A stretch of 64,000 nucleotides of DNA. Source: Methanolobus chelungpuianus. GTDB taxonomy: Archaea; Halobacteriota; Methanosarcinia; Methanosarcinales; Methanosarcinaceae. The stretch lies in assembly GCF_024500045.1 (NCBI RefSeq), contig NZ_JTEO01000002.1, forward strand, positions 434,001 through 498,000, written 5' to 3'. Of the stretch, positions 1 through 64,000 are shown piece after piece (positions within the stretch are counted from its first letter, which is position 1; each line of letters begins with the position of its first letter). Position numbers and translations under genes: made by a program. The notes under the pieces were generated by a model. The model was not told where the DNA came from and did no database searches. It saw only the letters and a list, made by a program, of their open reading frames with translations.

Positions 1-3000
1 TCCTGTAGGTGAGGTCCGGGGCTGCGTTCGCTGCAAAGCCGGAAGTGTTCTTCAGTACTTCAATAGTGGTGCTTATCTTGCCCGAGTTCTTCAGTGACAG
101 GTACCTTATATACTGTATGTCATTCACCTCGTTGTCAAACTCGAATGTGGTGACCGTATCTTTCATAGTATTGACTGCAAGCACATCCTTGAAGAGGATG
201 TTCTCGGCGCTCTCTCCACTGGAACCTCCGCCACCTCCTCCGGAGCCAGGTGATGAGGTCTGACTTGTTGTTACACTGATATTGGACCATTCACCGACGT
301 TGACAACGAAGTCAATCGCCCTGAGGCTATAGGTGCATGTGGTGCCCGGTGGCAGGCCGCTGTCAGTCAGGGTTGAGCCAGAAGTGGTAGTGAGTGGAGC
401 GCCGTTCCTTCTGATTTCCACATGGTCGGCATCAGCCGAGTTTTTCCATGCAAGGGTAACTGACGTGGTAGTCCTTGAGCTTGAGAGACCAGTAATGACA
501 GGCGCAGTATTGTCCTCAACAGGGGCATATACGCTCAGGTGGGTGATGTTTGTGGTAATGGTATGTGCGGAACTGTTAACCGCACTTCTGAAAGGCGTCC
601 AGTTTTCTTCAACAGGGTCGTACCATGCAATAGCAAGTTTGTCTGCATTACCCACGAAAGTCGGGTCATATCCAAGGGTAAGGGAGACATTCTTCCTGAA
701 TTCGTATGTGCTCACAGGCTCAGAGTCATTCATCACTCTGATATCAATAGCAGGGCCTGTAAAAGTGGATCCGCTGCAAGGGTCCTGCCCTCTGACAACA
801 GCCGCAGCCAGGCTTCCCGGATTGGCGGATGTGCCTGTTATGTTGAAATTGAGGAGCGGGTAGGGGACAGTCCCAATCCCGGGAACCGGAAGCATTGCTT
901 CATCGCTTCCACCTGCAGGGAAGATCTCTCCCACGCTCAGGTATATCGTGGTGTTATTACTGAAATACTTCTGATTGGAATAGTTTAGGATGGAAGTAAT
1001 GTCCACGGTATTTATACCATTCAAAAGTGGGATATTGTCAATATTGAATGCTCCGTTCGAGGCAGGATGATAACTGTTGTTGATCTCCCCGTTGACATAA
1101 ACCGAGACATTGGTCGCTATTCCGGCATTGCCGCTTATGTTAAACGTATTGTCGGGCAGGTAATATACTGTGCCGGAAGCCGGTGAGGTGATGGCAGGCT
1201 GGCTTGTAAACACGGTGAAGTTGATGGCTGTGGAGATTGTCTCTCCTCCCATCTCACGGGCAAACACTGTTATATTGTGGCTTCCGTCTGTAAGGTTAAG
1301 TGTAGTATTCAAATAATACGCCCTGGTCATAGTAGAATTTACTGCGCTGTCGATTTTGTAGCATATGTCACTGTATTTGTGACTTTTTATGTTGATACTG
1401 GGGTTGTTGCACTGGATTACTTCATCTTCGGTGATTCCCTGAAAGGTGATATAATTATCTTCTTTGAATGACAGGACCAGGGAAAAACTCTGCGGCTCCG
1501 GCTGCGTATGAATCTTCGCAGCATTCACATAGATTGTATAATTTCCTACAGCAGGGGTGGGTATATTTATGCATTCTACGTTGTTCGTATTGTCAGGTTC
1601 ACTTCCACCGTTTCCAAGGTATGGGCCTGCTGGTCCAATGACTGCGAGATCAAGGTCGTTGACAAGTGCCTTTGAGGAAGGTAGACTTGCAGGATAATCA
1701 GTCCACACAAGAGTGGCCTGGAAGGGCTCCGTTGAATAGTTTACGCTATATGTTACATTCCACGAATCCCCGGTATCATTTAACCTCAGATTGTCGTGGT
1801 ATTTTAATACCACCGAGTTTTGAGGAAAGAGTGAATTTTCCACGTCGACACGACCCCAGCCCTGAGAATTGTCAGGCCTTCTTTGAACTTCCTGATAACT
1901 CCCGGTGCCGTACTGTCCGGGGGTCATGTCATAGGCACCATTGATCAGAGTAGCTTTTATCAGTGCAGCACTAGGATTTTCCAATCCTTCAATGTCTGTA
2001 TAATATTGCCTGGTAAGTGCAGCAGCTCCGGCGGTGATGGGTGTGGACATGCTTGTGCCACCCATATACAGATAATTATTGTCAATGCCCCCCCAACCTG
2101 TACCAGTTGCTTGACTTGATCTTGTTGATACTATGAATGTTCCGGGAGCAACTAAATCAGGTTTGGTTCGATTATCGTTAGTTGGTCCACGGCTGCTGAA
2201 GGCTGCTATGCCTTCTCTATTATTGGCCATGTAGTCATTAGTTATTGGATTTACAGGGAAGAAGTAGATCCATGAACCGCTTCCCCAGGTAAGATAAGGA
2301 GTTATCCCGAAGTTATCTCCTCTCTCGTTCTCCGAGGCACCGATGGTAAGGCAGTTCTTAGCGGTTCCCGGTGAACCAATTGAATTCTGATCTATTACTC
2401 CATCTTCGTTACTATCTTTTCCACTGTTGCCTGCTGAGAACAGTATCAACATGTCAGGATGTTCCCACATGAATTGGTCTATGTCTTGAGAATAGTCAGT
2501 ATATTCTCCATCCGATGATACTCCCCAGCTATTGGTGTGTATCCTTGCTCCAAGGAGATATGCTTCATAAAACATCTCGTAAAGGTCATCTGGAAGTGCC
2601 AGATAAGCGGTACCGTCTCCGGCAGCCTGGAACACAAGCTTAGCTTCGGGTGCCATTCCACTATACTGCCCGCCAGAAAGTGCCCCATTACCCAGTACGG
2701 AACCTGCAACATGGGTCCCATGCCCACTCTGATCAGCAACGCTTCCGTCACCCTTTGAATCAATGATCTTTAATACTCTTCCTCTAAGATCGAGATGTAC
2801 TGTATTCTTATTTCCAGTGTCAAGTCCCGTATCGCACACAGCTACTATCTGTCCGTTACCAGTTAACCAATAGTTATCACGTGTATCACTCGCTTTAATA
2901 ATACTGGCAGCTATATCATTATGAACAGTAGGTTGCACATACTCTTCGATCCAGCTGACCTCTTCGATGGAAGCCACATAAGGTATCCTGGAAGCTGGAA

Positions 3001-3589
3001 TTTGTACTTTCAGAACAGTTTCCGAAGCTGACATGATATCTCCATCCAGTGATGCTATTGCAGAGGCTACCTTTTCATAATCTGCAGAAGAAAAGATGAT
3101 TATATGGTGTGTGTTTTTAATTTCAGACCCGGCTTCTGAGACATATGTATTCTTATCATCCATTGATTCAGGCATATATTTGTACGATGGCTTATACTCT
3201 CCAATTCACTTGACAAAGTCAAGTGAATATACCTGATTTTTTACACTCTCATTCATCTTCATAACAAATGCGTTATTTGGGACATAACCATAGATGGAAG
3301 CACCTTTTGATTCAATATCCTGTTTCCACATCGATCGCGTGGGACCAGTAAACTGTACAATGTAGTATTTTCCCGAGTCTTCTATGGATTGGACGGTGTA
3401 ATTCATGGATTCGGGCTCAGCACTTTGCACAGGCTTTCCTTCAATTATATCTGTGTTTACGTGTCCTGCTCTCAAAAGCAGAAGACTGCCATCATTGAGA
3501 TCTGCATGATATGTATCACCTGCAGCACACAGGGAAGTTGTTAGAGTTATCAGAATAAGCGTAATGAGAATCTTGTTTTTAGAGCGCAT
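1..3589 (-). pseudogene. Secreted subtilisin-like (S8) protease, interrupted by one TGA; 3' end beyond window
   Basis: The reading frame starts at 3589 with a signal peptide (MRSKNKILITLILITLTTSL), then an inhibitor-like propeptide region. It meets a TGA at 3206-3208. The same frame then stays open to the window edge, more than 1,060 codons. All three catalytic residues lie in that frame: Asp in VCDTGLDTG (codon 2831-2833), His in GHGTHVAG (2720-2722) and Ser in GGTSMSTP (2051-2053). Later domains are an FN3-like module (about 540-300), a Gly/Ser linker (about 260-215) and the start of a PGF-pre-PGF-type domain. The neighbouring paralog reads FVKWTG where this copy reads FVK-stop-IG, so the lesion looks like TGG to TGA. 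Inference: a recent nonsense pseudogene. Readthrough, or a sequencing error, is possible. A downstream restart would lack the signal peptide. Confidence 0.85.
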
Positions 3590-3629
3590 GAGCCTACACC
3601 CGGGTTGTATATTACACAGAGTATAATAT

Positions 3630-3647
3630 TAATAATATATTTATTTG
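3630..3647 (-). promoter_or_regulatory. Probable TATA box for the left subtilase
   Basis: On the minus strand an A/T-rich element (AAATAAATATATTA) lies about 50 bases upstream of the start at 3589. This predicts transcription starting near 3612-3618. The 134-base gap between the two subtilases shows no other structure, so the left copy probably has its own promoter. Confidence 0.4.
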
Positions 3648-3723
3648 TACTGCTCAATACAATTACTTAAAATAATGCTGTCTGCAATGGACCTGCCATA
3701 AAAAGAAAGGTTCTAAAAAAGGG

Positions 3724-6700
3724 TTACTGCTCCCTGAGAAGGAAGCAGGCAAAGACGAATATCAGCAGTGTGGCAGTAAAAGAAAGAGCAGGTAATGCTT
3801 TTTCAGGCTGGCCCACATCTGTTTTTGAGTCGCCCGAACTGTTTTGAATGCCGACCCCGCTTTCTGCCGAATCTGTGGAGAAGAGGGCATCAGGTGTGCT
3901 ATGCAGTGCTGTATCTTCAGGGAAGCTCTCGCCTGTGATCGCAAAAGGAGAGAATCCCGGTGTTATTGCCCTGAAGTAAAGGTAGTCTGCATCAGAGCCT
4001 GTCTGCTCTGTGGGGAGCCTGTTCCAGGCATTGTCTGCGTACCTGTTCAGAGCAATGGACGACGGGTCGATGTTGTTACTGCTCACCCAATCGTTATCGA
4101 CTCTGAATACAATTATGGGGTCCTTTATGTTAGATCCAGTGGCATATCCTGTTTTGCCGAGCCAGATGTTGATGTGCCTGTAGATTACTCCTTCAGGCGA
4201 AGAGCCGGCAAAAAAAGACCTGCCCTTAAGCACTTCAACAGTTGCAGTTATGGTTCCCGAGTTCTTCAGGGATGTATACTCTACATACTGGACATCGTTA
4301 GCCGGATTCTTGAAATCGAACCTCACAAGGTCCTTGCCGACAAAGATGGAGCTTACGTCTTTCAGTTCTATGTTCTCGGCTTTTTCTCCGGTTGAACCTC
4401 CGCCACCGCCTCCACCACTGCTGGATGCTGGAGTTGATGTGGACTGTTCCACCGTCAGTACAACTCCCACAGTTACGTTCTCAGCCGGCATTACAAATGA
4501 ATAGCTGGTCCCTGGGCTTAGTGTACCTGTCTGCACGGTTCCGCTGTCACCTGTCACACTTATAGAGGAAAACCTTTTGCCAGCCTCAATACCGGCAATT
4601 GTCACATTCACCGCTTCATCCGCTTTTGCTATGGACTTATCGGCAGTAACATTCGCAGTGCCACCTGTGACCGGAGCCACAGTGATCAGATAGCTTGCGT
4701 CCCCAATAGGTGCAGCGGCCCTGTTCACGACTATGGTATAGGACTTTTTGGCCGATGCGTCCTCAGCGGTCACTGCAACCGTGACAGTAGTCTTGCTTCC
4801 GGCTGGCTGAAGCGCAATTGTTTTAGCCGTACCGCTGTTTGCATCTTGACCATTCATCTTCATCGATGCTTTCAAGTCCGAGAGGACTGCGGTTACGTCA
4901 ATTGAATTCACTCTGTAGTCGACGCTGACATTGTAAGAGATAGCGTTAGTACTGAATGTAGGGGTCAATGTACCTTTACTGACCATCAGAGCGGCCAGGT
5001 TTGCATTGGTACTCGGGGCCGCTGTCTTGACAACAGTAACCGTATATTTCTGCGTAGTCTTGTCTGCGGCTGTAACTGTGTACACTACTGGGTTTGTGAA
5101 GTTCTGCGCCACGCCGCTATTGGGAGATATGCCCGATCCTGTGTGTTCAATGGTCGGTACCAGTGATTCAACATTTGTTCCATAGGGAACTGTTAACACT
5201 ATTGTCTTCGATGCTTCGTTAACGACTCCCACGACATCCGGATCGAGTCCGTTGAATCTGAAGCTGGTAATTGATCTGGCCGAACTTGGAGCTACTGTTA
5301 CCGTGACTACGTAGCTCTGTTTTGCTCCGTCTGAAGATGTTACAATATATGTTATGGGTTTGGTGAAGTCCTGTGCAAGCCCGGAAGCAGGTGAAACGCT
5401 GGCTGCATTGTGTACTATTGAAGGTACCAGCGATTTCAAATCTGTTCCGTAAGGCACTGTAAGAGCAATGGTTTTTGCATTCTCGTTAATAACACCGGGC
5501 ACGGCAGGATTAAGTTTGGAAAAACTAAAACCCTTAATAACAGGTTTAACATTGAAGTCCCACCCGTAAGAGAATGCCTGCCCTTTTGCCGTCAGGGCTG
5601 TGATAGATACATTGTAGTCACCGCTTTGGTAAGGAGTAGCTGCATTGTACTGTATCCTGTAGCCGCCATCTATAGTCACAAACGAGGATACAGGCACGGG
5701 AGCACCGTTGATACTCATACGTATGGAGCTTTTGTTTACTCCCCCAGGATGGACGACATCAGCTGAAATCATGGTTGTACTGTTGGCAGTAGAAGAACCT
5801 GCTGCAGGATACTCATTGTTATTGCAGGTGAAAGAAAGAACAAGTGCGAAAGGTTGTTTTGGCTGAGCTTTCGGTTCAACGATGTTGTATCCGCTGACTG
5901 TGACCGTATAGTCTCCACCTGTAGCACTTTTGATCTCGACTCCCTCTACATTGTTCACACGGTCAGGTCTGCTGTTACCGTAATATGTGTTCGCGGAATC
6001 AGAGATCTTCAGATCCAGATCGTTGACAAGTGCCTTTGAGGAAGGCAGACTTGCAGGATAATCGGTCCATACAAGTGTTGCTCTCAACGGGCTCCCTGCT
6101 TCAATATAACTATATTTAGTAGTCCATGCTCCTGAAGTTCCTATGCCTGTCTTATTATCATAGTATGCAATGACCTTCGGATACTCCGGGAAGAGTGAGT
6201 TCTCAACATCAACGCGTCCCCATCCCTGAGAATTGTCAGGCCTTCTTTGAACTTCCTGATAATTTCCGGTGCCATACTGTCCGGGGGTCATGTCGCGGGC
6301 GCCATTTATTAGTGTAGCTTTTAACAATGCGGCGCTCGGGCTTGTCAGTTTCTCGTTGTCTGTATAATATTGTCTGACAAGTGCCGCTGCTCCTGCGACC
6401 AGAGGAGTGGACATGCTGGTGCCGGTCGAATATGCATATTCCGGATAACCAGGCATGCTATAGAGGTTGGATATACTGGATTTTGTAGATGCTATATATG
6501 TACCCGGAGCAACAATATCAGGTTTTATCCTGCCGTCATCTGTTGGCCCACGACTACTAATGGCAGCGATTCCTTCAATGTTATTGGCCTTTATGTCTTC
6601 TTTTATAGGAGAACCGTAAGAGCTCCCCCAAGTTGTTGAGGTTAATGAAGAGCGATTGTTCTCTGAAGCACCAACCGTAATACAGTTCTTTGACGTTCCA

Positions 6701-7944
6701 GGAGGGGTGATAGAGTTTTGGTCAACTACTCCGTTCTTATTTGTATCTACTCCTTGGTTACCTGCAGAAAAGAGTATCAGCATATCAGGGTGATTCCACA
6801 TGAATGCGTCAACCTGTGATGAAACCAGGCTATAGTTACCGCTATCCCCTGTGTAACCCCAGCTATTGGTATGGACTCTTGCTCCCTCATTATACGCCTG
6901 CCGGAAAAGTTCACTCAGATTGGCCAGAACACCTGTAAGATTCCCGGCATCATCAGCTGCAGCTTGGAATACCAGTTTTGCCTCCGGCACCATGCCTTTA
7001 TACTTTCCACTCGATGATATGCCGTTCCCAAGCAGAGATCCCGTCACATGGGTACCATGTCCTGTCTGGTCTTCAGCGCCATCACCAACTAGGTCAAAGA
7101 TTTCCACTATTCTTCCTCTGATGTCTGTATGCATTGTATTATCGTTCACACCAGTGTCAAGCCCCGTGTCACACACGGCAACTATCTGCCCTGTCCCGTT
7201 CAGCCTGTAATTGATGTGCACCTGATTAACGTTGATTATTCCTGCAGCAGCATCATTAAAAACGATCGGCACCTCATGTTCTTCGATCCAGCAGATACCT
7301 TCTATGGACGCGAGCTCATCGATCATATCCCTGGGAATATTGATTCTCAGGAGAGTACCGGAGTACTCCATAATGTCCGCGCCGAGTGAAACGATCTCTT
7401 CCCTGATCTTTTCGCTCTCTTCTTCATCAAAGAGGACTACTATCAGCTCAGATCCCGGGCCAGCAGATGAGATCGCTGGCAGATCCTTGTTGGTTGTAAT
7501 GTCCAGCTGATGTTTATAGGATGCCCTGTAGTTTCCTGTCCATTTAACAAAATCGAAGGAATCGATATGCTCTTTTTGTGAGGGGTTCATCCTTACAATA
7601 AAAGCATTGTTAGGGATATAATCAAACAGCATGGCTCCGGTCCCGGCAAGTTCCTCTTTCCATTCTTCAAGTACGGGTCCGTTGAACTGTACTATATAAT
7701 AGCATTCGAGGCGGTCATCAATGTTTGCCATATCAACTGAATATGAGGCGATCGATGCAGCAGGTTCTTCATCAGTTGCTTCGCCGTATACGATGGGAAA
7801 AGTATCCGTATGTATAGGACCGGCCTTTAGAAGGATCAGGTTCTCATTGTTGACATCAGATGTGACATTCTCATTTCCTCCCGCCAGTGGAAGAATGAGG
7901 AAAAACAGGATTATACCCCACAGGAACAGTATTTTTTTGTGCAT
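3724..7944 (-). CDS. Secreted multidomain subtilisin-like serine protease (S8) with PGF-pre-PGF-type domain
   Basis: Extracellular or cell-surface protease of 1,406 residues. The ATG at 7944 is preferred because it opens directly into a signal peptide (MHKKILFLWGIILFFLI); a GTG 63 bases upstream is in frame. The propeptide runs to about residue 200. The catalytic triad is Asp259 (VCDTGLDTG), His296 (GHGTHVTG) and Ser510 (GTSMSTP). The C-terminal half has two copies of an about 80-residue beta domain (each with TVPYGT and FTxPxxYxVT), a cadherin-like beta-sandwich, a further repeat domain, a seven-Gly linker, then a PGF-pre-PGF-type domain from about residue 1190 ending near TPGFSPFAITG. A hydrophobic segment and a short charged tail close the protein. 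The paralog downstream is broken, so this is the intact member of the pair. Confidence 0.92.
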   Translation of the reverse strand: MHKKILFLWGIILFFLILPLAGGNENVTSDVNNENLILLKAGPIHTDTFPIVYGEATDEEPAASIASYSVDMANIDDRLECYYIVQFNGPVLEEWKEELAGTGAMLFDYIPNNAFIVRMNPSQKEHIDSFDFVKWTGNYRASYKHQLDITTNKDLPAISSAGPGSELIVVLFDEEESEKIREEIVSLGADIMEYSGTLLRINIPRDMIDELASIEGICWIEEHEVPIVFNDAAAGIINVNQVHINYRLNGTGQIVAVCDTGLDTGVNDNTMHTDIRGRIVEIFDLVGDGAEDQTGHGTHVTGSLLGNGISSSGKYKGMVPEAKLVFQAAADDAGNLTGVLANLSELFRQAYNEGARVHTNSWGYTGDSGNYSLVSSQVDAFMWNHPDMLILFSAGNQGVDTNKNGVVDQNSITPPGTSKNCITVGASENNRSSLTSTTWGSSYGSPIKEDIKANNIEGIAAISSRGPTDDGRIKPDIVAPGTYIASTKSSISNLYSMPGYPEYAYSTGTSMSTPLVAGAAALVRQYYTDNEKLTSPSAALLKATLINGARDMTPGQYGTGNYQEVQRRPDNSQGWGRVDVENSLFPEYPKVIAYYDNKTGIGTSGAWTTKYSYIEAGSPLRATLVWTDYPASLPSSKALVNDLDLKISDSANTYYGNSRPDRVNNVEGVEIKSATGGDYTVTVSGYNIVEPKAQPKQPFALVLSFTCNNNEYPAAGSSTANSTTMISADVVHPGGVNKSSIRMSINGAPVPVSSFVTIDGGYRIQYNAATPYQSGDYNVSITALTAKGQAFSYGWDFNVKPVIKGFSFSKLNPAVPGVINENAKTIALTVPYGTDLKSLVPSIVHNAASVSPASGLAQDFTKPITYIVTSSDGAKQSYVVTVTVAPSSARSITSFRFNGLDPDVVGVVNEASKTIVLTVPYGTNVESLVPTIEHTGSGISPNSGVAQNFTNPVVYTVTAADKTTQKYTVTVVKTAAPSTNANLAALMVSKGTLTPTFSTNAISYNVSVDYRVNSIDVTAVLSDLKASMKMNGQDANSGTAKTIALQPAGSKTTVTVAVTAEDASAKKSYTIVVNRAAAPIGDASYLITVAPVTGGTANVTADKSIAKADEAVNVTIAGIEAGKRFSSISVTGDSGTVQTGTLSPGTSYSFVMPAENVTVGVVLTVEQSTSTPASSSGGGGGGGSTGEKAENIELKDVSSIFVGKDLVRFDFKNPANDVQYVEYTSLKNSGTITATVEVLKGRSFFAGSSPEGVIYRHINIWLGKTGYATGSNIKDPIIVFRVDNDWVSSNNIDPSSIALNRYADNAWNRLPTEQTGSDADYLYFRAITPGFSPFAITGESFPEDTALHSTPDALFSTDSAESGVGIQNSSGDSKTDVGQPEKALPALSFTATLLIFVFACFLLREQ

Positions 7945-8010
7945 TGCCAGACATCCGGTTTTTAGTCGACACAGTGGACTTTTTTGTAACTGTCCACATA
8001 TCTGCACTCA

Positions 8011-8022
8011 AACGTATATAAA
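8011..8022 (-). promoter_or_regulatory. TATA box for the intact subtilase
   Basis: The minus strand reads GATTTTATATACG here. A start about 25 bases downstream (near 7990) would leave a leader of about 45 bases before the ATG at 7944. This supports that ATG over the upstream GTG at 8007. Confidence 0.5.
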
Positions 8023-8175
8023 ATCAGATATGTATTTTTCTCGATTTATATTATTCATCCAATTTCAATTGAATGATGGGGTTGTTTCTTACAGAAGATT
8101 ACGCAAACCTTCGACTATGGTTTACTTATCTTAAGGGACTATAAAAATAAGTTGATTGAATACAAAATAGAATAA

Positions 8176-8199
8176 GGTCACAACCGTGGTTGTGAACCG
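8176..8199 (-). terminator. Hairpin at the 3' end of the ribosomal/RNAP operon
   Basis: A near-perfect inverted repeat (TCACAACC / GGTTGTGA, separated by two bases) lies 12-35 bases beyond the S27ae stop. On the minus strand it is followed by T-rich sequence (TTATTCTATTTTG). It probably ends transcription of the operon, though the short palindrome could also be a protein-binding site. Confidence 0.45.
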
Positions 8200-8210
8200 T
8201 AAAAGGAACC

Positions 8211-8360
8211 TTATTTCTTGAACTCGGTGTATCCGCACTTTCCACAGGAGCGCCTGTCCTTGTGCTCAGCGAGGAATACGCCTTCTCCACAGCGGGGGCA
8301 GAACTGGTTTGCGCGCTCGATGGAGTTTCCGCTTACCTTATAGTAATCTTTTGCAGCCAT
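8211..8360 (-). CDS. rps27ae: 30S ribosomal protein S27ae
   Basis: A 49-residue zinc-ribbon ribosomal protein of the small subunit. It begins MAAKDYYKV and carries two Cys pairs, CPRCG and CGKCG, which form the zinc site typical of archaeal S27ae. Its length is normal for the archaeal family, which lacks the eukaryotic ubiquitin fusion. It follows rps24e by 15 bases and is the last gene of the operon running down from aIF2-gamma. Confidence 0.95.
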
Positions 8361-8375
8361 TATCTCACCTTGTGA

Positions 8376-8672
8376 TTACTCTTCCTTTGCTTCTTCGGGA
8401 GCTGCGTTCCTTTTCAGCACATACTCGTTTTCGATCTGCTTCATGCGCTCTTCGTTTTCGTAGATCTTAACGTATGCCTCCAGTGCCTGCTTACCGAACT
8501 CATTTCCCATCTTATGGACTACCACAAGATCAAGAGGTACGTTCAGCATAGCTGCTATCTTTCCTCTGACAACGCTTCTTGCAGGAGTTGGTCCTTCATA
8601 ATTTACGCTGAAGTTCATCTCGCGCCTGTTGAGGAGCGCGTTGGTGTTATCCTTGGTGATCTTTAAATCCAT
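8376..8672 (-). CDS. rps24e: 30S ribosomal protein S24e
   Basis: A 98-residue small-subunit ribosomal protein (MDLKITKDNTNALLNRRE start, acidic tail AAPEEAKEE). The ATG at 8672 is chosen because a GGAGG ribosome-binding site lies just upstream (CTATTTGGAGGAAACTGG). The start overlaps the last 26 bases of the upstream dephospho-CoA kinase gene, which suggests translational coupling. The order S24e-S27ae beside Spt4 and RpoE is a conserved archaeal arrangement. Confidence 0.95.
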   Translation of the reverse strand: MDLKITKDNTNALLNRREMNFSVNYEGPTPARSVVRGKIAAMLNVPLDLVVVHKMGNEFGKQALEAYVKIYENEERMKQIENEYVLKRNAAPEEAKEE

Positions 8673-9243
8673 CCAGTTTCCTCCAAATAGTCTCTGTATC
8701 TTTATTATGGCCCTGTGCTTCAATGATTTTTGCTAACAGGTCCCTTATCTCTTCTTTTTTTGATTCTGTGATTTGTACGAGCACGACACCCTGGTCAGGT
8801 TGTCCATACAACACTGCAGAGCCTTCGGGCGCCATTATCATGGCAGGTACAGCTGCAAGGTCTTCTTCGCCGCGCACAAATATCCTCACGCGGCAGTTAG
8901 ATGCTATCGCATCGCCTACAGCGTCTATCAGATCCCCGGTTATCACCCCGGCAGGATTGTCAACGGATATTTCTCTGAAGCCTTTGTGCTTTGTGCCCAC
9001 CACGACCCGGTCAGAAGCCGGTCCGCGTTTTGTCCGGTCATCCACTATAAGGACATCCGGTATAATATCTGAACTGAGCAAGTGGAAGGTAGTAACATCA
9101 CCCACGGATATAAGTTTTGTGGGACTACCCAGGTCTTTGGATAGTTTTCTGATGGTGTCATCACCACTGCCAGTGTATAAGATGCCAAAGAGCTTGCGAA
9201 AAAGCGGCCTGACAGATTCAGGCAAACTTATCTGCGCGCCCAA
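8647..9243 (-). CDS. GTP-dependent dephospho-CoA kinase (DUF359 family)
   Basis: A 198-residue protein of the archaeal DUF359 family. Members have been shown to phosphorylate dephospho-CoA with GTP, the last step of coenzyme A synthesis, in place of bacterial CoaE. Recognisable conserved segments are ISVGDVTTFHLL, PDVLIVDDRTKR and VRGEEDLAAVPAMIMAPEGS. It is directly adjacent to the Spt4 gene (stop at 9244) and overlaps rps24e. The family call is firm; activity is inferred from characterised homologs. Confidence 0.88.
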   Translation of the reverse strand: MGAQISLPESVRPLFRKLFGILYTGSGDDTIRKLSKDLGSPTKLISVGDVTTFHLLSSDIIPDVLIVDDRTKRGPASDRVVVGTKHKGFREISVDNPAGVITGDLIDAVGDAIASNCRVRIFVRGEEDLAAVPAMIMAPEGSAVLYGQPDQGVVLVQITESKKEEIRDLLAKIIEAQGHNKDTETIWRKLDGFKDHQG

Positions 9244-9429
9244 TCAGCGCACCTTCAATGCATACTTGTCCGCTACCTTGACATCTATCTTTTTAGCGAT
9301 CTCCGAACGCTCCGGGTCTATGATAATAACCATGCCGCTCCAGTCCGAGCTGAGATTACTGGAACCACAGATCGGGCATGTCTGGCCTGATAGTATACGA
9401 TGACATTCACGGCAAACCTGTTCTCCCAT
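9244..9429 (-). CDS. spt4: Transcription elongation factor Spt4 (RpoE'')
   Basis: A 61-residue zinc-binding protein with CRECH and CPICG metal ligands. It is the partner of Spt5/NusG in the archaeal elongation complex. The segment SDWSGMVIIIDPERSEIAKK is characteristic of Spt4. It lies between rpoE (17 bases upstream) and the dephospho-CoA kinase, in one transcription unit. Confidence 0.95.
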   Translation of the reverse strand: MGEQVCRECHRILSGQTCPICGSSNLSSDWSGMVIIIDPERSEIAKKIDVKVADKYALKVR

Positions 9430-9446
9430 CTACCGATCCCTCCGGA

Positions 9447-10013
9447 TTACTGTGCCTTCTCTGAGCTGGGTTTTTTGTCTTCTTCCAGCCACTCTATCTT
9501 GCCGAGGGAATGCTGCCTCATTGTCAGGCCGATCTTGCTTTCCCTTGGCTCTCTTTCATTGATGCTGACAGCAACGATACGTGCCCTTACCCTGTCGCCT
9601 TCGCCAAGGGACCTTCCGCCGTTCTTGCTGACAAGCCTTCCATTCTTACCGTCGTAGGACATGAAATCATCGGTTATCTGGCTCACATGTAAAAGCCCGT
9701 CCATTGCACCGATACTTACGAAGGCTCCGAAGTCAACCGTCTCAACGACCTCGCCCTCAATGACCTCCTGGATAACAGGCACGAACACAATAGCATCAAA
9801 AGTAACGTCATAATATACAGCACCGTCACCAACGAGGATGTGTCCCTCTCCAATGGCATCGATCTCCGTGACAGCTACAATGGCACCTATGGCCTTGTCT
9901 ATCCTGCCTTCGAGCTTATCCCTTAAGGCATTCTTCACATTTGCCCTCACATCTCCGCCCAGAAGGTCAGGAGCCACACGAATAGTGTCTGCGAGTCTCA
10001 TCTTTTTATACAT
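9447..10013 (-). CDS. rpoE: DNA-directed RNA polymerase subunit E' (Rpo7)
   Basis: A 188-residue stalk subunit of archaeal RNA polymerase that pairs with RpoF. The N-terminal RNP-like domain begins MYKKMRLADTIRVAP. An S1 RNA-binding domain follows from about residue 80 (GEVVETVDFGAFVSIGAMDG). Length and domain order match the family. It sits upstream of spt4; the 68-base gap to the PIN gene is A/T rich and could hold an internal promoter. Confidence 0.96.
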   Translation of the reverse strand: MYKKMRLADTIRVAPDLLGGDVRANVKNALRDKLEGRIDKAIGAIVAVTEIDAIGEGHILVGDGAVYYDVTFDAIVFVPVIQEVIEGEVVETVDFGAFVSIGAMDGLLHVSQITDDFMSYDGKNGRLVSKNGGRSLGEGDRVRARIVAVSINEREPRESKIGLTMRQHSLGKIEWLEEDKKPSSEKAQ

Positions 10014-10081
10014 GTGATTAACTCCAATGAACTGTATGATTGTTAATTGCTATTAATTTACTTTAACTCTTTTTAGTTGAG

Positions 10082-10459
10082 CTATATCTCATCTGCGACA
10101 TTGCCAAGTCTGTTCTTCTGGCGGAGACAGATAATGGGAACATTACTGCTTTCCAGTCTCTTCTTAAGTCCGATGTCATTTGTCAGCACTGCTGCACCAA
10201 GCTCAATGGCCAGTTCGACGATAATATCATCAGCATGGCCGGTAGCTTCCAAGATCTCACACCTCTGTGAAAGCGAAAGCGCGATCTTTGCAGCTGTCCT
10301 GTCCTTTCCGCGGAGCTTGTTCCCAAGTTTATCCAGTTCCCTTATCACAGCAAGCGGTACGATGAACCTGTTATATCCCAGTCTTCTGAGTTCCTCGAAG
10401 ATGTCGACCCCGAACTGGGCAGGTATCATCAGGCCGTTTGTGTCGATAATTACCTTCAA
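10082..10459 (-). CDS. PIN-domain nuclease, FCF1/UTP24-like
   Basis: A 125-residue PIN-domain protein. Conserved acidic residues are visible at VIIDTNG (N-terminal Asp), RELDKLG and [10 protein letters not shown] (C-terminal Asp), consistent with a metal-dependent ribonuclease fold. The start is taken as the TTG at 10459: it overlaps the aIF2-gamma stop (TTGA) and has GGAG nine bases upstream. The position between aIF2-gamma and RpoE is typical of the archaeal proteins related to rRNA-processing factor Fcf1/Utp24. A role in pre-rRNA cleavage is inferred. Confidence 0.85.
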
Positions 10460-11682
10460 CCCTTGATTACTCCTACACCAATGAGGCGCCATCGGGAGCC
10501 GACACGCCTGCTGATGGCCACTGTTGATCCTATCTCTGCGCAGACAGGCCTCTTGAGCTTTACCTCTGCGATGTCCTTCCTTGCGCTGGTTACTGTTCCT
10601 ACGGTGGTCGCAGTGCCCACATTGAGCATCAGTGGCTCGCTGGTCTTTATCGGGCCGATCTTTTCCTCGTCGGTGACACCTACAACCCTGTCAAGCAGTT
10701 GCAGATCAAGTGCAAAGGACTCATGCGTTGGCGGCAGTGTTCCGGGTATGCCTGCAACCTGCCCTGTAAGTGAGTCGCTCTTGGTAAGAGTGGGATCAAG
10801 ACTTGTCCCGACCGCAAGAAGACCTCCTGGAGTAGCCTCTTTCACATTTTCCTTGCCGGCAACTATACGCGTTATCTTGGTCCTTACCGGCTTCCACCTG
10901 GTGGTTCCCTCACTCTCTATCTTGATACCCGGACATATCTCCAGCTCGTCACCTGGATGCAGGACTCCTTCTGTAAGGGTGCCGCCTATGACTCCTCCTG
11001 AGATGTTCGCGATGGCTGTTCCCGGCTTGTTGATATCGAACGACCTTGCAATAAGCATGTGGGCAGGCTTATCCTGTTTGTGGACCGGAGTGGGTATCAT
11101 TTCCTCCATTGCCTGGATAAGGGCATCGATATTGGTGTTCTGCTGTGCAGAGATAGGGACAATGGGTGCGTTCTCAGCTACCGTGCCCTTCACGAACTTC
11201 TTGATCTGGTGATAGTGCTCTATAAGTTGCTCCCTGGAGACCAGGTCTATTTTGTTCTGCACGATTACCAGGTTCTTGATGCCGATGATATTGATCGCCA
11301 TCAGGTGCTCCTTTGTCTGCGGCTGCGGACAGGGCTCGTTTGCCGCGATGACAAGTATGGCTCCGTCCATGATAGCTGCTCCTGAAAGCATAGTTGCCAT
11401 CAGCGTTTCGTGTCCCGGGGCATCCACAAAAGAAACTGTCCTTAATTCCTCGGATGGTTCTCCGCATCCCTCGCACCTGTCCGAGACTGTGTAGCACTGG
11501 GGCTCAGGGCAGTTAGGGCATTTCCTGAAAGTGGTATCTGCATATCCAAGGCGGATAGATATGCCGCGCTTCATCTCTTCGCTGTGCGTATCTGTCCATA
11601 CACCGGACAACGCGCTTACAAGTGTGGTTTTTCCATGGTCGACATGACCCACCATGCCGATATTAACACAAGGTTGACTCAA
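10456..11682 (-). CDS. eif2g: Translation initiation factor aIF2 subunit gamma
   Basis: A 408-residue GTPase that carries initiator tRNA to the ribosome with the alpha and beta subunits. GTPase motifs are GHVDHGKTT (about residue 10), DAPGHE, QNKIDL and ISAQ. A zinc knuckle (CPNC ... CEGCG) lies between the P-loop and DAPGHE, as in the family. The start codon is a TTG at 11682 ([12 protein letters not shown]), with GGGAGG about 11 bases upstream. It is the first gene of the operon and overlaps the PIN gene start by four bases. Confidence 0.96.
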
Positions 11683-11781
11683 TTTTTAAATTCCCTCCCG
11701 GTTGGGTATAAGGTCTCAAAGCATAAAATTACGGATGATCTGATCGACTGTAATTTAGGTTTGTGGTATCATTTCATTTAT

Positions 11782-11793
11782 GCTATTTAAATG
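11782..11793 (-). promoter_or_regulatory. TATA box for the aIF2-gamma operon
   Basis: The minus strand reads CATTTAAATAGC, a good archaeal TATA element. The expected start near 11758-11762 would leave a leader of about 78 bases before the TTG start. No other obvious structure is seen between 11794 and 11962. Confidence 0.45.
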
Positions 11794-11962
11794 ATTTCTA
11801 CCATCTCAAAATACATCTGTTTCTATCCAGGGTCCTGAAATCCTTCTCCCTATTATTTTTATCATGTATATAACTTACTGTGGCAAAATCCGGCATAACT
11901 GCAGCCAATCCATCCTTCCGGCATGATGGCTTCATGTTCGGGATCTGACTACAGAGGAAGGT

Positions 11963-12241
11963 TCAGACTGCAAGGTCAAGAGCACCGCAGGGCACCTCAT
12001 CCCTCTGGAATATCTTCTCTATCTTGATCCCGCAGGAATTATCCTGAAACTCATGGGTTCAAGGGAGATGTTAGTGCAGCGCATTTTCGGACGTATAGTT
12101 GCCGCAGCCCTTTCCAAGGAACCCTGTTCCGTTTCCAAGCCGGGAGGTCCCCTGACCAGAAGCCCGTGACCTGCCGGGATAACCACTCTCGAATAGCCGG
12201 TCAAGCTCTGCAATTCCTGTGGGGATTCTTTTGAAGGGCAT
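11963..12241 (-). pseudogene. Decayed KaiC/RecA-like ATPase fragment
   Basis: This fills most of the 676-base gap between aIF2-gamma and purP. From an ATG at 12241 the minus strand reads MPFKRIPTGIAELDRLFESG, the typical N-terminus of archaeal KaiC-like ATPases. After about 24 codons the similarity jumps to another frame (GHGLLVRGPPGLETE), where a Walker A of the form GPPGTGKT would be expected but is degraded. CTNISLEP, resembling the family's YISLEE, follows, then a TAG at about 12019. Beyond it the frame KIEKIFQRDEVPCGALDLAV ends at 11963, resembling a family C-terminus. It has a frameshift, a damaged P-loop and a large internal deletion, so it cannot be functional. Confidence 0.7.
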
Positions 12242-12359
12242 TGCTCATTTATATAAGCACAAATATATAATTTGATATGAATATTGCAATTTTCTACACT
12301 ACCAGATGGCATAGATATCAGAACAGCAGCTGCAAAAATAGGATTGACCTGAGCGGGGC

Positions 12360-13517
12360 TCAGGTGATTATCTTATCAAGCTGACCGGTCTCTATTGCCC
12401 TTCTGACCTCAAGGGCCAGGCGTCTGCCGGTGCTCATGGGCTTGCGCCAGGTGGTATTACCATAAGGGTGTCCAACTGACATGTGCACATTGGTGCCGCC
12501 TCCGACCCTTGGAGCGACGTCATATATGTAGAAATTGAGATCCTTGTCCACGCAGGTCTGCAGGCAGAAGGGACCTATCACACCGGGGTCGTAATGCTTC
12601 TTTGCAGCCTCGATGTATTTCTCCGCAAGGGCGAACGCCTCCTCCAACAGTGATTCCCGGAGTGTTGCGGAATTGTGGCCGCAAACCGTGTACTCAGGTG
12701 TGAGCTGGTGCGGTGCAAGCGTCATTTGCTGCGGAGCAGGCAGCCTTACGTGCCCGTCCAGACTGGTCTCGAACCTCCAGTCTACTCCAAGCAACTCTAT
12801 GTTGCTCATCTCCGACTCAAGGGGTGAGTAGAACATGTCCAGGTTGAACACGGGCCCGATAATATATCTCTCTATCCTTGCATGCTCGAGGGCTTCCTGT
12901 GTGATCACTCCCTGCTTCAGCAGGGCTTGGGACTTTTCAAGATACTGCTCATAGGTCCCTGCCGTGAAGAATCCCCTTTCCAGTTTCTTGACAGCATGGG
13001 GAAGCTTGACCATCACAAGCTCATCGATATCCTGCGGGTCCTTAATCCTCTCAGGGAAGGGAAGCCCGGCCTTCTCAAGCAGCCAGTAGTAGTCCCTGTC
13101 GATACCTCTCTCCTCACTTCTGAGCATGTTCCTGCTACCTACGAGCGGGACGCGGAACTCATTCTCGATATCATCAATGCCGCAGTAGGACGTGAATGAG
13201 CGGTTCGGGATGAAAAGCACGTTGTTATCAACCAGTTTCTGCTGGTTCTCAGGACTTATCACTTCATTGAACTTCTTCAGGCACACAGACTCGTCCACTA
13301 TCCCGCGGACAGCTTTTCCTTCAGCATCTCTCTGGGACCTGAAATACTTTGTATAGGTCTTGTCACGTCCCTGCTGGCAGACCGCAAAGGTCCTGAAGCC
13401 CTCCTCGATGGCACCGTCAAAGATGTCCAGCGCGGAATGTGAGGCAACGGAGCCTATCTTGATATTGTCGGTATCATAACCTTCTATTATCTCTATGATA
13501 TCTTTCCTGTTGATCAT
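12360..13517 (-). CDS. purP: FAICAR synthetase PurP (formate- and ATP-dependent AICAR formylation)
   Basis: A 385-residue ATP-grasp enzyme that formylates AICAR with free formate and ATP, replacing the folate-dependent PurH step in many archaea. Family segments include IGSVASHSALDIFDGA near the start and VAPRVGGGTNVHMSVGHPYG near the end. The ATG at 13517 (MINRKDIIEIIEGYDTD) is favoured by a GAGG about 10 bases upstream; an upstream in-frame start would add eight residues. It is monocistronic, with its own upstream region containing a tandem direct repeat. Confidence 0.94.
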   Translation of the reverse strand: MINRKDIIEIIEGYDTDNIKIGSVASHSALDIFDGAIEEGFRTFAVCQQGRDKTYTKYFRSQRDAEGKAVRGIVDESVCLKKFNEVISPENQQKLVDNNVLFIPNRSFTSYCGIDDIENEFRVPLVGSRNMLRSEERGIDRDYYWLLEKAGLPFPERIKDPQDIDELVMVKLPHAVKKLERGFFTAGTYEQYLEKSQALLKQGVITQEALEHARIERYIIGPVFNLDMFYSPLESEMSNIELLGVDWRFETSLDGHVRLPAPQQMTLAPHQLTPEYTVCGHNSATLRESLLEEAFALAEKYIEAAKKHYDPGVIGPFCLQTCVDKDLNFYIYDVAPRVGGGTNVHMSVGHPYGNTTWRKPMSTGRRLALEVRRAIETGQLDKIIT

Positions 13518-13571
13518 GTTTAGCCTCGGTTTTCTCCGCAAATGTTCTTGACATTTATAAATCTGTTCACA

Positions 13572-13597
13572 TTATCAATCGCAGTTATCAATTGCAA
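13572..13597. repeat. Adjacent 13-base direct repeats upstream of purP
   Basis: TTATCAATCGCAG is followed immediately by TTATCAATTGCAA, matching at 11 of 13 positions. The pair lies 55-80 bases before the purP start, near where a promoter or regulator site is expected. Function is unknown. Confidence 0.5.
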
Positions 13598-13643
13598 TTC
13601 TAAATCGTATGTATTGTTGTCCTGCCAAATGCTTAAGTTCTTC

Positions 13644-14249
13644 TTATGCGCCTGAGACCAGGTACATTATCACCGGTGTTATGAATGTCTCGATAAGTGC
13701 TGCAAGGAAGATCAGGGGTACCATCCAGTAGAAGAAGAACTTCATCCCTTTCAGGAACTCCTGTTTTATATCCGAAGGCTTTCCGGCAATTGCGCGTAAT
13801 ACTTCAAACCCTATCCTCATACCTATCGAAGTTGAAAGAAGCAGTAAGGGTATCTCGATTATTCCATGCGGGACAAGTCCTGCTATAATAAAGGCAAGTC
13901 CATTGTCGATAAGCAGCATCCTCACTATAGTACCTATTATGAATCCGTTGAATACCAGCACCAGGAAGGGCACAATACCCAGCACTATCCCGAACAGCAC
14001 GGCGATGAACATTGCTATGGTATTATTGATGAAGATGAGAAGCATGATCTCCAGGGGTGAGAGGCCTTCAAGCATCTGTACAAGCTCCTCAAGACCGGAC
14101 ACCGATTGCATTGCAAGTTCGGGGTAGAGCCCGTAAGCTATATAGCCTGCTGCAATGGACAGGGCAAAAACGAGCGTGCTGAGCATTATATATGGCTTTA
14201 GCTGATTAAGGAATATCTTTAGTTCTTCTCTTCTTTCAGTGCTAAACAT
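13644..14249 (-). CDS. Stage II sporulation protein M (SpoIIM/DUF95) family membrane protein
   Basis: A 201-residue integral membrane protein with about five hydrophobic segments. The family core, FINNTIAMFIAVLFGIVLGI followed by NGFIIGTI and GLVPHGIIEIPLLLLSTSIG, is clear. Archaeal members occur in non-sporulating organisms and their function is unknown; an envelope role is only inferred. It lies four bases after the DUF63 gene on the same strand, so the two are probably co-transcribed. Confidence 0.85.
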   Translation of the reverse strand: MFSTERREELKIFLNQLKPYIMLSTLVFALSIAAGYIAYGLYPELAMQSVSGLEELVQMLEGLSPLEIMLLIFINNTIAMFIAVLFGIVLGIVPFLVLVFNGFIIGTIVRMLLIDNGLAFIIAGLVPHGIIEIPLLLLSTSIGMRIGFEVLRAIAGKPSDIKQEFLKGMKFFFYWMVPLIFLAALIETFITPVIMYLVSGA

Positions 14250-14253
14250 TCTG

Positions 14254-15093
14254 TTACACTCCCAACATCATCCTGATGGTGTTCCTGCAGGCAGGTGCCA
14301 GTCCCAGCATGATTATTACCAGTTTGAGGAAGGTCTTCAGGGTCTTTGAATCCTCATCTTCCTCGAACTGTGTATCAAGTATATATATTACTGGCAGGAA
14401 GATTAAAAGTTTTAGGGGATACATCACAAGTGCCGTGCCTGTCAGGTCAATGAGCAAAGCAGGCACAACGTGTTTTTCATAATACCCAAGGAAGTCCACT
14501 CCTGCGAAAGTGGATGAAGCATCCAGCAGGTGTACTCCGAGTATGGAGAGATTGAGCCTGTTAGTGAATATTTCGCTCCCCGATCGACGGAATATCAGGT
14601 ATATGAGATACAAGAGTACGCCGGCAGAAGCAATAACAAATATGGGGACCCATGGTCTCACGATATCTTCAAGATAAAGCAGGTAGGCTATGTTGACAAC
14701 GAACCATGCTGACCCGAGTAATGCGAACACGGTCTCAAAGCCCTTATTTGCGGCCTTGCTCACCACTTTTGCAATGATGAGGAAGATCACCGTTATAAGG
14801 AATACCAGGAAATAGATGTTTGGAGTTATAAACAGATAACTGATTGGCGGTTCAAGCACGCCGGTATCCTCTATTACCCTGAGCGATGAACCTGCCAGTA
14901 TGAAAGGGATCACTGACGCTGTCAGCCTGTCAGTGATATTGACATTCATTTTCCTTAGCAGTTTGACAATTCCGAATATGCATATTCCTAGTATGATTGC
15001 CCAGGTAACAGTGTTAACAATATTGTAGCCACTGTCATGCAGTATGGGGTCGATGTAATATTCATTGATTAGCTGGCTTATTTTATCTATCAT
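14254..15093 (-). CDS. DUF63 family membrane protein
   Basis: A 279-residue polytopic membrane protein with about seven hydrophobic stretches. Family landmarks are FILAGSSLRVIEDTG, LDASSTFAGVDFLGYYEKHV and LAPACRNTIRMMLGV. The ATG at 15093 is chosen; a GTG three codons upstream is also possible and neither has a strong ribosome-binding site. It is the first gene of a two-gene unit with the SpoIIM-like gene and diverges from egsA. Function is unknown. Confidence 0.82.
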   Translation of the reverse strand: MIDKISQLINEYYIDPILHDSGYNIVNTVTWAIILGICIFGIVKLLRKMNVNITDRLTASVIPFILAGSSLRVIEDTGVLEPPISYLFITPNIYFLVFLITVIFLIIAKVVSKAANKGFETVFALLGSAWFVVNIAYLLYLEDIVRPWVPIFVIASAGVLLYLIYLIFRRSGSEIFTNRLNLSILGVHLLDASSTFAGVDFLGYYEKHVVPALLIDLTGTALVMYPLKLLIFLPVIYILDTQFEEDEDSKTLKTFLKLVIIMLGLAPACRNTIRMMLGV

Positions 15094-15118
15094 TGGAACC
15101 ACTTGTAATCACAGCAGC

Positions 15119-15185
15119 AGGATAATATAGGAATATCCTAATACAACAAATGTTTAATAGTTTATGGGAAAACTCCTGATAGGAG
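15119..15185. promoter_or_regulatory. Two short inverted repeats between divergent DUF63 and egsA genes
   Basis: TAGGA-ATA-TCCTA (15128-15140) and CTCCT-GAT-AGGAG (15173-15185) lie in the 187-base divergent intergenic region. Both have five-base arms and three-base centres and share the core TCCT/AGGA, as expected for half-sites of one regulator. No regulator is encoded nearby, so this is inference. Confidence 0.35.
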
Positions 15186-15280
15186 ATCTATAGTGCTTTA
15201 GATTCTGAAAGCAACATATAATAACTTATAGTCGAATTTACTACCTTTAACTCTAACCAGCAGGTATAGAATTGATCCCC

Positions 15281-16339
15281 ATGCAAGATGGAATGAAAAA
15301 ATGGATGCAGCTCCCCCGGGATGTGCTGGTCGGCCACGACGTCATATACGATATAAAAGACGTCTGCAGAGATCTCAAAATGGGAAAGGATCCTCTGATA
15401 GTCACAGGCTGTACTACGAAAAAGATAGCCGGAGATATTGTTTTCGATCAGCTGAGCGATTGCGGTCAGAATGTCCGGATGGTGGTATCAGCAGAGGCTT
15501 CCATGGATGAGGTCGACAGGATAAAGGCCGAGGCACTTGAACATAACTCATCTTACCTTCTGGGCGTTGGCAGTGGGAAGTCTATAGATGTCGCAAAGCT
15601 TGCTGCCACACAGCTGGATGTTCCTTTCATGAGTGTTCCAACCGCCGCTTCCCATGACGGCATAGTGTCATCGAGAGCCTCTATACGCTGCAACGGGAAG
15701 ACAAGCTCCATCGAGGCAAACGCTCCCATGGCCGTGGTGGCTGATACGGCTGTCATATCAAAGGCCCCTTACCGCCTGCTGGCTGCTGGGTGCGGGGATA
15801 TCATATCGAATTATACCGCTGTCAGGGACTGGGAACTTGCGCACAGGTTGACGAACGAGCCTTTCAGTGAGTATGCAGCAGCCCTATCAAGGATGACCGC
15901 CAAAATACTCATCGACTCGGCTGATTCGATCAAACCTGACCTTGAGAGCTCTGTGAGGATGGTCGTCAAGGCGCTTGTATCCAGCGGGGTCGCCATGAGC
16001 ATTGCAGGCTCCTCAAGGCCGGCTTCGGGCTCGGAGCACATGTTCAGCCATGCGCTGGATATGGTCTCTCCAAGGCATGCCCTGCATGGTGAGCAATGCG
16101 GTGTGGGTACGATCATGATGATGTACCTGCACGGGGGCGACTGGAAAAAGATAAAGGAGTGCCTTGAAGTGATAGGGGCTCCCACAACGGCTGAACAGCT
16201 GGGTATTGAAGATAGGTATATATTAGAGGCGCTTCTAGTTGCACATACTATCCGCCCGGAAAGATATACCATACTCGGGACGGGTCTCACACCTGCAGCC
16301 GCTGAAAAAGTAGCACGCATAACTAAAGTAATCTCATGA
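15281..16339 (+). CDS. egsA: sn-glycerol-1-phosphate dehydrogenase (NAD(P)+)
   Basis: A 352-residue enzyme that reduces dihydroxyacetone phosphate to sn-glycerol-1-phosphate, the backbone of archaeal ether lipids. Recognisable features are the nucleotide-binding [15 protein letters not shown], the substrate region [16 protein letters not shown] and metal ligands in [20 protein letters not shown] and [12 protein letters not shown]. The ATG at 15281 is preferred to a TTG nine bases earlier. The next gene (UPF0179) begins 20 bases after its stop. Confidence 0.95.
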
Positions 16340-16359
16340 TCAATCTTTCAGGTGACTAT

Positions 16360-16806
16360 ATGACCGATACCGATACTACGATAACCCTTGTTGGCTCAAG
16401 GCTCGCAAAAGAAGGAGAGGATTTCATGTTCCTTGGCGAGTCACGTGAGTGCCAAAAATGCAAACTCAAAAGGACCTGCCTGAATCTCGAACCCGGAAGG
16501 AAGTACCGGGTCGTGAAGATAAGGAGTGATACTGTACATGAGTGTTTCATACACGATTCCGGTGTCATTGCCGTAGAGGTTGTATCTTCTCCCATAGTGG
16601 CTGCCATCGACTCCAAAAAGGCCATCGCAGGTGCCAGGATCAGCTATGAGCATCCGAAATGCAGCAGCTTTGATGACCGTCTCTATGATCTGATAAACCC
16701 TGAAGGTATCAATAATGGTGATAAGTGTACAGTGGCTAAGGTTCTTGAGAGCATAGACGAGGGACTTTCGGGCTGCTCACTAAAGAAGGTTGAACTTAAG
16801 TTATAA
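16360..16806 (+). CDS. UPF0179 family protein
   Basis: A 148-residue protein of a family found mainly in euryarchaea, with no assigned function. It carries a four-Cys cluster region (CQKCKLKRTCLNLEPG) that could bind a metal or iron-sulfur cluster, and two later cysteines (KCSSFD, SGCSLKK). The start at 16360 is chosen because GGTGA lies just upstream; an ATG at 16336 is in frame. It is probably co-transcribed with egsA. Confidence 0.85.
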   Translation: MTDTDTTITLVGSRLAKEGEDFMFLGESRECQKCKLKRTCLNLEPGRKYRVVKIRSDTVHECFIHDSGVIAVEVVSSPIVAAIDSKKAIAGARISYEHPKCSSFDDRLYDLINPEGINNGDKCTVAKVLESIDEGLSGCSLKKVELKL

Positions 16807-16813
16807 TCACGCG

Positions 16814-16826
16814 AAAATATATTTAT
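16814..16826 (+). promoter_or_regulatory. TATA box for the DUF2150 gene
   Basis: AAAATATATTTAT lies about 70 bases upstream of the ATG at 16892. Transcription would start near 16846, leaving a leader that includes a GAGGT ribosome-binding site (16881-16885). Confidence 0.55.
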
Positions 16827-16891
16827 CACAAAAAATCGTAGTAGTAGCGTAAACAAAGAAAAGGTGAATAATTCAAGATTGAGGTAAGCAA

Positions 16892-17515
16892 ATGTCTGGT
16901 AGGGAAGATGAAGTCTTTCATCATGATTTTTATACTGAGGAACGCTGGAAGAACTGGCTGAACCAGGTCAAGGAAAGCAATTTCAAGTTTGATGAGTCCG
17001 CAGAGCCACAGGGAAAAGAGGGAGCTATTTTTGTCAACATGGAAGATGACATTATTCTTGCCTGCCTGAAGATAATCGCAAAGCATGACAGGAACCAGCT
17101 CTCTTCAGATGCTGCCCTTGATATGCTCTCTAGGGTGAGGGATATAGCTCTTGCCGAAATAGATCCTATATCCGAGGATGCGGACCTTATGATCGATTCG
17201 CTCCAGACCTCCCTTATGGGCAGTTTTGCGGCATGTGAGTGCTATCTGCGTAAGGAATACGATGAAAAGGACGACATTAACGACCTTGTAAAAGTTGCTC
17301 TTGAAGCCGAGGCATCGGATGATATAGAAATATCCCTTGCCACAGTGGCTGAGATAGGAGCGCTCATCCTGAGCGGCAAGGAACTGTCCGAGAAGACCAT
17401 GGAGGATATACCCTACGGCCTTGTGGCGGAATGGCTCGATGGCATAGAATCCATAGCAGCCGCGATGGTGGGCTCCGACAGTTATAAGGATGACGAAGAG
17501 GATGACGAAAGTTAA
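16892..17515 (+). CDS. DUF2150 family protein
   Basis: A 207-residue acidic soluble protein of a family restricted to methanogens and relatives, of unknown function. It begins MSGREDEVFHHDFYTEERWK, is mostly predicted helical, and ends in an Asp/Glu-rich tail (DDEEDDES). GAGGT precedes the ATG at good spacing. No catalytic motif is evident. It stands between UPF0179 and cfbE, with its own promoter. Confidence 0.75.
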   Translation: MSGREDEVFHHDFYTEERWKNWLNQVKESNFKFDESAEPQGKEGAIFVNMEDDIILACLKIIAKHDRNQLSSDAALDMLSRVRDIALAEIDPISEDADLMIDSLQTSLMGSFAACECYLRKEYDEKDDINDLVKVALEAEASDDIEISLATVAEIGALILSGKELSEKTMEDIPYGLVAEWLDGIESIAAAMVGSDSYKDDEEDDES

Positions 17516-17632
17516 TCCTCATACCCATATCTTTGATCCTTATCCTGTTCTGCTTTCCTGCTCTGACCGGTGGTACTTTCATTGTTCCTGTGCCGAGATA
17601 TTTTCTAGTACTTGTTTTTCCTGGCAGGCATC

Positions 17633-19042
17633 ATGACCCTGAAATCCTGCTTTTCTGGCACTTCTCCTTTGAACCGCAAGGTCGCAGTCCTTGATCTTAC
17701 GCATGCAGGAACTATCGTAGCCAGGAAACTGGCAGAACTGGGTCTTGATGTCACAGCTGTGGATGTCTATAATACAGTGTCAGAGGATGTCCTGCTTTCC
17801 ATGAGGCAGGATCTCTGTATAACCGTTTCCAAAAATCCTATTCCTGTCAATCCCTTCGGCCTTATAGTGAGCCCGGTCCACCTGGACCCCGGCTACCAGA
17901 TGCTTGTGGATGCGGGGGAGCAGGGCAAGGTGATCATCAGTCACCACCAGGCCGTCGGAATGGTCCTTTCCACGAGCAGAGTACTTGAAGGAGTTAAAGT
18001 CATAGAGGTCACCGGCTCCAAGGGCAAGACCAGCACTGCATCCCTTCTGGCGGACATGCTCTCAAGGAAAATGGCTGTAGTTCTGCACACTACCCGCGGC
18101 TTGGAGCTATGGGCTGATGGCAGGTCCCGGCTATTGCACCTTGGTCTGAGTATAGCACCAGGGAGCATCCTGCATGCCATTGACATAATGGGCTCCATGG
18201 ATATTCATCCGGACTGCTGCATCTTCGAGGTTTCTATAGGAGGGACCGGCTACGCTGATATCGGCGTGATAACCACCCTCGAGCCCGACTATGCCATCGC
18301 AAAATCCACCTCCAAGGCAAGCGATGCAAAGATCAGGATGCTTGACTATGGAAAAGAGGGTAGCGTCTTTTTCCTGAAATCCAATGACCGCAAGTCACTC
18401 GACAAAGCCAGGGAGCTCGGCAGGGAATTCTTCACATTCACGGATTCCTGCTCACATGATCCGCAGGCCGACCTGCAGCTCACTTTTGACGGGAAGGGCA
18501 TCACCTTGAGCACGGAGGAGGTGAGCCTGGCTGCTGAACTTGACCCCTCCTACAGCGCCTCATCCTATACGCTGGCCTTTGCGGCTGCCGGCGCTGTGGC
18601 GCTGCATATGGGAATATCTCAGGACTCTGTCAGGGATGTGATAGGAGGCTTTACCGGCCTTCAGGGCAGGATGCAGGAGAAGGATGTCAGTGGCAGGATT
18701 CTCATCGATAATTCCAATTCCGGAATGGATATCAAATCTGCCGAGCGGGCCCTTGACTACGGTCTCTCAAGGCTTGCCGGCGAAAACGCAGGAAAAGTGC
18801 TGATGGTGCTTGGCGAGGAAGCTGCACAGGTCTGTGAGGGTCTCCCTCCCGAAAAGGTGGCTGAGTTCATCGGAAGGCGCATTGGGGATATTGAACGCCT
18901 GATACTCATCGGGGAAAGGATGAAGGATATCAGGCATGAGAGGATAAGCCATGCTGCTCACCTGGAGGACGGACTCGGGCAATTGATTGGGATATCCGTG
19001 AAAGGTGATCTGGTGTTATCCTGTGTGAAATGCTTCAGGTAA
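17633..19042 (+). CDS. cfbE: Coenzyme F430 synthase (Mur-ligase family)
   Basis: A 469-residue Mur-ligase-like enzyme. In F430 biosynthesis CfbE uses ATP to activate a carboxyl of 15,17(3)-seco-F430-17(3)-acid and close the final carbocyclic ring. The ATP site is VTGSKGKTSTAS (about residues 126-137); the central-domain segments FEVSIGGTGYADIGVITTL and GRMQEKDVSGRILIDNSNSG fit the family. The ATG at 17633 was chosen over a TTG 21 bases upstream. It heads the cfb group; a 240-base gap with its own promoter signals separates it from cfbD. Confidence 0.9.
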   Translation: MTLKSCFSGTSPLNRKVAVLDLTHAGTIVARKLAELGLDVTAVDVYNTVSEDVLLSMRQDLCITVSKNPIPVNPFGLIVSPVHLDPGYQMLVDAGEQGKVIISHHQAVGMVLSTSRVLEGVKVIEVTGSKGKTSTASLLADMLSRKMAVVLHTTRGLELWADGRSRLLHLGLSIAPGSILHAIDIMGSMDIHPDCCIFEVSIGGTGYADIGVITTLEPDYAIAKSTSKASDAKIRMLDYGKEGSVFFLKSNDRKSLDKARELGREFFTFTDSCSHDPQADLQLTFDGKGITLSTEEVSLAAELDPSYSASSYTLAFAAAGAVALHMGISQDSVRDVIGGFTGLQGRMQEKDVSGRILIDNSNSGMDIKSAERALDYGLSRLAGENAGKVLMVLGEEAAQVCEGLPPEKVAEFIGRRIGDIERLILIGERMKDIRHERISHAAHLEDGLGQLIGISVKGDLVLSCVKCFR

Positions 19043-19208
19043 GTTAAGTCCTCTTTTGCAGGTCAGACCATATCAACAGGCTTTTATCTTGAGAACATTA
19101 TCGATATGGCATTCTTGCAGTGAACTTGCCAGGCAGGGATTCAAGATAAGGTTCCCTCCGATTTCTCTAGGGTAAGATGCTGTCAGCTTCAGAAAAATTG
19201 CCTAGACT

Positions 19209-19222
19209 TAAGTATACTATTT
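19209..19222 (+). promoter_or_regulatory. Probable promoter of cfbDCB
   Basis: In the 240-base gap between cfbE and cfbD the sequence TTAAGTATACTATT contains a TATA-like element. It predicts a start near 19236-19240 and a leader of about 45 bases. The rest of the gap shows no clear structure. Confidence 0.35.
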
Positions 19223-19282
19223 CACACTTATCCCGACAAAGTTATTAACACATTTCACTATTCATACTAATCAAAGCTGACA

Positions 19283-20416
19283 ATGGTATTCACTATGATG
19301 GGAAAAGAATTATCGATCATACATCCGCGGCCAAGTTCCATCGTGGCTGCGTTATACACATTACGTGACCTGAATGTAGATGTGGCTATACTGCACGGCC
19401 CTCCCGGATGTTCTTTCAAACATGCAAGGCTTCTGGAAGAGGACGGGATCCGCGTTGTGACAACAGCCCTTGATGAGAACGGCTTTGTTTTTGGAGGGCG
19501 CCAGGAGCTTTCGTCCCTGCTGGAAAAGGTCAACGAGATGTTCAAACCCAGACTCATCGGAGTGGTCGGGACATGCGCCAGCATGATCATTGGCGAGGAA
19601 CTGCGTGAACCTGTGGAGGATGCCAATCTGGACGTACCGGTCATCGAGGTGGAGGTGCATGCGGGTTATCCTGATAACACAAAGGGTGTGCTGATAACTC
19701 TCGAATCTGCCTGCGAGGTGGGCGTCATAGACAGGGAAGAGCTTGAGAGACAGAAGGTCCTTCTGCATGAGGCCACTCAGGTGGAAAAGCGCCACGGTGC
19801 CGCAAGCAGACAGTATCTTGAGCCTTCAAGGGGTGATGTCAAGTACAAGGTTGCTGAAAGGGTCATCCGGCTCCTGCAGGAAGGCAGGAAGTGTATCACC
19901 ATCATGAACGCCAAGAAAGAAACCGGCTACATGTTCGCAGACATCACCGCTGCTGTGAACGAGGTCGCCCTGGCTCTGGGGAAGGAAGGCAACGTGGTCA
20001 ATATGGCCAACGTTGATGATTCCCTCGGGCTTCCAAGGGTGCGCCACCATGCAAAGTGCATAGCTGCCGACCTTAAGGAGAGAGGTATAACAGTCCACGA
20101 GATAATCGGCGGGATGGATGAGTACCCGGTAACAGGAGAAAGGGTGAATGAGCTCATCAAGCAGAAGTACAAGGATTATGACTTTGCCCTTATCACAGGA
20201 GTGCCCCACGCAATCCCTATGGAGGCTCTTGAGGGAATGGAGGTAATCTCCGTCACCAATGGTCCAAGACAGGTCCTTCCCCTCAAGGAGATGGGTCACC
20301 AGCATGTCATCGTGGAGATAGACCTGCATCCCAAGACCCTTGGGGTCAACCATATAGTGGAATCCGAGTTCGGCGCAACCCTGCGTGAAGTTGCAAAGGA
20401 CATGCTTGGCAAGTGA
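19283..20416 (+). CDS. cfbD: Ni-sirohydrochlorin a,c-diamide reductive cyclase, catalytic subunit CfbD
   Basis: A 377-residue NifD-like protein. With CfbC it carries out the six-electron reduction and ring formation that turns Ni-sirohydrochlorin a,c-diamide into seco-F430. Cysteines near the N-terminus ([19 protein letters not shown]) are positioned like nitrogenase-family cluster ligands. The ATG at 19283 gives the full protein; an ATG 12 bases later is possible and neither has a clear ribosome-binding site. cfbC begins just downstream in the same unit. Confidence 0.93.
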
Positions 20417-20433
20417 TATCTCAGGAGATGCTC

Positions 20434-21240
20434 ATGACGACCAGTGCTAAGAACCAGAAAAGGATAGCTATCTATGGAAAAGGCGGTATCGGCAAGTCCA
20501 GCACGGCCTCCAATGTTGCAGCCGCATGTGCCGATGAAGGCTACAAGGTAATGATAATAGGATGCGACCCCAAGAGCGACTCGTCCATCACCTTGCTTGG
20601 AGGTAAGAGAATACCAACCATCCTTGACCTACTGAGGCAGAACATCGATGTCAGGGAGAAGGATATAGTATTCGAGGGATACGGCGGAGTAAAGTGCGTA
20701 GAGGTAGGCGGACCTGAGCCCGGTATCGGATGTGCCGGCAGGGGTATCATCGTGGCCATCCAGAAGCTGCAGAAGGCATGTCCTTCCATGAGCGATATGG
20801 ATCTTATCATCTACGATGTCCCGGGGGATATCGTATGCGGTGGTTTTGTAGCTCCCATACGCAAGGGTCTCGTTACCGAGGCCTACATCCTCACATCCGG
20901 TGAGTACATGCCTCTCTATGCTGCAAATAACATATGCAAGGGCCTCGCCAAGATAGACACGCCGCTTTCCGGCATCATCTGCAACTCCAGAAGCGTCACA
21001 CGCGAGGAGGAAATAGTGCGCAGGTTCTCCGAGGAGATAGGCAGCAGGCTTGTAGCTTTCATCCCCAAGGAGCAGATAGTCCAGGACTGTGAGAGGGACG
21101 GCTTCTCGGTGCTTGAAAAAGCCCCCAGGTCGGACATCGCCCATGTTTACAGGAACCTTGCAAAGGCCATCATGTTCAATGATCAGTCCATCCTTCCCGG
21201 CTCACTTGACGATGAGCGGCTCAGGGAGCTCACAAGGTAA
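20434..21240 (+). CDS. cfbC: Ni-sirohydrochlorin a,c-diamide reductive cyclase, reductase CfbC (NifH-like)
   Basis: A 268-residue homodimeric iron-sulfur ATPase that donates electrons to CfbD. It has the NifH P-loop [10 protein letters not shown], the switch region GCDPKSDS, and the two cluster cysteines in IGCAGRG and DIVCGGF. The ATG at 20434 is chosen because AGGAG lies six bases upstream; a GTG at 20413 would overlap the cfbD stop. Very close homology to nitrogenase reductase means context (CfbD, CfbB, CfbE) is what fixes the name. Confidence 0.93.
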
Positions 21241-21272
21241 GGCTATTGATTTTGTTAATTTAGGATATCTCC

Positions 21273-22775
21273 ATGATTCAAAACTCTCCCAGGGACGGAA
21301 ACACTGAGACTGAAAAGGTACCGGCTTCGGCGCTCAAGGATATGCCCAGGATACTCCTGTCGGCAGGCAGTTCCTCCTCCGGCAAGACCACAATAACCAT
21401 CGGCCTGCTCGCAGCCCTCACCGAGGCCGGCTATAATGTCCAGCCTTACAAGGTGGGCCTGGACTACATCGACCCGAGCTACTATTCAGAGATAACAGGC
21501 CGGAGGGCCAGGAATATTGACGGTTTCCTGATGGAGGAGGGGAGTGTCAGGGACGTGTTCGTTCATGGATGCGAGGTGGACGGGGAAGCTGATATAGCCA
21601 TTATAGAGGGCGTGCGCGGTCTCTACGAGGGTTTTGACAGCTTCACGGATGTAGGCAGCACCGCACAGATAGCCAAGATCCTCAAGTGTTCGGTGGTACT
21701 AATTATCAATGCCAGGAGCATTACCCGCTCTGCTGCGGCGCTGGTCGGGGGTTTCAGGGACTTTGACAAGGATGTCCATATTGCAGGTGTCATCCTCAAC
21801 AACATCGGCGGCCCCAGGCATGCTAAAAAGGCCAGGGAGGCAATAGAGTTCTACACCGGCATCCCTGTGATCGGCATAATCCCGCGCAACAGCTCGATGA
21901 AGATATCCATGCGCCATCTGGGTCTTGTGCCCGCGATCGAGGAGCGGCGCAGGGCCGATAATTTTGACGAGCGCACGAACTTCATCAGGGATGCGGTAAA
22001 GGAGGGTGTGGATATCGACCGCCTGCTGGAGACCGCGCACAAGGCCCCGCCGCTGGAGAGGCCGGAGAACACCGTCTTCCTGCCACGGGAGATCGAAGGT
22101 GAACGCCCGGTTATCGGCGTGGCCCTTGACGAGGCTTTCAATTTCTATTACCATGATAACCTGGAGCTGTTACAGCTTGCAGGTGCTGATCTGCGATACT
22201 TCAGTCCCATACGCGACCGCAAGCTCCCGGAGGTGGACGGCCTGTATATCGGCGGCGGCTATCCCGAGCTTTTCGCTGCCGAGCTTGAGAACAACTTTTC
22301 GATGAGGGAGGATATACTGGACGCCTCACGCAGCGGACTGCCCATATATGCAGAATGCGGTGGACTGATGTACCTCACGGAGAAACTGACCACAGGAGTG
22401 AAAGGCAAGGGAACCTACCACATGGCCGAGATGCCCGAATCCACCCATGATATGGTAGGAGCGCTTCCCGGCCATACACTCATGGGCCACAAGCGCGTGG
22501 TCAGCTATAACATAGGCTCCCTTTCCATGGACTCTGTCATCGGCAGGACAGGCAACTCCTTCCGCGGCCATGAGTTCCATCATTCCGAGGTCGCCGATAT
22601 CCCGAAGGATGCAAAATTCGCCATAAAACTCTCCCGAGGCACCGGCATCATCAACGGCTGGGACGGGTTGACCGTGAACAATACACTGGGCTGCTACGCC
22701 CATCTGGTGGCGAGCTCGTACAGGGAGTTCGCGGGGAGTTTTGTGGATTTTGTTGTTAGGTCTTCCACTCTGTAG
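21273..22775 (+). CDS. cfbB: Ni-sirohydrochlorin a,c-diamide synthase CfbB
   Basis: A 500-residue CobB/CbiA-type amidotransferase that amidates the a and c acetate side chains of Ni-sirohydrochlorin with glutamine and ATP. The N-terminal ATPase domain has a P-loop-like GSSSSGKTTITIGLL; the C-terminal glutamine amidotransferase domain has YAECGGLMYL with the catalytic Cys and FRGHEFHHSE. CbiA of cobalamin synthesis is the closest alternative; adjacency to cfbC and cfbD supports CfbB. The nickel chelatase cfbA is not in this window. Confidence 0.9.
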   Translation: MIQNSPRDGNTETEKVPASALKDMPRILLSAGSSSSGKTTITIGLLAALTEAGYNVQPYKVGLDYIDPSYYSEITGRRARNIDGFLMEEGSVRDVFVHGCEVDGEADIAIIEGVRGLYEGFDSFTDVGSTAQIAKILKCSVVLIINARSITRSAAALVGGFRDFDKDVHIAGVILNNIGGPRHAKKAREAIEFYTGIPVIGIIPRNSSMKISMRHLGLVPAIEERRRADNFDERTNFIRDAVKEGVDIDRLLETAHKAPPLERPENTVFLPREIEGERPVIGVALDEAFNFYYHDNLELLQLAGADLRYFSPIRDRKLPEVDGLYIGGGYPELFAAELENNFSMREDILDASRSGLPIYAECGGLMYLTEKLTTGVKGKGTYHMAEMPESTHDMVGALPGHTLMGHKRVVSYNIGSLSMDSVIGRTGNSFRGHEFHHSEVADIPKDAKFAIKLSRGTGIINGWDGLTVNNTLGCYAHLVASSYREFAGSFVDFVVRSSTL

Positions 22776-22788
22776 AACATGGGGAACC

Positions 22789-23010
22789 TTACACTCCCTT
22801 CTTACCTTTCTGGAATAAGAATATATACAATATCGGCAGAATGCCTGCAGTGTTTAGTACCAGCATTGCGATGAACCAGTATTTCTGCTCCTTTTTCGCT
22901 GCTTTCCACAGACCAATGCCTTTCCATAAAAGCTCCCAGATCGCAAGGACGATTATAAGGGCCAGAAACCAGCCCGACCCTTCTGTTGCCAGGGTTGACA
23001 TATAACTCAT
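22789..23010 (-). CDS. Small membrane protein, DUF5652-like
   Basis: A 73-residue protein with two hydrophobic segments (WFLALIIVLAIWELLW and YWFIAMLVLNTAGILPILYI) joined by a basic loop (KAAKKEQK) and ending in FQKGKKGV. The ATG at 23010 has GGTGG directly upstream at suitable spacing; two GTG codons lie just before. It converges on cfbB with a 13-base gap. The family assignment is by pattern only; function is unknown. Confidence 0.7.
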   Translation of the reverse strand: MSYMSTLATEGSGWFLALIIVLAIWELLWKGIGLWKAAKKEQKYWFIAMLVLNTAGILPILYIFLFQKGKKGV

Positions 23011-23094
23011 AGTTCCCACCACAAAACAATTGGCTTTTACCTGCTAATAACTTTTCCGGGAAACTTATATAGCAAACAGTCAGAATTATATCGG

Positions 23095-23589
23095 GTGACA
23101 TGTCTGGATCTCAGGGACATTGACTGGAAAAAGCTGATCGCATCTCTTGTGGTATGTCAGCTTGCAGGCCTGCTCGGGGCCATATTCACAGGTCCGGCAA
23201 TCCCCGCATGGTATGCGGCCCTCGAAAAGCCTTCCTTTGTGCCTCCGGACTGGGCATTCCCGGTGGTATGGACCATCCTTTTTCTGCTCATGGGCATCTC
23301 CCTGTACCTTGTCTGGAATAAGGGTTGGGGCCGTCGCGATGTGAGGCTGGCGATGGGCGTGTTCGGGCTTCAGCTGTTCCTCAATTTCCTCTGGTCGGTG
23401 CTGTTCTTCGGCATGCGCTCGCCTCTGCTGGGGCTTGTCGGGATCGTATTCCTCTGGCTCGCCATTGCAGCCACTACGTGGCGGTTCTACAGGATATCAA
23501 TAACTGCAGGACTGCTGCTCTTGCCCTACCTTGCATGGGTATCTTTCGCAGCCCTGCTGAACTATTACATATGGCTGCTCAACCCGTAG
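23095..23589 (+). CDS. tspO: TspO/MBR family tryptophan-rich sensory protein
   Basis: A 164-residue five-helix membrane protein. Family signatures are PAWYAALEKPSFVPPDWAFP, VVWTILFLLMGISLYLVW and NFLWSVLFFG. Characterised homologs bind porphyrins and affect their oxidative breakdown. The location just downstream of the F430 (tetrapyrrole) genes is suggestive but they are not one operon. The start is a GTG at 23095. Its 3' end overlaps the convergent sheath gene by 11 bases. Confidence 0.9.
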   Translation: MTCLDLRDIDWKKLIASLVVCQLAGLLGAIFTGPAIPAWYAALEKPSFVPPDWAFPVVWTILFLLMGISLYLVWNKGWGRRDVRLAMGVFGLQLFLNFLWSVLFFGMRSPLLGLVGIVFLWLAIAATTWRFYRISITAGLLLLPYLAWVSFAALLNYYIWLLNP

Positions 23590-24793
23590 GATCCTGCCCT
23601 GCTTTCTGGCTCACCCTTATCACTACAAATTCGGCAGGCCTGAGAGGTGCGAATCCTATCATGATGTTTACACTCCCATTATCAATATCATTTTGCGTAA
23701 CTGTTTCAGCATCGCATTTCACAAAATAGGCTTCCTGTTTTGTCCTTCCCTGGAACGCTCCCTGCAGGAACAGCCTGTACAGGAAATTGTCCGTTTCACT
23801 GCGTATCCGGGCCCATAGTGTCTGCCCGTTAGGCTCGTAGATCGTCCAGCGGGTGCCCCTGGAGATACTCTCCTCGATGAACAGTGCAAGCCTGCGCACG
23901 GGTATATATTTCCACTCCGAGGCCTGATCAAAGGCCGATTCCCTTGTGCGGGCGCCCCATACAACTGTCCCTGCTCCCGGAAGCAGGCGCATGCAATTGA
24001 TGGCTGACTGGTTCAGCTGATTTACCTGAAATTCATTAAGATCATGGGCCGGTCCCATAATGCCGTTTACAACAGCGCCTGTTCCTGCAGCAGCTTTCCA
24101 GACACCTCTCTCGGCATCCGTGCGGGCAAACACCCCGGCAACAGCACCGGACACAGGTACGGATATGGGTCCGGCAGGGTCAGGAGGGTCCGCCACCCTG
24201 GCCTGAGGGAAGAACACGGCAGCGTTCCTGCTGGTAATGAAAGATGTCCAGCCTGCGATATCTGGAGGTTTCTTTGAGGGATCCGGGTCTGCCAGATAAA
24301 AGGCCCGCCTTTGTTCGCAGAGCCTGACAGCGGACTCAATGACACTCTTTGCTTCGTCTTCGGGCAGTCTTGCAGTGTCCGGGATCACCAGCAGGTTGAA
24401 TATATCAGCATCAAGGAGCGCATACATGCCTGTCCTGCTCTCCTGCGATCCGATGATCTCCTTTGCACCGGGCAGAGTGCTGCCTGGAATGGGGCGGAGC
24501 ATGGTGTATTTTGTGGAAGCCTTTGCTGCTTTTGCAACACGCACCACATAGGCCTGCCTGCCTCCGTTCTGGAAGAAGAGCCTGATAGCATAGCTTAGCT
24601 TGCTGTCAGGATCCGTTCCTCCGAACAAGCGCTCATACTCCCCAAAGCCGGAGACAGTGACGGCTTTATCTGCCTCTCCCTTTGGAGTATATCCTACAAA
24701 AGCGGTGATCGAAGTGTCCACGGCCGGGATCGTGCGGATTGCCTGCATCTCTTCGGTGTAGCAGCCTGGTTTTACCGGTATTGCTACGGGCAT
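23579..24793 (-). CDS. Orphan phage-tail-like sheath protein
   Basis: A 404-residue contractile tail sheath homolog. The N-terminus (KPGCYTEEMQAI, TSITAFVGYTPKGEAD, FGEYERLFGG) and C-terminus (FLYRLFLQGAFQGRTKQEAY, VNIMIGFAPLRPAEFV) both match the sheath family, so the protein looks complete. Sheaths normally polymerise around a tube and need baseplate, spike and AAA+ assembly proteins; none is encoded nearby. Neighbours are tspO and a CMD-family gene. It may work with a contractile injection locus elsewhere, or be domesticated. No signal peptide is present. Confidence 0.88.
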   Translation of the reverse strand: MPVAIPVKPGCYTEEMQAIRTIPAVDTSITAFVGYTPKGEADKAVTVSGFGEYERLFGGTDPDSKLSYAIRLFFQNGGRQAYVVRVAKAAKASTKYTMLRPIPGSTLPGAKEIIGSQESRTGMYALLDADIFNLLVIPDTARLPEDEAKSVIESAVRLCEQRRAFYLADPDPSKKPPDIAGWTSFITSRNAAVFFPQARVADPPDPAGPISVPVSGAVAGVFARTDAERGVWKAAAGTGAVVNGIMGPAHDLNEFQVNQLNQSAINCMRLLPGAGTVVWGARTRESAFDQASEWKYIPVRRLALFIEESISRGTRWTIYEPNGQTLWARIRSETDNFLYRLFLQGAFQGRTKQEAYFVKCDAETVTQNDIDNGSVNIMIGFAPLRPAEFVVIRVSQKAGQDPTG

Positions 24794-24816
24794 TGTATCA
24801 TCAGCATCAAGTTCAC

Positions 24817-25116
24817 TTAAAGTACATCTTTGAGCCCACGTGCCGCGGTATAGACACTACCCACTCCGCAAATGTAGTGGGCTATCCTTACGGCTTCCAT
24901 GACCTCTTCCTTTGTTGCTCCCTGGCTCAGGGCCTGCATTGCAAGCACCCTGACCCCGTCGGCTGCACCCTCGGCTGCGTCCAGGGCCATGGCGATCAGG
25001 AATTTATACTTAAGAGGGATGCCGCTATCATTAAATGCGGCTGCGCGGCCCTTGCCTATCAGTTCGGACAGTTCGGGATCTGCATTCTTTATTATCTCCA
25101 ATGGGTCTTCTGTCAT
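24817..25116 (-). CDS. Carboxymuconolactone decarboxylase (CMD) family protein
   Basis: A 99-residue small helical protein of the CMD/AhpD superfamily (LKYKFLIAMALDAAEGAADG, ATKEEVMEAVRIAHYICGVG). AhpD-type peroxidase members have a CxxC pair; here only one cysteine is present at that place (YICGVG), so AhpD-like disulfide chemistry is unlikely. The ATG at 25116 follows GGAG at good spacing. It precedes the sheath gene on the same strand with a 23-base gap, so the two may be co-transcribed. Confidence 0.83.
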   Translation of the reverse strand: MTEDPLEIIKNADPELSELIGKGRAAAFNDSGIPLKYKFLIAMALDAAEGAADGVRVLAMQALSQGATKEEVMEAVRIAHYICGVGSVYTAARGLKDVL

Positions 25117-25351
25117 CTTGATATCTCCTTTTATTCCAATGATCCAGTAAATGGATAATGTTTTCCCCCAATAGTTTATCATCCTCCTTCTTTTTTATTT
25201 TATCATATCTGGATACAATAGAAGCTTATGTAAAAAAGCTGTAACGGCAGATCTCATAAATAGCGACCTGTGATCCTCACTCCACTATTGTTAAATAGCT
25301 TGTCCTATATCTCAACCCTGTATCTATTTTCCAATTCCACAGGTGACATTT

Positions 25352-26410
25352 TTGATAGGCAGACTCGTAAAGGACCGTGTCCTCGCAGCCAAGCAGGCAA
25401 TAAATGAGCTCTATAACACAGGATATTACGGCCGCCCCAAAGGTGATACCCTCGAACTGACCCTTATTGAAGCTGCGTATCTCCTTTACAAGAAGAAACT
25501 GGATATCGAGCTCAATGGCAGGATTCTTGGGTTCGAGGAGTTCTTCACCGAAGCTTCAAAAATGCAGCAGTACTTCGAGCTGAAATATATCGTTTATAAG
25601 GATCTACGGGAGAGGGGCTTCTATGTGCAGCCCAGTGTGACGGATTTCAGGGTATATCCGAGAGGAGGTCATCCCGGAAAGACTCCTGCCAGGAGTTTTG
25701 TCTATGTGAGGTCCGAGCGCATACCCATGCCGCTTCCTGACCTTTTCACATCCCTCAATGCAGCCGACAACGTTCACAAACAGATGGTGCTGGCGATAGT
25801 GGATGAGGAAAGCGACCTGACGTATTATGAGGTCAAAAAGGTGAACGTAAAGGGCGCAATGCCGGCCATCTCCTCCCAGGGGGATCTTATCAGGGCTACC
25901 CTGCTTGAAGACCGCGTGATCGTGTGGGATGCATCTTCCTCGCAGCACCTCCACCTAGATGGATTTTATGGCAAGCCGCTTGACGATGAGCGCCTGCAGT
26001 TGTCCCTGGTGGAGTCCGCATATCTTATGCAACGCGGTCTTATCAGCATTGGAAGCAGTGATACTGCTGGTTTCCTTGATATTGATGGCTTCTCGGTTGT
26101 GGCTTCATCCATCGAGCCTGATTTCCTGCGCAAGTACAAAGCTTATGCCAATCTGCGGGACAGCGGACTTGTGCCAAAGACAGGGTTCAAGTTCGGTACT
26201 CACTTCAGGGTATACTCTCAGGTCAGTCTCACGGGGAAGATGCCACACTCGGAATACCTTATACATGCGATTCCCTGGGACCATGTGTTCATGCTGCCTG
26301 TAATGTCCAGGGCCGTCAGGCTTGCCAACAGCGTCAGGAAGAGGATGCTCTATGCTGTAGAGGACAGGGACACAATCGCCTATGTCGATATCGGCAGGAT
26401 AAAGATGTAG
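25352..26410 (+). CDS. endA: tRNA-splicing endonuclease (fused two-repeat, alpha2 type)
   Basis: A 352-residue enzyme that cuts bulge-helix-bulge introns from tRNA and rRNA. It is the double-length form, with two endonuclease repeats in one chain. The C-terminal repeat keeps the catalytic set: Tyr in HFRVYSQVS, His in YLIHAIP and Lys in NSVRKRMLYAV. The N-terminal repeat (FRVYPRGGHPG) is probably mainly structural. A TTG at 25352 is preferred because AGGTGA lies five bases upstream; a GTG at 25343 is inside that site. Confidence 0.94.
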   Translation: MIGRLVKDRVLAAKQAINELYNTGYYGRPKGDTLELTLIEAAYLLYKKKLDIELNGRILGFEEFFTEASKMQQYFELKYIVYKDLRERGFYVQPSVTDFRVYPRGGHPGKTPARSFVYVRSERIPMPLPDLFTSLNAADNVHKQMVLAIVDEESDLTYYEVKKVNVKGAMPAISSQGDLIRATLLEDRVIVWDASSSQHLHLDGFYGKPLDDERLQLSLVESAYLMQRGLISIGSSDTAGFLDIDGFSVVASSIEPDFLRKYKAYANLRDSGLVPKTGFKFGTHFRVYSQVSLTGKMPHSEYLIHAIPWDHVFMLPVMSRAVRLANSVRKRMLYAVEDRDTIAYVDIGRIKM

Positions 26411-26467
26411 CTTATCAGCAAGCACCGTTTAAAAGCTGCAGGCGGTTTCATCATGCGGTGTCATACT

Positions 26468-26480
26468 TATGCTTATATAA
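26468..26480 (+). promoter_or_regulatory. TATA box for DUF2209/hflX
   Basis: TATGCTTATATAAG lies about 27-34 bases before the ATG at 26504. Transcription would begin at or within a few bases of that ATG, so the mRNA is likely leaderless or nearly so. No ribosome-binding site is seen, which agrees. Confidence 0.5.
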
Positions 26481-26503
26481 GATAGTGTCTCTACCTTCAA
26501 AAG

Positions 26504-26893
26504 ATGTTTGATATAATAGCCGTGGATATCTCAGGCCGGCATAAGCTCGACGGATACTACCTGATGGTCTGCGCGGCAGTGGCAGCATCGGTCACTGCAG
26601 ACCATATAGAGAAGGTCAACCAGGTCAATGTACGTTCCTTCAGGAGTGAGTCCCCACCCGATGTCCCGTCAGTGGTACGCATGATGGAGGAAACGGTCTC
26701 AGAGATAGGTTTCAGTGGAACTATCGTCACGGAACCCGGCGATATGTTCAATAAGCCCCAGTGGCTTGTGGACAGTATGTTCTCAGGCAATTTCAAGTAC
26801 GAGGAATCACTTAGCGAAAGGCGCTGCATGGAGCTCGCACATCATATATCCCTGAGTGCCAGGCGTCTTCTTCTCCGGGAGCTTGACCTCTAA
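26504..26893 (+). CDS. DUF2209-like protein
   Basis: A 129-residue protein beginning MFDIIAVDISGRHKLDGYY. The N-terminal strand with an Asp followed by SGRHK resembles the opening of RNase H-like folds, but no complete acidic triad can be assigned. It belongs, as far as I can tell by pattern, to an uncharacterised euryarchaeal family. It lies 35 bases upstream of the hflX ATG and is probably co-transcribed with it. Confidence 0.65.
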   Translation: MFDIIAVDISGRHKLDGYYLMVCAAVAASVTADHIEKVNQVNVRSFRSESPPDVPSVVRMMEETVSEIGFSGTIVTEPGDMFNKPQWLVDSMFSGNFKYEESLSERRCMELAHHISLSARRLLLRELDL

Positions 26894-26928
26894 TACCTTA
26901 TACATTGAGCACAGATATTCCATTACCT

Positions 26929-28188
26929 ATGAAACGAGCCATACTGGTAAAGAGGAACGACCCCCGCAGTGACGAGCGCAAGAATGAGCTCCAGTTGTCA
27001 GAGTTGAGGGAACTTGCCCATTCAGCAGGTTACACTGTAGTGGGCGAGATAGTGCAGACAAGACATCCTGATCACCGCTACCAGATAGGCAGGGGAAAAG
27101 CCGAGGAGCTGGCGCTGCAGGTCCGGGACATGGATGCGGAGAAGGTCATCTTCCATAACCCGCTTACCACCATGCAGATATACAATCTATCGGAGACATG
27201 CAGGCGGGAGGTCATCGACAAGTTCCAGCTAATCCTCGAAATATTCGCAACGCGGGCCACAACCCACCGCTCCAAGCTGCAGGTGGAGCTTGCAAGGCTC
27301 GAGTACGAGCTCCCCAGGGCGAAGGCTGTCATTTCAATCCTCAAGAAAGAAGAGAGGCCTGGTTTCATGGGCCTGGGAGGTTATGAGAACTCATATGCCC
27401 AGGATGTGAGAAACAGGATCAACCGTATCAGGGATGAACTGGAAAGCATGGAGAAGGACAGGGATTCCCTGCGCAGGCTGAGGCATGCCAAAGGCTTTGC
27501 ACTTGTGGCCCTCGCAGGCTACACAAATGCAGGTAAAAGCACACTCTTCAATTCCCTTGTAAAGGAAGATGTCATGGTAAAGGACATGATGTTCACGACC
27601 CTCGTACCCACGACAAGGTCGCTTGACGTGGAGGGCAGGAGCGTCCTGCTGACAGATACCGTGGGCTTTATCGAGGATCTGCCTCACTGGATGGTGGATG
27701 CGTTCCGCTCCACGCTCAATGAGATATTCCTTGCCGACGTGGTCCTTCTGGTTGTGGATTCCGCTGAGCCTCCGGAGACCATCCGCAGGAAGCTCCTTGT
27801 AGCGCATGAGACCATGTGGGAGCAACTTCAGGAGGTGGAGATAGTCACGGTCTTCAATAAAACCGACATGCTTAGCCAGGAAGAACTGGATGGGCGTATG
27901 CTCGCCCTGGGGTACCTTGCGCCAAACCCGGTTGCAGTCTCTGCCAGGACAGGCGTTGGCCTGGATGCCCTGAAAGAGGAGCTGCGCAGGCACCTGCCCA
28001 GGTGGGAAAGGATCAGTATTTCCCTGCCGCTGTCTGAGGAAGGCATGTCCATGACTGCCTGGCTGTTCAAGGAAGGAGTGGTGCACAGCATCTCTTACGG
28101 GGATTCGATCGATATTGACCTTGAAGCCAGGGATGGTGTGATAAACAAGGCGCGCTCGTTTGCGAAAGAACATGCAATGGTTCCTTAG
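26929..28188 (+). CDS. hflX: Ribosome-associated GTPase HflX
   Basis: A 419-residue GTPase that binds the large ribosomal subunit and, in characterised homologs, helps split stalled ribosomes. The N-terminal HflX domain (RYQIGRGKAEELA, ARLEYELPRAK) includes a Gly-rich loop, GFMGLGGYENSY. The G domain starts near residue 198: GYTNAGKSTLFN, DTVGFIEDLP and FNKTD. The ATG at 26929 (MKRAILVKRND) is the likely start; a TTG at 26905 is in frame. Transcription ends shortly before the promoter of the RNA gene at 28.24 kb. Confidence 0.93.
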   Translation: MKRAILVKRNDPRSDERKNELQLSELRELAHSAGYTVVGEIVQTRHPDHRYQIGRGKAEELALQVRDMDAEKVIFHNPLTTMQIYNLSETCRREVIDKFQLILEIFATRATTHRSKLQVELARLEYELPRAKAVISILKKEERPGFMGLGGYENSYAQDVRNRINRIRDELESMEKDRDSLRRLRHAKGFALVALAGYTNAGKSTLFNSLVKEDVMVKDMMFTTLVPTTRSLDVEGRSVLLTDTVGFIEDLPHWMVDAFRSTLNEIFLADVVLLVVDSAEPPETIRRKLLVAHETMWEQLQEVEIVTVFNKTDMLSQEELDGRMLALGYLAPNPVAVSARTGVGLDALKEELRRHLPRWERISISLPLSEEGMSMTAWLFKEGVVHSISYGDSIDIDLEARDGVINKARSFAKEHAMVP

Positions 28189-28209
28189 TCTGAAATGGGA
28201 TCAATGCGC

Positions 28210-28222
28210 AAGATATATATGC
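28210..28222 (+). promoter_or_regulatory. TATA box for the candidate small RNA
   Basis: AAGATATATATGCC is a strong archaeal promoter element 22-34 bases after the hflX stop. Typical TATA-to-start spacing (about 25-27 bases from the centre) places the start at about 28241-28244, exactly at the first arm of the inverted repeat. Confidence 0.65.
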
Positions 28223-28240
28223 CATAATGTTGTTTGTATC

Positions 28241-28338
28241 CTTGCGAACGGGTAATTTCTCTATGTACCACCAATCCTATCCAACCACCCAACCAACCAA
28301 AACTTCTATCTTCCCGTTCGCTTAAACCTCTTTTTTAA
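28241..28338 (+). ncRNA. Candidate small RNA: 9-bp closing stem with G-depleted loop and U-run end
   Basis: GCGAACGGG (28244-28252) pairs perfectly with CCCGTTCGC (28313-28321). The 60-base region between has a single G and is rich in ACC repeats (ACCACC, CCAACCACCC, AACCAACC), so it should be unpaired. A strong TATA box sits about 27 bases upstream of the stem and a T6 run lies at 28331-28336. No open reading frame is present. The C-rich loop could base-pair with G-rich ribosome-binding sites such as GGTGG or GGAGG. I do not recognise it as a named RNA family. Function is inferred, not shown. Confidence 0.65.
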
Positions 28339-28361
28339 AGCCATTGTCCGGCTGAGATAAA

Positions 28362-28374
28362 AATACTTATAACT
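28362..28374 (+). promoter_or_regulatory. TATA box for the PHP gene
   Basis: ATACTTATAACTT is centred about 28 bases before the ATG at 28396. The transcript would begin within a few bases of the start codon and no ribosome-binding site is present, so a leaderless mRNA is expected. Confidence 0.45.
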
Positions 28375-28395
28375 TTCGGACTCTTAAATGCTAGC

Positions 28396-29076
28396 ATGCG
28401 ATTCGATCTCCATGTACATTCTCATTTTTCCAAGGACAGCAATGCAAGCCTCGACGATATCCTTGAGCATGCATCAAGGAACGGGCTCGATGGGTTTGCT
28501 ATATGCGACCATGATTCCATTGAAGGTGGTATGGCGTGTGTCCGGAGAGCAAGGGAAACAGGCTCCGGCCAGATAGTCATTCCCGGTATCGAAGTAAGCA
28601 CATCTGAAGGACATATTCTGGTCCTTGGCGTTAAAGAAAGGATTGAAGCCGGATTAAGCCCGGAGGAGACGATAAGAAGGGCACGGGCGCAGGGTGCTGT
28701 GCTTATCCTCCCTCATCCTTTCAAAATGACTTCCCACGGGATAGGATATGTGGAGGGACTTGCCGTAGATGCCGTGGAGGTTATCAATTCCCGCTGCCTG
28801 ACGGATGGTCCTAACAATAAGGCCCGTGAAGCTGCAGAAAAGCTGGGCATTCCGCAGGTGGGCGGCAGTGATGCACATGAAGCTGCGATGGTTGGCAGGT
28901 CCTATGCAGAAGTGGATGTCTCCGAAAGGAGCGTGGAAGCCGTCCTGGATGCCATACGCCAGGGCAAGACACGCGCCGGTGGATGCAAAACCCCTCCTTC
29001 CTTTGTGGTCAAACAGATGTTTGCAGGCCACATGAAGAAGGCTAAAAAGCGCATGGTCAGGTTGATGAAGAAATAA
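28396..29076 (+). CDS. PHP-domain metal-dependent phosphoesterase
   Basis: A 226-residue PHP-family protein. Metal ligands are visible in order: FDLHVHSHFSKDS, CDHDSIEG, PGIEVSTSEGH, LPHPF and GSDAHE, which together form the usual trinuclear site. The C-terminus is a basic tail (KKAKKRMVRLMKK). Related proteins hydrolyse nucleotide or other phosphoesters; the substrate cannot be told here. It stands alone between the candidate RNA and the convergent DUF447 gene. Confidence 0.88.
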   Translation: MRFDLHVHSHFSKDSNASLDDILEHASRNGLDGFAICDHDSIEGGMACVRRARETGSGQIVIPGIEVSTSEGHILVLGVKERIEAGLSPEETIRRARAQGAVLILPHPFKMTSHGIGYVEGLAVDAVEVINSRCLTDGPNNKAREAAEKLGIPQVGGSDAHEAAMVGRSYAEVDVSERSVEAVLDAIRQGKTRAGGCKTPPSFVVKQMFAGHMKKAKKRMVRLMKK

Positions 29077-29112
29077 ATATGGAAGGAATACTTAGAATAC
29101 AGGGTCTTTTCC

Positions 29113-29703
29113 TCATAGGAATTCATATACCTTCTTCAAAGCATCTTTTTCGACATCCCCTCCACATTTTTCCACAATGTCACCATATGCCTTGATGAGC
29201 TTGAGATATTTCTCATCGCCTGTAAGCTGGTATCTGGTTGCATGGATGCAGGCCTCTATAACCCCGTAGAAGCCTCTGTTAGGGGCTTTTACCCTGCATG
29301 TGTTCATACGGGCATGGACCGGCACAAGTTCGGCAACCAATGCTTCTGATGTTATTTTGATGTTCATGCACTCAAAGGCAACCCAGCTCAGTGCTTCTCT
29401 CAAAGGGTACATTGTATAGTTCTCATGGACTGTTTGCTCAAATGCGGAATCCTCCAGGTCGGAGAATGTTGATAGTGCAAAAAGCATGGGGTCATAGCTG
29501 ATGTTTGCGACCAGGAATTTTCCAGCAAGTACGTTCTCGTATGTGCTCGAACCCTTGAAGAGCCTGACATAGAGCTTGTCCTTTCTGCGGATAATGCCCA
29601 TAGGTGCTGCATTCGGGGTCCAGCCATTGCATGTAGTTACAATGGTCTCACATATCCCGTCGCATATCCCGAAATCATCCAGATCGAAATCCTTTTCCAG
29701 CAT
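29113..29703 (-). CDS. DUF447 family protein (flavin-reductase-like split barrel)
   Basis: A 196-residue protein whose N-terminal half (ETIVTTCNGWTPNAAPMGII, KDKLYVRLFKGSSTYENVLA) has the look of an FMN-binding split barrel. The C-terminal part is helical. Members occur in methanogens and, by my recollection, in bacteria that make tetrahydromethanopterin, which suggests a role in C1 cofactor metabolism. It shares a base with the upstream CitG-like gene (TAATG), so it is translationally coupled to it. Confidence 0.82.
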   Translation of the reverse strand: MLEKDFDLDDFGICDGICETIVTTCNGWTPNAAPMGIIRRKDKLYVRLFKGSSTYENVLAGKFLVANISYDPMLFALSTFSDLEDSAFEQTVHENYTMYPLREALSWVAFECMNIKITSEALVAELVPVHARMNTCRVKAPNRGFYGVIEACIHATRYQLTGDEKYLKLIKAYGDIVEKCGGDVEKDALKKVYEFL

Positions 29704-30659
29704 TAGTACCTGAGCCCTCCGAGCAATGAAATGAACAGGCCCGCGATTACTATATCGGCAGTGGACCCCGGGTTTATCTTCCTTTCCAGGAGTTCCCTGT
29801 CCATCTCCTTTATCAGTGGCCTTACAGCATCAAACTCATGTCCATTATTATATATTTTATGCAGCTCTCTTAAATTCTTCATCTTCTCGATTATGGATCC
29901 GGCATGCCCGGATACATAGTTTGCAGTCCGGGCATCGAACTTTGTGGTGATGAATGTGTCCTCGTTCCCGGACAGGATATGCAGGAAGGTGTACACAATA
30001 ACGTCATTGATATCGGCACCAGGTCCGGGAGTAATCCTCCCATTCATGCCCTTAATGATCATTTCCGCACACTCCGCACACCTGGGGAAGCCTGAGGTCC
30101 ATTCATTTGCTATCATGTCATAACCCCTGGCAATCTCCATAAGATCGTAAAGACTCACGTTTTTTTCCAGGAGTTCTCCTGCGGCGCTGCTATCCCGTAG
30201 GTCGTACTCCTCCGCTGGATTGACACGCACACCGGCGGTTTCAAAGCAACTGTAAAAATCCACAGCATCCTCCACGCACGTTCCCTTTACGATCTCATGG
30301 GCGCATGTCGTCAGTTCGCTGATAGCGAATGTATCTTTCCCGGCAAGTATCTTCCCGGCAGCCATGGCAAGCGGTACAAGTAGTATGATTGCGCCAAAAT
30401 GGGTATTGCCGCCCTTCTGCCATCCTGTGCTCTCTGTTACGGCATCTTTTATAGCTCTCCCAATGCCGTATTCTCTTCCCGAGGCCTCCTCTATCACCGG
30501 GTATATGCTCACAGCAGATGCAAGGAAATGCTCGTAGCGGGTATCCTCATAATCATCCTGCCTGTCGATGTTGCCGGGTTTGGGGGATGCTGAGACTTCC
30601 AGGCACATCGCAAGCTGGGTGCAGCGCGCAATGTATGATGCAAGTCCGAACTTTCCCAT
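29703..30659 (-). CDS. CitG-like (triphosphoribosyl-dephospho-CoA synthase family) protein
   Basis: A 318-residue helical protein of the CitG family. Bacterial CitG joins ATP ribose to dephospho-CoA for citrate lyase, but no citrate lyase genes are present and archaeal members probably act elsewhere, perhaps in C1-cofactor synthesis. Motifs seen are LEVSASPKPGNIDR, THFGAIILLVPLA and NPGSTADIVIAGLF. The ATG at 30659 begins MGKFGLASYIARCTQLA; the frame is open further upstream but that stretch overlaps the preceding gene and has no family similarity. Linked to DUF447 and marker 9. Confidence 0.85.
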   Translation of the reverse strand: MGKFGLASYIARCTQLAMCLEVSASPKPGNIDRQDDYEDTRYEHFLASAVSIYPVIEEASGREYGIGRAIKDAVTESTGWQKGGNTHFGAIILLVPLAMAAGKILAGKDTFAISELTTCAHEIVKGTCVEDAVDFYSCFETAGVRVNPAEEYDLRDSSAAGELLEKNVSLYDLMEIARGYDMIANEWTSGFPRCAECAEMIIKGMNGRITPGPGADINDVIVYTFLHILSGNEDTFITTKFDARTANYVSGHAGSIIEKMKNLRELHKIYNNGHEFDAVRPLIKEMDRELLERKINPGSTADIVIAGLFISLLGGLRY

Positions 30660-30684
30660 GCTGGCGGTTAACACGGGGTTATCC

Positions 30685-31830
30685 TCAGTTCTTAGGACCG
30701 CTTGAGGACTTCCTGGCCTGCTCAATGATGTAGTCTCCAAGTTCTTTTTTGAGGCGCATGTACTCTGCGTCCGAAAGCCCCAGGGTTTCCAGCACTCCGT
30801 CCCTGAGGAAGCAGGGTTTGGATATCTTGCAGCACCACACGAGGCTCCCAAAACATGTGCTGTCTCCGTATTCAAGCATGGTCCCCTTTGCAAAGTCCAT
30901 CTTGATGTCTGCGAATTGCTGCGGGGTCAGCCCCAGCTTCTTTATGTTACTGTGCACGGGGCATGACTTCACAGGCAGGCAGCAGAATGTAAGCCCTCGC
31001 AGGTCACCCTCGCCCCTGCACACATGCTTGGGTGCGTTGTACCATCCCATGTCCCTCTGGACGGCGGATATATCCCTGACAAGGCTGCTGATGAGTCCTG
31101 GATCCTCCAGCACTCCCCTTGCAACAGAGACCATGTCTGCCCCCCTTGAGAACATCTCTTTTGCATCCTCAGTGCCGGTGACAGAATTATTGCATATGAG
31201 GAACATGCGTGTTGAATCGCGTATCTCCTTGATGAGTTTGAGGTCGGCTCCCTGGCCTGCTTTCATTGCATCGAGGTGCAGTATGTCCGCTCCTGCTCTC
31301 TCGATCGCTTTCACCAGCATGATATCCTCTACCACGTTTCCCCGTATCTTTACGGAGAGCACGACACCCGTTCCTCTGATCTTTGAGATCCATTCGGTCA
31401 GCCTGGGTATATCATTGAGCAGTGCCTGGCCGGCGCCTGTATCTGTCATTTCCTCCTGCCTGCAGTGGGCGTCCAGCTCAAGAATGGCACCCATGTTCTT
31501 GATAGCAGTTGCAGCTTCAATCAGAGGTCCAATACTTGTGCTCCTGACATTGATGCCAATAACTGCACCGCTTTTTACTGCCCCGATCTCTTCTTCTATG
31601 AGCCTGAGTGGATTCTCTGATATGAACTCCTCTCTTCCTCTGGCAAGCATCTTTGAAGCAGCTTCCTGTGTTCCGGGGTCCAGGTTGTACCCTCCGAGTA
31701 TCACAAGTCCTGCATCAGAAGCATACTGGTTTGCGAACTTGCTGTCAGTCATACCGCCCATTGGGGCCAGTGCGATGGGATTCCTAAAGGACACGTATCC
31801 CACTTTCAGATCGAATGGTTTATCAGGCAC
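30685..31830 (-). CDS. Methanogenesis marker protein 9 (dihydrouridine-synthase-like TIM barrel)
   Basis: A 381-residue protein with an FMN-type TIM barrel resembling dihydroorotate dehydrogenase and tRNA-dihydrouridine synthase (IALAPMGGMTDSKFA, ELDAHCRQEEM, GADILHLDAMKAG, GADMVSVARGVLEDP). A Cys-rich C-terminal domain (FCCLPVKSCPVH, STCFGSLVWCCKISKPC) is the hallmark of marker 9 and could bind an iron-sulfur cluster. The family is nearly confined to methanogens and its reaction is unknown. It heads a likely operon with the CitG-like and DUF447 genes. Confidence 0.9.
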   Translation of the reverse strand: MPDKPFDLKVGYVSFRNPIALAPMGGMTDSKFANQYASDAGLVILGGYNLDPGTQEAASKMLARGREEFISENPLRLIEEEIGAVKSGAVIGINVRSTSIGPLIEAATAIKNMGAILELDAHCRQEEMTDTGAGQALLNDIPRLTEWISKIRGTGVVLSVKIRGNVVEDIMLVKAIERAGADILHLDAMKAGQGADLKLIKEIRDSTRMFLICNNSVTGTEDAKEMFSRGADMVSVARGVLEDPGLISSLVRDISAVQRDMGWYNAPKHVCRGEGDLRGLTFCCLPVKSCPVHSNIKKLGLTPQQFADIKMDFAKGTMLEYGDSTCFGSLVWCCKISKPCFLRDGVLETLGLSDAEYMRLKKELGDYIIEQARKSSSGPKN

Positions 31831-32038
31831 GCTTTACCTCGTTAATGTTATTGTATTATGCTGCTCAGTAATGAGCGTTTTGATATTAATATGACGCTGA
31901 AGCTCGCCCGGAATAGGTATTCCATCTCTGTAGCCCTCTTTCTGTAAAACCTGTCAAAATCTATCCTGAACAGGTCACTGTTAAATAGTATTGCCGCACA
32001 CTTTAAACTTAGCAGCCCATTGCTGCGGGGGTTTTCAT

Positions 32039-32245
32039 ATGAAGTGTGTTGTTTGCGGAGTAGAAAGCGAGAACAGGTACTGTCCAAGATGTGGAAAGGT
32101 AATGGCCGATCTGGTGAACATTGTGGGTGAGGAACGCTGGAGCAAGATCTATGACTGCGCTTATATTTATCCCTCGGTGTTGCGTGTTGCAAGAGGGGAA
32201 CTTACTGTGAATGATATTATCCAGTATCTGGAGGAAGAGGACTGA
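32039..32245 (+). CDS. Small zinc-ribbon protein
   Basis: A 68-residue protein with an N-terminal treble-clef or zinc-ribbon motif (CVVCGVESENRYCPRCGK) followed by a helical acidic tail. The start at 32039 is supported by a GGGGG run at ribosome-binding-site distance; the frame is open upstream only from a TTG. Such proteins often join nucleic-acid or protein complexes, but nothing here fixes a role. It is a single gene between the marker 9 operon and gdhA. Confidence 0.75.
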   Translation: MKCVVCGVESENRYCPRCGKVMADLVNIVGEERWSKIYDCAYIYPSVLRVARGELTVNDIIQYLEEED

Positions 32246-32395
32246 TTGATGTACCTGCTGCTCTGTAAGCTTTTGCCGGTAGCAGGCATGCAATCTTCCC
32301 CATGATCCAAAGCATTTTCTCTGTCTGAAGATTGCTAAAAACATCATCTACCTCCTTATTTAATTTCCCGTGTGACAGGAATGCGCATAGAAAGC

Positions 32396-32448
32396 GTCTT
32401 ATACTTAGAAGTCGGTTACTAATCACCTTATTTCAACATATATATATC
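32396..32448 (+). promoter_or_regulatory. gdhA promoter region with two TATA candidates
   Basis: CTTATACTTA (about 32397-32406) and CATATATATATC (32437-32448) both resemble TATA boxes. The upstream one would give a leader that includes the AGAGGT ribosome-binding site (32457-32462); the downstream one would give an almost leaderless mRNA. The 223-base gap holds nothing else clear. Confidence 0.4.
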
Positions 32449-32468
32449 GCATGTAAAGAGGTAGACCA

Positions 32469-33716
32469 ATGTCCACAGAAAACCCATTTGAAAATTCAAG
32501 AAAGCAGTTAGCAAAATGCGCTGCAATTCTTGGGCTGGATGAAAGCGTACATGAAATGCTCAGGCACCCGATGCGCGAACTGCGCGTCACCCTTCCCGTC
32601 CGTATGGATGATGGTACCATCAAGGTGTTTGAAGGTTTCAGGATACAGTACAACGACGCCAGAGGTCCTACAAAGGGCGGTATCAGGTTCCACCCTGAAG
32701 AGAATATCGACACCGTAAGGGCACTTGCAGCATGGATGACATGGAAGTGCGCAGTTGTAGACATTCCACTTGGCGGAGGCAAGGGAGGAGTTATCTGTAA
32801 CCCCAAGGAGATGTCCGATGGCGAACTTGAGCGCCTCAGCCGCAAGTATATCGCAAGCATCTCCCAGATCATCGGCCCCAGGAAGGACGTTCCTGCACCT
32901 GATGTGTACACCAACCCCAAGATCATGGCATGGATGGTTGACGAGTTCTCAAAGATATCCACATTCAACCAGCCTGGCGTAGTCACAGGTAAGCCCCTTA
33001 CAATGGGCGGCTCACTCGGCAGGGGAGACGCAACCGCAAGAGGAGGTCTCTACACTGTCCGTGAGGCAGCCAAAGTGCTCGGGATCGAACTCAAGGACGC
33101 AAAGATCGCGATCCAGGGATACGGAAACGCCGGATACTACGCAGCAAAGCTCGCAAAGGAAATGTTCGGCTGCAAGATCGTCGCTATGAGTGACAGCAGA
33201 GGCGGCATCATGAACATGGACGGTATTGACCCTGAGGCTGCAAACCAGCATAAGGTAAAGACCGGATCTGTCGCAGGCCTTGCAAACACCACCCCGATCA
33301 GCAACGAGGCCATCCTTGAACTCAATGTGGACGTGCTCATCCCTGCAGCTCTTGAGAACGTCATAACTGAGAAGAACGCACACAAGGTCAACGCCAAGAT
33401 CGTCGCAGAACTGGCAAACGGCCCAACCACTCCTGCAGCAGACGAGATCCTCTTCCAGAAGGGTGTCCATGTAATTCCTGACTTCCTCTGTAACGCAGGT
33501 GGAGTAACAGTATCATACTTCGAGATGGTCCAGAACTTCTACATGTACTACTGGAGTGAGATCAGGGTCCACACCCGTCTGGACAGGAAGATGACCGAGG
33601 CATACAAGGCAGTGTATGCAGCATCCCAGAAATACAACATTGACATGAGGACTGCTGCTTACGTTGTTGCTATTGAGCGCGTTGTAGTTGCAATGAAAGA
33701 CCGTGGATGGATCTGA
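32469..33716 (+). CDS. gdhA: Glutamate dehydrogenase
   Basis: A 415-residue enzyme interconverting glutamate with 2-oxoglutarate and ammonia using NAD(P). Family features are the substrate-binding YNDARGPTKGGIRFHPEE with catalytic Lys region WKCAVVDIPLGGGKGGV, the dinucleotide fold IAIQGYGNAGYYAAKLA, and IPDFLCNAGGVTVSYFEMVQ. Length is normal. Codon usage favours C/G at third positions more than neighbouring genes, as expected of an abundant protein. A strong hairpin follows the stop. Confidence 0.96.
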   Translation: MSTENPFENSRKQLAKCAAILGLDESVHEMLRHPMRELRVTLPVRMDDGTIKVFEGFRIQYNDARGPTKGGIRFHPEENIDTVRALAAWMTWKCAVVDIPLGGGKGGVICNPKEMSDGELERLSRKYIASISQIIGPRKDVPAPDVYTNPKIMAWMVDEFSKISTFNQPGVVTGKPLTMGGSLGRGDATARGGLYTVREAAKVLGIELKDAKIAIQGYGNAGYYAAKLAKEMFGCKIVAMSDSRGGIMNMDGIDPEAANQHKVKTGSVAGLANTTPISNEAILELNVDVLIPAALENVITEKNAHKVNAKIVAELANGPTTPAADEILFQKGVHVIPDFLCNAGGVTVSYFEMVQNFYMYYWSEIRVHTRLDRKMTEAYKAVYAASQKYNIDMRTAAYVVAIERVVVAMKDRGWI

Positions 33717-33756
33717 TCCTTCTTGGATCCAATCCTGCAATACAACCAGTAACATT

Positions 33757-33784
33757 TATATGGTCTGCATTCACAGACCATATA
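33757..33784 (+). terminator. Perfect 11-bp hairpin after gdhA
   Basis: TATATGGTCTG and CAGACCATATA flank a six-base loop (CATTCA), 41 bases after the gdhA stop. It is followed by TCCTTCCATTTTTAGG, which includes a T5 run. Probably an mRNA 3'-end or terminator hairpin; an operator for npdG is an alternative because it lies 60-90 bases upstream of that gene. Confidence 0.6.
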
Positions 33785-33845
33785 GATCCTTCCATTTTTA
33801 GGTCGGACCGTTCATATCAGTTGTATTGTTGTTGATGGGATTATC

Positions 33846-34571
33846 ATGAAGATTGCAATAATCGGCGGTACAGGCAGCATAGGTAAAGGTTTTGCCCTCA
33901 GGTGGGGACAGAAACACCAGGTGATAGTGGGTTCAAGGGAGCAGGAAAAAGCCCGGGCCAAGGCAGCAGAATACAACGGCATATTGAAGGACTATGGCTT
34001 CAAGGCAGACATAAGCGGTGATGTCAATGAAAAGGCAGCCTCAGAGGCCGACGTCGTGCTCCTTGCCATCAGGTACGGGCAGATAGCTTCCACCATAGAG
34101 CAGATCAAACCGGGACTTGAAGGCAAGATAGTCATATCCGTGGTCGTTCCCATGGAAAAGGATCGCTGTATCATTGTTCCTGAAGGAGTCCCTCTGGAAA
34201 TACCGACAAACTCCAGAGAAGACTACAAGGCAGACTACTTCTGTTATGTCACTCCTCCTGCCGGAAGCGCCGCACAGGAGATAGCTCCTCTGCTGCCGGA
34301 AAGAACCGAACTGGTATCTGCTTTCCACAATGTCCCTGCAGCCAAGCTTGCCAATCTTGACATCGAGCTAAATTACGATGTCGGCGTGTGCGGTAACAGC
34401 ATGCACTCAAAGAATATCGTCTTTGGCCTTGTCAGGGATATCCCGGGAATGCGGCCCATGGATATCGGCCCCATTGAAACTTCCTCCATGGTGGAGTCGA
34501 TCACCCCGCTTCTTGTCAATGTGGCTATACGCAACCACATGAAGGATGTTGGTATTAAGTTCGTCGATTAA
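33846..34571 (+). CDS. npdG: F420H2:NADP+ oxidoreductase
   Basis: A 241-residue dehydrogenase moving hydride between coenzyme F420 and NADP, supplying NADPH for biosynthesis. It has the Rossmann motif IAIIGGTGSIGKGFALRWG, and family segments LLAIRYGQIAS, VVPMEKDR and VSAFHNVPAAKLANLD. The start ATG at 33846 opens the dinucleotide fold directly. It may be expressed apart from gdhA given the hairpin between them. Confidence 0.94.
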   Translation: MKIAIIGGTGSIGKGFALRWGQKHQVIVGSREQEKARAKAAEYNGILKDYGFKADISGDVNEKAASEADVVLLAIRYGQIASTIEQIKPGLEGKIVISVVVPMEKDRCIIVPEGVPLEIPTNSREDYKADYFCYVTPPAGSAAQEIAPLLPERTELVSAFHNVPAAKLANLDIELNYDVGVCGNSMHSKNIVFGLVRDIPGMRPMDIGPIETSSMVESITPLLVNVAIRNHMKDVGIKFVD

Positions 34572-34594
34572 TACCACTTTTTCATGTTTTCTTT

Positions 34595-37300
34595 TTACTG
34601 CCACTGACCTTTCAGTTTATCCAGTTTCCACGTTCTGCCAACTGCAGGTTTCTCAAGGTAGCACACTGCATCCTGTTCATAGAGGTTTGCGATCACTACG
34701 GCATGAGCCCCGAACGATGCCTCGCGGACGTTGATAACCTTGACCACATGGCTGAATCCCTCATGGTCCGGCAGTATGTCTGTAAGCATGTTCCTGGAAT
34801 CCCTGAAGAAGGCCTCATTGAACTTCGACCCCTTCGCATCCGGGTAAACAGGCATGTAGATGATCTCCTCTTCAACGATGTCCTGGAAGAAATGGGTCCC
34901 GTAGGAGACCTCCGGGGTATGGCCCGCTTTCTCACGTGCGATCTCCACCAGCAGTGATGTGTGTTCTATCTCGCTGTATGTCGCATTCACTCCAAGCTCA
35001 ATATTGCTGCTGCCCCATCTGCCCGGGCCCATGAGTATGAACTCTGATCCCATGCCGCCTATCTTCTCATTTATGCGCCCCACGACACGTCCGATGGATC
35101 GCTTCAGGTCCATGTCCGCTGCTTCATATGCCTGGGGGTCGATGTACACTATGTATTCCACATTTTCCACCTTTCCCTGGTTTATCAGCATGCCGGACCT
35201 GAAAAGTATGTTCTCGTCCTTTATATTGTCCGGGATCTCTATGTTCTCATCGCTTCCGGGAGTTGTCATGGGCCTGCACTGGACTATGTTTATCCTCACG
35301 TTTCCCTTTTGATCGAGGGATGCCGTGAACTCGATGTCTACAGGCTGTTCATAGACTTCCTCCACGATCCTGAGTATCTGTCCCATGATATCGACAAATC
35401 TTGTGTTCTTTATCAGGTTATTGAATGTGAGCACTACTTCCTGTGAACAGTCAATGGTATTGGTATAGGGGTCAGTAAGATATCCGTCGTTCATGACAGA
35501 TACAAACATCCTGAGGTTGGGATAATCACAGCGGCTGACAAGGTCGTAGAAGGGTATGGTTATGAGGTCTTTCGCATCGAGATCCAGAACATCCACATCC
35601 CACTGCGAGTATTTTATCAGCTTCGAGCCGGTCTCAGGGCGAAGTGCCGGATGGCTGACCGCTATCATCCGGGGATAATCCCTGCCAACACGATCCACGG
35701 AGCGCGTCCCAAGTCCAAAGACAAGTCTGATCAGGCCTTTCTCGGGGTCTATGCGCTTTGTCCAGCGGAACAGGTTCTTTGAGAAAGCAACTCCTGCAAG
35801 CGCCGGGAAGAAGTATTGTCTGTAGGACATACCGGACACACGCTGCACCAGTATTGCCATTTGCTCATCATGGTAGTGCAGCCCCCTGGTCCTGCGGTAT
35901 GCAAGGGCATCCGGGTTGAGGGCGCTGGCATATACAAGCTTGACCGCATGCATGAATGCTTCCAGGCGCTCTTCCGGGCTTCCCTGGTTGGCGCAGAACT
36001 CGCTCCTGTACTTGCCCGCGAATGCGTTCCCGTAACTGTCTTCCTGCAGGCTGCTCGACCGGACTATGATGGGCGCCTGTCCGAAGTAGTCCATCAGATC
36101 CTTGAACTGCTCCATTATCTCTTCGGGGAACTTTCCTTCCAGGAACCTCTTTTCGACTTCCTCGAACTCATCCTTGGTCATGCTTGAGCTATCGGACAGG
36201 CGGACCTTGAGACGGAACAGGTCGTTGTTTATCATGAAAGTGAAGAAGACATCAGAGCCAATGTAGAACGAATCATGCGCCTCGATTATCTCTGAGAACT
36301 CCTCCTTCCTGTCGCTGTTGAGGACTATATTGCGTGACAGCAACATTCCCACGGCCTTTCCTCCGATGCGCCCGGAGCCTATCATCCTGTCCCTTATGCC
36401 GAGCAGGTCCTCAAGCGTGAGATATATATCTGCAAGGCGATTGAAACGGGGGTGTTCGCCTATGATCATCCTTGAGAGCTCCTGCCTGAGCGCCGTAAGC
36501 TCAGGATCAGGAATCGTGTCAAGTATCCCCATCTCATAATGGAACTTGAGCTTCGTATACACGGTATCCCAGGGGGCCGTACCACGGCTTCCCATGCGGA
36601 TGACTTTCCTGCGATCGATAGAAGATATGCTGGCAGCCTTCCCGCTGTCGAATATGGGCTCCCAGTTCTCCCCGGTGACCACGTGGGGCAGGAACATGCT
36701 CTGTGAGTAGCGGTCATAGACCTTCAGCGGATGGATGTATGCCCTGTCACCTATATGATAGTAATCAAGAAGTACCTGTGTTGTTTCCCTGATGCTTGCC
36801 ACGGTGGAATGACTGTGCTTCCCGCGTGTGAGGCAGAAATAGCCTATGGTTTCAAGTTCGAACAGGTAGGGGCATGTGGCTTTAAAGAAGTTGGCCACCA
36901 GTTCGTCGGTAGCCCACTCCACCATGAGCGAGGAAAGGTTATCAAATACATAGTAGACCTTCTCGCCATAATGTTCTATTGTCCTGTGGACCTGACTGCT
37001 GAAAAAGTCAAAACCGTTTCCGGGGTCTATCTTTACTATATCGAGTCCTTCCATTGGCTCAAGGATAGGGTCGTGAGGCGCGAATCTCACGTAGACGCAC
37101 TTAGATCCCGAGCTGATGGCCTGGCGGATGAGCTTACCCGCAAAATACCTGTAGTCTTCAAGCTCCTCCACTTCCCATACCACGTTGTCTCCAAGACGGT
37201 ATGACTGAAGTATTCCGTCAAGCTGGGGAACTCCGCTTGTGATCTTCTCCTTGTCTGCGTACTTAAGGACCCTGCTTTCTACCGTGCCAGTTTCGTTCAC
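34595..37300 (-). CDS. KaiC-like domain fused to PPDK/PEP-synthase nucleotide-binding domain
   Basis: A 901-residue protein. Residues about 1-250 resemble a KaiC/RecA-type ATPase (ITSGVPQLDGILQSYRLGDN, VYVRFAPHD, VYYVFDNLSSLMVEW), but the P-loop position reads YRLGDNVVWEVEE with no GKT/S, so ATP binding there is probably lost. From about residue 300 it is like the ATP-grasp domain of pyruvate phosphate dikinase (GSGRIGGKAVGMLLSRNI, APIIVRSSSLQEDSYGNAFA, NIVQCRPM). The phosphohistidine and PEP/pyruvate domains of true PPDK are missing, so it cannot be PEP synthase. It starts at a GTG (37300) with AAGGA upstream. Substrate unknown. Confidence 0.8.
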   Translation of the reverse strand: MNETGTVESRVLKYADKEKITSGVPQLDGILQSYRLGDNVVWEVEELEDYRYFAGKLIRQAISSGSKCVYVRFAPHDPILEPMEGLDIVKIDPGNGFDFFSSQVHRTIEHYGEKVYYVFDNLSSLMVEWATDELVANFFKATCPYLFELETIGYFCLTRGKHSHSTVASIRETTQVLLDYYHIGDRAYIHPLKVYDRYSQSMFLPHVVTGENWEPIFDSGKAASISSIDRRKVIRMGSRGTAPWDTVYTKLKFHYEMGILDTIPDPELTALRQELSRMIIGEHPRFNRLADIYLTLEDLLGIRDRMIGSGRIGGKAVGMLLSRNIVLNSDRKEEFSEIIEAHDSFYIGSDVFFTFMINNDLFRLKVRLSDSSSMTKDEFEEVEKRFLEGKFPEEIMEQFKDLMDYFGQAPIIVRSSSLQEDSYGNAFAGKYRSEFCANQGSPEERLEAFMHAVKLVYASALNPDALAYRRTRGLHYHDEQMAILVQRVSGMSYRQYFFPALAGVAFSKNLFRWTKRIDPEKGLIRLVFGLGTRSVDRVGRDYPRMIAVSHPALRPETGSKLIKYSQWDVDVLDLDAKDLITIPFYDLVSRCDYPNLRMFVSVMNDGYLTDPYTNTIDCSQEVVLTFNNLIKNTRFVDIMGQILRIVEEVYEQPVDIEFTASLDQKGNVRINIVQCRPMTTPGSDENIEIPDNIKDENILFRSGMLINQGKVENVEYIVYIDPQAYEAADMDLKRSIGRVVGRINEKIGGMGSEFILMGPGRWGSSNIELGVNATYSEIEHTSLLVEIAREKAGHTPEVSYGTHFFQDIVEEEIIYMPVYPDAKGSKFNEAFFRDSRNMLTDILPDHEGFSHVVKVINVREASFGAHAVVIANLYEQDAVCYLEKPAVGRTWKLDKLKGQWQ

Positions 37301-37326
37301 ACTTTTTCCTTCCTTCTTTCTACGAG

Positions 37327-37343
37327 TAACCGGATATCGGTTA
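37327..37343 (-). promoter_or_regulatory. Operator-like palindrome TAACCG-N5-CGGTTA
   Basis: A perfect six-base inverted repeat lies 27-43 bases before the GTG of the KaiC/PPDK-like gene. The gene's TATA box (37349-37360) puts the transcription start near 37328, so the palindrome overlaps it. That is a usual place for archaeal repressors to bind. Confidence 0.45.
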
Positions 37344-37347
37344 GTTG

Positions 37348-37360
37348 ATATGTATATATA
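37348..37360 (-). promoter_or_regulatory. TATA box for the KaiC/PPDK-like gene
   Basis: The minus strand reads GTACTATATATACA. Predicted start is near 37328, giving a leader of about 28 bases with an AAGGAA ribosome-binding site. Confidence 0.55.
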
Positions 37361-37492
37361 GTACTTTTGTTATTAACCATAACATTCTTTTATATTTACA
37401 GGGAAACTGATTTCCTTAGTCTCAGGGTAAATTTAAGTATTCCATGACATTTCTGAGCAAATTTAATATCCCATAAAGGCTAGTGCATATGC

Positions 37493-38044
37493 ATGATACA
37501 GGATATATTGCTCCCTTTCCTTCTGGTGGGACTTGCGGAACTCGGTGATAAGACCCAGCTTGCCGTACTGGTCCTTTCCACCAAGACCCGCAGGTATGCA
37601 TCACTACTGGCAGGTGTGATGCTGGCTTTTATCCTTACTGACGGGATAGCCATACTCTTCGGTAATTACATCTCCCAGAGAATTCCTATGGACTATGTAC
37701 GCATAGGTGCGGGCCTGATGTTCATTATATTCGGTTTGATGACCCTTCATAACAGGAATAAGAATGAAGAGGAAGGCTCCTATGAACTTAAAAGCCCTTT
37801 CATGTCAGGGTTCTGGCTTATCCTTCTTGCTGAGATGGGAGATAAGACACAGCTTGCAGCAGCCCTGTTTGCCACACAGTATAATCCGCTGCTTGTGTTC
37901 ATCGGAGTAATAGCGGCACTGTTCATTCTCTCTGCCACGGCTGTTTATCTCGGAAAGATGGTCATGGGGAAGGTGGACAAGAAAACCATATCCACCATTG
38001 CCGGTGTCCTGTTCATACTGATAGGTGCTTCATTCTTCCTTTAA
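37493..38044 (+). CDS. GDT1/TMEM165 (UPF0016) family cation transporter
   Basis: A 183-residue membrane protein with six hydrophobic segments in two halves. Each half carries the family signature E-x-G-D-K-T-Q: GLAELGDKTQLAVLVL and LAEMGDKTQLAAALF, joined by a charged loop (NRNKNEEEGS). Homologs exchange Mn2+ or Ca2+ for protons. Length is normal for the two-repeat form. It is a single gene diverging from the KaiC/PPDK-like gene. Confidence 0.9.
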   Translation: MIQDILLPFLLVGLAELGDKTQLAVLVLSTKTRRYASLLAGVMLAFILTDGIAILFGNYISQRIPMDYVRIGAGLMFIIFGLMTLHNRNKNEEEGSYELKSPFMSGFWLILLAEMGDKTQLAAALFATQYNPLLVFIGVIAALFILSATAVYLGKMVMGKVDKKTISTIAGVLFILIGASFFL

Positions 38045-38148
38045 CAGGTAGTGTGAAAACACTATCTTCTCATTTTGTTCAAGCTGAACAAGGTTAATAA
38101 GTGATTAGCATCTATTTTTCATCGGGAGGTTTTAACATCGTCATTATA

Positions 38149-38355
38149 ATGAAATGCAGGGACCTTGGCTTCAACGACGATTTCATAGTCATTGACAATG
38201 ATCCGGAAACCGTGAAGGAGAAAATGTTCCAGCACATAATGGATAAACATAAGGAAGAGTATGATCTGCTTTCTGATTTCCATCAGGATGAGATCAAATC
38301 CAAGATGGATTTCCTTATAAGGCGTGGCTGCGGCTGTGGTGTCCTGAAACTTTGA
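38149..38355 (+). CDS. DUF1059 family small protein
   Basis: A 68-residue protein beginning MKCRDLGFNDDFIVIDND, the family's usual opening, with a helical middle and RRGCGCGVLKL at the end. DUF1059 proteins are widespread, small and uncharacterised. The ATG at 38149 is chosen; a GGGAGG lies unusually far upstream (about 20 bases) and a GTG at 38101 is in frame. It converges on the next gene with one base between stops. Confidence 0.75.
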   Translation: MKCRDLGFNDDFIVIDNDPETVKEKMFQHIMDKHKEEYDLLSDFHQDEIKSKMDFLIRRGCGCGVLKL

Positions 38356-38356
38356 A

Positions 38357-38572
38357 CTAGCTGTCAGTGGCCTCATCCTTTTTCTGTTTTGCTATTATAT
38401 AGAGCCCTGCTGCTGCAGAGGGAAGGAGTATACCCACGACCATGCTGATATATCCCGTTTCTATATCGTTCGGACTTCCTGATGGTATGTGGCCGGATAA
38501 TGGGTGGAATATGACATATGCCTCGGCAGTCAGAATAAGAACGATCGCAGTGAGCAGGATAACTCCTATCAT
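38357..38572 (-). CDS. Small two-helix membrane protein
   Basis: A 71-residue protein with two hydrophobic segments (MIGVILLTAIVLILTAEAYV and ISMVVGILLPSAAAGLYII) and a basic then acidic tail (KQKKDEATDS). No family is recognised and function is unknown. The coding call rests on a clean frame, membrane pattern and tight convergence with the DUF1059 gene. Confidence 0.6.
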   Translation of the reverse strand: MIGVILLTAIVLILTAEAYVIFHPLSGHIPSGSPNDIETGYISMVVGILLPSAAAGLYIIAKQKKDEATDS

Positions 38573-38721
38573 CAGGTATCTGTTGTATCTCGTCTAACCA
38601 CCAATAAATAAGTGGGACCTGCTCAGTAATAAATGTTGCCGGACTGCTCTGTTGGATCGCAGTTTTCCACAGGGCCATTCATTTATTATTAGGGCCTGTT
38701 ATCTATTTTACATGCATGGAT

Positions 38722-38732
38722 AGCTTTATATC
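38722..38732 (+). promoter_or_regulatory. TATA box for RNase P RNA
   Basis: AGCTTTATATC is centred about 28-30 bases upstream of 38758, where the first helix strand of the RNA begins. The match in spacing supports both the promoter and the 5' end. Confidence 0.6.
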
Positions 38733-38757
38733 ATATCATGGGACTTAGTTTTATTCC

Positions 38758-39135
38758 GTGAGAGAGGAAGGGCGGCCGCCGGGCCTCTGGCCTGAGGAAA
38801 GTCTCCCCACCATCTGAATACACGAGTGCCTGTGAAGGGCACCGGGCGAGAGCCCGGGCAGTTGCAATGCAACTCATGCAGATCCTGCATGCTGGCACAG
38901 AAACGATACCGCGCCATGTCAATGCAGTGATGCCGGAAGGCTGAGGTCGCATGGAATGCGGATGGAACGGCGAATCCTCGTGGGTGCAAGTCGGAGAGGG
39001 ATAAATGGTGTTCAGACCATCCCTCGGTAAATGACGCTTAGCCGAATGCCGCCAATGCAGCTCTAAAAGAGCGCACTGTCCCGCCAGGCAGGATGGTGTG
39101 CTGCATCAACAGAAGGGAGCTTATTCTCCTCACTC
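38758..39135 (+). ncRNA. rnpB: RNase P RNA (archaeal type)
   Basis: Catalytic RNA of ribonuclease P, which removes tRNA 5' leaders. Conserved core elements are visible: GAGGAAAGTC near 38797, CACAGAAACGATACCG near 38896, GGTAAATGACGCTTAGCCG near 39027, and ACAGAAGGGAGCTTAT near 39110. The two ends can pair (GTGAG at 38758 with CTCAC at 39129-39133) to form P1. Ends are estimated to within a few bases. The 3' end abuts or overlaps the stop codon of the convergent geranylgeranyl reductase gene. Confidence 0.93.
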
Positions 39136-40291
39136 ACTCAAATTCCACACTTTTTCTTTTGAGAAACCAGCGCGGCTTGAAATTAATGATTAGCCACTTC
39201 ATATACTGTCTGTAGTCCATCCTGAACGCAACCACTTCAAGGAACCTGTCAACGACACTGGCTTCCCGGGTAAATATGCTGAAGGCCCTTTCAGGAAAAC
39301 GGTGCATGATGCTGGCAAAATAAAGGGAATACCTGAGATGCTTCCCAAATTCGGAATGGCATTTGTCCTCATAGCCTTTAAGGCTTGCCGGTCCTTCACC
39401 TGAGGCCAGTGCATCTGCCACGACCTCTCCCGCTATCTGTCCTGACCTTATGGCATAGGCAAGACCTTCTCCTGTAAAAGCGTCAACAAACCCGGCTGCA
39501 TCTCCTACGAGCATCATTCTCCTGTTCACAAGCTTCCTTTTGTATCCGCCACAGGGGATGACATGGCCATTGAGTTTGTAATTGCCATTAAAGTTGTTAT
39601 CCTGCAGGTATTGCTTCATTGTGCCTCTCGGGTCAGGCAGCAGGCTTGCAAGCCCACCCGTACCGACGGAATAATGCCTCTCATGCGGGAATATCCACCC
39701 GTATCCCATTCCTGCAACTCCGAAGCGCAGTTCTACTGCATTGCTGATGTACCTGTCAATAGTCTCGTTGGCCTCAGGTATCTCTGTGACCATGCATACG
39801 CCATATTCCTTTTTTTCATCCTTCTTACGGACCAGTTCCTTCAGTGTTCCCTGGGAGCCCGTTGCCAGGATAAGGTATCTGGACTCATAGGAGGCTTTTG
39901 CAGTCCTTACTGTAACACAGTCCTCGCTTTCCTTAATGTCTATGACCTTCTCCCCGTTAAGAACTCCGATACCTGTTTCCCTGGCTTTCTCGAGAAGGAA
40001 ATGATCAAGCTTGCTGCGGCTTACAATAACAGAGAGGCGGTAATCCTTTGAACGCTCGATGACCTTATCGCGGAAGCAGATCCTGGCCCCGAAGATCTCT
40101 CTTTCGATAAGCTCTCCAGGAAGCTCGAAGTCCAGGAATGAGATGGCATGTTCGGAAAGGGCGCCTCCGCAGGGTTTGTACCTTGGGAATGCTGCCTTTT
40201 CGATCAGTAAGGTTTTCAGGCCTTTCTTTCCTGCTATTCTGGCTGCAGCGGAGCCGGAAGGGCCGCCACCTACTATTATAAGGTCATACAT
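39134..40291 (-). CDS. Geranylgeranyl reductase family flavoprotein
   Basis: A 385-residue FAD-dependent enzyme that in archaea saturates the isoprenoid chains of ether lipids. It has the FAD Rossmann motif YDLIIVGGGPSGSAAARIA, the KPCGGALSEHA segment, GYGWIFPHERHYSVG and the second FAD motif RMMLVGDAAGFVDAFTGEGL. The ATG at 40291 has GGAG upstream. It is the last gene of an operon with two DUF116 proteins; its stop meets the 3' end of rnpB. Paralogs with other substrates are common, so the exact lipid is unsure. Confidence 0.92.
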   Translation of the reverse strand: MYDLIIVGGGPSGSAAARIAGKKGLKTLLIEKAAFPRYKPCGGALSEHAISFLDFELPGELIEREIFGARICFRDKVIERSKDYRLSVIVSRSKLDHFLLEKARETGIGVLNGEKVIDIKESEDCVTVRTAKASYESRYLILATGSQGTLKELVRKKDEKKEYGVCMVTEIPEANETIDRYISNAVELRFGVAGMGYGWIFPHERHYSVGTGGLASLLPDPRGTMKQYLQDNNFNGNYKLNGHVIPCGGYKRKLVNRRMMLVGDAAGFVDAFTGEGLAYAIRSGQIAGEVVADALASGEGPASLKGYEDKCHSEFGKHLRYSLYFASIMHRFPERAFSIFTREASVVDRFLEVVAFRMDYRQYMKWLIINFKPRWFLKRKSVEFE

Positions 40292-40305
40292 GCTGTTTCT
40301 CCGGA

Positions 40306-40938
40306 TCAGTGATTGGATTTGTCCGAGAACATTTCCAGTGCCTGAAGTACTTTCCAGTACTCGACTCCCGTATTGAAGCACCCGTCATTGGACATGGGGA
40401 TGCCGTATGTCACGATGTTCTTTCCCTTAAGTCCCATCATGACCTTGTTAAGCTCGTAGTCACATGCTATCAGAAGTGCACCGTCGTAATTCTCCTCTTT
40501 GATAACATGCTTCACGAATGAGGAGCCTGTTACAATGTAAAGCCTGTATCCAAACCTTGCAGCGTCTTCCTTCAGTTTTGCGAACACGCACTTTCCACAG
40601 GAGATGCACTGGATCCCGGTCCTTGCGGATGATGCAGGGCATTCCAGGAAACGCATACAGTGAGGTGCTATTATCATGCGGTTCTTCGTTTTTGCGAATT
40701 TGTTCTCATTTGCTATGTTCTTCAGGGAGACCATCCATTTATCAAGGACCTTTGTATCCGACAGCCTGAAAAAGAAGAACTTAAGGGGCAGGTAGAAGAA
40801 ATCAAGCACCCCGGCAAAGAAGCCTGCAAGCCATACATTCCTGTTCACGCTCAGCCTGCTGACCGCAAGGGCGATAGCTGCCAGGACCACTGAAATGAGG
40901 ATCAGGACTGTTATGATCTCCCCAAGAAGCCTATACAT
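40306..40938 (-). CDS. DUF116 family membrane-anchored Cys-rich protein (copy 2)
   Basis: A 210-residue protein with one or two N-terminal membrane segments, then a soluble domain with conserved cysteines (APHCMRFLECPAS, GIQCISCGKCVFAKLK) that could hold an iron-sulfur cluster, and an NDGCFNTGVE motif. The ATG at 40938 has GGAGGA upstream and overlaps the preceding paralog by eight bases. An electron-transfer role to the adjacent geranylgeranyl reductase is an attractive inference but is unproven. Confidence 0.83.
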   Translation of the reverse strand: MYRLLGEIITVLILISVVLAAIALAVSRLSVNRNVWLAGFFAGVLDFFYLPLKFFFFRLSDTKVLDKWMVSLKNIANENKFAKTKNRMIIAPHCMRFLECPASSARTGIQCISCGKCVFAKLKEDAARFGYRLYIVTGSSFVKHVIKEENYDGALLIACDYELNKVMMGLKGKNIVTYGIPMSNDGCFNTGVEYWKVLQALEMFSDKSNH

Positions 40939-41569
40939 CGCATTCCTCCATTTTCCTGATGACCTCTTCAACATCCACCTTTGTATCGAAACAACCGTCT
41001 CGTACGAGGGAAACGCCTTGGACTACCATGAAAGGTGAAGCTCCCTGCATCGACTCCGAGAGCTCGGGATAGCAGGCCACTCCGATGCAACTATCAGGCT
41101 GCTGGGTCTTAATGATCTTCTTGACAAAACTGCCACCAGGTATCACATACACTTCGAAGTGGTGTTCTTTGGCAGCTTTGCAGATAGTTCCGATATCGCA
41201 AAGGCCGCACATCCTGCATTCATATCCGATTATGGGATCGCAGCGGGCCTTGCATTTTGGATGGCGCATGCATTGAGGCAGGAATATTACCCGCTTACCT
41301 TTTGTGTTCCTGAACTTCTCAAGCATCACCGCATTGCGCACCTCGACCAGTATCTCATCAACAAGTGTTTCCTTTATACTGAAAATGCTGCAGATGAATT
41401 TGGCCGGGCCGTAGAACATGTAAAGTATCAAAAGGACGAAGTTTGGAAAGAGTATCCTGTGCTTGTTGAAGCTGTACACTCCCAGGATGAGTGCAACCAG
41501 TATGCCTGCTATTGCAAGCAATGCAATGGTAACAAAGAACTTTCCTAATATCTCGTACGGGATTTCCAT
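40931..41569 (-). CDS. DUF116 family membrane-anchored Cys-rich protein (copy 1)
   Basis: A 212-residue paralog of the next gene. It has two N-terminal hydrophobic segments (VTIALLAIAGILVALILGVY, FVLLILYMFYG) and the Cys-rich domain LPQCMRHPKCKARCDPIIG, ECRMCGLCDIG and RDGCFDTKVD. It carries more cysteines than the second copy. It is the first gene of the DUF116-DUF116-reductase unit, 65 bases beyond the hdrD terminator, with a TATA-like TAAATATAG between. Confidence 0.83.
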   Translation of the reverse strand: MEIPYEILGKFFVTIALLAIAGILVALILGVYSFNKHRILFPNFVLLILYMFYGPAKFICSIFSIKETLVDEILVEVRNAVMLEKFRNTKGKRVIFLPQCMRHPKCKARCDPIIGYECRMCGLCDIGTICKAAKEHHFEVYVIPGGSFVKKIIKTQQPDSCIGVACYPELSESMQGASPFMVVQGVSLVRDGCFDTKVDVEEVIRKMEECDV

Positions 41570-41623
41570 AAGTAAGCAGAATAAAGAAAATGACTATATT
41601 TAGATTATCCTCAGCGTTTACTA

Positions 41624-41656
41624 TAAAAAAAGTTAGAGTGACCCCGGGATCACTCT
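41624..41656 (-). terminator. Intrinsic-type terminator overlapping the hdrD stop codon
   Basis: On the minus strand AGAGTGA and TCACTCT flank an eight-base loop (TCCCGGGG), followed after three bases by a T7 run. The first arm includes the hdrD stop codon (TGA at 41650-41652). It separates hdrED from the DUF116 operon. Confidence 0.7.
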
Positions 41657-42894
41657 GGTGCATCGCTGAGGTCTATTCCCATTGCCTGGGCAGCAAGAAC
41701 TACGACATCCTCTACTTCAAGCTGCTTTGCGCCGATGGCGTCCCTTCCGTCGCTGAGGTTCCTCTTACAGAACGGACATGCGCTTGAGAGGAGGTCTGCC
41801 TTTGTTGCAAGTGCATCTTCAACACGCGTTGAAGCAACACCGAGTGCAAGGTCCGGGACACCTGCTTTCACACCGCCGCCGGCTCCGCAGCAGCGCTGGT
41901 TCTCTTCTATCCTGTCCATTTCGACAAGTTCGATGCCAGGGATTGCCCTGAGCACTGCCCTTGGTGGCTCGAATACTCCCACATGGCGTCCGAGGTGGCA
42001 CGGGTCGTGGTAAGTGACCTTCTTGTCAATGGACTTCTCCCACTTGATCTCGCCCTTTTCGATGAGTTCCTGCAGGAACTGGGTGATGTGGACCACCTTG
42101 AACGGGAGCTTCTGTCCGGTGAGCCTTGGCCAGTCAATCATTGATGCCCTGTAGCAGCCGGCGCATGCGTAGAGCACTGTCTTTGCGCCCTTGGCCTTGA
42201 TATTGTCGATGTTCTTCTGGGCGTTCACCTTTGCTGTATCATTGATGAAGTACTGGCCGGTCCTGATAAGTGCAGAGCCGCAGCAGATCTCATCCTCGCC
42301 AAGCATTGTGAACTTGATCCCCAGCTTGTTGAGCAGGCGTGCTGTTGCAAGTGCAAGCTTCCTTTGCTTGAGTTCGGCTGTACATCCTCCGAAGTAGAGG
42401 ATCTCTGCCTTGTCCTCGACCTTGACGTCTTTCGGGAACCAGTTGACCCTGTTCTTGTTGTCTTCCATGTACGGGTTCTTGTACTGTCCTATGAGCTTGA
42501 GGAAAGCACCCTGCTTACCGAAAGGACCGTTACCGCGCTTGACAAGGTTTGCGCGCATGGATTCCCAGAGTTCGACGGTGTTGATGGCGGACTCGCACAC
42601 TGTTGCGCACATTCCGCAGGTCGTGCACTTGTAGACATCATCCTTGAACTTCTCTATGTCTTCTTCCGGTATCTCCTTTGGTCCGAAGAGCCTTGCACGC
42701 AGGCCGTAGGACTTGTTCATGAACTCTCTCCATCTGAGGATCTTGTCTCTTGGTGCAAGCCCTGGGTCCTGTTCCGATGCATCGTAAGTCGGACACCAGT
42801 TCACGCATTCTCCGCAGCGGCTGCAGGAGTCAAGTTCCATGAGCTGGACGGCTGTTAAATTCTCCGTATTAACTGAAGGTTTGCGCTTTGCCAT
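41650..42894 (-). CDS. hdrD: Heterodisulfide reductase subunit D
   Basis: A 414-residue catalytic subunit that reduces the CoM-S-S-CoB heterodisulfide at the end of methanogenesis in Methanosarcinales. Two ferredoxin-type [4Fe-4S] motifs lie near the N-terminus ([28 protein letters not shown]). Two CCG domains follow: GGCTAE ... EICCGSA ... CAGCY and DPCHLG ... RCCGAGGG ... CPFCK, which bind the noncubane active-site clusters. It lies three bases after hdrE and ends in a terminator. Confidence 0.97.
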
Positions 42895-42897
42895 TAT

Positions 42898-43698
42898 TTA
42901 CTCTCCTCCTTTGTTCGCAAGGAGTGCAAGCGGTATTGCTATCATGTGTATGTATTTGCTGAATGGTATATATGCGATACAGAAGAGCAGTGAGATTACC
43001 ACGTGGAACAGGGCCATGGGCGGTGCAAGGGTAGTGTCGTCGATACCAAGGCTCCAGAATCTTCCCGTTCTGATACCGTCTGCAACGAATCCTGATATTG
43101 TGATCACTGTAAGACCTATGAGAAGGATCGAATCATAAGCAATGGTCGATTCCCTTACCTTGGCAACGAACAGTCTCCTGTATATTGCTATTATTATACC
43201 TGTGAGCAGGATGTAGCTGAATATGTCGTTTGGAACTGAGAGAATTTCCCTGAACACTTCTGGGCTCATGAATGCCGGAAGGGAATGTGCATATCCTACT
43301 TCCTCACCAATCATGTATATCATTTCCACAAGGAACATCGCAAGGGACATTACAAAAAGAATCATCCATCCTGCGAATATTGTGAAGTGCATGAACCATC
43401 TTAGCGGGCTTCTCCTCAATATCCTTCTCTGGAAGAGGATGTCAAGTACAAAGGTTTCCAAGACTGATTGATTATGCACATGTGCATGTTCGCTCATCTG
43501 CTGGACAAGCATTCTGGGGAATGCAAGGATGCTTCCGGAAGGCTGCTGTCCATAGCCTGTGGAACCCATCCCCCATTTTTTCAGGTTTATATACATTCCT
43601 ATAATAAAAATACCAATAGACAGGTTAGCCATTATCATAACCTGCACGAATGTAAGTCTTAAGGCGTCAGATACGCCTGCAAAGTACTCCATGCTCAT
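42898..43698 (-). CDS. hdrE: Heterodisulfide reductase subunit E (cytochrome b)
   Basis: A 266-residue membrane b-type cytochrome that takes electrons from reduced methanophenazine and passes them to HdrD. It has about five hydrophobic segments and histidines suited to heme binding (WFMHFTIFAGW, LFHVVISLLFCIAYIPFSKYIHMIAIP). The ATG at 43698 has AGGAG upstream. Gene order hdrE-hdrD is that of Methanosarcina. This pair marks the host as a cytochrome-containing methanogen. Confidence 0.96.
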   Translation of the reverse strand: MSMEYFAGVSDALRLTFVQVMIMANLSIGIFIIGMYINLKKWGMGSTGYGQQPSGSILAFPRMLVQQMSEHAHVHNQSVLETFVLDILFQRRILRRSPLRWFMHFTIFAGWMILFVMSLAMFLVEMIYMIGEEVGYAHSLPAFMSPEVFREILSVPNDIFSYILLTGIIIAIYRRLFVAKVRESTIAYDSILLIGLTVITISGFVADGIRTGRFWSLGIDDTTLAPPMALFHVVISLLFCIAYIPFSKYIHMIAIPLALLANKGGE

Positions 43699-43979
43699 TT
43701 AGTTTTCTCCTGATATATCATAAACTATAATTATCATACTTTCAGAATCGGGGTGGTTTTTACTTATAAGTAACCGGTATGGTTTGCATGAGTGTAGTAT
43801 CGATATTATTTAAAGATTTGCATTAAATATATCTGCATCAGGCGACAGGGTCTTCAAAAAGGAATAAGTATGCGGGCATGTTCATGTTTATATTTTTCAT
43901 TGTCTTCCATCCAGTGTCCAATTACACTTATATGCAGGCAGCACTATAGAATGCCCTAAATTCAGAGCAGTCTTAAAAC
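43699..43979. promoter_or_regulatory. Divergent promoter region between hdrED and trmJ-like gene
   Basis: For hdrED the minus strand has GGTTACTTATAAGTAA around 43757-43773, implying a start near 43740 and a leader of about 40 bases. For the methyltransferase gene the plus strand has ACTTATATGC around 43926-43935, implying a start near 43957. An AACC-N5-GGTT inverted repeat (about 43772-43784) lies just upstream of the hdr TATA element. Nothing else is evident. Confidence 0.45.
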
Positions 43980-44690
43980 ATGTCCCCTGATATCAGAGTA
44001 GTGCTTGTAGAGCCCCTTTACCAGGGGAATGTCGGTTCTGTGGCCCGTGCCATGATGAATTTCGGTTTCAGCGATCTCGTACTTGTGAATCCCTGTAAAC
44101 TGGAAACAGAAGCAAGGGCAATGTCCTCGCATGCGTGGAGCCTGCTCCAGGGTGCTACTGTTGTTGGATCCCTGGGGGAGGCAATTGATGGTGCGAGTGT
44201 TGTCATAGGGACCACCGGTATTTCAGGTGTGAGGTTTGACCGGCATCTTAGGATCCCTGCCTATTCTCCGCGGGAGGTGAAGGACCGCCTCTCGGGTAGC
44301 CAGGGCACTGTGGCAGTGCTCTTTGGCAGGGAGGATCACGGCTTTAACAGGGAGGAGCTGAAGCTGTGCGATATGATCATGACGATCCCCACTTCGGAGG
44401 TCTACTCGGTGATGAATATGTCACACGCTGTCGCTGTGGTCCTTTACGAGCTGAGCAATATCGAACATGGGGAGAACAGGCTTGCTGACGCGTTTGATGT
44501 TCACCTTTTCTACGATCACCTGTTCGAGCTGCTTGATGACATGCGGTATCCTGCACATAAAAAGGAGAAGACCAAACTCATGCTGAGGAGAATATTCGGA
44601 AGGGTGGGGTTGCTGGAACGGGAAGTACAGACCCTGAGGGGTGTTGTCAGACGCATTCAGCGCAACCTTGACAAAGACCAACGACACTGA
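43980..44690 (+). CDS. TrmJ-like tRNA 2'-O-methyltransferase (SPOUT family)
   Basis: A 236-residue SAM-dependent enzyme with a trefoil-knot fold that methylates ribose in tRNA, probably at position 32 as for archaeal TrmJ. Motifs: VLVEPLYQGNVGSVARAMMN, VLFGREDHGFNREELKLCD and the knot segment SVMNMSHAVAVVLYEL. The C-terminal part is helical and basic. It precedes mcm with an 81-base gap that holds the mcm promoter. Confidence 0.88.
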   Translation: MSPDIRVVLVEPLYQGNVGSVARAMMNFGFSDLVLVNPCKLETEARAMSSHAWSLLQGATVVGSLGEAIDGASVVIGTTGISGVRFDRHLRIPAYSPREVKDRLSGSQGTVAVLFGREDHGFNREELKLCDMIMTIPTSEVYSVMNMSHAVAVVLYELSNIEHGENRLADAFDVHLFYDHLFELLDDMRYPAHKKEKTKLMLRRIFGRVGLLEREVQTLRGVVRRIQRNLDKDQRH

Positions 44691-44740
44691 ATTGTGTTTC
44701 GAAATATTCATATTACTTAAGGTCCATCTTGCATCGGCTT

Positions 44741-44752
44741 GGATTTATAAAC
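44741..44752 (+). promoter_or_regulatory. TATA box for mcm, predicting a leaderless transcript
   Basis: GGATTTATAAAC is centred about 25 bases before the mcm ATG (44772). Normal spacing puts the transcription start at or next to that ATG, and no ribosome-binding site is present. Confidence 0.6.
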
Positions 44753-44771
44753 ATAATATTCTGTGTAAAAC

Positions 44772-46862
44772 ATGACTGAAGGTAAGTGGGACGAAAAGTT
44801 CAGGACTTTTCTGAAAAAATATTATTGGGACAGTATTCTCCAGCTTGCAAACGATTATCCTGACCAGCGCAGCATTTACGTTGATTTCTCGGATCTGGAG
44901 ATATTCGACAGGGAGCTTGCGGACGAGCTTCTGCTCCGGCCCGATGAGGTTCTGCCCTGTGCCGATAATGCGCTCCAGAGCATCGACCTGCCCATTGAGA
45001 AGTCAATGGACAGTGCAAAGGTCCGTTTCGTCAGGATACCCAACAAGGTTCCCAACAGGGACCTGAGGAGCAAGCACCTCCTGCAGCTCGTAGCTATCGA
45101 GGGCATGATACGCAAGGCAACGGAGGTCCGCCCCAAGATAGTGGACGCGGCATTCAAATGCATGCGCTGCGAGCACGTTACGAAGATACCCCAGACTGAA
45201 CTGAAGTTCGTGGAACCCCTGGAATGTGAGAACGATACATGCGGCAGGAAGGGGCCTTTCAAGCTGGAGATAAATGAGTCGGTCTTCATTGATGCCCAGA
45301 AACTGCAGGTCCAGGAGTCTCCCGAGAACCTCAGGGGAGGCACGCAGCCCCAGAGCCTGGATGTGGACGCGGAGGACGACCTGGCAGGTATAGTCAAGCC
45401 GGGTGACCGCGTTGTGATCAATGGTGTGCTCCGTTCCCACCAGCGCACTACCAGGGAGGGAAAATCTCCTTTTTACGATCTGGTGCTGCACGCCAACTCC
45501 ATCGAATATACCGATCAGGAATTCGATGAACTGGACATAAGTCCTGAGGATGAGGAACAGATCATAGCTTTAAGCCGCAATCCTGACATATATCATAAGA
45601 TAATAAAATCGATAGCTCCTTCCATTTATGGCTATGAGGACGTGAAGGAAGCCCTTTCACTGCAGCTCTTCTCCGGGGTGGCTAAACACCTGCCGGATGG
45701 ATCCAGAGTGCGCGGTGACATCCATATGCTTTTCGTGGGTGACCCCGGTGTTGCAAAAAGTCAGATGCTGCGTTACATGGTAAAGCTCGCTCCCAGGGGT
45801 GTCTTTGCATCAGGTAAGAGTGCTTCCTCAAGCGGTCTGACCGCAGCGGCGGTAAAGGATGACCTGGGGGACGGACGCTGGACACTGGAAGCAGGTGCCC
45901 TTGTAATGGCCGATATGGGTATAGCTGCGATCGATGAGATGGACAAGATGAGCTCCGAGGATAAGAGTGCGCTGCACGAGGCCATGGAGCAGCAGACCAT
46001 CAGTGTAGCAAAGGCGGGCATCCTTGCCACACTGAAGTCCAGGTGTGCACTGCTTGGTGCCGCAAATCCAAAGTACGGGCGTTTTGACAGGTACGAGGGC
46101 ATAGCCCAGCAGATAAACATGCCGCCTGCGCTCATGTCCAGGTTCGACATGATCTTTGTGCTCCTTGACACTCCCAATGAGGAAATGGATACCAAGATCG
46201 CAAAGCATATCCTCAAGTCACATTACGCCGGCGAGCTTTCCGAGCAGCGTAAGAACATCCCGGCAAGTGGGGTCAGTCAGGAACTTGTGGACGAGCATAT
46301 GGAAGTAGTGAAGCCGGATATCGACCCTGAGCTCATGCGCAAGTATGTTGCGTATGCACGAAGACACATCTATCCCATAATGGAGGATGCGGCACGTGAG
46401 CACCTGGTCAAGTTCTATATGGACCTGCGCAAGATGGGTGAAGGCAAGGATTCGCCTGTTCCTGTGACAGCGCGTCAGCTGGAAGCCCTTGTGAGACTTG
46501 CGGAGGCAAGTGCCAGGGTAAGACTGAGCAACGTGGCAACCCTTGATGATGCAAGGAAAACGACCCGCATTGTCTATTCATGTCTTAAGCAGGTGGGTGT
46601 CGATCCTGATACCGGTGCTCTGGATGTGGACATTATCGCTTCGGGCACCACCAAGAGCCAGAGGGATAAGATTAAAGTCATTAAGGAAATCATTAAAGCG
46701 GTGGGTGACAGGCATCCGGGAGGAAAGGCACCTCTGGAGGAAGTCTTCGCTGAAGCTCAGGCACAGCAGATAGACCGTCAGCATGCAGAGGAGCTCATAG
46801 CGAAAATGAGGCGCTCCGGGGACCTGCTGAAGCCTGATAACGACCACATAAAAGTAGTATAA
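44772..46862 (+). CDS. mcm: Replicative minichromosome maintenance (MCM) DNA helicase
   Basis: A 696-residue replicative helicase. The N-terminal domain has a zinc site (CMRCEHV ... CENDTCGRKG). The AAA+ core has Walker A GDPGVAKSQML, Walker B AAIDEMDKMS and the arginine finger SRFDMIF. A winged-helix C-terminal domain ends LKPDNDHIKVV. Length is typical for archaeal MCM and no intein interrupts the core. It heads a unit with DUF424 and two coiled-coil genes. Confidence 0.97.
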   Translation: MTEGKWDEKFRTFLKKYYWDSILQLANDYPDQRSIYVDFSDLEIFDRELADELLLRPDEVLPCADNALQSIDLPIEKSMDSAKVRFVRIPNKVPNRDLRSKHLLQLVAIEGMIRKATEVRPKIVDAAFKCMRCEHVTKIPQTELKFVEPLECENDTCGRKGPFKLEINESVFIDAQKLQVQESPENLRGGTQPQSLDVDAEDDLAGIVKPGDRVVINGVLRSHQRTTREGKSPFYDLVLHANSIEYTDQEFDELDISPEDEEQIIALSRNPDIYHKIIKSIAPSIYGYEDVKEALSLQLFSGVAKHLPDGSRVRGDIHMLFVGDPGVAKSQMLRYMVKLAPRGVFASGKSASSSGLTAAAVKDDLGDGRWTLEAGALVMADMGIAAIDEMDKMSSEDKSALHEAMEQQTISVAKAGILATLKSRCALLGAANPKYGRFDRYEGIAQQINMPPALMSRFDMIFVLLDTPNEEMDTKIAKHILKSHYAGELSEQRKNIPASGVSQELVDEHMEVVKPDIDPELMRKYVAYARRHIYPIMEDAAREHLVKFYMDLRKMGEGKDSPVPVTARQLEALVRLAEASARVRLSNVATLDDARKTTRIVYSCLKQVGVDPDTGALDVDIIASGTTKSQRDKIKVIKEIIKAVGDRHPGGKAPLEEVFAEAQAQQIDRQHAEELIAKMRRSGDLLKPDNDHIKVV

Positions 46863-46875
46863 TTGATGTGATTCT

Positions 46876-47166
46876 ATGTATCTTAAGATCCATAAGGCCG
46901 GAGAAAGCGTTATTGTTGCAGTATGCGACAGGGAACTGCTTGGAAAGAGCCTCAGAGAGGGAAACCTCAAGGTGACGATATCCGAGGAATTCTATAAGGG
47001 AGACCTCGTATCGGAAGATGATGTAATGGCGGTCATTACCAAGGCAGGCAATGTCAATCTCTTTGGCGATAAGGCCGTATCCTGCGCTGTTAAATGCGGT
47101 ATTGTGGATCCTTCGAGCGTGAAGATTATCGATGGTGTGGCGCATGCCCAGGTATTCAGAATATAG
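46876..47166 (+). CDS. DUF424 family protein
   Basis: A 96-residue protein (MYLKIHKAGESVIVAVCDRE, ISEEFYKGDLVSEDD, NLFGDKAVSCAVKCGIVD). The family is archaeal and uncharacterised; the sequence looks like a compact mixed alpha/beta domain with conserved Gly/Asp residues. It begins 13 bases after mcm and is surely co-transcribed with it, which may hint at an information-processing role. Confidence 0.82.
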   Translation: MYLKIHKAGESVIVAVCDRELLGKSLREGNLKVTISEEFYKGDLVSEDDVMAVITKAGNVNLFGDKAVSCAVKCGIVDPSSVKIIDGVAHAQVFRI

Positions 47167-47186
47167 AATTGCTGTGAGGTTGGTTT

Positions 47187-47861
47187 ATGAGCGATGCAGA
47201 GAATAGGAACGATACTGTTCCTTTAAAGACCTATGACGGGAATGAGCTTATAGCTAAAGTGATCGAAAAACACAAAAAGCTGTTAGATGATTACGGAGCA
47301 CAGTTCAGCGAGATCGATGGCAGGGTTCGTTCAGCAAATGAAAGGATCACATCCTCCAAGGAGAAAAAGGAGCACGTTGCCACCAGGACCGAGGTACTGA
47401 CTGAGAAGAGACAGTTATTTTATCATCAGGCCGAGAAGGTGCTTGAGGAAATGGGATCGTCATATGGCAACGATCCTCTTGTCCAGAAAGAGCTGAAGCT
47501 TGTTGCAGAGGAATTCCCCAAACTGAAGGGCACTCTCTCACCTGAAGACGAAAAAAAGCATGCAGATCTTATCTTTGCCAGTATTTCCTCAGTCCACTCC
47601 AATCTTATAAAAGCCCGTGCTGCTGTAGACTCCTTCAGGGGCAGGATAAACGAGGCCATGGATGCGAATGCTGAACTTGCCTCCCTGAAGAATCCCGAAG
47701 AGAACCCGGACCAGGCCCGGGAAGATGCTGAAAAGGAACTCGGTGAACTTGAGCAGAAACACAAATGGCTTGAGAACCGGATCAACAGTCACAGGGAAGC
47801 GCTTGCCCACTGGGAGAGGGTGTCTGTAAGTGCTCCAGGTGAAGCAGAGGTGAAATCATGA
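47187..47861 (+). CDS. Coiled-coil protein in the mcm operon (first of pair)
   Basis: A 224-residue highly charged protein, mostly long helices with heptad-like patterning, broken by a middle region (EEFPKLKGTLSPEDEKKH). No enzyme motif or membrane segment is present. Its stop overlaps the start of the next coiled-coil gene by four bases (ATGA), implying coupled translation and perhaps a heteromeric complex. I do not recognise a named family. Confidence 0.75.
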   Translation: MSDAENRNDTVPLKTYDGNELIAKVIEKHKKLLDDYGAQFSEIDGRVRSANERITSSKEKKEHVATRTEVLTEKRQLFYHQAEKVLEEMGSSYGNDPLVQKELKLVAEEFPKLKGTLSPEDEKKHADLIFASISSVHSNLIKARAAVDSFRGRINEAMDANAELASLKNPEENPDQAREDAEKELGELEQKHKWLENRINSHREALAHWERVSVSAPGEAEVKS

Positions 47862-48775
47862 CCGACATCTCATCAATGACAGAGAAAGATCTCAAGGGCA
47901 AGGCAGACGAGCTCCGCACCCAGATAGGGCATCTTGACCGTGAACTGAAATCCATCTACAAGCAGTTAAAGCTCCATCGTACCAATATGGATGAGATGAA
48001 GACCAAGCGCGATGAGCTCAATTCAAAAGTGAAGGAGCTTGTTGCAAAGGCGCGCGACGCAAAGTCCAGGAGGGATTCCCTTAACGCCAGGATATCCTCG
48101 CTCAAGGCTTCCCGGAATGAGGTGGAGGACAAGAAGCGCCAATGCTCGGGCGAGATATCCGAGCTCAAGAGCAAGCGTGACAGCCTGAACAGTCTCTCTA
48201 AGGGCAGTGTGGAAACGCTTTCAAAGGCTTATTTTGCCGATCTGGACACTTTCTTCAATGCAGATATCCCTCTCAAGCATGAGACGGACCTCTTTGACAG
48301 GCTCGTTGCAATGAAAGAACGCCTTGATGCGGCTTTTGATGCCAATGAGGTCCATAAGAAACTCGTTGAGGCCTATGAAAGCTCAAAAGATGTCTTTGCA
48401 TCCAGGGAAGACCTTGGAGGCGAGATACACGAGCTTGCAGAGCAGTCTCAGAAGTATCACCTTGAGATGATCGATCTCTATAAGCAGGTGGATGATCTGC
48501 GCAAGCAGGCTGATCTTGCACATTCTGAAATAACATCAAAGATATCTGTCACTGCACCTCTGAGGGAAAGGATAGACCCCCTCAAGACCAGGATGGCCCA
48601 GCTCAGGGAAGAGCTTGGTGTCTACCTCGGAAAACTGGAGGATATCCATCTTGAGAAGGATGAGAAAAAGCAGGAAGAGCATCTCGTGGTGGCAAAAGAG
48701 AAACTTGACAAGAATGCAAGACTGAGCCTTGAAGACCTCAAGGTGCTGATGGAAAAGGGTAACCTTAAGTTCTAA
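47858..48775 (+). CDS. Coiled-coil protein, COG1340-like (second of pair)
   Basis: A 305-residue protein of long coiled coils (LRTQIGHLDRELKSIYKQLK, KRDELNSKVKELVAKARDAK), resembling the archaeal coiled-coil group often mislabelled phosphoserine phosphatase. No phosphatase motif exists here. It overlaps the preceding gene by four bases. The group is common in archaea and its function is unknown; an SMC-like or structural role is speculation. Confidence 0.78.
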   Translation: MTDISSMTEKDLKGKADELRTQIGHLDRELKSIYKQLKLHRTNMDEMKTKRDELNSKVKELVAKARDAKSRRDSLNARISSLKASRNEVEDKKRQCSGEISELKSKRDSLNSLSKGSVETLSKAYFADLDTFFNADIPLKHETDLFDRLVAMKERLDAAFDANEVHKKLVEAYESSKDVFASREDLGGEIHELAEQSQKYHLEMIDLYKQVDDLRKQADLAHSEITSKISVTAPLRERIDPLKTRMAQLREELGVYLGKLEDIHLEKDEKKQEEHLVVAKEKLDKNARLSLEDLKVLMEKGNLKF

Positions 48776-48806
48776 ACCCTTTTCTTCCTTCTTTTAGGAA
48801 GGTCCC

Positions 48807-49346
48807 TTATCTTTTTCTGTGAACGGCAAGTCCGGTCAGTCCGACTAACGCAATCGTGGCAAGTGTCTGAAACATACCATATCCGGGCATGGGTAAGATA
48901 TCATCGCCACTGCTGTTTGCCTGGGAACCGTTGCTTTCGTCCTGCTCCTGCCCGTCCCGGACCTCAGGTGCAGGAAGCTGTGGGTCAAGATACTGGTATA
49001 CCGGAGTGAATGTGACCAGTTCTCCGCTGGGGCTCGAATATACAGTATCGAGGGTGATGTTAAGGATCTCCGTATCACGGGAGTACACAAGAGTATCCCT
49101 TTCCCGGAAGATGCCTTCCCTGAGGATCATTCCGTCCAGTGACAGTTCCAGCCAGACTTCATTTGTTCTCTGGTTGACGCTTTTAATTGTAAGGACATAG
49201 CCCTGATCAAACGTCCATGCTTCTCCTGTGGTGAGGAAGATGCTTTCCCCATCCATCAGGACAGTATCCTGGGCCGCTGATGTGATGGGTAGGCTGCATA
49301 TCAGGATCAGGGCTAACAGGAGCTTCGCTGCTGCCGACCTGTACAT
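48807..49346 (-). CDS. Small S-layer-domain surface protein with C-terminal membrane anchor
   Basis: A 179-residue exported protein. A signal peptide (MYRSAAAKLLLALILICSL) fixes the start at 49346. The body (WTFDQGYVLTIKSVNQRTNE, VWLELSLDGMILREG) matches half of the S-layer duplication domain seen in Methanosarcinales surface proteins. An acidic, Ser/Asn-rich linker leads to PGYGMFQTLATIALVGLTGL and a basic tail, resembling a PGF-type sorting or anchor signal but with Tyr for Phe. It lies 16 bases after birA on the same strand. Confidence 0.75.
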   Translation of the reverse strand: MYRSAAAKLLLALILICSLPITSAAQDTVLMDGESIFLTTGEAWTFDQGYVLTIKSVNQRTNEVWLELSLDGMILREGIFRERDTLVYSRDTEILNITLDTVYSSPSGELVTFTPVYQYLDPQLPAPEVRDGQEQDESNGSQANSSGDDILPMPGYGMFQTLATIALVGLTGLAVHRKR

Positions 49347-49362
49347 TAAAAGCAGTGCTGGC

Positions 49363-50337
49363 TCAAGTCTTAGCATACCTGCAACGCCCGGCAATGATCT
49401 CTTCTCTTGTATTGTTTCTTGTTTTTACAAGAAGTGCTCCTTTATCAGTGACACCGACAGCCTTGCCCTCAATGATCTTCACAGGCGTGGTGACGGTCAC
49501 TTCCTTTCCGATGGTGTCGGAAAGGGATATCCATTCACTGACAATGTTCGAGAACTGCTGGGTCTTGAACTTTATGTACTGCTGTTCGAGCTCATAGAGC
49601 AGGTCCTTGATAAGCTCTATCCTGTTGACCGGCTTACCTAGCTCTGCCTCAAGGCTCGTGGAACTTTCCTTGACGTCCTCCCTGAAATCCTTCATTCTGA
49701 CATTTGCATTAATGCCTATTCCCAGTACCAGGTAGTCAACCTTCTCGACCTCGGCATCCACCTCGGTAAGTATGCCGCAGACCTTTTTCCCGTTGATGAG
49801 CACATCATTGGGCCATTTTATCCGGGCATCAACCCCGAATCTTCTCAGCGACTTTGCAACGGCCAGGCCTGCAACCAGTGTGATCCTGGGGGCGTACTCT
49901 AGAGGGATGGAAGGCTTAAGGATCAGTGAGAACCAGATCCCTCCGGGGGTGGACTGCCATTCGCTGCCCAGGCGGCCACGGCCTTTTTTCTGGGTCTCTG
50001 CAATAACCATTGTCCCCTCTGGATATCTGTTAGCGATATCCTTGGCAATGCTGTTCGTGGATTCGATCTCGTCGTAATACACGATCTCTCTCCCGAAGAG
50101 ACTTGTCTCAAGCCCTATCTTTATCTGTTCCGGGTATAGCATGTCAGGCGAGGATATCAGGGTATATCCTATCTTCGGAGAGGACTGGATATCGTATCCT
50201 TCCTTTCGGATATCCCGGACATACTTCCAGACCATTGCCCTTGTTATCCCGAGTTTTGCCCCGATCTCCTGCCCTGATACCGCCTTGTTCCCTGCAGCTT
50301 TAAGTATCCTGATTATTTCGGTCTTATTGTCATTCAC
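49363..50337 (-). CDS. birA: Biotin--protein ligase / biotin repressor BirA
   Basis: A 324-residue bifunctional-type BirA. The N-terminal winged helix (VSGQEIGAKLGITRAMVWKY) can bind DNA. The ligase domain has biotin/ATP-binding AETQKKGRGRLGSEWQSTPG and IKWPNDVLINGKKVCGIL. It biotinylates the PycB carrier domain and may repress biotin-related genes. It follows pycA on the same strand with a 55-base gap that contains a TATA-like element. Confidence 0.94.
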   Translation of the reverse strand: MNDNKTEIIRILKAAGNKAVSGQEIGAKLGITRAMVWKYVRDIRKEGYDIQSSPKIGYTLISSPDMLYPEQIKIGLETSLFGREIVYYDEIESTNSIAKDIANRYPEGTMVIAETQKKGRGRLGSEWQSTPGGIWFSLILKPSIPLEYAPRITLVAGLAVAKSLRRFGVDARIKWPNDVLINGKKVCGILTEVDAEVEKVDYLVLGIGINANVRMKDFREDVKESSTSLEAELGKPVNRIELIKDLLYELEQQYIKFKTQQFSNIVSEWISLSDTIGKEVTVTTPVKIIEGKAVGVTDKGALLVKTRNNTREEIIAGRCRYAKT

Positions 50338-50339
50338 AG

Positions 50340-50384
50340 ATACTCACCAGTGAATATTTGTTTGCTATTATATATTATACTCAC
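50340..50384 (-). promoter_or_regulatory. Possible birA promoter with repeated GTGAGTAT
   Basis: GTGAGTAT (minus strand) occurs at 50377-50384 and again at 50340-50347, flanking an A/T-rich TATA-like stretch (TAATATATAATAG). The gene start is at 50337. The repeat could be a regulator half-site, possibly for BirA's own helix-turn-helix; this is weak inference. Confidence 0.3.
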
Positions 50385-50392
50385 AGGTTTAA

Positions 50393-51874
50393 TTATTTTG
50401 TCTGCTTCTGGGCGTTGCTCATGTACGAGCCCACGGCTGCAGTGATGGCCGCGATCTTCTGTTCCTTGTTCTCGAGTGCGGAAGCCAGTGTTGCTCCTTT
50501 TGCGGAGTCTTCAATGACTACCTGTTTCACGTCCTCTATGATCTTGTAGTCGTCAATGAAGTGTGTCGTAAGTCTGCCTTCCCTGAACACCGGATTGCGC
50601 AACACGGCCTTATGGAAGGGGATATTCGTGGTCACACCAACAACTACATATTCATAGAGTGCGCGCTTCATGCGGTCTATTGCTTCTTCCCTTGTCTGGC
50701 CCCATGCGGACAGTTTCGAGATCATGGAATCATAATAAGGGGATATCGTATACCCCATATGGACTCCGCTGTCCACGCGTATTCCCGGTCCGCCGGCTGA
50801 ACGGTATCTTCTGATCTTGCCCGGGGACGGCGCAAAGTCATTGAGCGGGTCTTCTGCATTGATGCGGCATTCTATGGCCCATCCGCGTATGGATATATCT
50901 TCCTGTTTGATCGACAGTTTCTCTCCGCATGCAATGCGCAACTGCTGTTTAGCCAGGTCGATGCCTGTTATCATTTCGGTTATAGTGTGCTCGACCTGCA
51001 GCCTTGTGTTCATTTCCAGGAAATAGAAGTTGCCTTTGGAATAAAGGAACTCGACGGTCCCCGCATTCTCATAGCCGATCGCCTTTGCCGCCCTGACCGC
51101 AGTCTCTCCCATCTGCTTGCGCAGTTCGGGGGTCATTACGGGGGATGGAGCCTCCTCGATGAGTTTCTGGTGCCTGCGCTGGATGGAGCATTCCCTTTCC
51201 ATCACGTAGACCGCATTCCCGTACTTGTCAGCCAGTATCTGGAACTCTATATGCCTGGGCTCTTCAACGTATTTCTCAATGAATACCGTAGGATCCCCGA
51301 AGGCAGACGCCGCCACAGACTGAATGGACTGAAGGGCATGCTTGAAGCCTTCTTTGGAGTGGACGATCTTCATGCCTATGCCGCCACCTCCGGCGGATGC
51401 CTTGATTATGACAGGATATCCTATAGAGCTAGCTATCTCGATAGCTTCTTCCTCACTGGCGACAGCCTTGTTAGTTCCGGGAACCACTGGGACGCCTGCC
51501 TTTACCATGGCATTCCTGGCGGCTATCTTGCTCCCCATCTGCTCTATGGCATGGCTGGAGGGCCCGATGAACACAATGCCCGCATCTTCACACTTTTTGG
51601 CAAATGTGCTGTTCTCCGAAAGGAAACCGTAGCCCGGGTGTATACCGTCCGCCCCGCATTCAAGGGCAACCTGTATTATCCTGTCCATATTCAGGTAACT
51701 CTGGCTCGAAGGCGCAGGACCTATGTAGTACGCCTCATCTGCATATTTTGCAAAGAGGGCATTCCTGTCCGCTTCTGAAAAAACCGCCACTGTGGCGACT
51801 CCCAGCTCCCTGCAGGCACGCATGGCCCGGATGGCTATCTCGCCACGGTTTGCAACAAGTACTTTCTTGAACAT
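50393..51874 (-). CDS. pycA: Pyruvate carboxylase subunit A (biotin carboxylase)
   Basis: A 493-residue ATP-grasp subunit that carboxylates biotin with bicarbonate. Motifs: [20 protein letters not shown] at the start, the Gly-rich ATP loop [27 protein letters not shown], and [18 protein letters not shown]. The ATG at 51874 is preferred, with GGGAG at good distance; a GTG two codons earlier is too close to that site. It lies 12 bases after pycB. Confidence 0.96.
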
Positions 51875-51886
51875 GTGCACTCTCCC

Positions 51887-53617
51887 TTACTCTATGCACA
51901 TAATGACATGGCCGGAGCCGACCGCATCACCCTCAGCAATGAATATCTCTTTGACGATGCCGCCATGAGGCGCATGTATGGCGTTCTCCATCTTCATGGC
52001 CTCGATGACGCACACTATGTCGCCTTCACTGATGTTGTCTCCGACATCGACCTTTACGGACAGCACCATTCCCTGCATGTGGCTTGTAACTGCCCCGGGC
52101 AGTGATGCAGCATCCGGTTTGAACGCTGCCTCAGAAACGCTTACGGCTCCTCCCACGGGATTGACCTTGACATTGAACATTTCGCCGTCCACTTCCACCT
52201 TGAACTCTGTGGGAACGAATGTCACTTTAGAATCAGTTGCACATGGATGCTGCTGGGTTTTAACAGGCACAAGCTCCTCTTCCTTTGCCTCACCTTTGAG
52301 GAAAGCAGGTGCTATCGCAGGATAGAGGATGTATGTGAGTATGTCCTCCTCCTTCTTTATAAGGCCCATCTTCTCGGCCTCGGCCTTCATCTTCTCGTAT
52401 TCGGGTTCAATGAGGTCTGCCGGCCTGCATGATATCGGTTCTTCGTTGCCGATTATTTTCCCGACTATAGCATCATCGATCTTCTGCGGCGGCCTTCCGT
52501 AAAGCCCACGCACGTAATCCTTTACTTCTTTCGGGATGACCTTGTACCTTTCACCCATCAGGACATTGAGGACAGCCTGTGTTCCAACTATCTGGCTGGT
52601 GGGTGTCACAAGTGGCGGATAGCCCAGGTCAGCCCTCACCTTTGGCATCTCCTCAAGCACGTCCTTGTATTTATCCAGTGCATTCTGTTCCTGTAACTGG
52701 GACACAAGGTTTGAGAGCATGCCTCCGGGGATCTGGTAAAGCAGCACGTTGGTGTCTATCTGCTCTGAGATCGGGCTGAGGATGCATCTGTACTCTTCCT
52801 TCAGGTCCTTGAAATAGGCAGAGATCTCTGAGATAAGCTCCAGGTCCAGTCCGGTGGCGCGCTTCGTCTCGGCAAGTGAGGCAATGATGGATTCGGTAGG
52901 CGGTTGTGAGGTTCCCCACGCAAAGGGTGACAGTGCCGTATCCAGGATGTCAACACCGGCCCTGCAGGCGGCCATGTAGCTCATGGGCGCCATGCCTGAG
53001 GTACAATGGCTGTGTAGATCCACAGGCAGGTTGACCTCGGCCTTGAGTGCTTTCACAAGGTCGTAGGCCTGCTGTGGAGATATAAGCCCTGCCATATCCT
53101 TTATACAAATGGAATCACACTCAAGTTCCGCAAGCCCTTTTGCAAGCTCGACATATTTGTCTATGGTGTGCACGGGGCTGATGGTATAGCATATGGTTCC
53201 CTGCACATGGGCGCCTTCCTTCTTGGCGACTGTAATGGCTTTTTCCATGTTGCGGATGTCGTTCACGGCATCAAAGACCCTGAATATATCAATACCGTTC
53301 TCATAGGCCTTTTTCACAAACTTCTCGACAACATCATCCGAATAATGCCTGTAGCCAACAAGGTTCTGCCCGCGCAGAAGCATCTGGGCAGGTGTGTTCT
53401 TCATATGCTTTTTCAGTTCTCTCAATCGCTCCCAGGGATCTTCATTAAGATATCTTATGGAAGTGTCAAATGTTGCACCGCCCCACATCTCAAGTGAAAA
53501 GTATCCAACTTCGTCCAGCTTGTCGACAACTGGCAGCATGCTGCGGGTGCGCATGCGGGTGGCTATGAGGGATTGATGCGCATCTCGAAGAATGGTTTCT
53601 GTGATTTTTACTTTCAT
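51887..53617 (-). CDS. pycB: Pyruvate carboxylase subunit B (carboxyltransferase and biotin carrier)
   Basis: A 576-residue subunit that transfers CO2 from biotin to pyruvate to form oxaloacetate. The carboxyltransferase TIM barrel has TILRDAHQSLIATRMRT, the zinc ligands HSHCTSGMAP and QIPGGMLSNL. The C-terminal carrier domain carries the biotin lysine in VIEAMKMENAIHAPHGG. GGAGG precedes the ATG. It leads the pycB-pycA-birA unit. Oxaloacetate feeds the partial TCA cycle of these methanogens. Confidence 0.96.
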   Translation of the reverse strand: MKVKITETILRDAHQSLIATRMRTRSMLPVVDKLDEVGYFSLEMWGGATFDTSIRYLNEDPWERLRELKKHMKNTPAQMLLRGQNLVGYRHYSDDVVEKFVKKAYENGIDIFRVFDAVNDIRNMEKAITVAKKEGAHVQGTICYTISPVHTIDKYVELAKGLAELECDSICIKDMAGLISPQQAYDLVKALKAEVNLPVDLHSHCTSGMAPMSYMAACRAGVDILDTALSPFAWGTSQPPTESIIASLAETKRATGLDLELISEISAYFKDLKEEYRCILSPISEQIDTNVLLYQIPGGMLSNLVSQLQEQNALDKYKDVLEEMPKVRADLGYPPLVTPTSQIVGTQAVLNVLMGERYKVIPKEVKDYVRGLYGRPPQKIDDAIVGKIIGNEEPISCRPADLIEPEYEKMKAEAEKMGLIKKEEDILTYILYPAIAPAFLKGEAKEEELVPVKTQQHPCATDSKVTFVPTEFKVEVDGEMFNVKVNPVGGAVSVSEAAFKPDAASLPGAVTSHMQGMVLSVKVDVGDNISEGDIVCVIEAMKMENAIHAPHGGIVKEIFIAEGDAVGSGHVIMCIE

Positions 53618-53879
53618 GTAAATCCTCCGGGAACATATATTATAGTATCAGTGCGAATACTGGATCAGGAAGTCATCTGGTGCCTGGTCTCAGATGAATT
53701 TCTATCTTATATATCATGTTCTTTTATGTAGTTTCTGGTATACAATGCACTATGTCATGAACATTTCCTGAGCCAGCATTAGATTTCATGCAGTAATATA
53801 TTTTTCAGATAGGTTTACATTATCTGTACTTATTTTGGTTCCTGCTTACATTGCTGTTGATTAAAAGGTCTGCAAAGCC

Positions 53880-54052
53880 CTGCAATTCTACTCAATGGAC
53901 GAGGCATCCGCCATCTCAGAACGGTCTGCAACAGATGCACAGGAAGCCTTCGTCTTTTTTCAGGAACAGACTGCTTCCATGCAGGAACTCTCAACATCTG
54001 TCCAGGATCTTACGCACGTGGCAGACAGCATGCAAGCTGTGTTTTTGCCAAG
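53880..54052 (+). pseudogene. Remnant of a methyl-accepting chemotaxis protein C-terminus
   Basis: In the 597-base gap upstream of the intact MCP gene, the plus strand encodes MDEASAISERSATDAQEAFV, FFQEQTASMQELSTSVQDLT and HVADSMQAVF. This aligns with the last part of the neighbouring MCP ([38 protein letters not shown]). The rest of the signalling domain is absent and there is no promoter or start. It is a leftover from a duplication or partial deletion. The remaining 53618-53879 holds only A/T-rich sequence. Confidence 0.75.
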
Positions 54053-54214
54053 AGGAGGTGCACATAGCCTCGTCTGTCTCTTTTAGCTTAGATAATGTGT
54101 AATGTTTTTATATCAGCACTTTTATCTATACTATTAATATTATATTTTGAGTATACTTTATGCCCGGGTGGGCCCTGTTGAATATATTGATTATTGCTTT
54201 GATGAGGGTCAAAA

Positions 54215-57046
54215 ATGCTAGGAATGAACAACAAACTGAACAAAGAGATTGCCCATGTGCTTGAAAGCATTAACAATGGTCATCTTAATAGCAGGATAGA
54301 TCTCGATCTGTCCGGAAAGGACAAAGAACTTGCTGAGGCGTTCAATGCTTTTATTGACAATGCCATGCACTGGAGAGAAGCTGCAGATTCCCAGGCACTG
54401 GTCACCACTGAGGTCAGCAGATTAATGAGATGTGTCCAAGAAGGCCAGCTTGAGGCCAGGGTAGATGCTTCTAAGTTTGATGCAGAAGCAAAAGAACTGA
54501 TTAATGATGTGAATGGCCTGATGGATGCCATGGTGAAGCCATTTGTTGCTGCATCAAAGTTCGTAGAGAAGATATCCAAGGGAGACATCCCCCCGAAGAG
54601 CACAAAGGAATTCAAAGGCGCCTTCAACGATCTTAAGAACAATCTCAATACCTGCGTGGACGCCATTAATGCTCTTGTTGTTGACTCTGCAAGGCTTGCA
54701 GAAGCAACTGCCGCCGGCAAGGTCGATGTGCGTGTGGAAGCTTCCAAACACGGCGGTGATTTCAGGAAGATCATTGAGAGCATGAACAGCAACCTTGATG
54801 CAATATCAAAACCGCTCAACGAGAGCACATCCGTTCTTCTTAAGCTTGCAGTCAATGATTTCGAGAACGGTGTGACAGGTGAATATCCGGGTATCTTCAA
54901 GGACAATGCATACGCTGTCAATGAGGTCAGGAACAGGCTGCTCAACATCGAGCGTACCTTTGAGTACATGGCTGCGGGTAATTTCAGTGACCTTGAAAGG
55001 TACAGGAAGGTGGGCAAGCGCTCAGAGAACGACAAGCTCCTCCCGAACACTATAGCAGTGATGGAAACGGTCAAGGGCATGGCAGACGAGTTCATTGCAC
55101 TGGGTAAGGCTGCCGAAGAAGGCGATCTGGCACACAGGACCGATGCTTCCCAGTTCGAAGGTCTTTTCAAAGAGGCTGTCGTGACTGTCAATGAAGCATT
55201 TGATGCTGTGATCACACCTCTGAATCTCACTGCAGAGTATATTGACAGCATATCCCGGGGAGAGATCCCTGACAGGATCACGGATGACTACAAAGGCGAT
55301 TTCAACGTGATCAAGAACAACATAAACGCATGCATTGAAGGCCTTGAGGGGCTTCAGGAAAGCAATGGAGTGCTGCAGCTCATGGCGGATAACGACCATA
55401 CACGCAGGGTGGAAGGACAGTATCAGGGCATCTTTGCAGACGTGGGTACTGCCACCAACTCTATCCGTGACAGGATCCGAACGGTCATGTCGGTCAACAA
55501 GAAGATCGCTGTAGGCGACCTCAGCGATCTTGCGGGCCTTAAGAGGATAGGCAAGCGTTCGGAGAACGACGAGCTTATTCCCTGTTATATCACCATGATG
55601 AGCAATATTGAAGGGATCGTTGATGAGTTCATAAAGCTTGGCCATGCCAGTGAGGCTGGGAATCTCGATTACAGGGCTGACGGGTCTGCTTACCAGGGAG
55701 CTTTCCAGGAAGCTATCAACACTGTCAATGGGGCAATCGATGCGCTTGTCACCCCGCTCAACGAAGCTATCAGGATCGTAAATGAATATTCCGGAGGCAA
55801 TCTGGATGCAAGGGTAAGCTTTGAGACACAGGGTGATTTCAAGGTTTTCGCCAGCGCTCTTGATACGTTCGGTGAGAACCTCCAGGCAATAATAGAAGAT
55901 TCCAGCGAGGTGCTGGGAGCGATCTCAAACAACGATCTGACCCGTGCAGCTCAGGTGGAAGGTGTCGGTGAGTTCAAGTTGCTCACGGACGGTATCGAGA
56001 ACACAAGAAGGTCCCTGAACGATGTGGTTTCCATGGTGCAGGGCACCTCCAAGAATGTAGCTGCAACCGCAGAGGAAATGTCCGCATCCGTGGAAGAGCT
56101 GACCTCTTCGTCATACCAGATCGCAGACACGGTCTCAGAAATATCCAAGGGAGCACAGAACCAGGCATCCAAGACTGAAGAGGTTTCCCGTGCAATGGTA
56201 GATATGACCATGACAGTGCAGGAAGTAGCCACCAACTCACAGAAGGCGGCAGAGACCGCGAAGGAATCCAATGAACTTATCCACGAGCTGGGTGTGATCG
56301 CAAAAGACCTGTTGAAGAAGATGGAGGGAATCAAGGAAGCCTCTTCAGATTCTTCTGAGGTCATCATGGAGCTTGATGGCAAATCCAAGCAGATCGGCGA
56401 GATAGTCAGTCTTATTACAAGCATTGCCGACCAGACCAATCTGCTTGCGCTCAACGCAGCCATCGAGGCTGCAAGGGCTGGCGAGCATGGGCGTGGGTTT
56501 GCTGTGGTTGCCGACGAGGTGCGCAAGCTCGCTGAGGATTCAGGTAATGCAGCCAAGCAGATAGCTGGCCTTATACACCAGATCCAGGCAGGTACTGCGA
56601 ATGCGGTGACAACCATGCAGCAGGGTGCTGTCGAAGTCTCCAATGGTGCTGCGGCTCTCAACGAGGCTGCAAATGTGATCGAGAAGGTCGTCAAGGCCGG
56701 GGATACGATAGCTCACATGGTCCAGGACATAGCAGCGGCAGCCCAGGAGCAGTCTGCCTCGATTGAAGAGGTGACCTCCTCAGTGGAAGAGGTTTCTGCC
56801 ATATCCGAGGAGTCTGCAGCCGGTACCGAGGAAGCGTCGGCCGCCGTGCAGGAGCAGACAGCCACCATGCAGGAACTTTCAAGATCTGCAGAGGGCCTGG
56901 CACAGGTTGCAGGGGAAATGAAGGATGTGGTTGACAAGTTCCTTCTGGATGAGAACGCAGGCAGTGTCCAGGGACAGCAGCATGCCAATCCAAAGAACAG
57001 GGGAAGTCCCATTGCAGGTAAACGCAAGGGCCACGCCCTTCTATGA
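54215..57046 (+). CDS. Soluble methyl-accepting chemotaxis protein with tandem HAMP-like modules
   Basis: A 943-residue chemoreceptor with no signal peptide or membrane segment, so it is cytoplasmic. The N-terminal two thirds are repeated HAMP-like modules: a unit of about 180 residues recurs, seen in [13 protein letters not shown] (about residue 265) and [13 protein letters not shown] (about 445). The signalling domain follows, with the hairpin tip around [20 protein letters not shown] (about 756) and Gln/Glu methylation-type helices ending [20 protein letters not shown] precedes the ATG. CheW follows directly. No ligand or PAS domain is recognised, so the signal sensed is unknown. Confidence 0.92.
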
Positions 57047-57063
57047 TCATCAGGGGCATTAAT

Positions 57064-57555
57064 ATGGCTGATATGTCATTTGAAGGAAAAGGTAAAGCTG
57101 CCGACCTGCTCCAGCTCGTGGTGTTCGAGCTGGGCGGTGAGGAGTTCGGTGTAGAGATCATGAACGTGCAGGAGATCATCAGGATGCCTGAGATGACTCA
57201 GATCCCACAGTCCCCTGATTTTGTGGAGGGCGTGATAAACCTGAGAGGCAGGATCATTGTAGTAGTGAACCTGAGCAAACGTTTCAACCTGCAGTCTAGG
57301 GTAGCTGACGAGAACTCAAGGATAATAGTTGTGGAGGTAGGAAAAACTGTTGTCGGTATGATCGTGGACTCGGTCAATGAAGTGCTGCGGATCCCCAAAT
57401 CCGGTGTGGAACCCGCTCCTGAGCTCGTCATGTCTAAAGTCAGTAAGAACTACCTTAAAGGTGTCGGGAAGATCGACAAAAGACTCCTTATACTACTGGA
57501 CCTGGCCAGGGTCCTGACGCTTGAAGAGGTAGCTGAGATTTCCAATCTTGCCTGA
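57064..57555 (+). CDS. cheW: Chemotaxis adaptor CheW
   Basis: A 163-residue adaptor that links MCPs to the CheA kinase. The family pattern is clear: QLVVFELGGEEFGVEIMNVQ, RMPEMTQIPQSPDFVEGVIN, LRGRIIVVVNLSKRF and VGMIVDSVNEVLRIP. The ATG at 57064 has AGGGG upstream; an earlier in-frame start overlaps the MCP stop. CheA, CheY, CheB and CheD are not in the window, and the adjacent cheR is broken. Confidence 0.94.
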   Translation: MADMSFEGKGKAADLLQLVVFELGGEEFGVEIMNVQEIIRMPEMTQIPQSPDFVEGVINLRGRIIVVVNLSKRFNLQSRVADENSRIIVVEVGKTVVGMIVDSVNEVLRIPKSGVEPAPELVMSKVSKNYLKGVGKIDKRLLILLDLARVLTLEEVAEISNLA

Positions 57556-57680
57556 AAGGCAAGATACTTTTTCTATTGATATTAAGTCATGCACAGCAGG
57601 ATGCACATTTCCATGCTTATTGCTGAAGCTGCAACCTTTAAAGAGAGGTATTTACGGCTTTTACATATTTCTTCAGGTAG

Positions 57681-58280
57681 ATGCAGACTCCTGAAATGAT
57701 CCGGGACTCTGTGATCCCGAACCTGGGGACCCGCAGGTACATCCGCATGTGGGACGTCGGCTGCGCCATGGGGCGGGAACCTTATTCCATGGCAATAACG
57801 CTGCGGGAAAATAAGGGCATGATCTTCAGGAATATAAGGATCCGTGCAACAGATATCGGCAACAGCAACCCGCTCTCTGACATCATCGAGAGGGGAACAT
57901 GTCCTCTGGAAGAGGTACAAAGGATACCCGGGCCAATATTCGAGAAGTATTTTTCTCCTGCTCTGTGAACCGGCTATTTCACTATACCGGAGGAAATACG
58001 TAAAAGTGTCTCTTTCACAAAACCTGATCTTCTTAGCATGAAACCGCTAAGGTAAGACCTGAAGCTGATCCTGTGCAATAATGTACTTCTTCACTTCAAT
58101 CAAAAAGAACGCGTCAAGGTGATCGGGATGTTCCGTGATTTACTGGATGAAGGTTATTTTGCAACAGATCATACCCAGAAGCTGCCTGAGTACTGGAAGG
58201 CTATTTTCAACTGGTGGCAGCTAATGCACGGCTTTACAGGAAGATCAACATGTAATATCCTGTTGCTATTAATATTATGA
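57681..58280 (+). pseudogene. Broken CheR-type protein-glutamate methyltransferase (two in-frame stops)
   Basis: From the ATG at 57681 the frame reads RYIRMWDVGCAMGREPYSMA (SAM-binding motif) and IRATDIGNSNPLSDIIERG, as in CheR, then meets TGA at 57966. The same frame continues with GYFTIPEEIRKSVSF, a TAA at 58053-58055, then LILCNNVLLHFNQKERVKVI and GYFATDHTQKLPE, all clear CheR sequence, ending at 58280. The usual N-terminal helical domain is also missing. Two different stops and a short 5' end point to decay, not recoding. MCP adaptation would need another CheR. Confidence 0.82.
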
Positions 58281-58392
58281 GGATGTCATGAACATGTGAT
58301 ACGGATAAATTCCGGGGGTATGCATGCAATTCCTCATTTCTTTTTTTCATGGCAGTCCCTCTTCAGCGCCATGGAGGAAAATTTCATGTTCA

Positions 58393-58405
58393 TAATATAT
58401 AAATA
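58393..58405 (+). promoter_or_regulatory. TATA box for the actin-like/coiled-coil operon
   Basis: TAATATATAAATA is a strong TATA element. It predicts a start near 58424 and a leader of about 35 bases carrying GTGAGG ten bases before the GTG start. The rest of 58281-58458 shows no gene. Confidence 0.6.
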
Positions 58406-58458
58406 CTGATTTATCTCACATCTTCTGTTATCAATAAACAAAGTCGTGAGGCATTATC

Positions 58459-59559
58459 GTGGACACTGCTGAAAGTTTCCAAAATGAGAATGAAGCTACT
58501 GATTATCCTGCTGCGTCCGGAACAGACAGGGAAACGTCCTATCTCGGGATTGACCTGGGTACGTCGGTAATAACAATCTGCAACAATAAGGGGTCCACGT
58601 TCTCAGAGTACAGCCTGATTGCTCGTGATAATAATCCCGATTCAGAAAGAGATGATGAGGACAGGCTCTATGTTGGAAAGGCTGCACTCGAAAGAGCAGA
58701 TCTTGAGTTGAACTGGCCTGTAAAGGACCTTCTGTATAAAGGAGGGAACTGCGGGAACCTCAGGGCACTAATTGAACATTGTGTCCAGGCTGCAGGCATT
58801 ACTGCGGAACATGAGCACAGGTACGCTATGATAAGTGTTCCTCCGTGTGCTGATGCATCTTACAGGAGAGCGGTGGTGGATGCGGCAAGACCGCTTTTCA
58901 GAGGCCTGATGATTGCCAACGGGCCCTTCTGTGTTGCTTACGGGAATAAGAAAATCAACGGCTCAATTATCATCGATGCAGGCGCATGTAAAACCGATAT
59001 CTGTCGCATTCATGATTGTATGCCTGAAGACAGGGATTATCTGAATGTCCCGGTAGCCGGAGAGAATATCGATCAGGAACTTGTCGACCTGCTGGCTGAG
59101 AAATATGAAGGCTCAACAGTGACAAAAGAACTTGCGAGGACGTGGAAGGAGACCTACGGGTTCGTAGGGGACGCGGATGAAGAGTGCAGGGTCGAGCTGC
59201 CGATCGGTGATTCAACGGAGGATGTGATGATCAATGAGGAGCTCCGGCTTGCCTGCGAATCAATCATTCCTGATATCGTCTCAGGTATCCTGAGAATTGT
59301 ATCCGATGCAGAACCTCAGTTCCGTGAAGCATTAAGGAACAATATCTACCTTTGCGGCGGCAGCAGTAAGATAAGGAACATCAGCAGTTTCATTGAGAAC
59401 GAGTTAAGGGAAGTCGGTGGTGGCAAAGTCTTCCTCCTGGACAGGCCTGAATGTGCCGGAGCCTATGGAGCTTGCATGCTTGCAGAAAAAATGCCAGGGG
59501 AGTTCTGGGAAAAATTGAGTAACCTTGATAATGCAAAAAAATCTGATGTGATACTATGA
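58459..59559 (+). CDS. Actin-like ATPase of the bacterial MreB/MamK type
   Basis: A 366-residue actin/Hsp70-fold protein. Motifs in order: phosphate 1 YLGIDLGTSVITICNNKG (about residue 28), connect region MISVPPCADASYRRAVVDAA, phosphate 2 GSIIIDAGACKTDICRI (about 174) and adenosine motif NIYLCGGSSKIRNISSFIE. The opening strand resembles MamK/MreB more than crenactin or Hsp70, whose C-terminal substrate domain is absent. It starts at GTG with GTGAGG upstream. Its last four bases overlap the coiled-coil gene (ATGA), implying a joint function. Filament formation is inferred. Confidence 0.85.
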   Translation: MDTAESFQNENEATDYPAASGTDRETSYLGIDLGTSVITICNNKGSTFSEYSLIARDNNPDSERDDEDRLYVGKAALERADLELNWPVKDLLYKGGNCGNLRALIEHCVQAAGITAEHEHRYAMISVPPCADASYRRAVVDAARPLFRGLMIANGPFCVAYGNKKINGSIIIDAGACKTDICRIHDCMPEDRDYLNVPVAGENIDQELVDLLAEKYEGSTVTKELARTWKETYGFVGDADEECRVELPIGDSTEDVMINEELRLACESIIPDIVSGILRIVSDAEPQFREALRNNIYLCGGSSKIRNISSFIENELREVGGGKVFLLDRPECAGAYGACMLAEKMPGEFWEKLSNLDNAKKSDVIL

Positions 59560-61364
59560 GTTCATTAAGCTGGTCAAAAAATGGGAAGCAGGCTGCAAAA
59601 GGTCGCACGAGTCAGGATTTCACTCCCAATATATATCGTAAGCCTGCGATCAATGAAGATGACAAAGACAAAAAAGGTGATTCCCAGAATGTTGACGGTC
59701 CCGGTATATACAACCAGAGGACAATCGTAAAAACTCTGGAGACGGATCTGGGACAGTTACAGGAAAGATATGAGGCCCAACTCAAGGAGTACAGGGAAAA
59801 AGAGGCTGTACTCGCCGATGTTAAGGCAAGGTATGATTCCCAGATGGAAGAGTACGAAGAGAAACAGAAGCAACTTGACACACTAAAGGAGGATCTCTCC
59901 AGGCAGGAGGAGTTGCTTAACCGCAAATGCACTATCCTCAAGTCTGCAGTGCAGAAAGCTGAAGATACCATTCCGACGGAGCAGATCCGTGAACTTGAAG
60001 AGAAGCGCTCCGAGTTCGAGAAGAATAAAGCCGAACTCGAGCAGAGACTGGAAGAGTTCGAAAGGACTCAACAGGAGTACGAACAGCAGTTTACCCTGCT
60101 TGAGAGCAACAGGTCTGAACTTTCCGGCATGAGGGCCCAGTATGAAGAAGAGCTGCAGGATTATCTTGGCAGGAAGAAAGAGCTTGAGAAGAAGGCACAT
60201 TCTCTGGAGGAACAGCTTGCAGCAGGGAACGATGCTTCGCTGGGTATTGAAGGCCTGAACTATGGTACTGCCATAGATCTTGTAAAGTCAAAGTACTACA
60301 GTGAGCTGAAGGAACTAAATCGTAAGAAGGCAGACCTTGCAACCCTCAGGGAGGAACTGGAGAACGAGGAATCCCTGCTCAATGCCAAAAGTTCCAGCAT
60401 AGCAGAGATAAAGGCACAGATCGAGAGCGAATTCAACAGACTGATACCACAGACTTCCGAACTTGAAGCTGCAATGGCGGCTTATGATGAGAAGGTCCGC
60501 ATCCATGAGGAAAGGGAGCAAAGGCTTTCCCAGCTGACACGGAAATATGACCTCGACTATGCCACCTTCACCCAGAACCGGCAGGAGCTTGAGGAGTTGC
60601 TTGACCGGCAGGCAAAAGAAGAGCTTGACCTGGAGGAAAGGAAGATCGCAGCAAGCGAATCACGCAGGCAGCTGGAACTTGAGATAGAAGAGATCAATTC
60701 AAGGTCTGCCGAGTTCCGGGAAAAGGTTGCTGCCTTTGAGAGGAATACAGAGCTTTACCAGCATGATATTCTTGAATATGAGGAGAACCTGCGCATCTAT
60801 ACTGAGAATAATAACCTCTTACAGGAGTCTCTTTCTGTGTACGGGGAAGAGCTCAGGTCGTTTGAAGAAAGACGTGCCGAACTTGAAAGTCAGAAAATCT
60901 CCCTGTCAGGTGAAGAGGAATCCCTCCTGCAGAGAAAGTCCGATATAGACGACAGGCGCAGGGAACTCGAATCCGAGGAATCGATGATCGTTTCCTGGAG
61001 AGCTGAGGTCGAGTCAGAGAAAGCTTCCCTTAAGTCCGAACTGGAGAGCATCAAAACCAAACGCGAGGGTAATTCTAAGCTGGAGAGTGAACTGGAATCC
61101 GGATTCAGTGAACTGGAGTCCCGCCGCAGGGAGCTTGAAGCGCTTCTGGAAACAACTGAAAAGGAGATCGGGACACATATCACCCTTCATCGCCAGAACC
61201 TCGATATCCGCAAGGTCAACACCAAGCTTGAACAGCAGTCTGTCTACATAAAGAGTCTTGAAAAATCCATAAGTGAGATGCAGAGGGCTCTTGATGAGGC
61301 TACGTCGGATGCAAGGAAACACGAGATGTTCTCACATATCCTCAAAATGAACATGGAAATCTGA
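59556..61364 (+). CDS. Large coiled-coil protein coupled to the actin-like gene
   Basis: A 602-residue protein. The first 60 or so residues are polar and probably disordered (SSLSWSKNGKQAAKGRTSQD). The rest is almost unbroken coiled coil, rich in Glu, Arg, Leu and Ser (REKEAVLADVKARYDSQMEE, LEQRLEEFERTQQEYEQQF). There is no membrane segment, signal peptide or catalytic motif. The four-base overlap with the actin-like gene argues for equimolar translation and a shared structure, such as a filament partner or scaffold. No named family is recognised. Confidence 0.82.
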   Translation: MSSLSWSKNGKQAAKGRTSQDFTPNIYRKPAINEDDKDKKGDSQNVDGPGIYNQRTIVKTLETDLGQLQERYEAQLKEYREKEAVLADVKARYDSQMEEYEEKQKQLDTLKEDLSRQEELLNRKCTILKSAVQKAEDTIPTEQIRELEEKRSEFEKNKAELEQRLEEFERTQQEYEQQFTLLESNRSELSGMRAQYEEELQDYLGRKKELEKKAHSLEEQLAAGNDASLGIEGLNYGTAIDLVKSKYYSELKELNRKKADLATLREELENEESLLNAKSSSIAEIKAQIESEFNRLIPQTSELEAAMAAYDEKVRIHEEREQRLSQLTRKYDLDYATFTQNRQELEELLDRQAKEELDLEERKIAASESRRQLELEIEEINSRSAEFREKVAAFERNTELYQHDILEYEENLRIYTENNNLLQESLSVYGEELRSFEERRAELESQKISLSGEEESLLQRKSDIDDRRRELESEESMIVSWRAEVESEKASLKSELESIKTKREGNSKLESELESGFSELESRRRELEALLETTEKEIGTHITLHRQNLDIRKVNTKLEQQSVYIKSLEKSISEMQRALDEATSDARKHEMFSHILKMNMEI

Positions 61365-61379
61365 CAATAAGAGTAGTAT

Positions 61380-61454
61380 GTGTGCCTCAGAACTCATAGG
61401 GTTCATCACGAATCAGAAAGATTCTCTCATCACAGGCACACTTCCTGTTTTTTT
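61380..61454 (+). terminator. Structured 3' end with closing stem, inner hairpin and T-run
   Basis: GTGTGCCT (61380-61387) pairs perfectly with AGGCACAC (61434-61441). Inside is a smaller hairpin, GAATC-AGAAA-GATTC (61410-61424). A T7 run follows at about 61448-61454. It lies 16 bases after the coiled-coil stop, between convergent genes, so it most likely ends that operon's transcript. Confidence 0.6.
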
Positions 61455-61467
61455 ATTTATCTTTAGT

Positions 61468-62121
61468 TCAGATCACTTCTTTTATTTCACTCACAAGCTT
61501 TGCAGCAACTGCTGCCGGGTCATCTGACTGGTAGATGCTCCTGCCCACTATGACCCAGTCGGCGCCGGCTCTGATAGCATCTGCAGCACTCCCGCCCTGC
61601 GTACCCACGCCCGGGGAGATTATTGTGAGGTCGCTGCCGATTATATTCCTGATATCCCTTACCCTTTCGGGCCTTGTTGCGGGTGCAACCACGCCGGAGG
61701 CTTGCTCATCGGCAGCCATCTTTGCTATAGCTTCGCCTGCAGCCTGCATGAAATCAAGTGCACCGGGGTGGCTCATCTCAGTGACCACGAAAATATCCTT
61801 GTTGTTGCTCCTGGCCACCTCCACGGAGGTCCTTAGGCTGTCGTGTCCCGTGAAGCCCTGAACGATGACAGCATCAGCGCCGGCTTTGAACACCTGCTCA
61901 CAGATGAGGCGATTTGTGTTGGGTATGTCCGCAACCTTGAAATCTGCAATGATCGGTGCATATCGGGACAGTTCGGTTATTATCCCTAGTCCTGTTGCCA
62001 GTATGAGGGGGTAGCCCACCTTGATGGCGTCCACATGCCCGGCCACCACCTGGGATATCCTGAGGGCTTCAGCGCTGTCCAGTACGTCCAGTGCGAGTAT
62101 GAGTCGTGTATCTTTTTCCAT
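61468..62121 (-). CDS. pyrF: Orotidine 5'-phosphate decarboxylase
   Basis: A 217-residue TIM-barrel enzyme making UMP from OMP. Motifs: LILALDVLD, the catalytic [38 protein letters not shown] and [10 protein letters not shown]. The ATG at 62121 ([12 protein letters not shown]) has GGAG upstream and gives the normal archaeal length. It lies 28 bases downstream of the deoxyhypusine synthase gene and is probably co-transcribed. Confidence 0.96.
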
Positions 62122-62149
62122 GTGAATCTCCTTTTCCGAACCTGCAGGC

Positions 62150-63112
62150 TTAGTCCTGTCCCTGTTCCTTTGCCAGCCTTGTCCTTGCAGCCGCAACCAG
62201 TATTGGCAGGGTTATCGTGGCATCGGAGTGTACTGTGACCGAACGTGCAGTCTCGCTTACCTTGCCCCACGAACGCGCTTCGTCGAGGGTGGCTCCGCTC
62301 AGGCCGCCGGTCTCCGGCGTGTCCATGGTCAGCTGGATGGCATATTCGAACTCCTGGTGGGTGATGAGCATGGACTGGAAGATGTAGTTCTTGGGAACGC
62401 CGCCGCCAATGAGCAGTGCGCCGGGTCTCTTAGCCTCGTAGCACAGGTCGATTATCTCCCTCATATCCTCGAAGGCGTCGACCTTCAGGGGATTCTTCTG
62501 CTTGTAGAGCCAGGCCTGCAGCCCGATCATGGAATCCTGGATGGCCGGGCAGAACACGGGCACGTTCATGTCCGCCGCAGTTCTGAGAATGGAGTCCTTG
62601 TCATCAATATGGTTGCCTATATGGGTCATCATCTGCCTGATGGAAATAGGTTCGCTGCCCATGTCGGCGAAGATTGCCTGCATCCTTTCCTCAAAATCCA
62701 CAAAGTATGGCTCGGGAAGGTAAACGTCATATATCCTGTTGATCTCCTCGTGCTTGAGCTCTATATCGTCGCATTGGGCGCATCCCTTATAGTGGTGAAG
62801 CCCCATGGATTCCACGATCTCATGCACCATGTTGGCTCCTGTGGTCACAAGCACGTCTATGTAGCCGTCCCTGATAAGGTCAGCCACGATGCCTCTCATG
62901 CCCGCCGGTACCATGGCTCCTGCAAGCCCGAAGAAGCTCGTGGAACCCCCGGCCAGCATCTCGTGGTATATGTCCACAGCGTCAGCCAGCTTTCCTGCAC
63001 CGAAGGCGCATCCGCACATTGCCTGGACAAGCGAGTCAACATCCATGCCCTCTGTGATCCTTGCCTGCTTTATCGGGTTCTGGAGTTTTTCCTCAGGTGA
63101 ATGATGTTCCAT
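62150..63112 (-). CDS. dys: Deoxyhypusine synthase
   Basis: A 320-residue NAD-dependent enzyme of the DHS family that transfers the butylamine group of spermidine to a lysine of aIF5A. The catalytic lysine region [20 protein letters not shown] is present, with NAD-site segments [32 protein letters not shown] and [12 protein letters not shown]. Some archaea have DHS-like paralogs with other substrates, so the name rests on the conserved lysine segment. Confidence 0.92.
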
Positions 63113-63247
63113 TTGTTATCATCTCTGTTTTGTTGGTTCTACGGCAAGCTCCTTCATTAAAGTTTCTTCTTCAAATGCAGGTCAATACTGCTTCCCGGAA
63201 AAAAGAGTATTAAATACCGGCTTGAATTATTTTTCCTGGATGACTGC

Positions 63248-63260
63248 ACAATTTAAATAA
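63248..63260 (+). promoter_or_regulatory. TATA box for the membrane protein gene at 63285
   Basis: CACAATTTAAATAA lies about 28-36 bases before the ATG. No ribosome-binding site is present, so the mRNA is probably leaderless or nearly so. Confidence 0.45.
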
Positions 63261-63284
63261 TACATAAACCGCATATAAACTGCA

Positions 63285-63695
63285 ATGAGTTCCATTCTTT
63301 CCAGAATAGTCCCGAAGCAAAGGAAGATGTCCACCCAGCTTGGCGGCCTGCTTATCATAGTGGGTGAGACCATGTTCCTGTTCTCGATACTTAACTTCCT
63401 TATGATAACAAGGCTGCAGTACTATAGTTCAGGGGATAATTTCTTCAGGCTGCTGTTTCCCAACTACCTGCTGTTCCTGTTCGGCCTGTCTGCAGTGGCA
63501 TTCATCGGCATGTGGCTTACCTATGTCTATATTTTCCCGAGCAAGCAGAAGTTCTCCCAGGAGCAGGCCATTAAGGATGACCGCAGTCCTATGTATAATA
63601 CTCTACTGGAAATGCAGAAGGATCTCCGCGAGATGAGGTCCACGGTGGAATCGCTCTCAGAAAGAGTGGACATGATGGCTGAAGAAAGAAAATAG
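63285..63695 (+). CDS. Two-helix membrane protein with C-terminal coiled coil
   Basis: A 136-residue protein with two membrane segments (LGGLLIIVGETMFLFSILNF and YLLFLFGLSAVAFIGMWLTY), then a soluble tail ending in a short coiled coil (LREMRSTVESLSERVDMMA). No family is recognised. It is followed 12 bases later by the metallophosphoesterase gene and the two are likely one operon. Function is unknown. Confidence 0.72.
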   Translation: MSSILSRIVPKQRKMSTQLGGLLIIVGETMFLFSILNFLMITRLQYYSSGDNFFRLLFPNYLLFLFGLSAVAFIGMWLTYVYIFPSKQKFSQEQAIKDDRSPMYNTLLEMQKDLREMRSTVESLSERVDMMAEERK

Positions 63696-63707
63696 TTTCC
63701 TGTTCAA

Positions 63708-64000
63708 ATGACAATAGAATTCGAACCTCTCATAGACGAGCCTGCACTTCTTGTAAAGAGCGCCACCACTTCACTGGTGGTTGCAGACATACATCTTGGT
63801 ATCGAATGGGACCTTTACAGGAGCGGTATATCAATACCCAGCCGCATGAAATACGGGCTTGAACGCATCATTGGCTATATAAAAAGCAGATCTCCTGACA
63901 GGGTCATCCTGCTGGGAGACCTGAAACACAATGTGCCGCAGATCTCGTGGCAGGAGAGGGATGAGATCCCTTATTTCCTGGAGTCCCTTGCGGAACATGC
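63708..64000 (+). CDS. Metallophosphoesterase (calcineurin-like), truncated by window end
   Basis: The first 97 codons of a calcineurin-like phosphoesterase. Metal-binding motifs VVADIHLGIEWDLYRSG (D-x-H) and VILLGDLKHNVP (G-D-L-K-H) are visible. It resembles the archaeal/bacterial group that often lies beside DNA-repair helicases, but the rest of the gene and its neighbours are outside the window. Substrate unknown. Confidence 0.85.
   Translation, partial: MTIEFEPLIDEPALLVKSATTSLVVADIHLGIEWDLYRSGISIPSRMKYGLERIIGYIKSRSPDRVILLGDLKHNVPQISWQERDEIPYFLESLAEH

Follow-up and report, generated by a model that had tools for sequence, protein, structure and literature searches.

A MamK-like actin and an adjacent coiled-coil partner form a two-gene module that recurs across three archaeal families

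The window analysed here is a stretch of 64,000 nucleotides of the Methanolobus chelungpuianus contig NZ_JTEO01000002.1 (positions 434,001 to 498,000), in which an actin-like gene is directly followed, on the same strand, by the gene of a 602-residue coiled-coil protein (Table 1). As an earlier note made from the sequence alone had stated, the two open reading frames overlap by four bases, with a shared ATGA. The overlap itself is not general, the intergenic distance in relatives being mostly -4 to +29 nt. The co-occurrence of the two genes in relatives, on which the note had staked its reading, is complete: the actin was present in 54 of the 238 genomes of the class, and a coiled-coil partner was the next gene in all 54. 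These comprise 26 of the 27 Methanolobus genomes, three genomes from one more genus of the same family (f1, genus g4) and members of two other families, f2 (six genomes) and f5 (19 genomes). Sampling the phylum more widely, we found only weak actin matches elsewhere (about E 1e-11 to 1e-15). Contigs whose actins are 61–91% identical to that of the window are named Methanolobus, and dN/dS between sister genomes was 0.12 for the actin and 0.15 for the partner, indicating that both genes are under purifying selection. The pair is thus a real, conserved two-gene module of a MamK-like actin and a coiled-coil partner, which recurs across three archaeal families.

Table 1. Coordinates of the actin/coiled-coil pair, its motifs and its upstream neighbours in the window.
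Feature	Position	Strand	Remarks
Poly-HAMP methyl-accepting chemotaxis protein (MCP; context)	54215..57046	+	PF18947 in five stretches; PF00015, E 1e-50
CheW (context)	57043..57555	+	PF01584, E 9e-42
CheR pseudogene	57657..58247	+	Three in-frame stops and a 3' frameshift; lies between CheW and the actin gene
Promoter region of the pair	58338..58415	+	GCCATRG box (GCCATA), then ATGTTCATAATATATAAATACTGATTTA element containing the TATA box; constant spacing
MamK-like actin (ALF)	58459..59559	+	GTG start, 366 aa; first ~23 residues disordered, then actin fold
Degenerate connecting-1 motif MIANGPFCVAYGN	58912..58950	+	Gly155 replaces MamK Glu143; alignment with 5ljw and family alignment
Altered phosphate-2 motif SIIIDAGACKTDICRI	58963..59010	+	Asp173 (MamK D161) kept; MamK G165 to Cys177, T166 to Lys178
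Coiled-coil partner	59556..61364	+	602 aa; disordered N-terminus; helices 65-137, 141-222, 236-399, 407-601
N-terminal peptide FTPNIYRKP of the partner	59619..59645	+	Methanolobus only; occupies the ArlD/E position of other families
Conserved C-terminal tail of the partner	61164..61358	+	About residues 537-601; only part common to all partners

The MreB/MamK-like actin fold claimed for the first gene product was borne out, with MamK (NF040964; PDB 5LJV, 5LJW and 5JYG) as the nearest of the actin families by profile, PDB sequence and predicted fold. The protein matched Pfam MreB_Mbl (E 1e-15) and, among the NCBIfam models, scored 231.5 bits against MamK, 110 against BeeR, 49 against MreB and 29 against salactin. 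Its closest solved relatives by PDB sequence are MamK structures (E 2.5e-42), and the AlphaFold model (pLDDT 85) retrieved MamK 5ljw/5ljv as the top Foldseek match (E 4e-32; TM, by target length, up to 0.91). The curated MamK cut-off of 400 bits was not reached, either by the window protein or by the best archaeal member tested (398.4 bits), the outgroup actins scoring 372–398 bits; nor did the window actin reach the curated cut-offs for MreB (48.7 of 293 bits for NF010539 and 38.3 of 366 bits for TIGR00904) or salactin (29.4 of 400 bits). A grouping with Hsp70/DnaK or the sugar kinases, which the note had regarded as fatal to its reading, was not seen, as no such family of Pfam or NCBIfam matched the protein within E 1. 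In a tree, the Methanolobus actins, on a long stem branch, joined those of the other f1 genus, then f2, then f5, an order consistent with vertical descent and many losses. The archaeal actins grouped apart from MamK, a deep placement that is unsafe because the deep branches are long and MamK, BeeR and MreB were represented by one sequence each. An origin as a plasmid-segregation actin was rejected, tblastn against plasmids returning only two remote MreB matches (~25% identity), and viral contigs gave no match to the actin. We also discarded a role in defence, since PADLOC had no match for the actin and only coiled-coil cross-matches of the partner to SMC-like proteins.

The note's statement that all nucleotide motifs are in place does not stand. 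In the alignment with 5LJW, MamK SEPF in the connecting-1 motif reads NGPF, so that Glu143 is replaced, and the phosphate-2 loop is altered from DIGAGTTD to DAGACKTD. The actins of f2 and f5 retain DIGAGTTD; at position 143 those of f5 have Glu and those of f2 Asp. In the family alignment nearly every Methanolobus actin shows changes in the phosphate-2 loop, and the catalytic Glu is missing from 10 of the 26, including all five of the window's clade. In other actins, mutations equivalent to E143 or D161 abolish ATPase activity and dynamics, and MamK D161A forms non-dynamic filaments (PMC5059902). Judging from these mutant effects and from the changes at Glu143 and in the phosphate-2 loop, ATP hydrolysis is probably impaired in the window actin. 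It may nevertheless polymerise, since Mad28 still does so despite its degenerate phosphate-2 site (PMC10653835). The family also suggests that repeated loss of the catalytic Glu is compatible with continued selection on the actin gene.

The second protein was claimed to be a nearly continuous coiled coil, and its AlphaFold model agrees, with 62 disordered residues followed by helix from residue 65 to 601; the hydrophobic (heptad) period is 3.50 residues and was stronger than in any of 500 shuffles. Its matches to SMC, Rad50 and TPR families were taken as generic coiled-coil similarity. Conservation lies at the two ends. When a profile was made from the C-terminal 118 residues of Methanolobus partners only, it retrieved those partners of other families whose C-terminus is intact and not cut off by a contig end (E 1e-22 to 2e-4), with matches ending at or near their C-termini, and no non-partner came close (best E 0.22 or weaker). 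This tail is a candidate actin-binding end. At the other end, every non-Methanolobus partner scanned (f1 g4, f2 and f5) carries a PF04659 (ArlD/E) domain, which was not detected in the window partner. The Methanolobus peptide FTPNIYRKP corresponds to F22 to P30 of the partner alignment, and all of its residues are invariant except T23. Between the ends, which are both kept, the coil may be nearly absent or reach about 1,800 aa, and whole partners range from about 200 aa (f5) to 1,940 aa (f2). Two conserved ends joined by a coil of free length suggest a tether. The 1,940-aa f2 partner (L064:3640-9462) contains internally repeated segments, and its relatives differ strongly in length.

The claimed promoter before the pair was found as a 27-bp TATA-containing element at 58385-58411, present in one copy in the window (0 expected) and conserved throughout the genus: preceded by the GCCATA box, it occurs ungapped in 25 of the 26 Methanolobus genomes, 31–129 nt before the called start codon. 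At 0–1 mismatches it was a single copy in each of the ten genomes tested, which ruled out a shared regulon, as none held a second close copy. From this conserved, once-per-genome element, it is probable that the pair has its own promoter, irrespective of the genes upstream. The bipartite element as a whole (~70 bp) is far better conserved across Methanolobus than its coding sequence (~37% amino acid identity).

MamK is a bacterial actin that arranges magnetosomes; with ATP it polymerises into double-stranded filaments, and its partners in magnetotactic bacteria include coiled-coil proteins. The window protein resembles it in its actin fold and retained Asp161, and the outgroup archaeal members also keep DIGAGTTD and, in f5, Glu143; however, the window protein is archaeal, lies below the MamK cut-off, has lost Glu143 and is paired with a different partner protein. 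No magnetosome genes (mam/mad) were among the annotated neighbours of the pair, which are MCP/CheW/CheR, polyphosphate or housekeeping genes instead. BeeR (NF053558; PDB 8R2N) shares the actin fold and was the second-best family match, but at 110 bits it falls far behind MamK and below its own cut-off of 530. We know of no dedicated coiled-coil partner of salactin, and to our knowledge the functions of archaeal actins are established in very few cases. Salactin (NF053533), an actin of haloarchaea, likewise has MamK as its nearest published relative and was placed next to it in the salactin paper, but is a protein different from the window actin (PMC10746226). Mad28, with its coiled-coil network of Mad20, Mad23, Mad25 and Mad26 (PMC12748827, PMC10653835), offers a parallel by description: an actin with degenerate phosphate-2 and connecting-1 sites that polymerises and places an organelle together with coiled-coil proteins. 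It belongs, however, to a magnetosome cluster of deep-branching magnetotactic bacteria and has lost the Asp and kept the Glu, the reverse of the window protein. Our searches of the open full-text literature turned up neither a MamK-like actin from a methanogen nor an actin/coiled-coil pair of this kind, and the note was fair in speaking of a new archaeal cytoskeletal module. The similarity also suggests that close MamK relatives are not confined to bacteria.

As to how the two proteins might work together, a MamK-type actin would form filaments and the dedicated rod-shaped partner would act as a tether, docking on the filament with its C-terminal tail, spanning a variable distance with its coiled coil and binding a cargo with its N-terminal end. 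Such a filament-plus-tether module, its cargo left unnamed, is a likely reading. In the ancestral form, which would have been kept in three other lineages, the cargo end is the ArlD/E domain of the archaellum switch proteins (ArlD/ArlE, also FlaD/E); what sets the partners apart from these is that the domain precedes a coiled coil and the common tail, in a protein paired with an actin. With such a cargo end, the likeliest original job would be to anchor or position part of a polar motility/chemosensory platform, and FlaD is located at cell poles (PMC6509185). In Methanolobus, the FTPNIYRKP peptide would have replaced the domain, and the actin, having lost parts of its hydrolysis site, would probably be a slow or static scaffold and not a dynamic filament. 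The motility/chemosensory platform is favoured as cargo by the ArlD/E end, by a modest association with CheW and by the MCP-CheW-CheR genes nearby in Methanolobus, and we put this more specific version at a little short of an even chance. The association comes from genus g16, where CheW was present in 17 of 19 actin-bearing and 6 of 12 actin-less genomes (Fisher p 0.03, uncorrected for kinship). Against this cargo speak G097, a complete genome that has the pair but lacks CheW, and the pair-bearing genomes of f1 g4, in none of which CheW is intact. In the f2 g12 genomes the partner is the sole ArlD/E protein, which rules out the archaellum itself as the cargo in these.

The genes around the pair suggest two other cargoes. 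The note had placed the pair just after an MCP and CheW and linked it to a chemosensory array. Both genes do lie upstream, but a CheR pseudogene absent from the note intervenes before the actin gene; the CheR orthologue in the sister genome G023 also appears damaged. That the pair positions the cytoplasmic array of the neighbouring MCP and CheW would fit the immediate adjacency of MCP-CheW-CheR in the window and close relatives, and also the nine Methanolobus genomes examined further upstream, in which MCP and CheR, mostly with CheW, lie within ~13 kb on the same strand, beyond a block of polyphosphate genes. Yet the adjacency is confined to a few Methanolobus genomes, those without this block: MCP-CheW-CheR abut the actin in the four that lack PPK1, the window genome included, so the neighbourhood in the window appears to be a deletion product. 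As, in addition, the CheR next to the actin is a pseudogene in the window, the pair's promoter is probably separate and G097 (about 100% complete) has the pair without any CheW, array positioning is unlikely. A direct chemosensory operon was dismissed, the adjacency not being general and CheR being dead; of the note's chemosensory link, what survives is the indirect tie to motility and chemosensing through the ArlD/E domain of partners in other families. The second cargo would be polyphosphate granules (acidocalcisome-like bodies), positioned or segregated by the pair as magnetosomes are by MamK. In 21 of the 26 Methanolobus genomes the polyphosphate block lies between MCP-CheW and the actin, with Ppx as the gene upstream of the actin and PPK1 also in the block; in most of these 21, CYTH-HD, PPK2, DUF4010, ferredoxin, CHAD, PPK1 and Ppx form a collinear series that the pair closes on its 3' side. 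CHAD domains bind polyphosphate (PMC6537752). A polyphosphate granule operon, which looked strong at first from these gene orders, was weakened by genomes that keep the pair without PPK1: the window genome, which is 99.99% complete, has lost the gene, and three relatives lack it too. PPK1 was also absent from all five actin-bearing f2 and f5 genomes tested, no polyphosphate genes were recognised near the pair outside Methanolobus, and the 160–330 nt between Ppx and actin hold the conserved promoter private to the pair, all of which makes granules an improbable cargo. The island itself (L047:484-10061 and its equivalents in most Methanolobus genomes) is a compact set of CYTH-HD, PPK2, ferredoxin, CHAD, PPK1 and Ppx that is missing wholly or partly from at least four genomes of the genus, while G026 and G021 each have two PPK1 genes.

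Two further explanations dispense with a cargo. The pair could be a general scaffold for cell shape or rigidity: an actin with long coiled coils resembles structural cytoskeletons, the phyletic spread is patchy and an altered ATPase site would suit a static structure. On the other hand, no conserved gene context points to envelope genes, the MreB-type scores are low and the ArlD/E end of the partner suggests a specific binding partner, so we regard such a scaffold as doubtful. Alternatively, the Methanolobus actin could be the declining remnant of a MamK-like ATPase whose function is being lost, as its long stem branch, altered phosphate-2 loop and missing catalytic Glu might indicate. This is highly improbable, given that dN/dS is ~0.1–0.2 in most of the pairs compared, that the reading frame is intact in the genomes examined and that the promoter and the ends of the partner are near-invariant. 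We keep to the reading of a filament with a tether. Its fullest version describes an undescribed class of archaeal cytoskeleton, in which a MamK-family actin and an obligate, length-variable tether, with a cargo end swapped between lineages (ArlD/E or a short peptide), would link a filament to the archaellum/chemotaxis pole, with an ATPase-poor static scaffold in Methanolobus; taken whole, it is conceivable but rather unlikely. Because the actin has a nameable partner, which offers a candidate docking tail and, at its cargo end, a domain pointing to the polar motility machinery, the placement of polar complexes in archaea can now be tested directly.

A 287-aa coiled-coil paralogue encoded in the window's own genome (G000, contig C5; L067:7612-8475) has the same C-terminal tail as the partner and is located away from the actin. 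Its relatives were present in 27 of 27 Methanolobus genomes, including G010, where the actin was not found; the tail may therefore have another role. The same genome encodes, on contig C4 (L154:3422-6220), a 932-aa proline-rich protein with a C-terminal ArlD/E domain, which is distinct from the 427-aa ArlD/E protein in L153 and has counterparts in nearly all Methanolobus genomes and in some other genera of the family.
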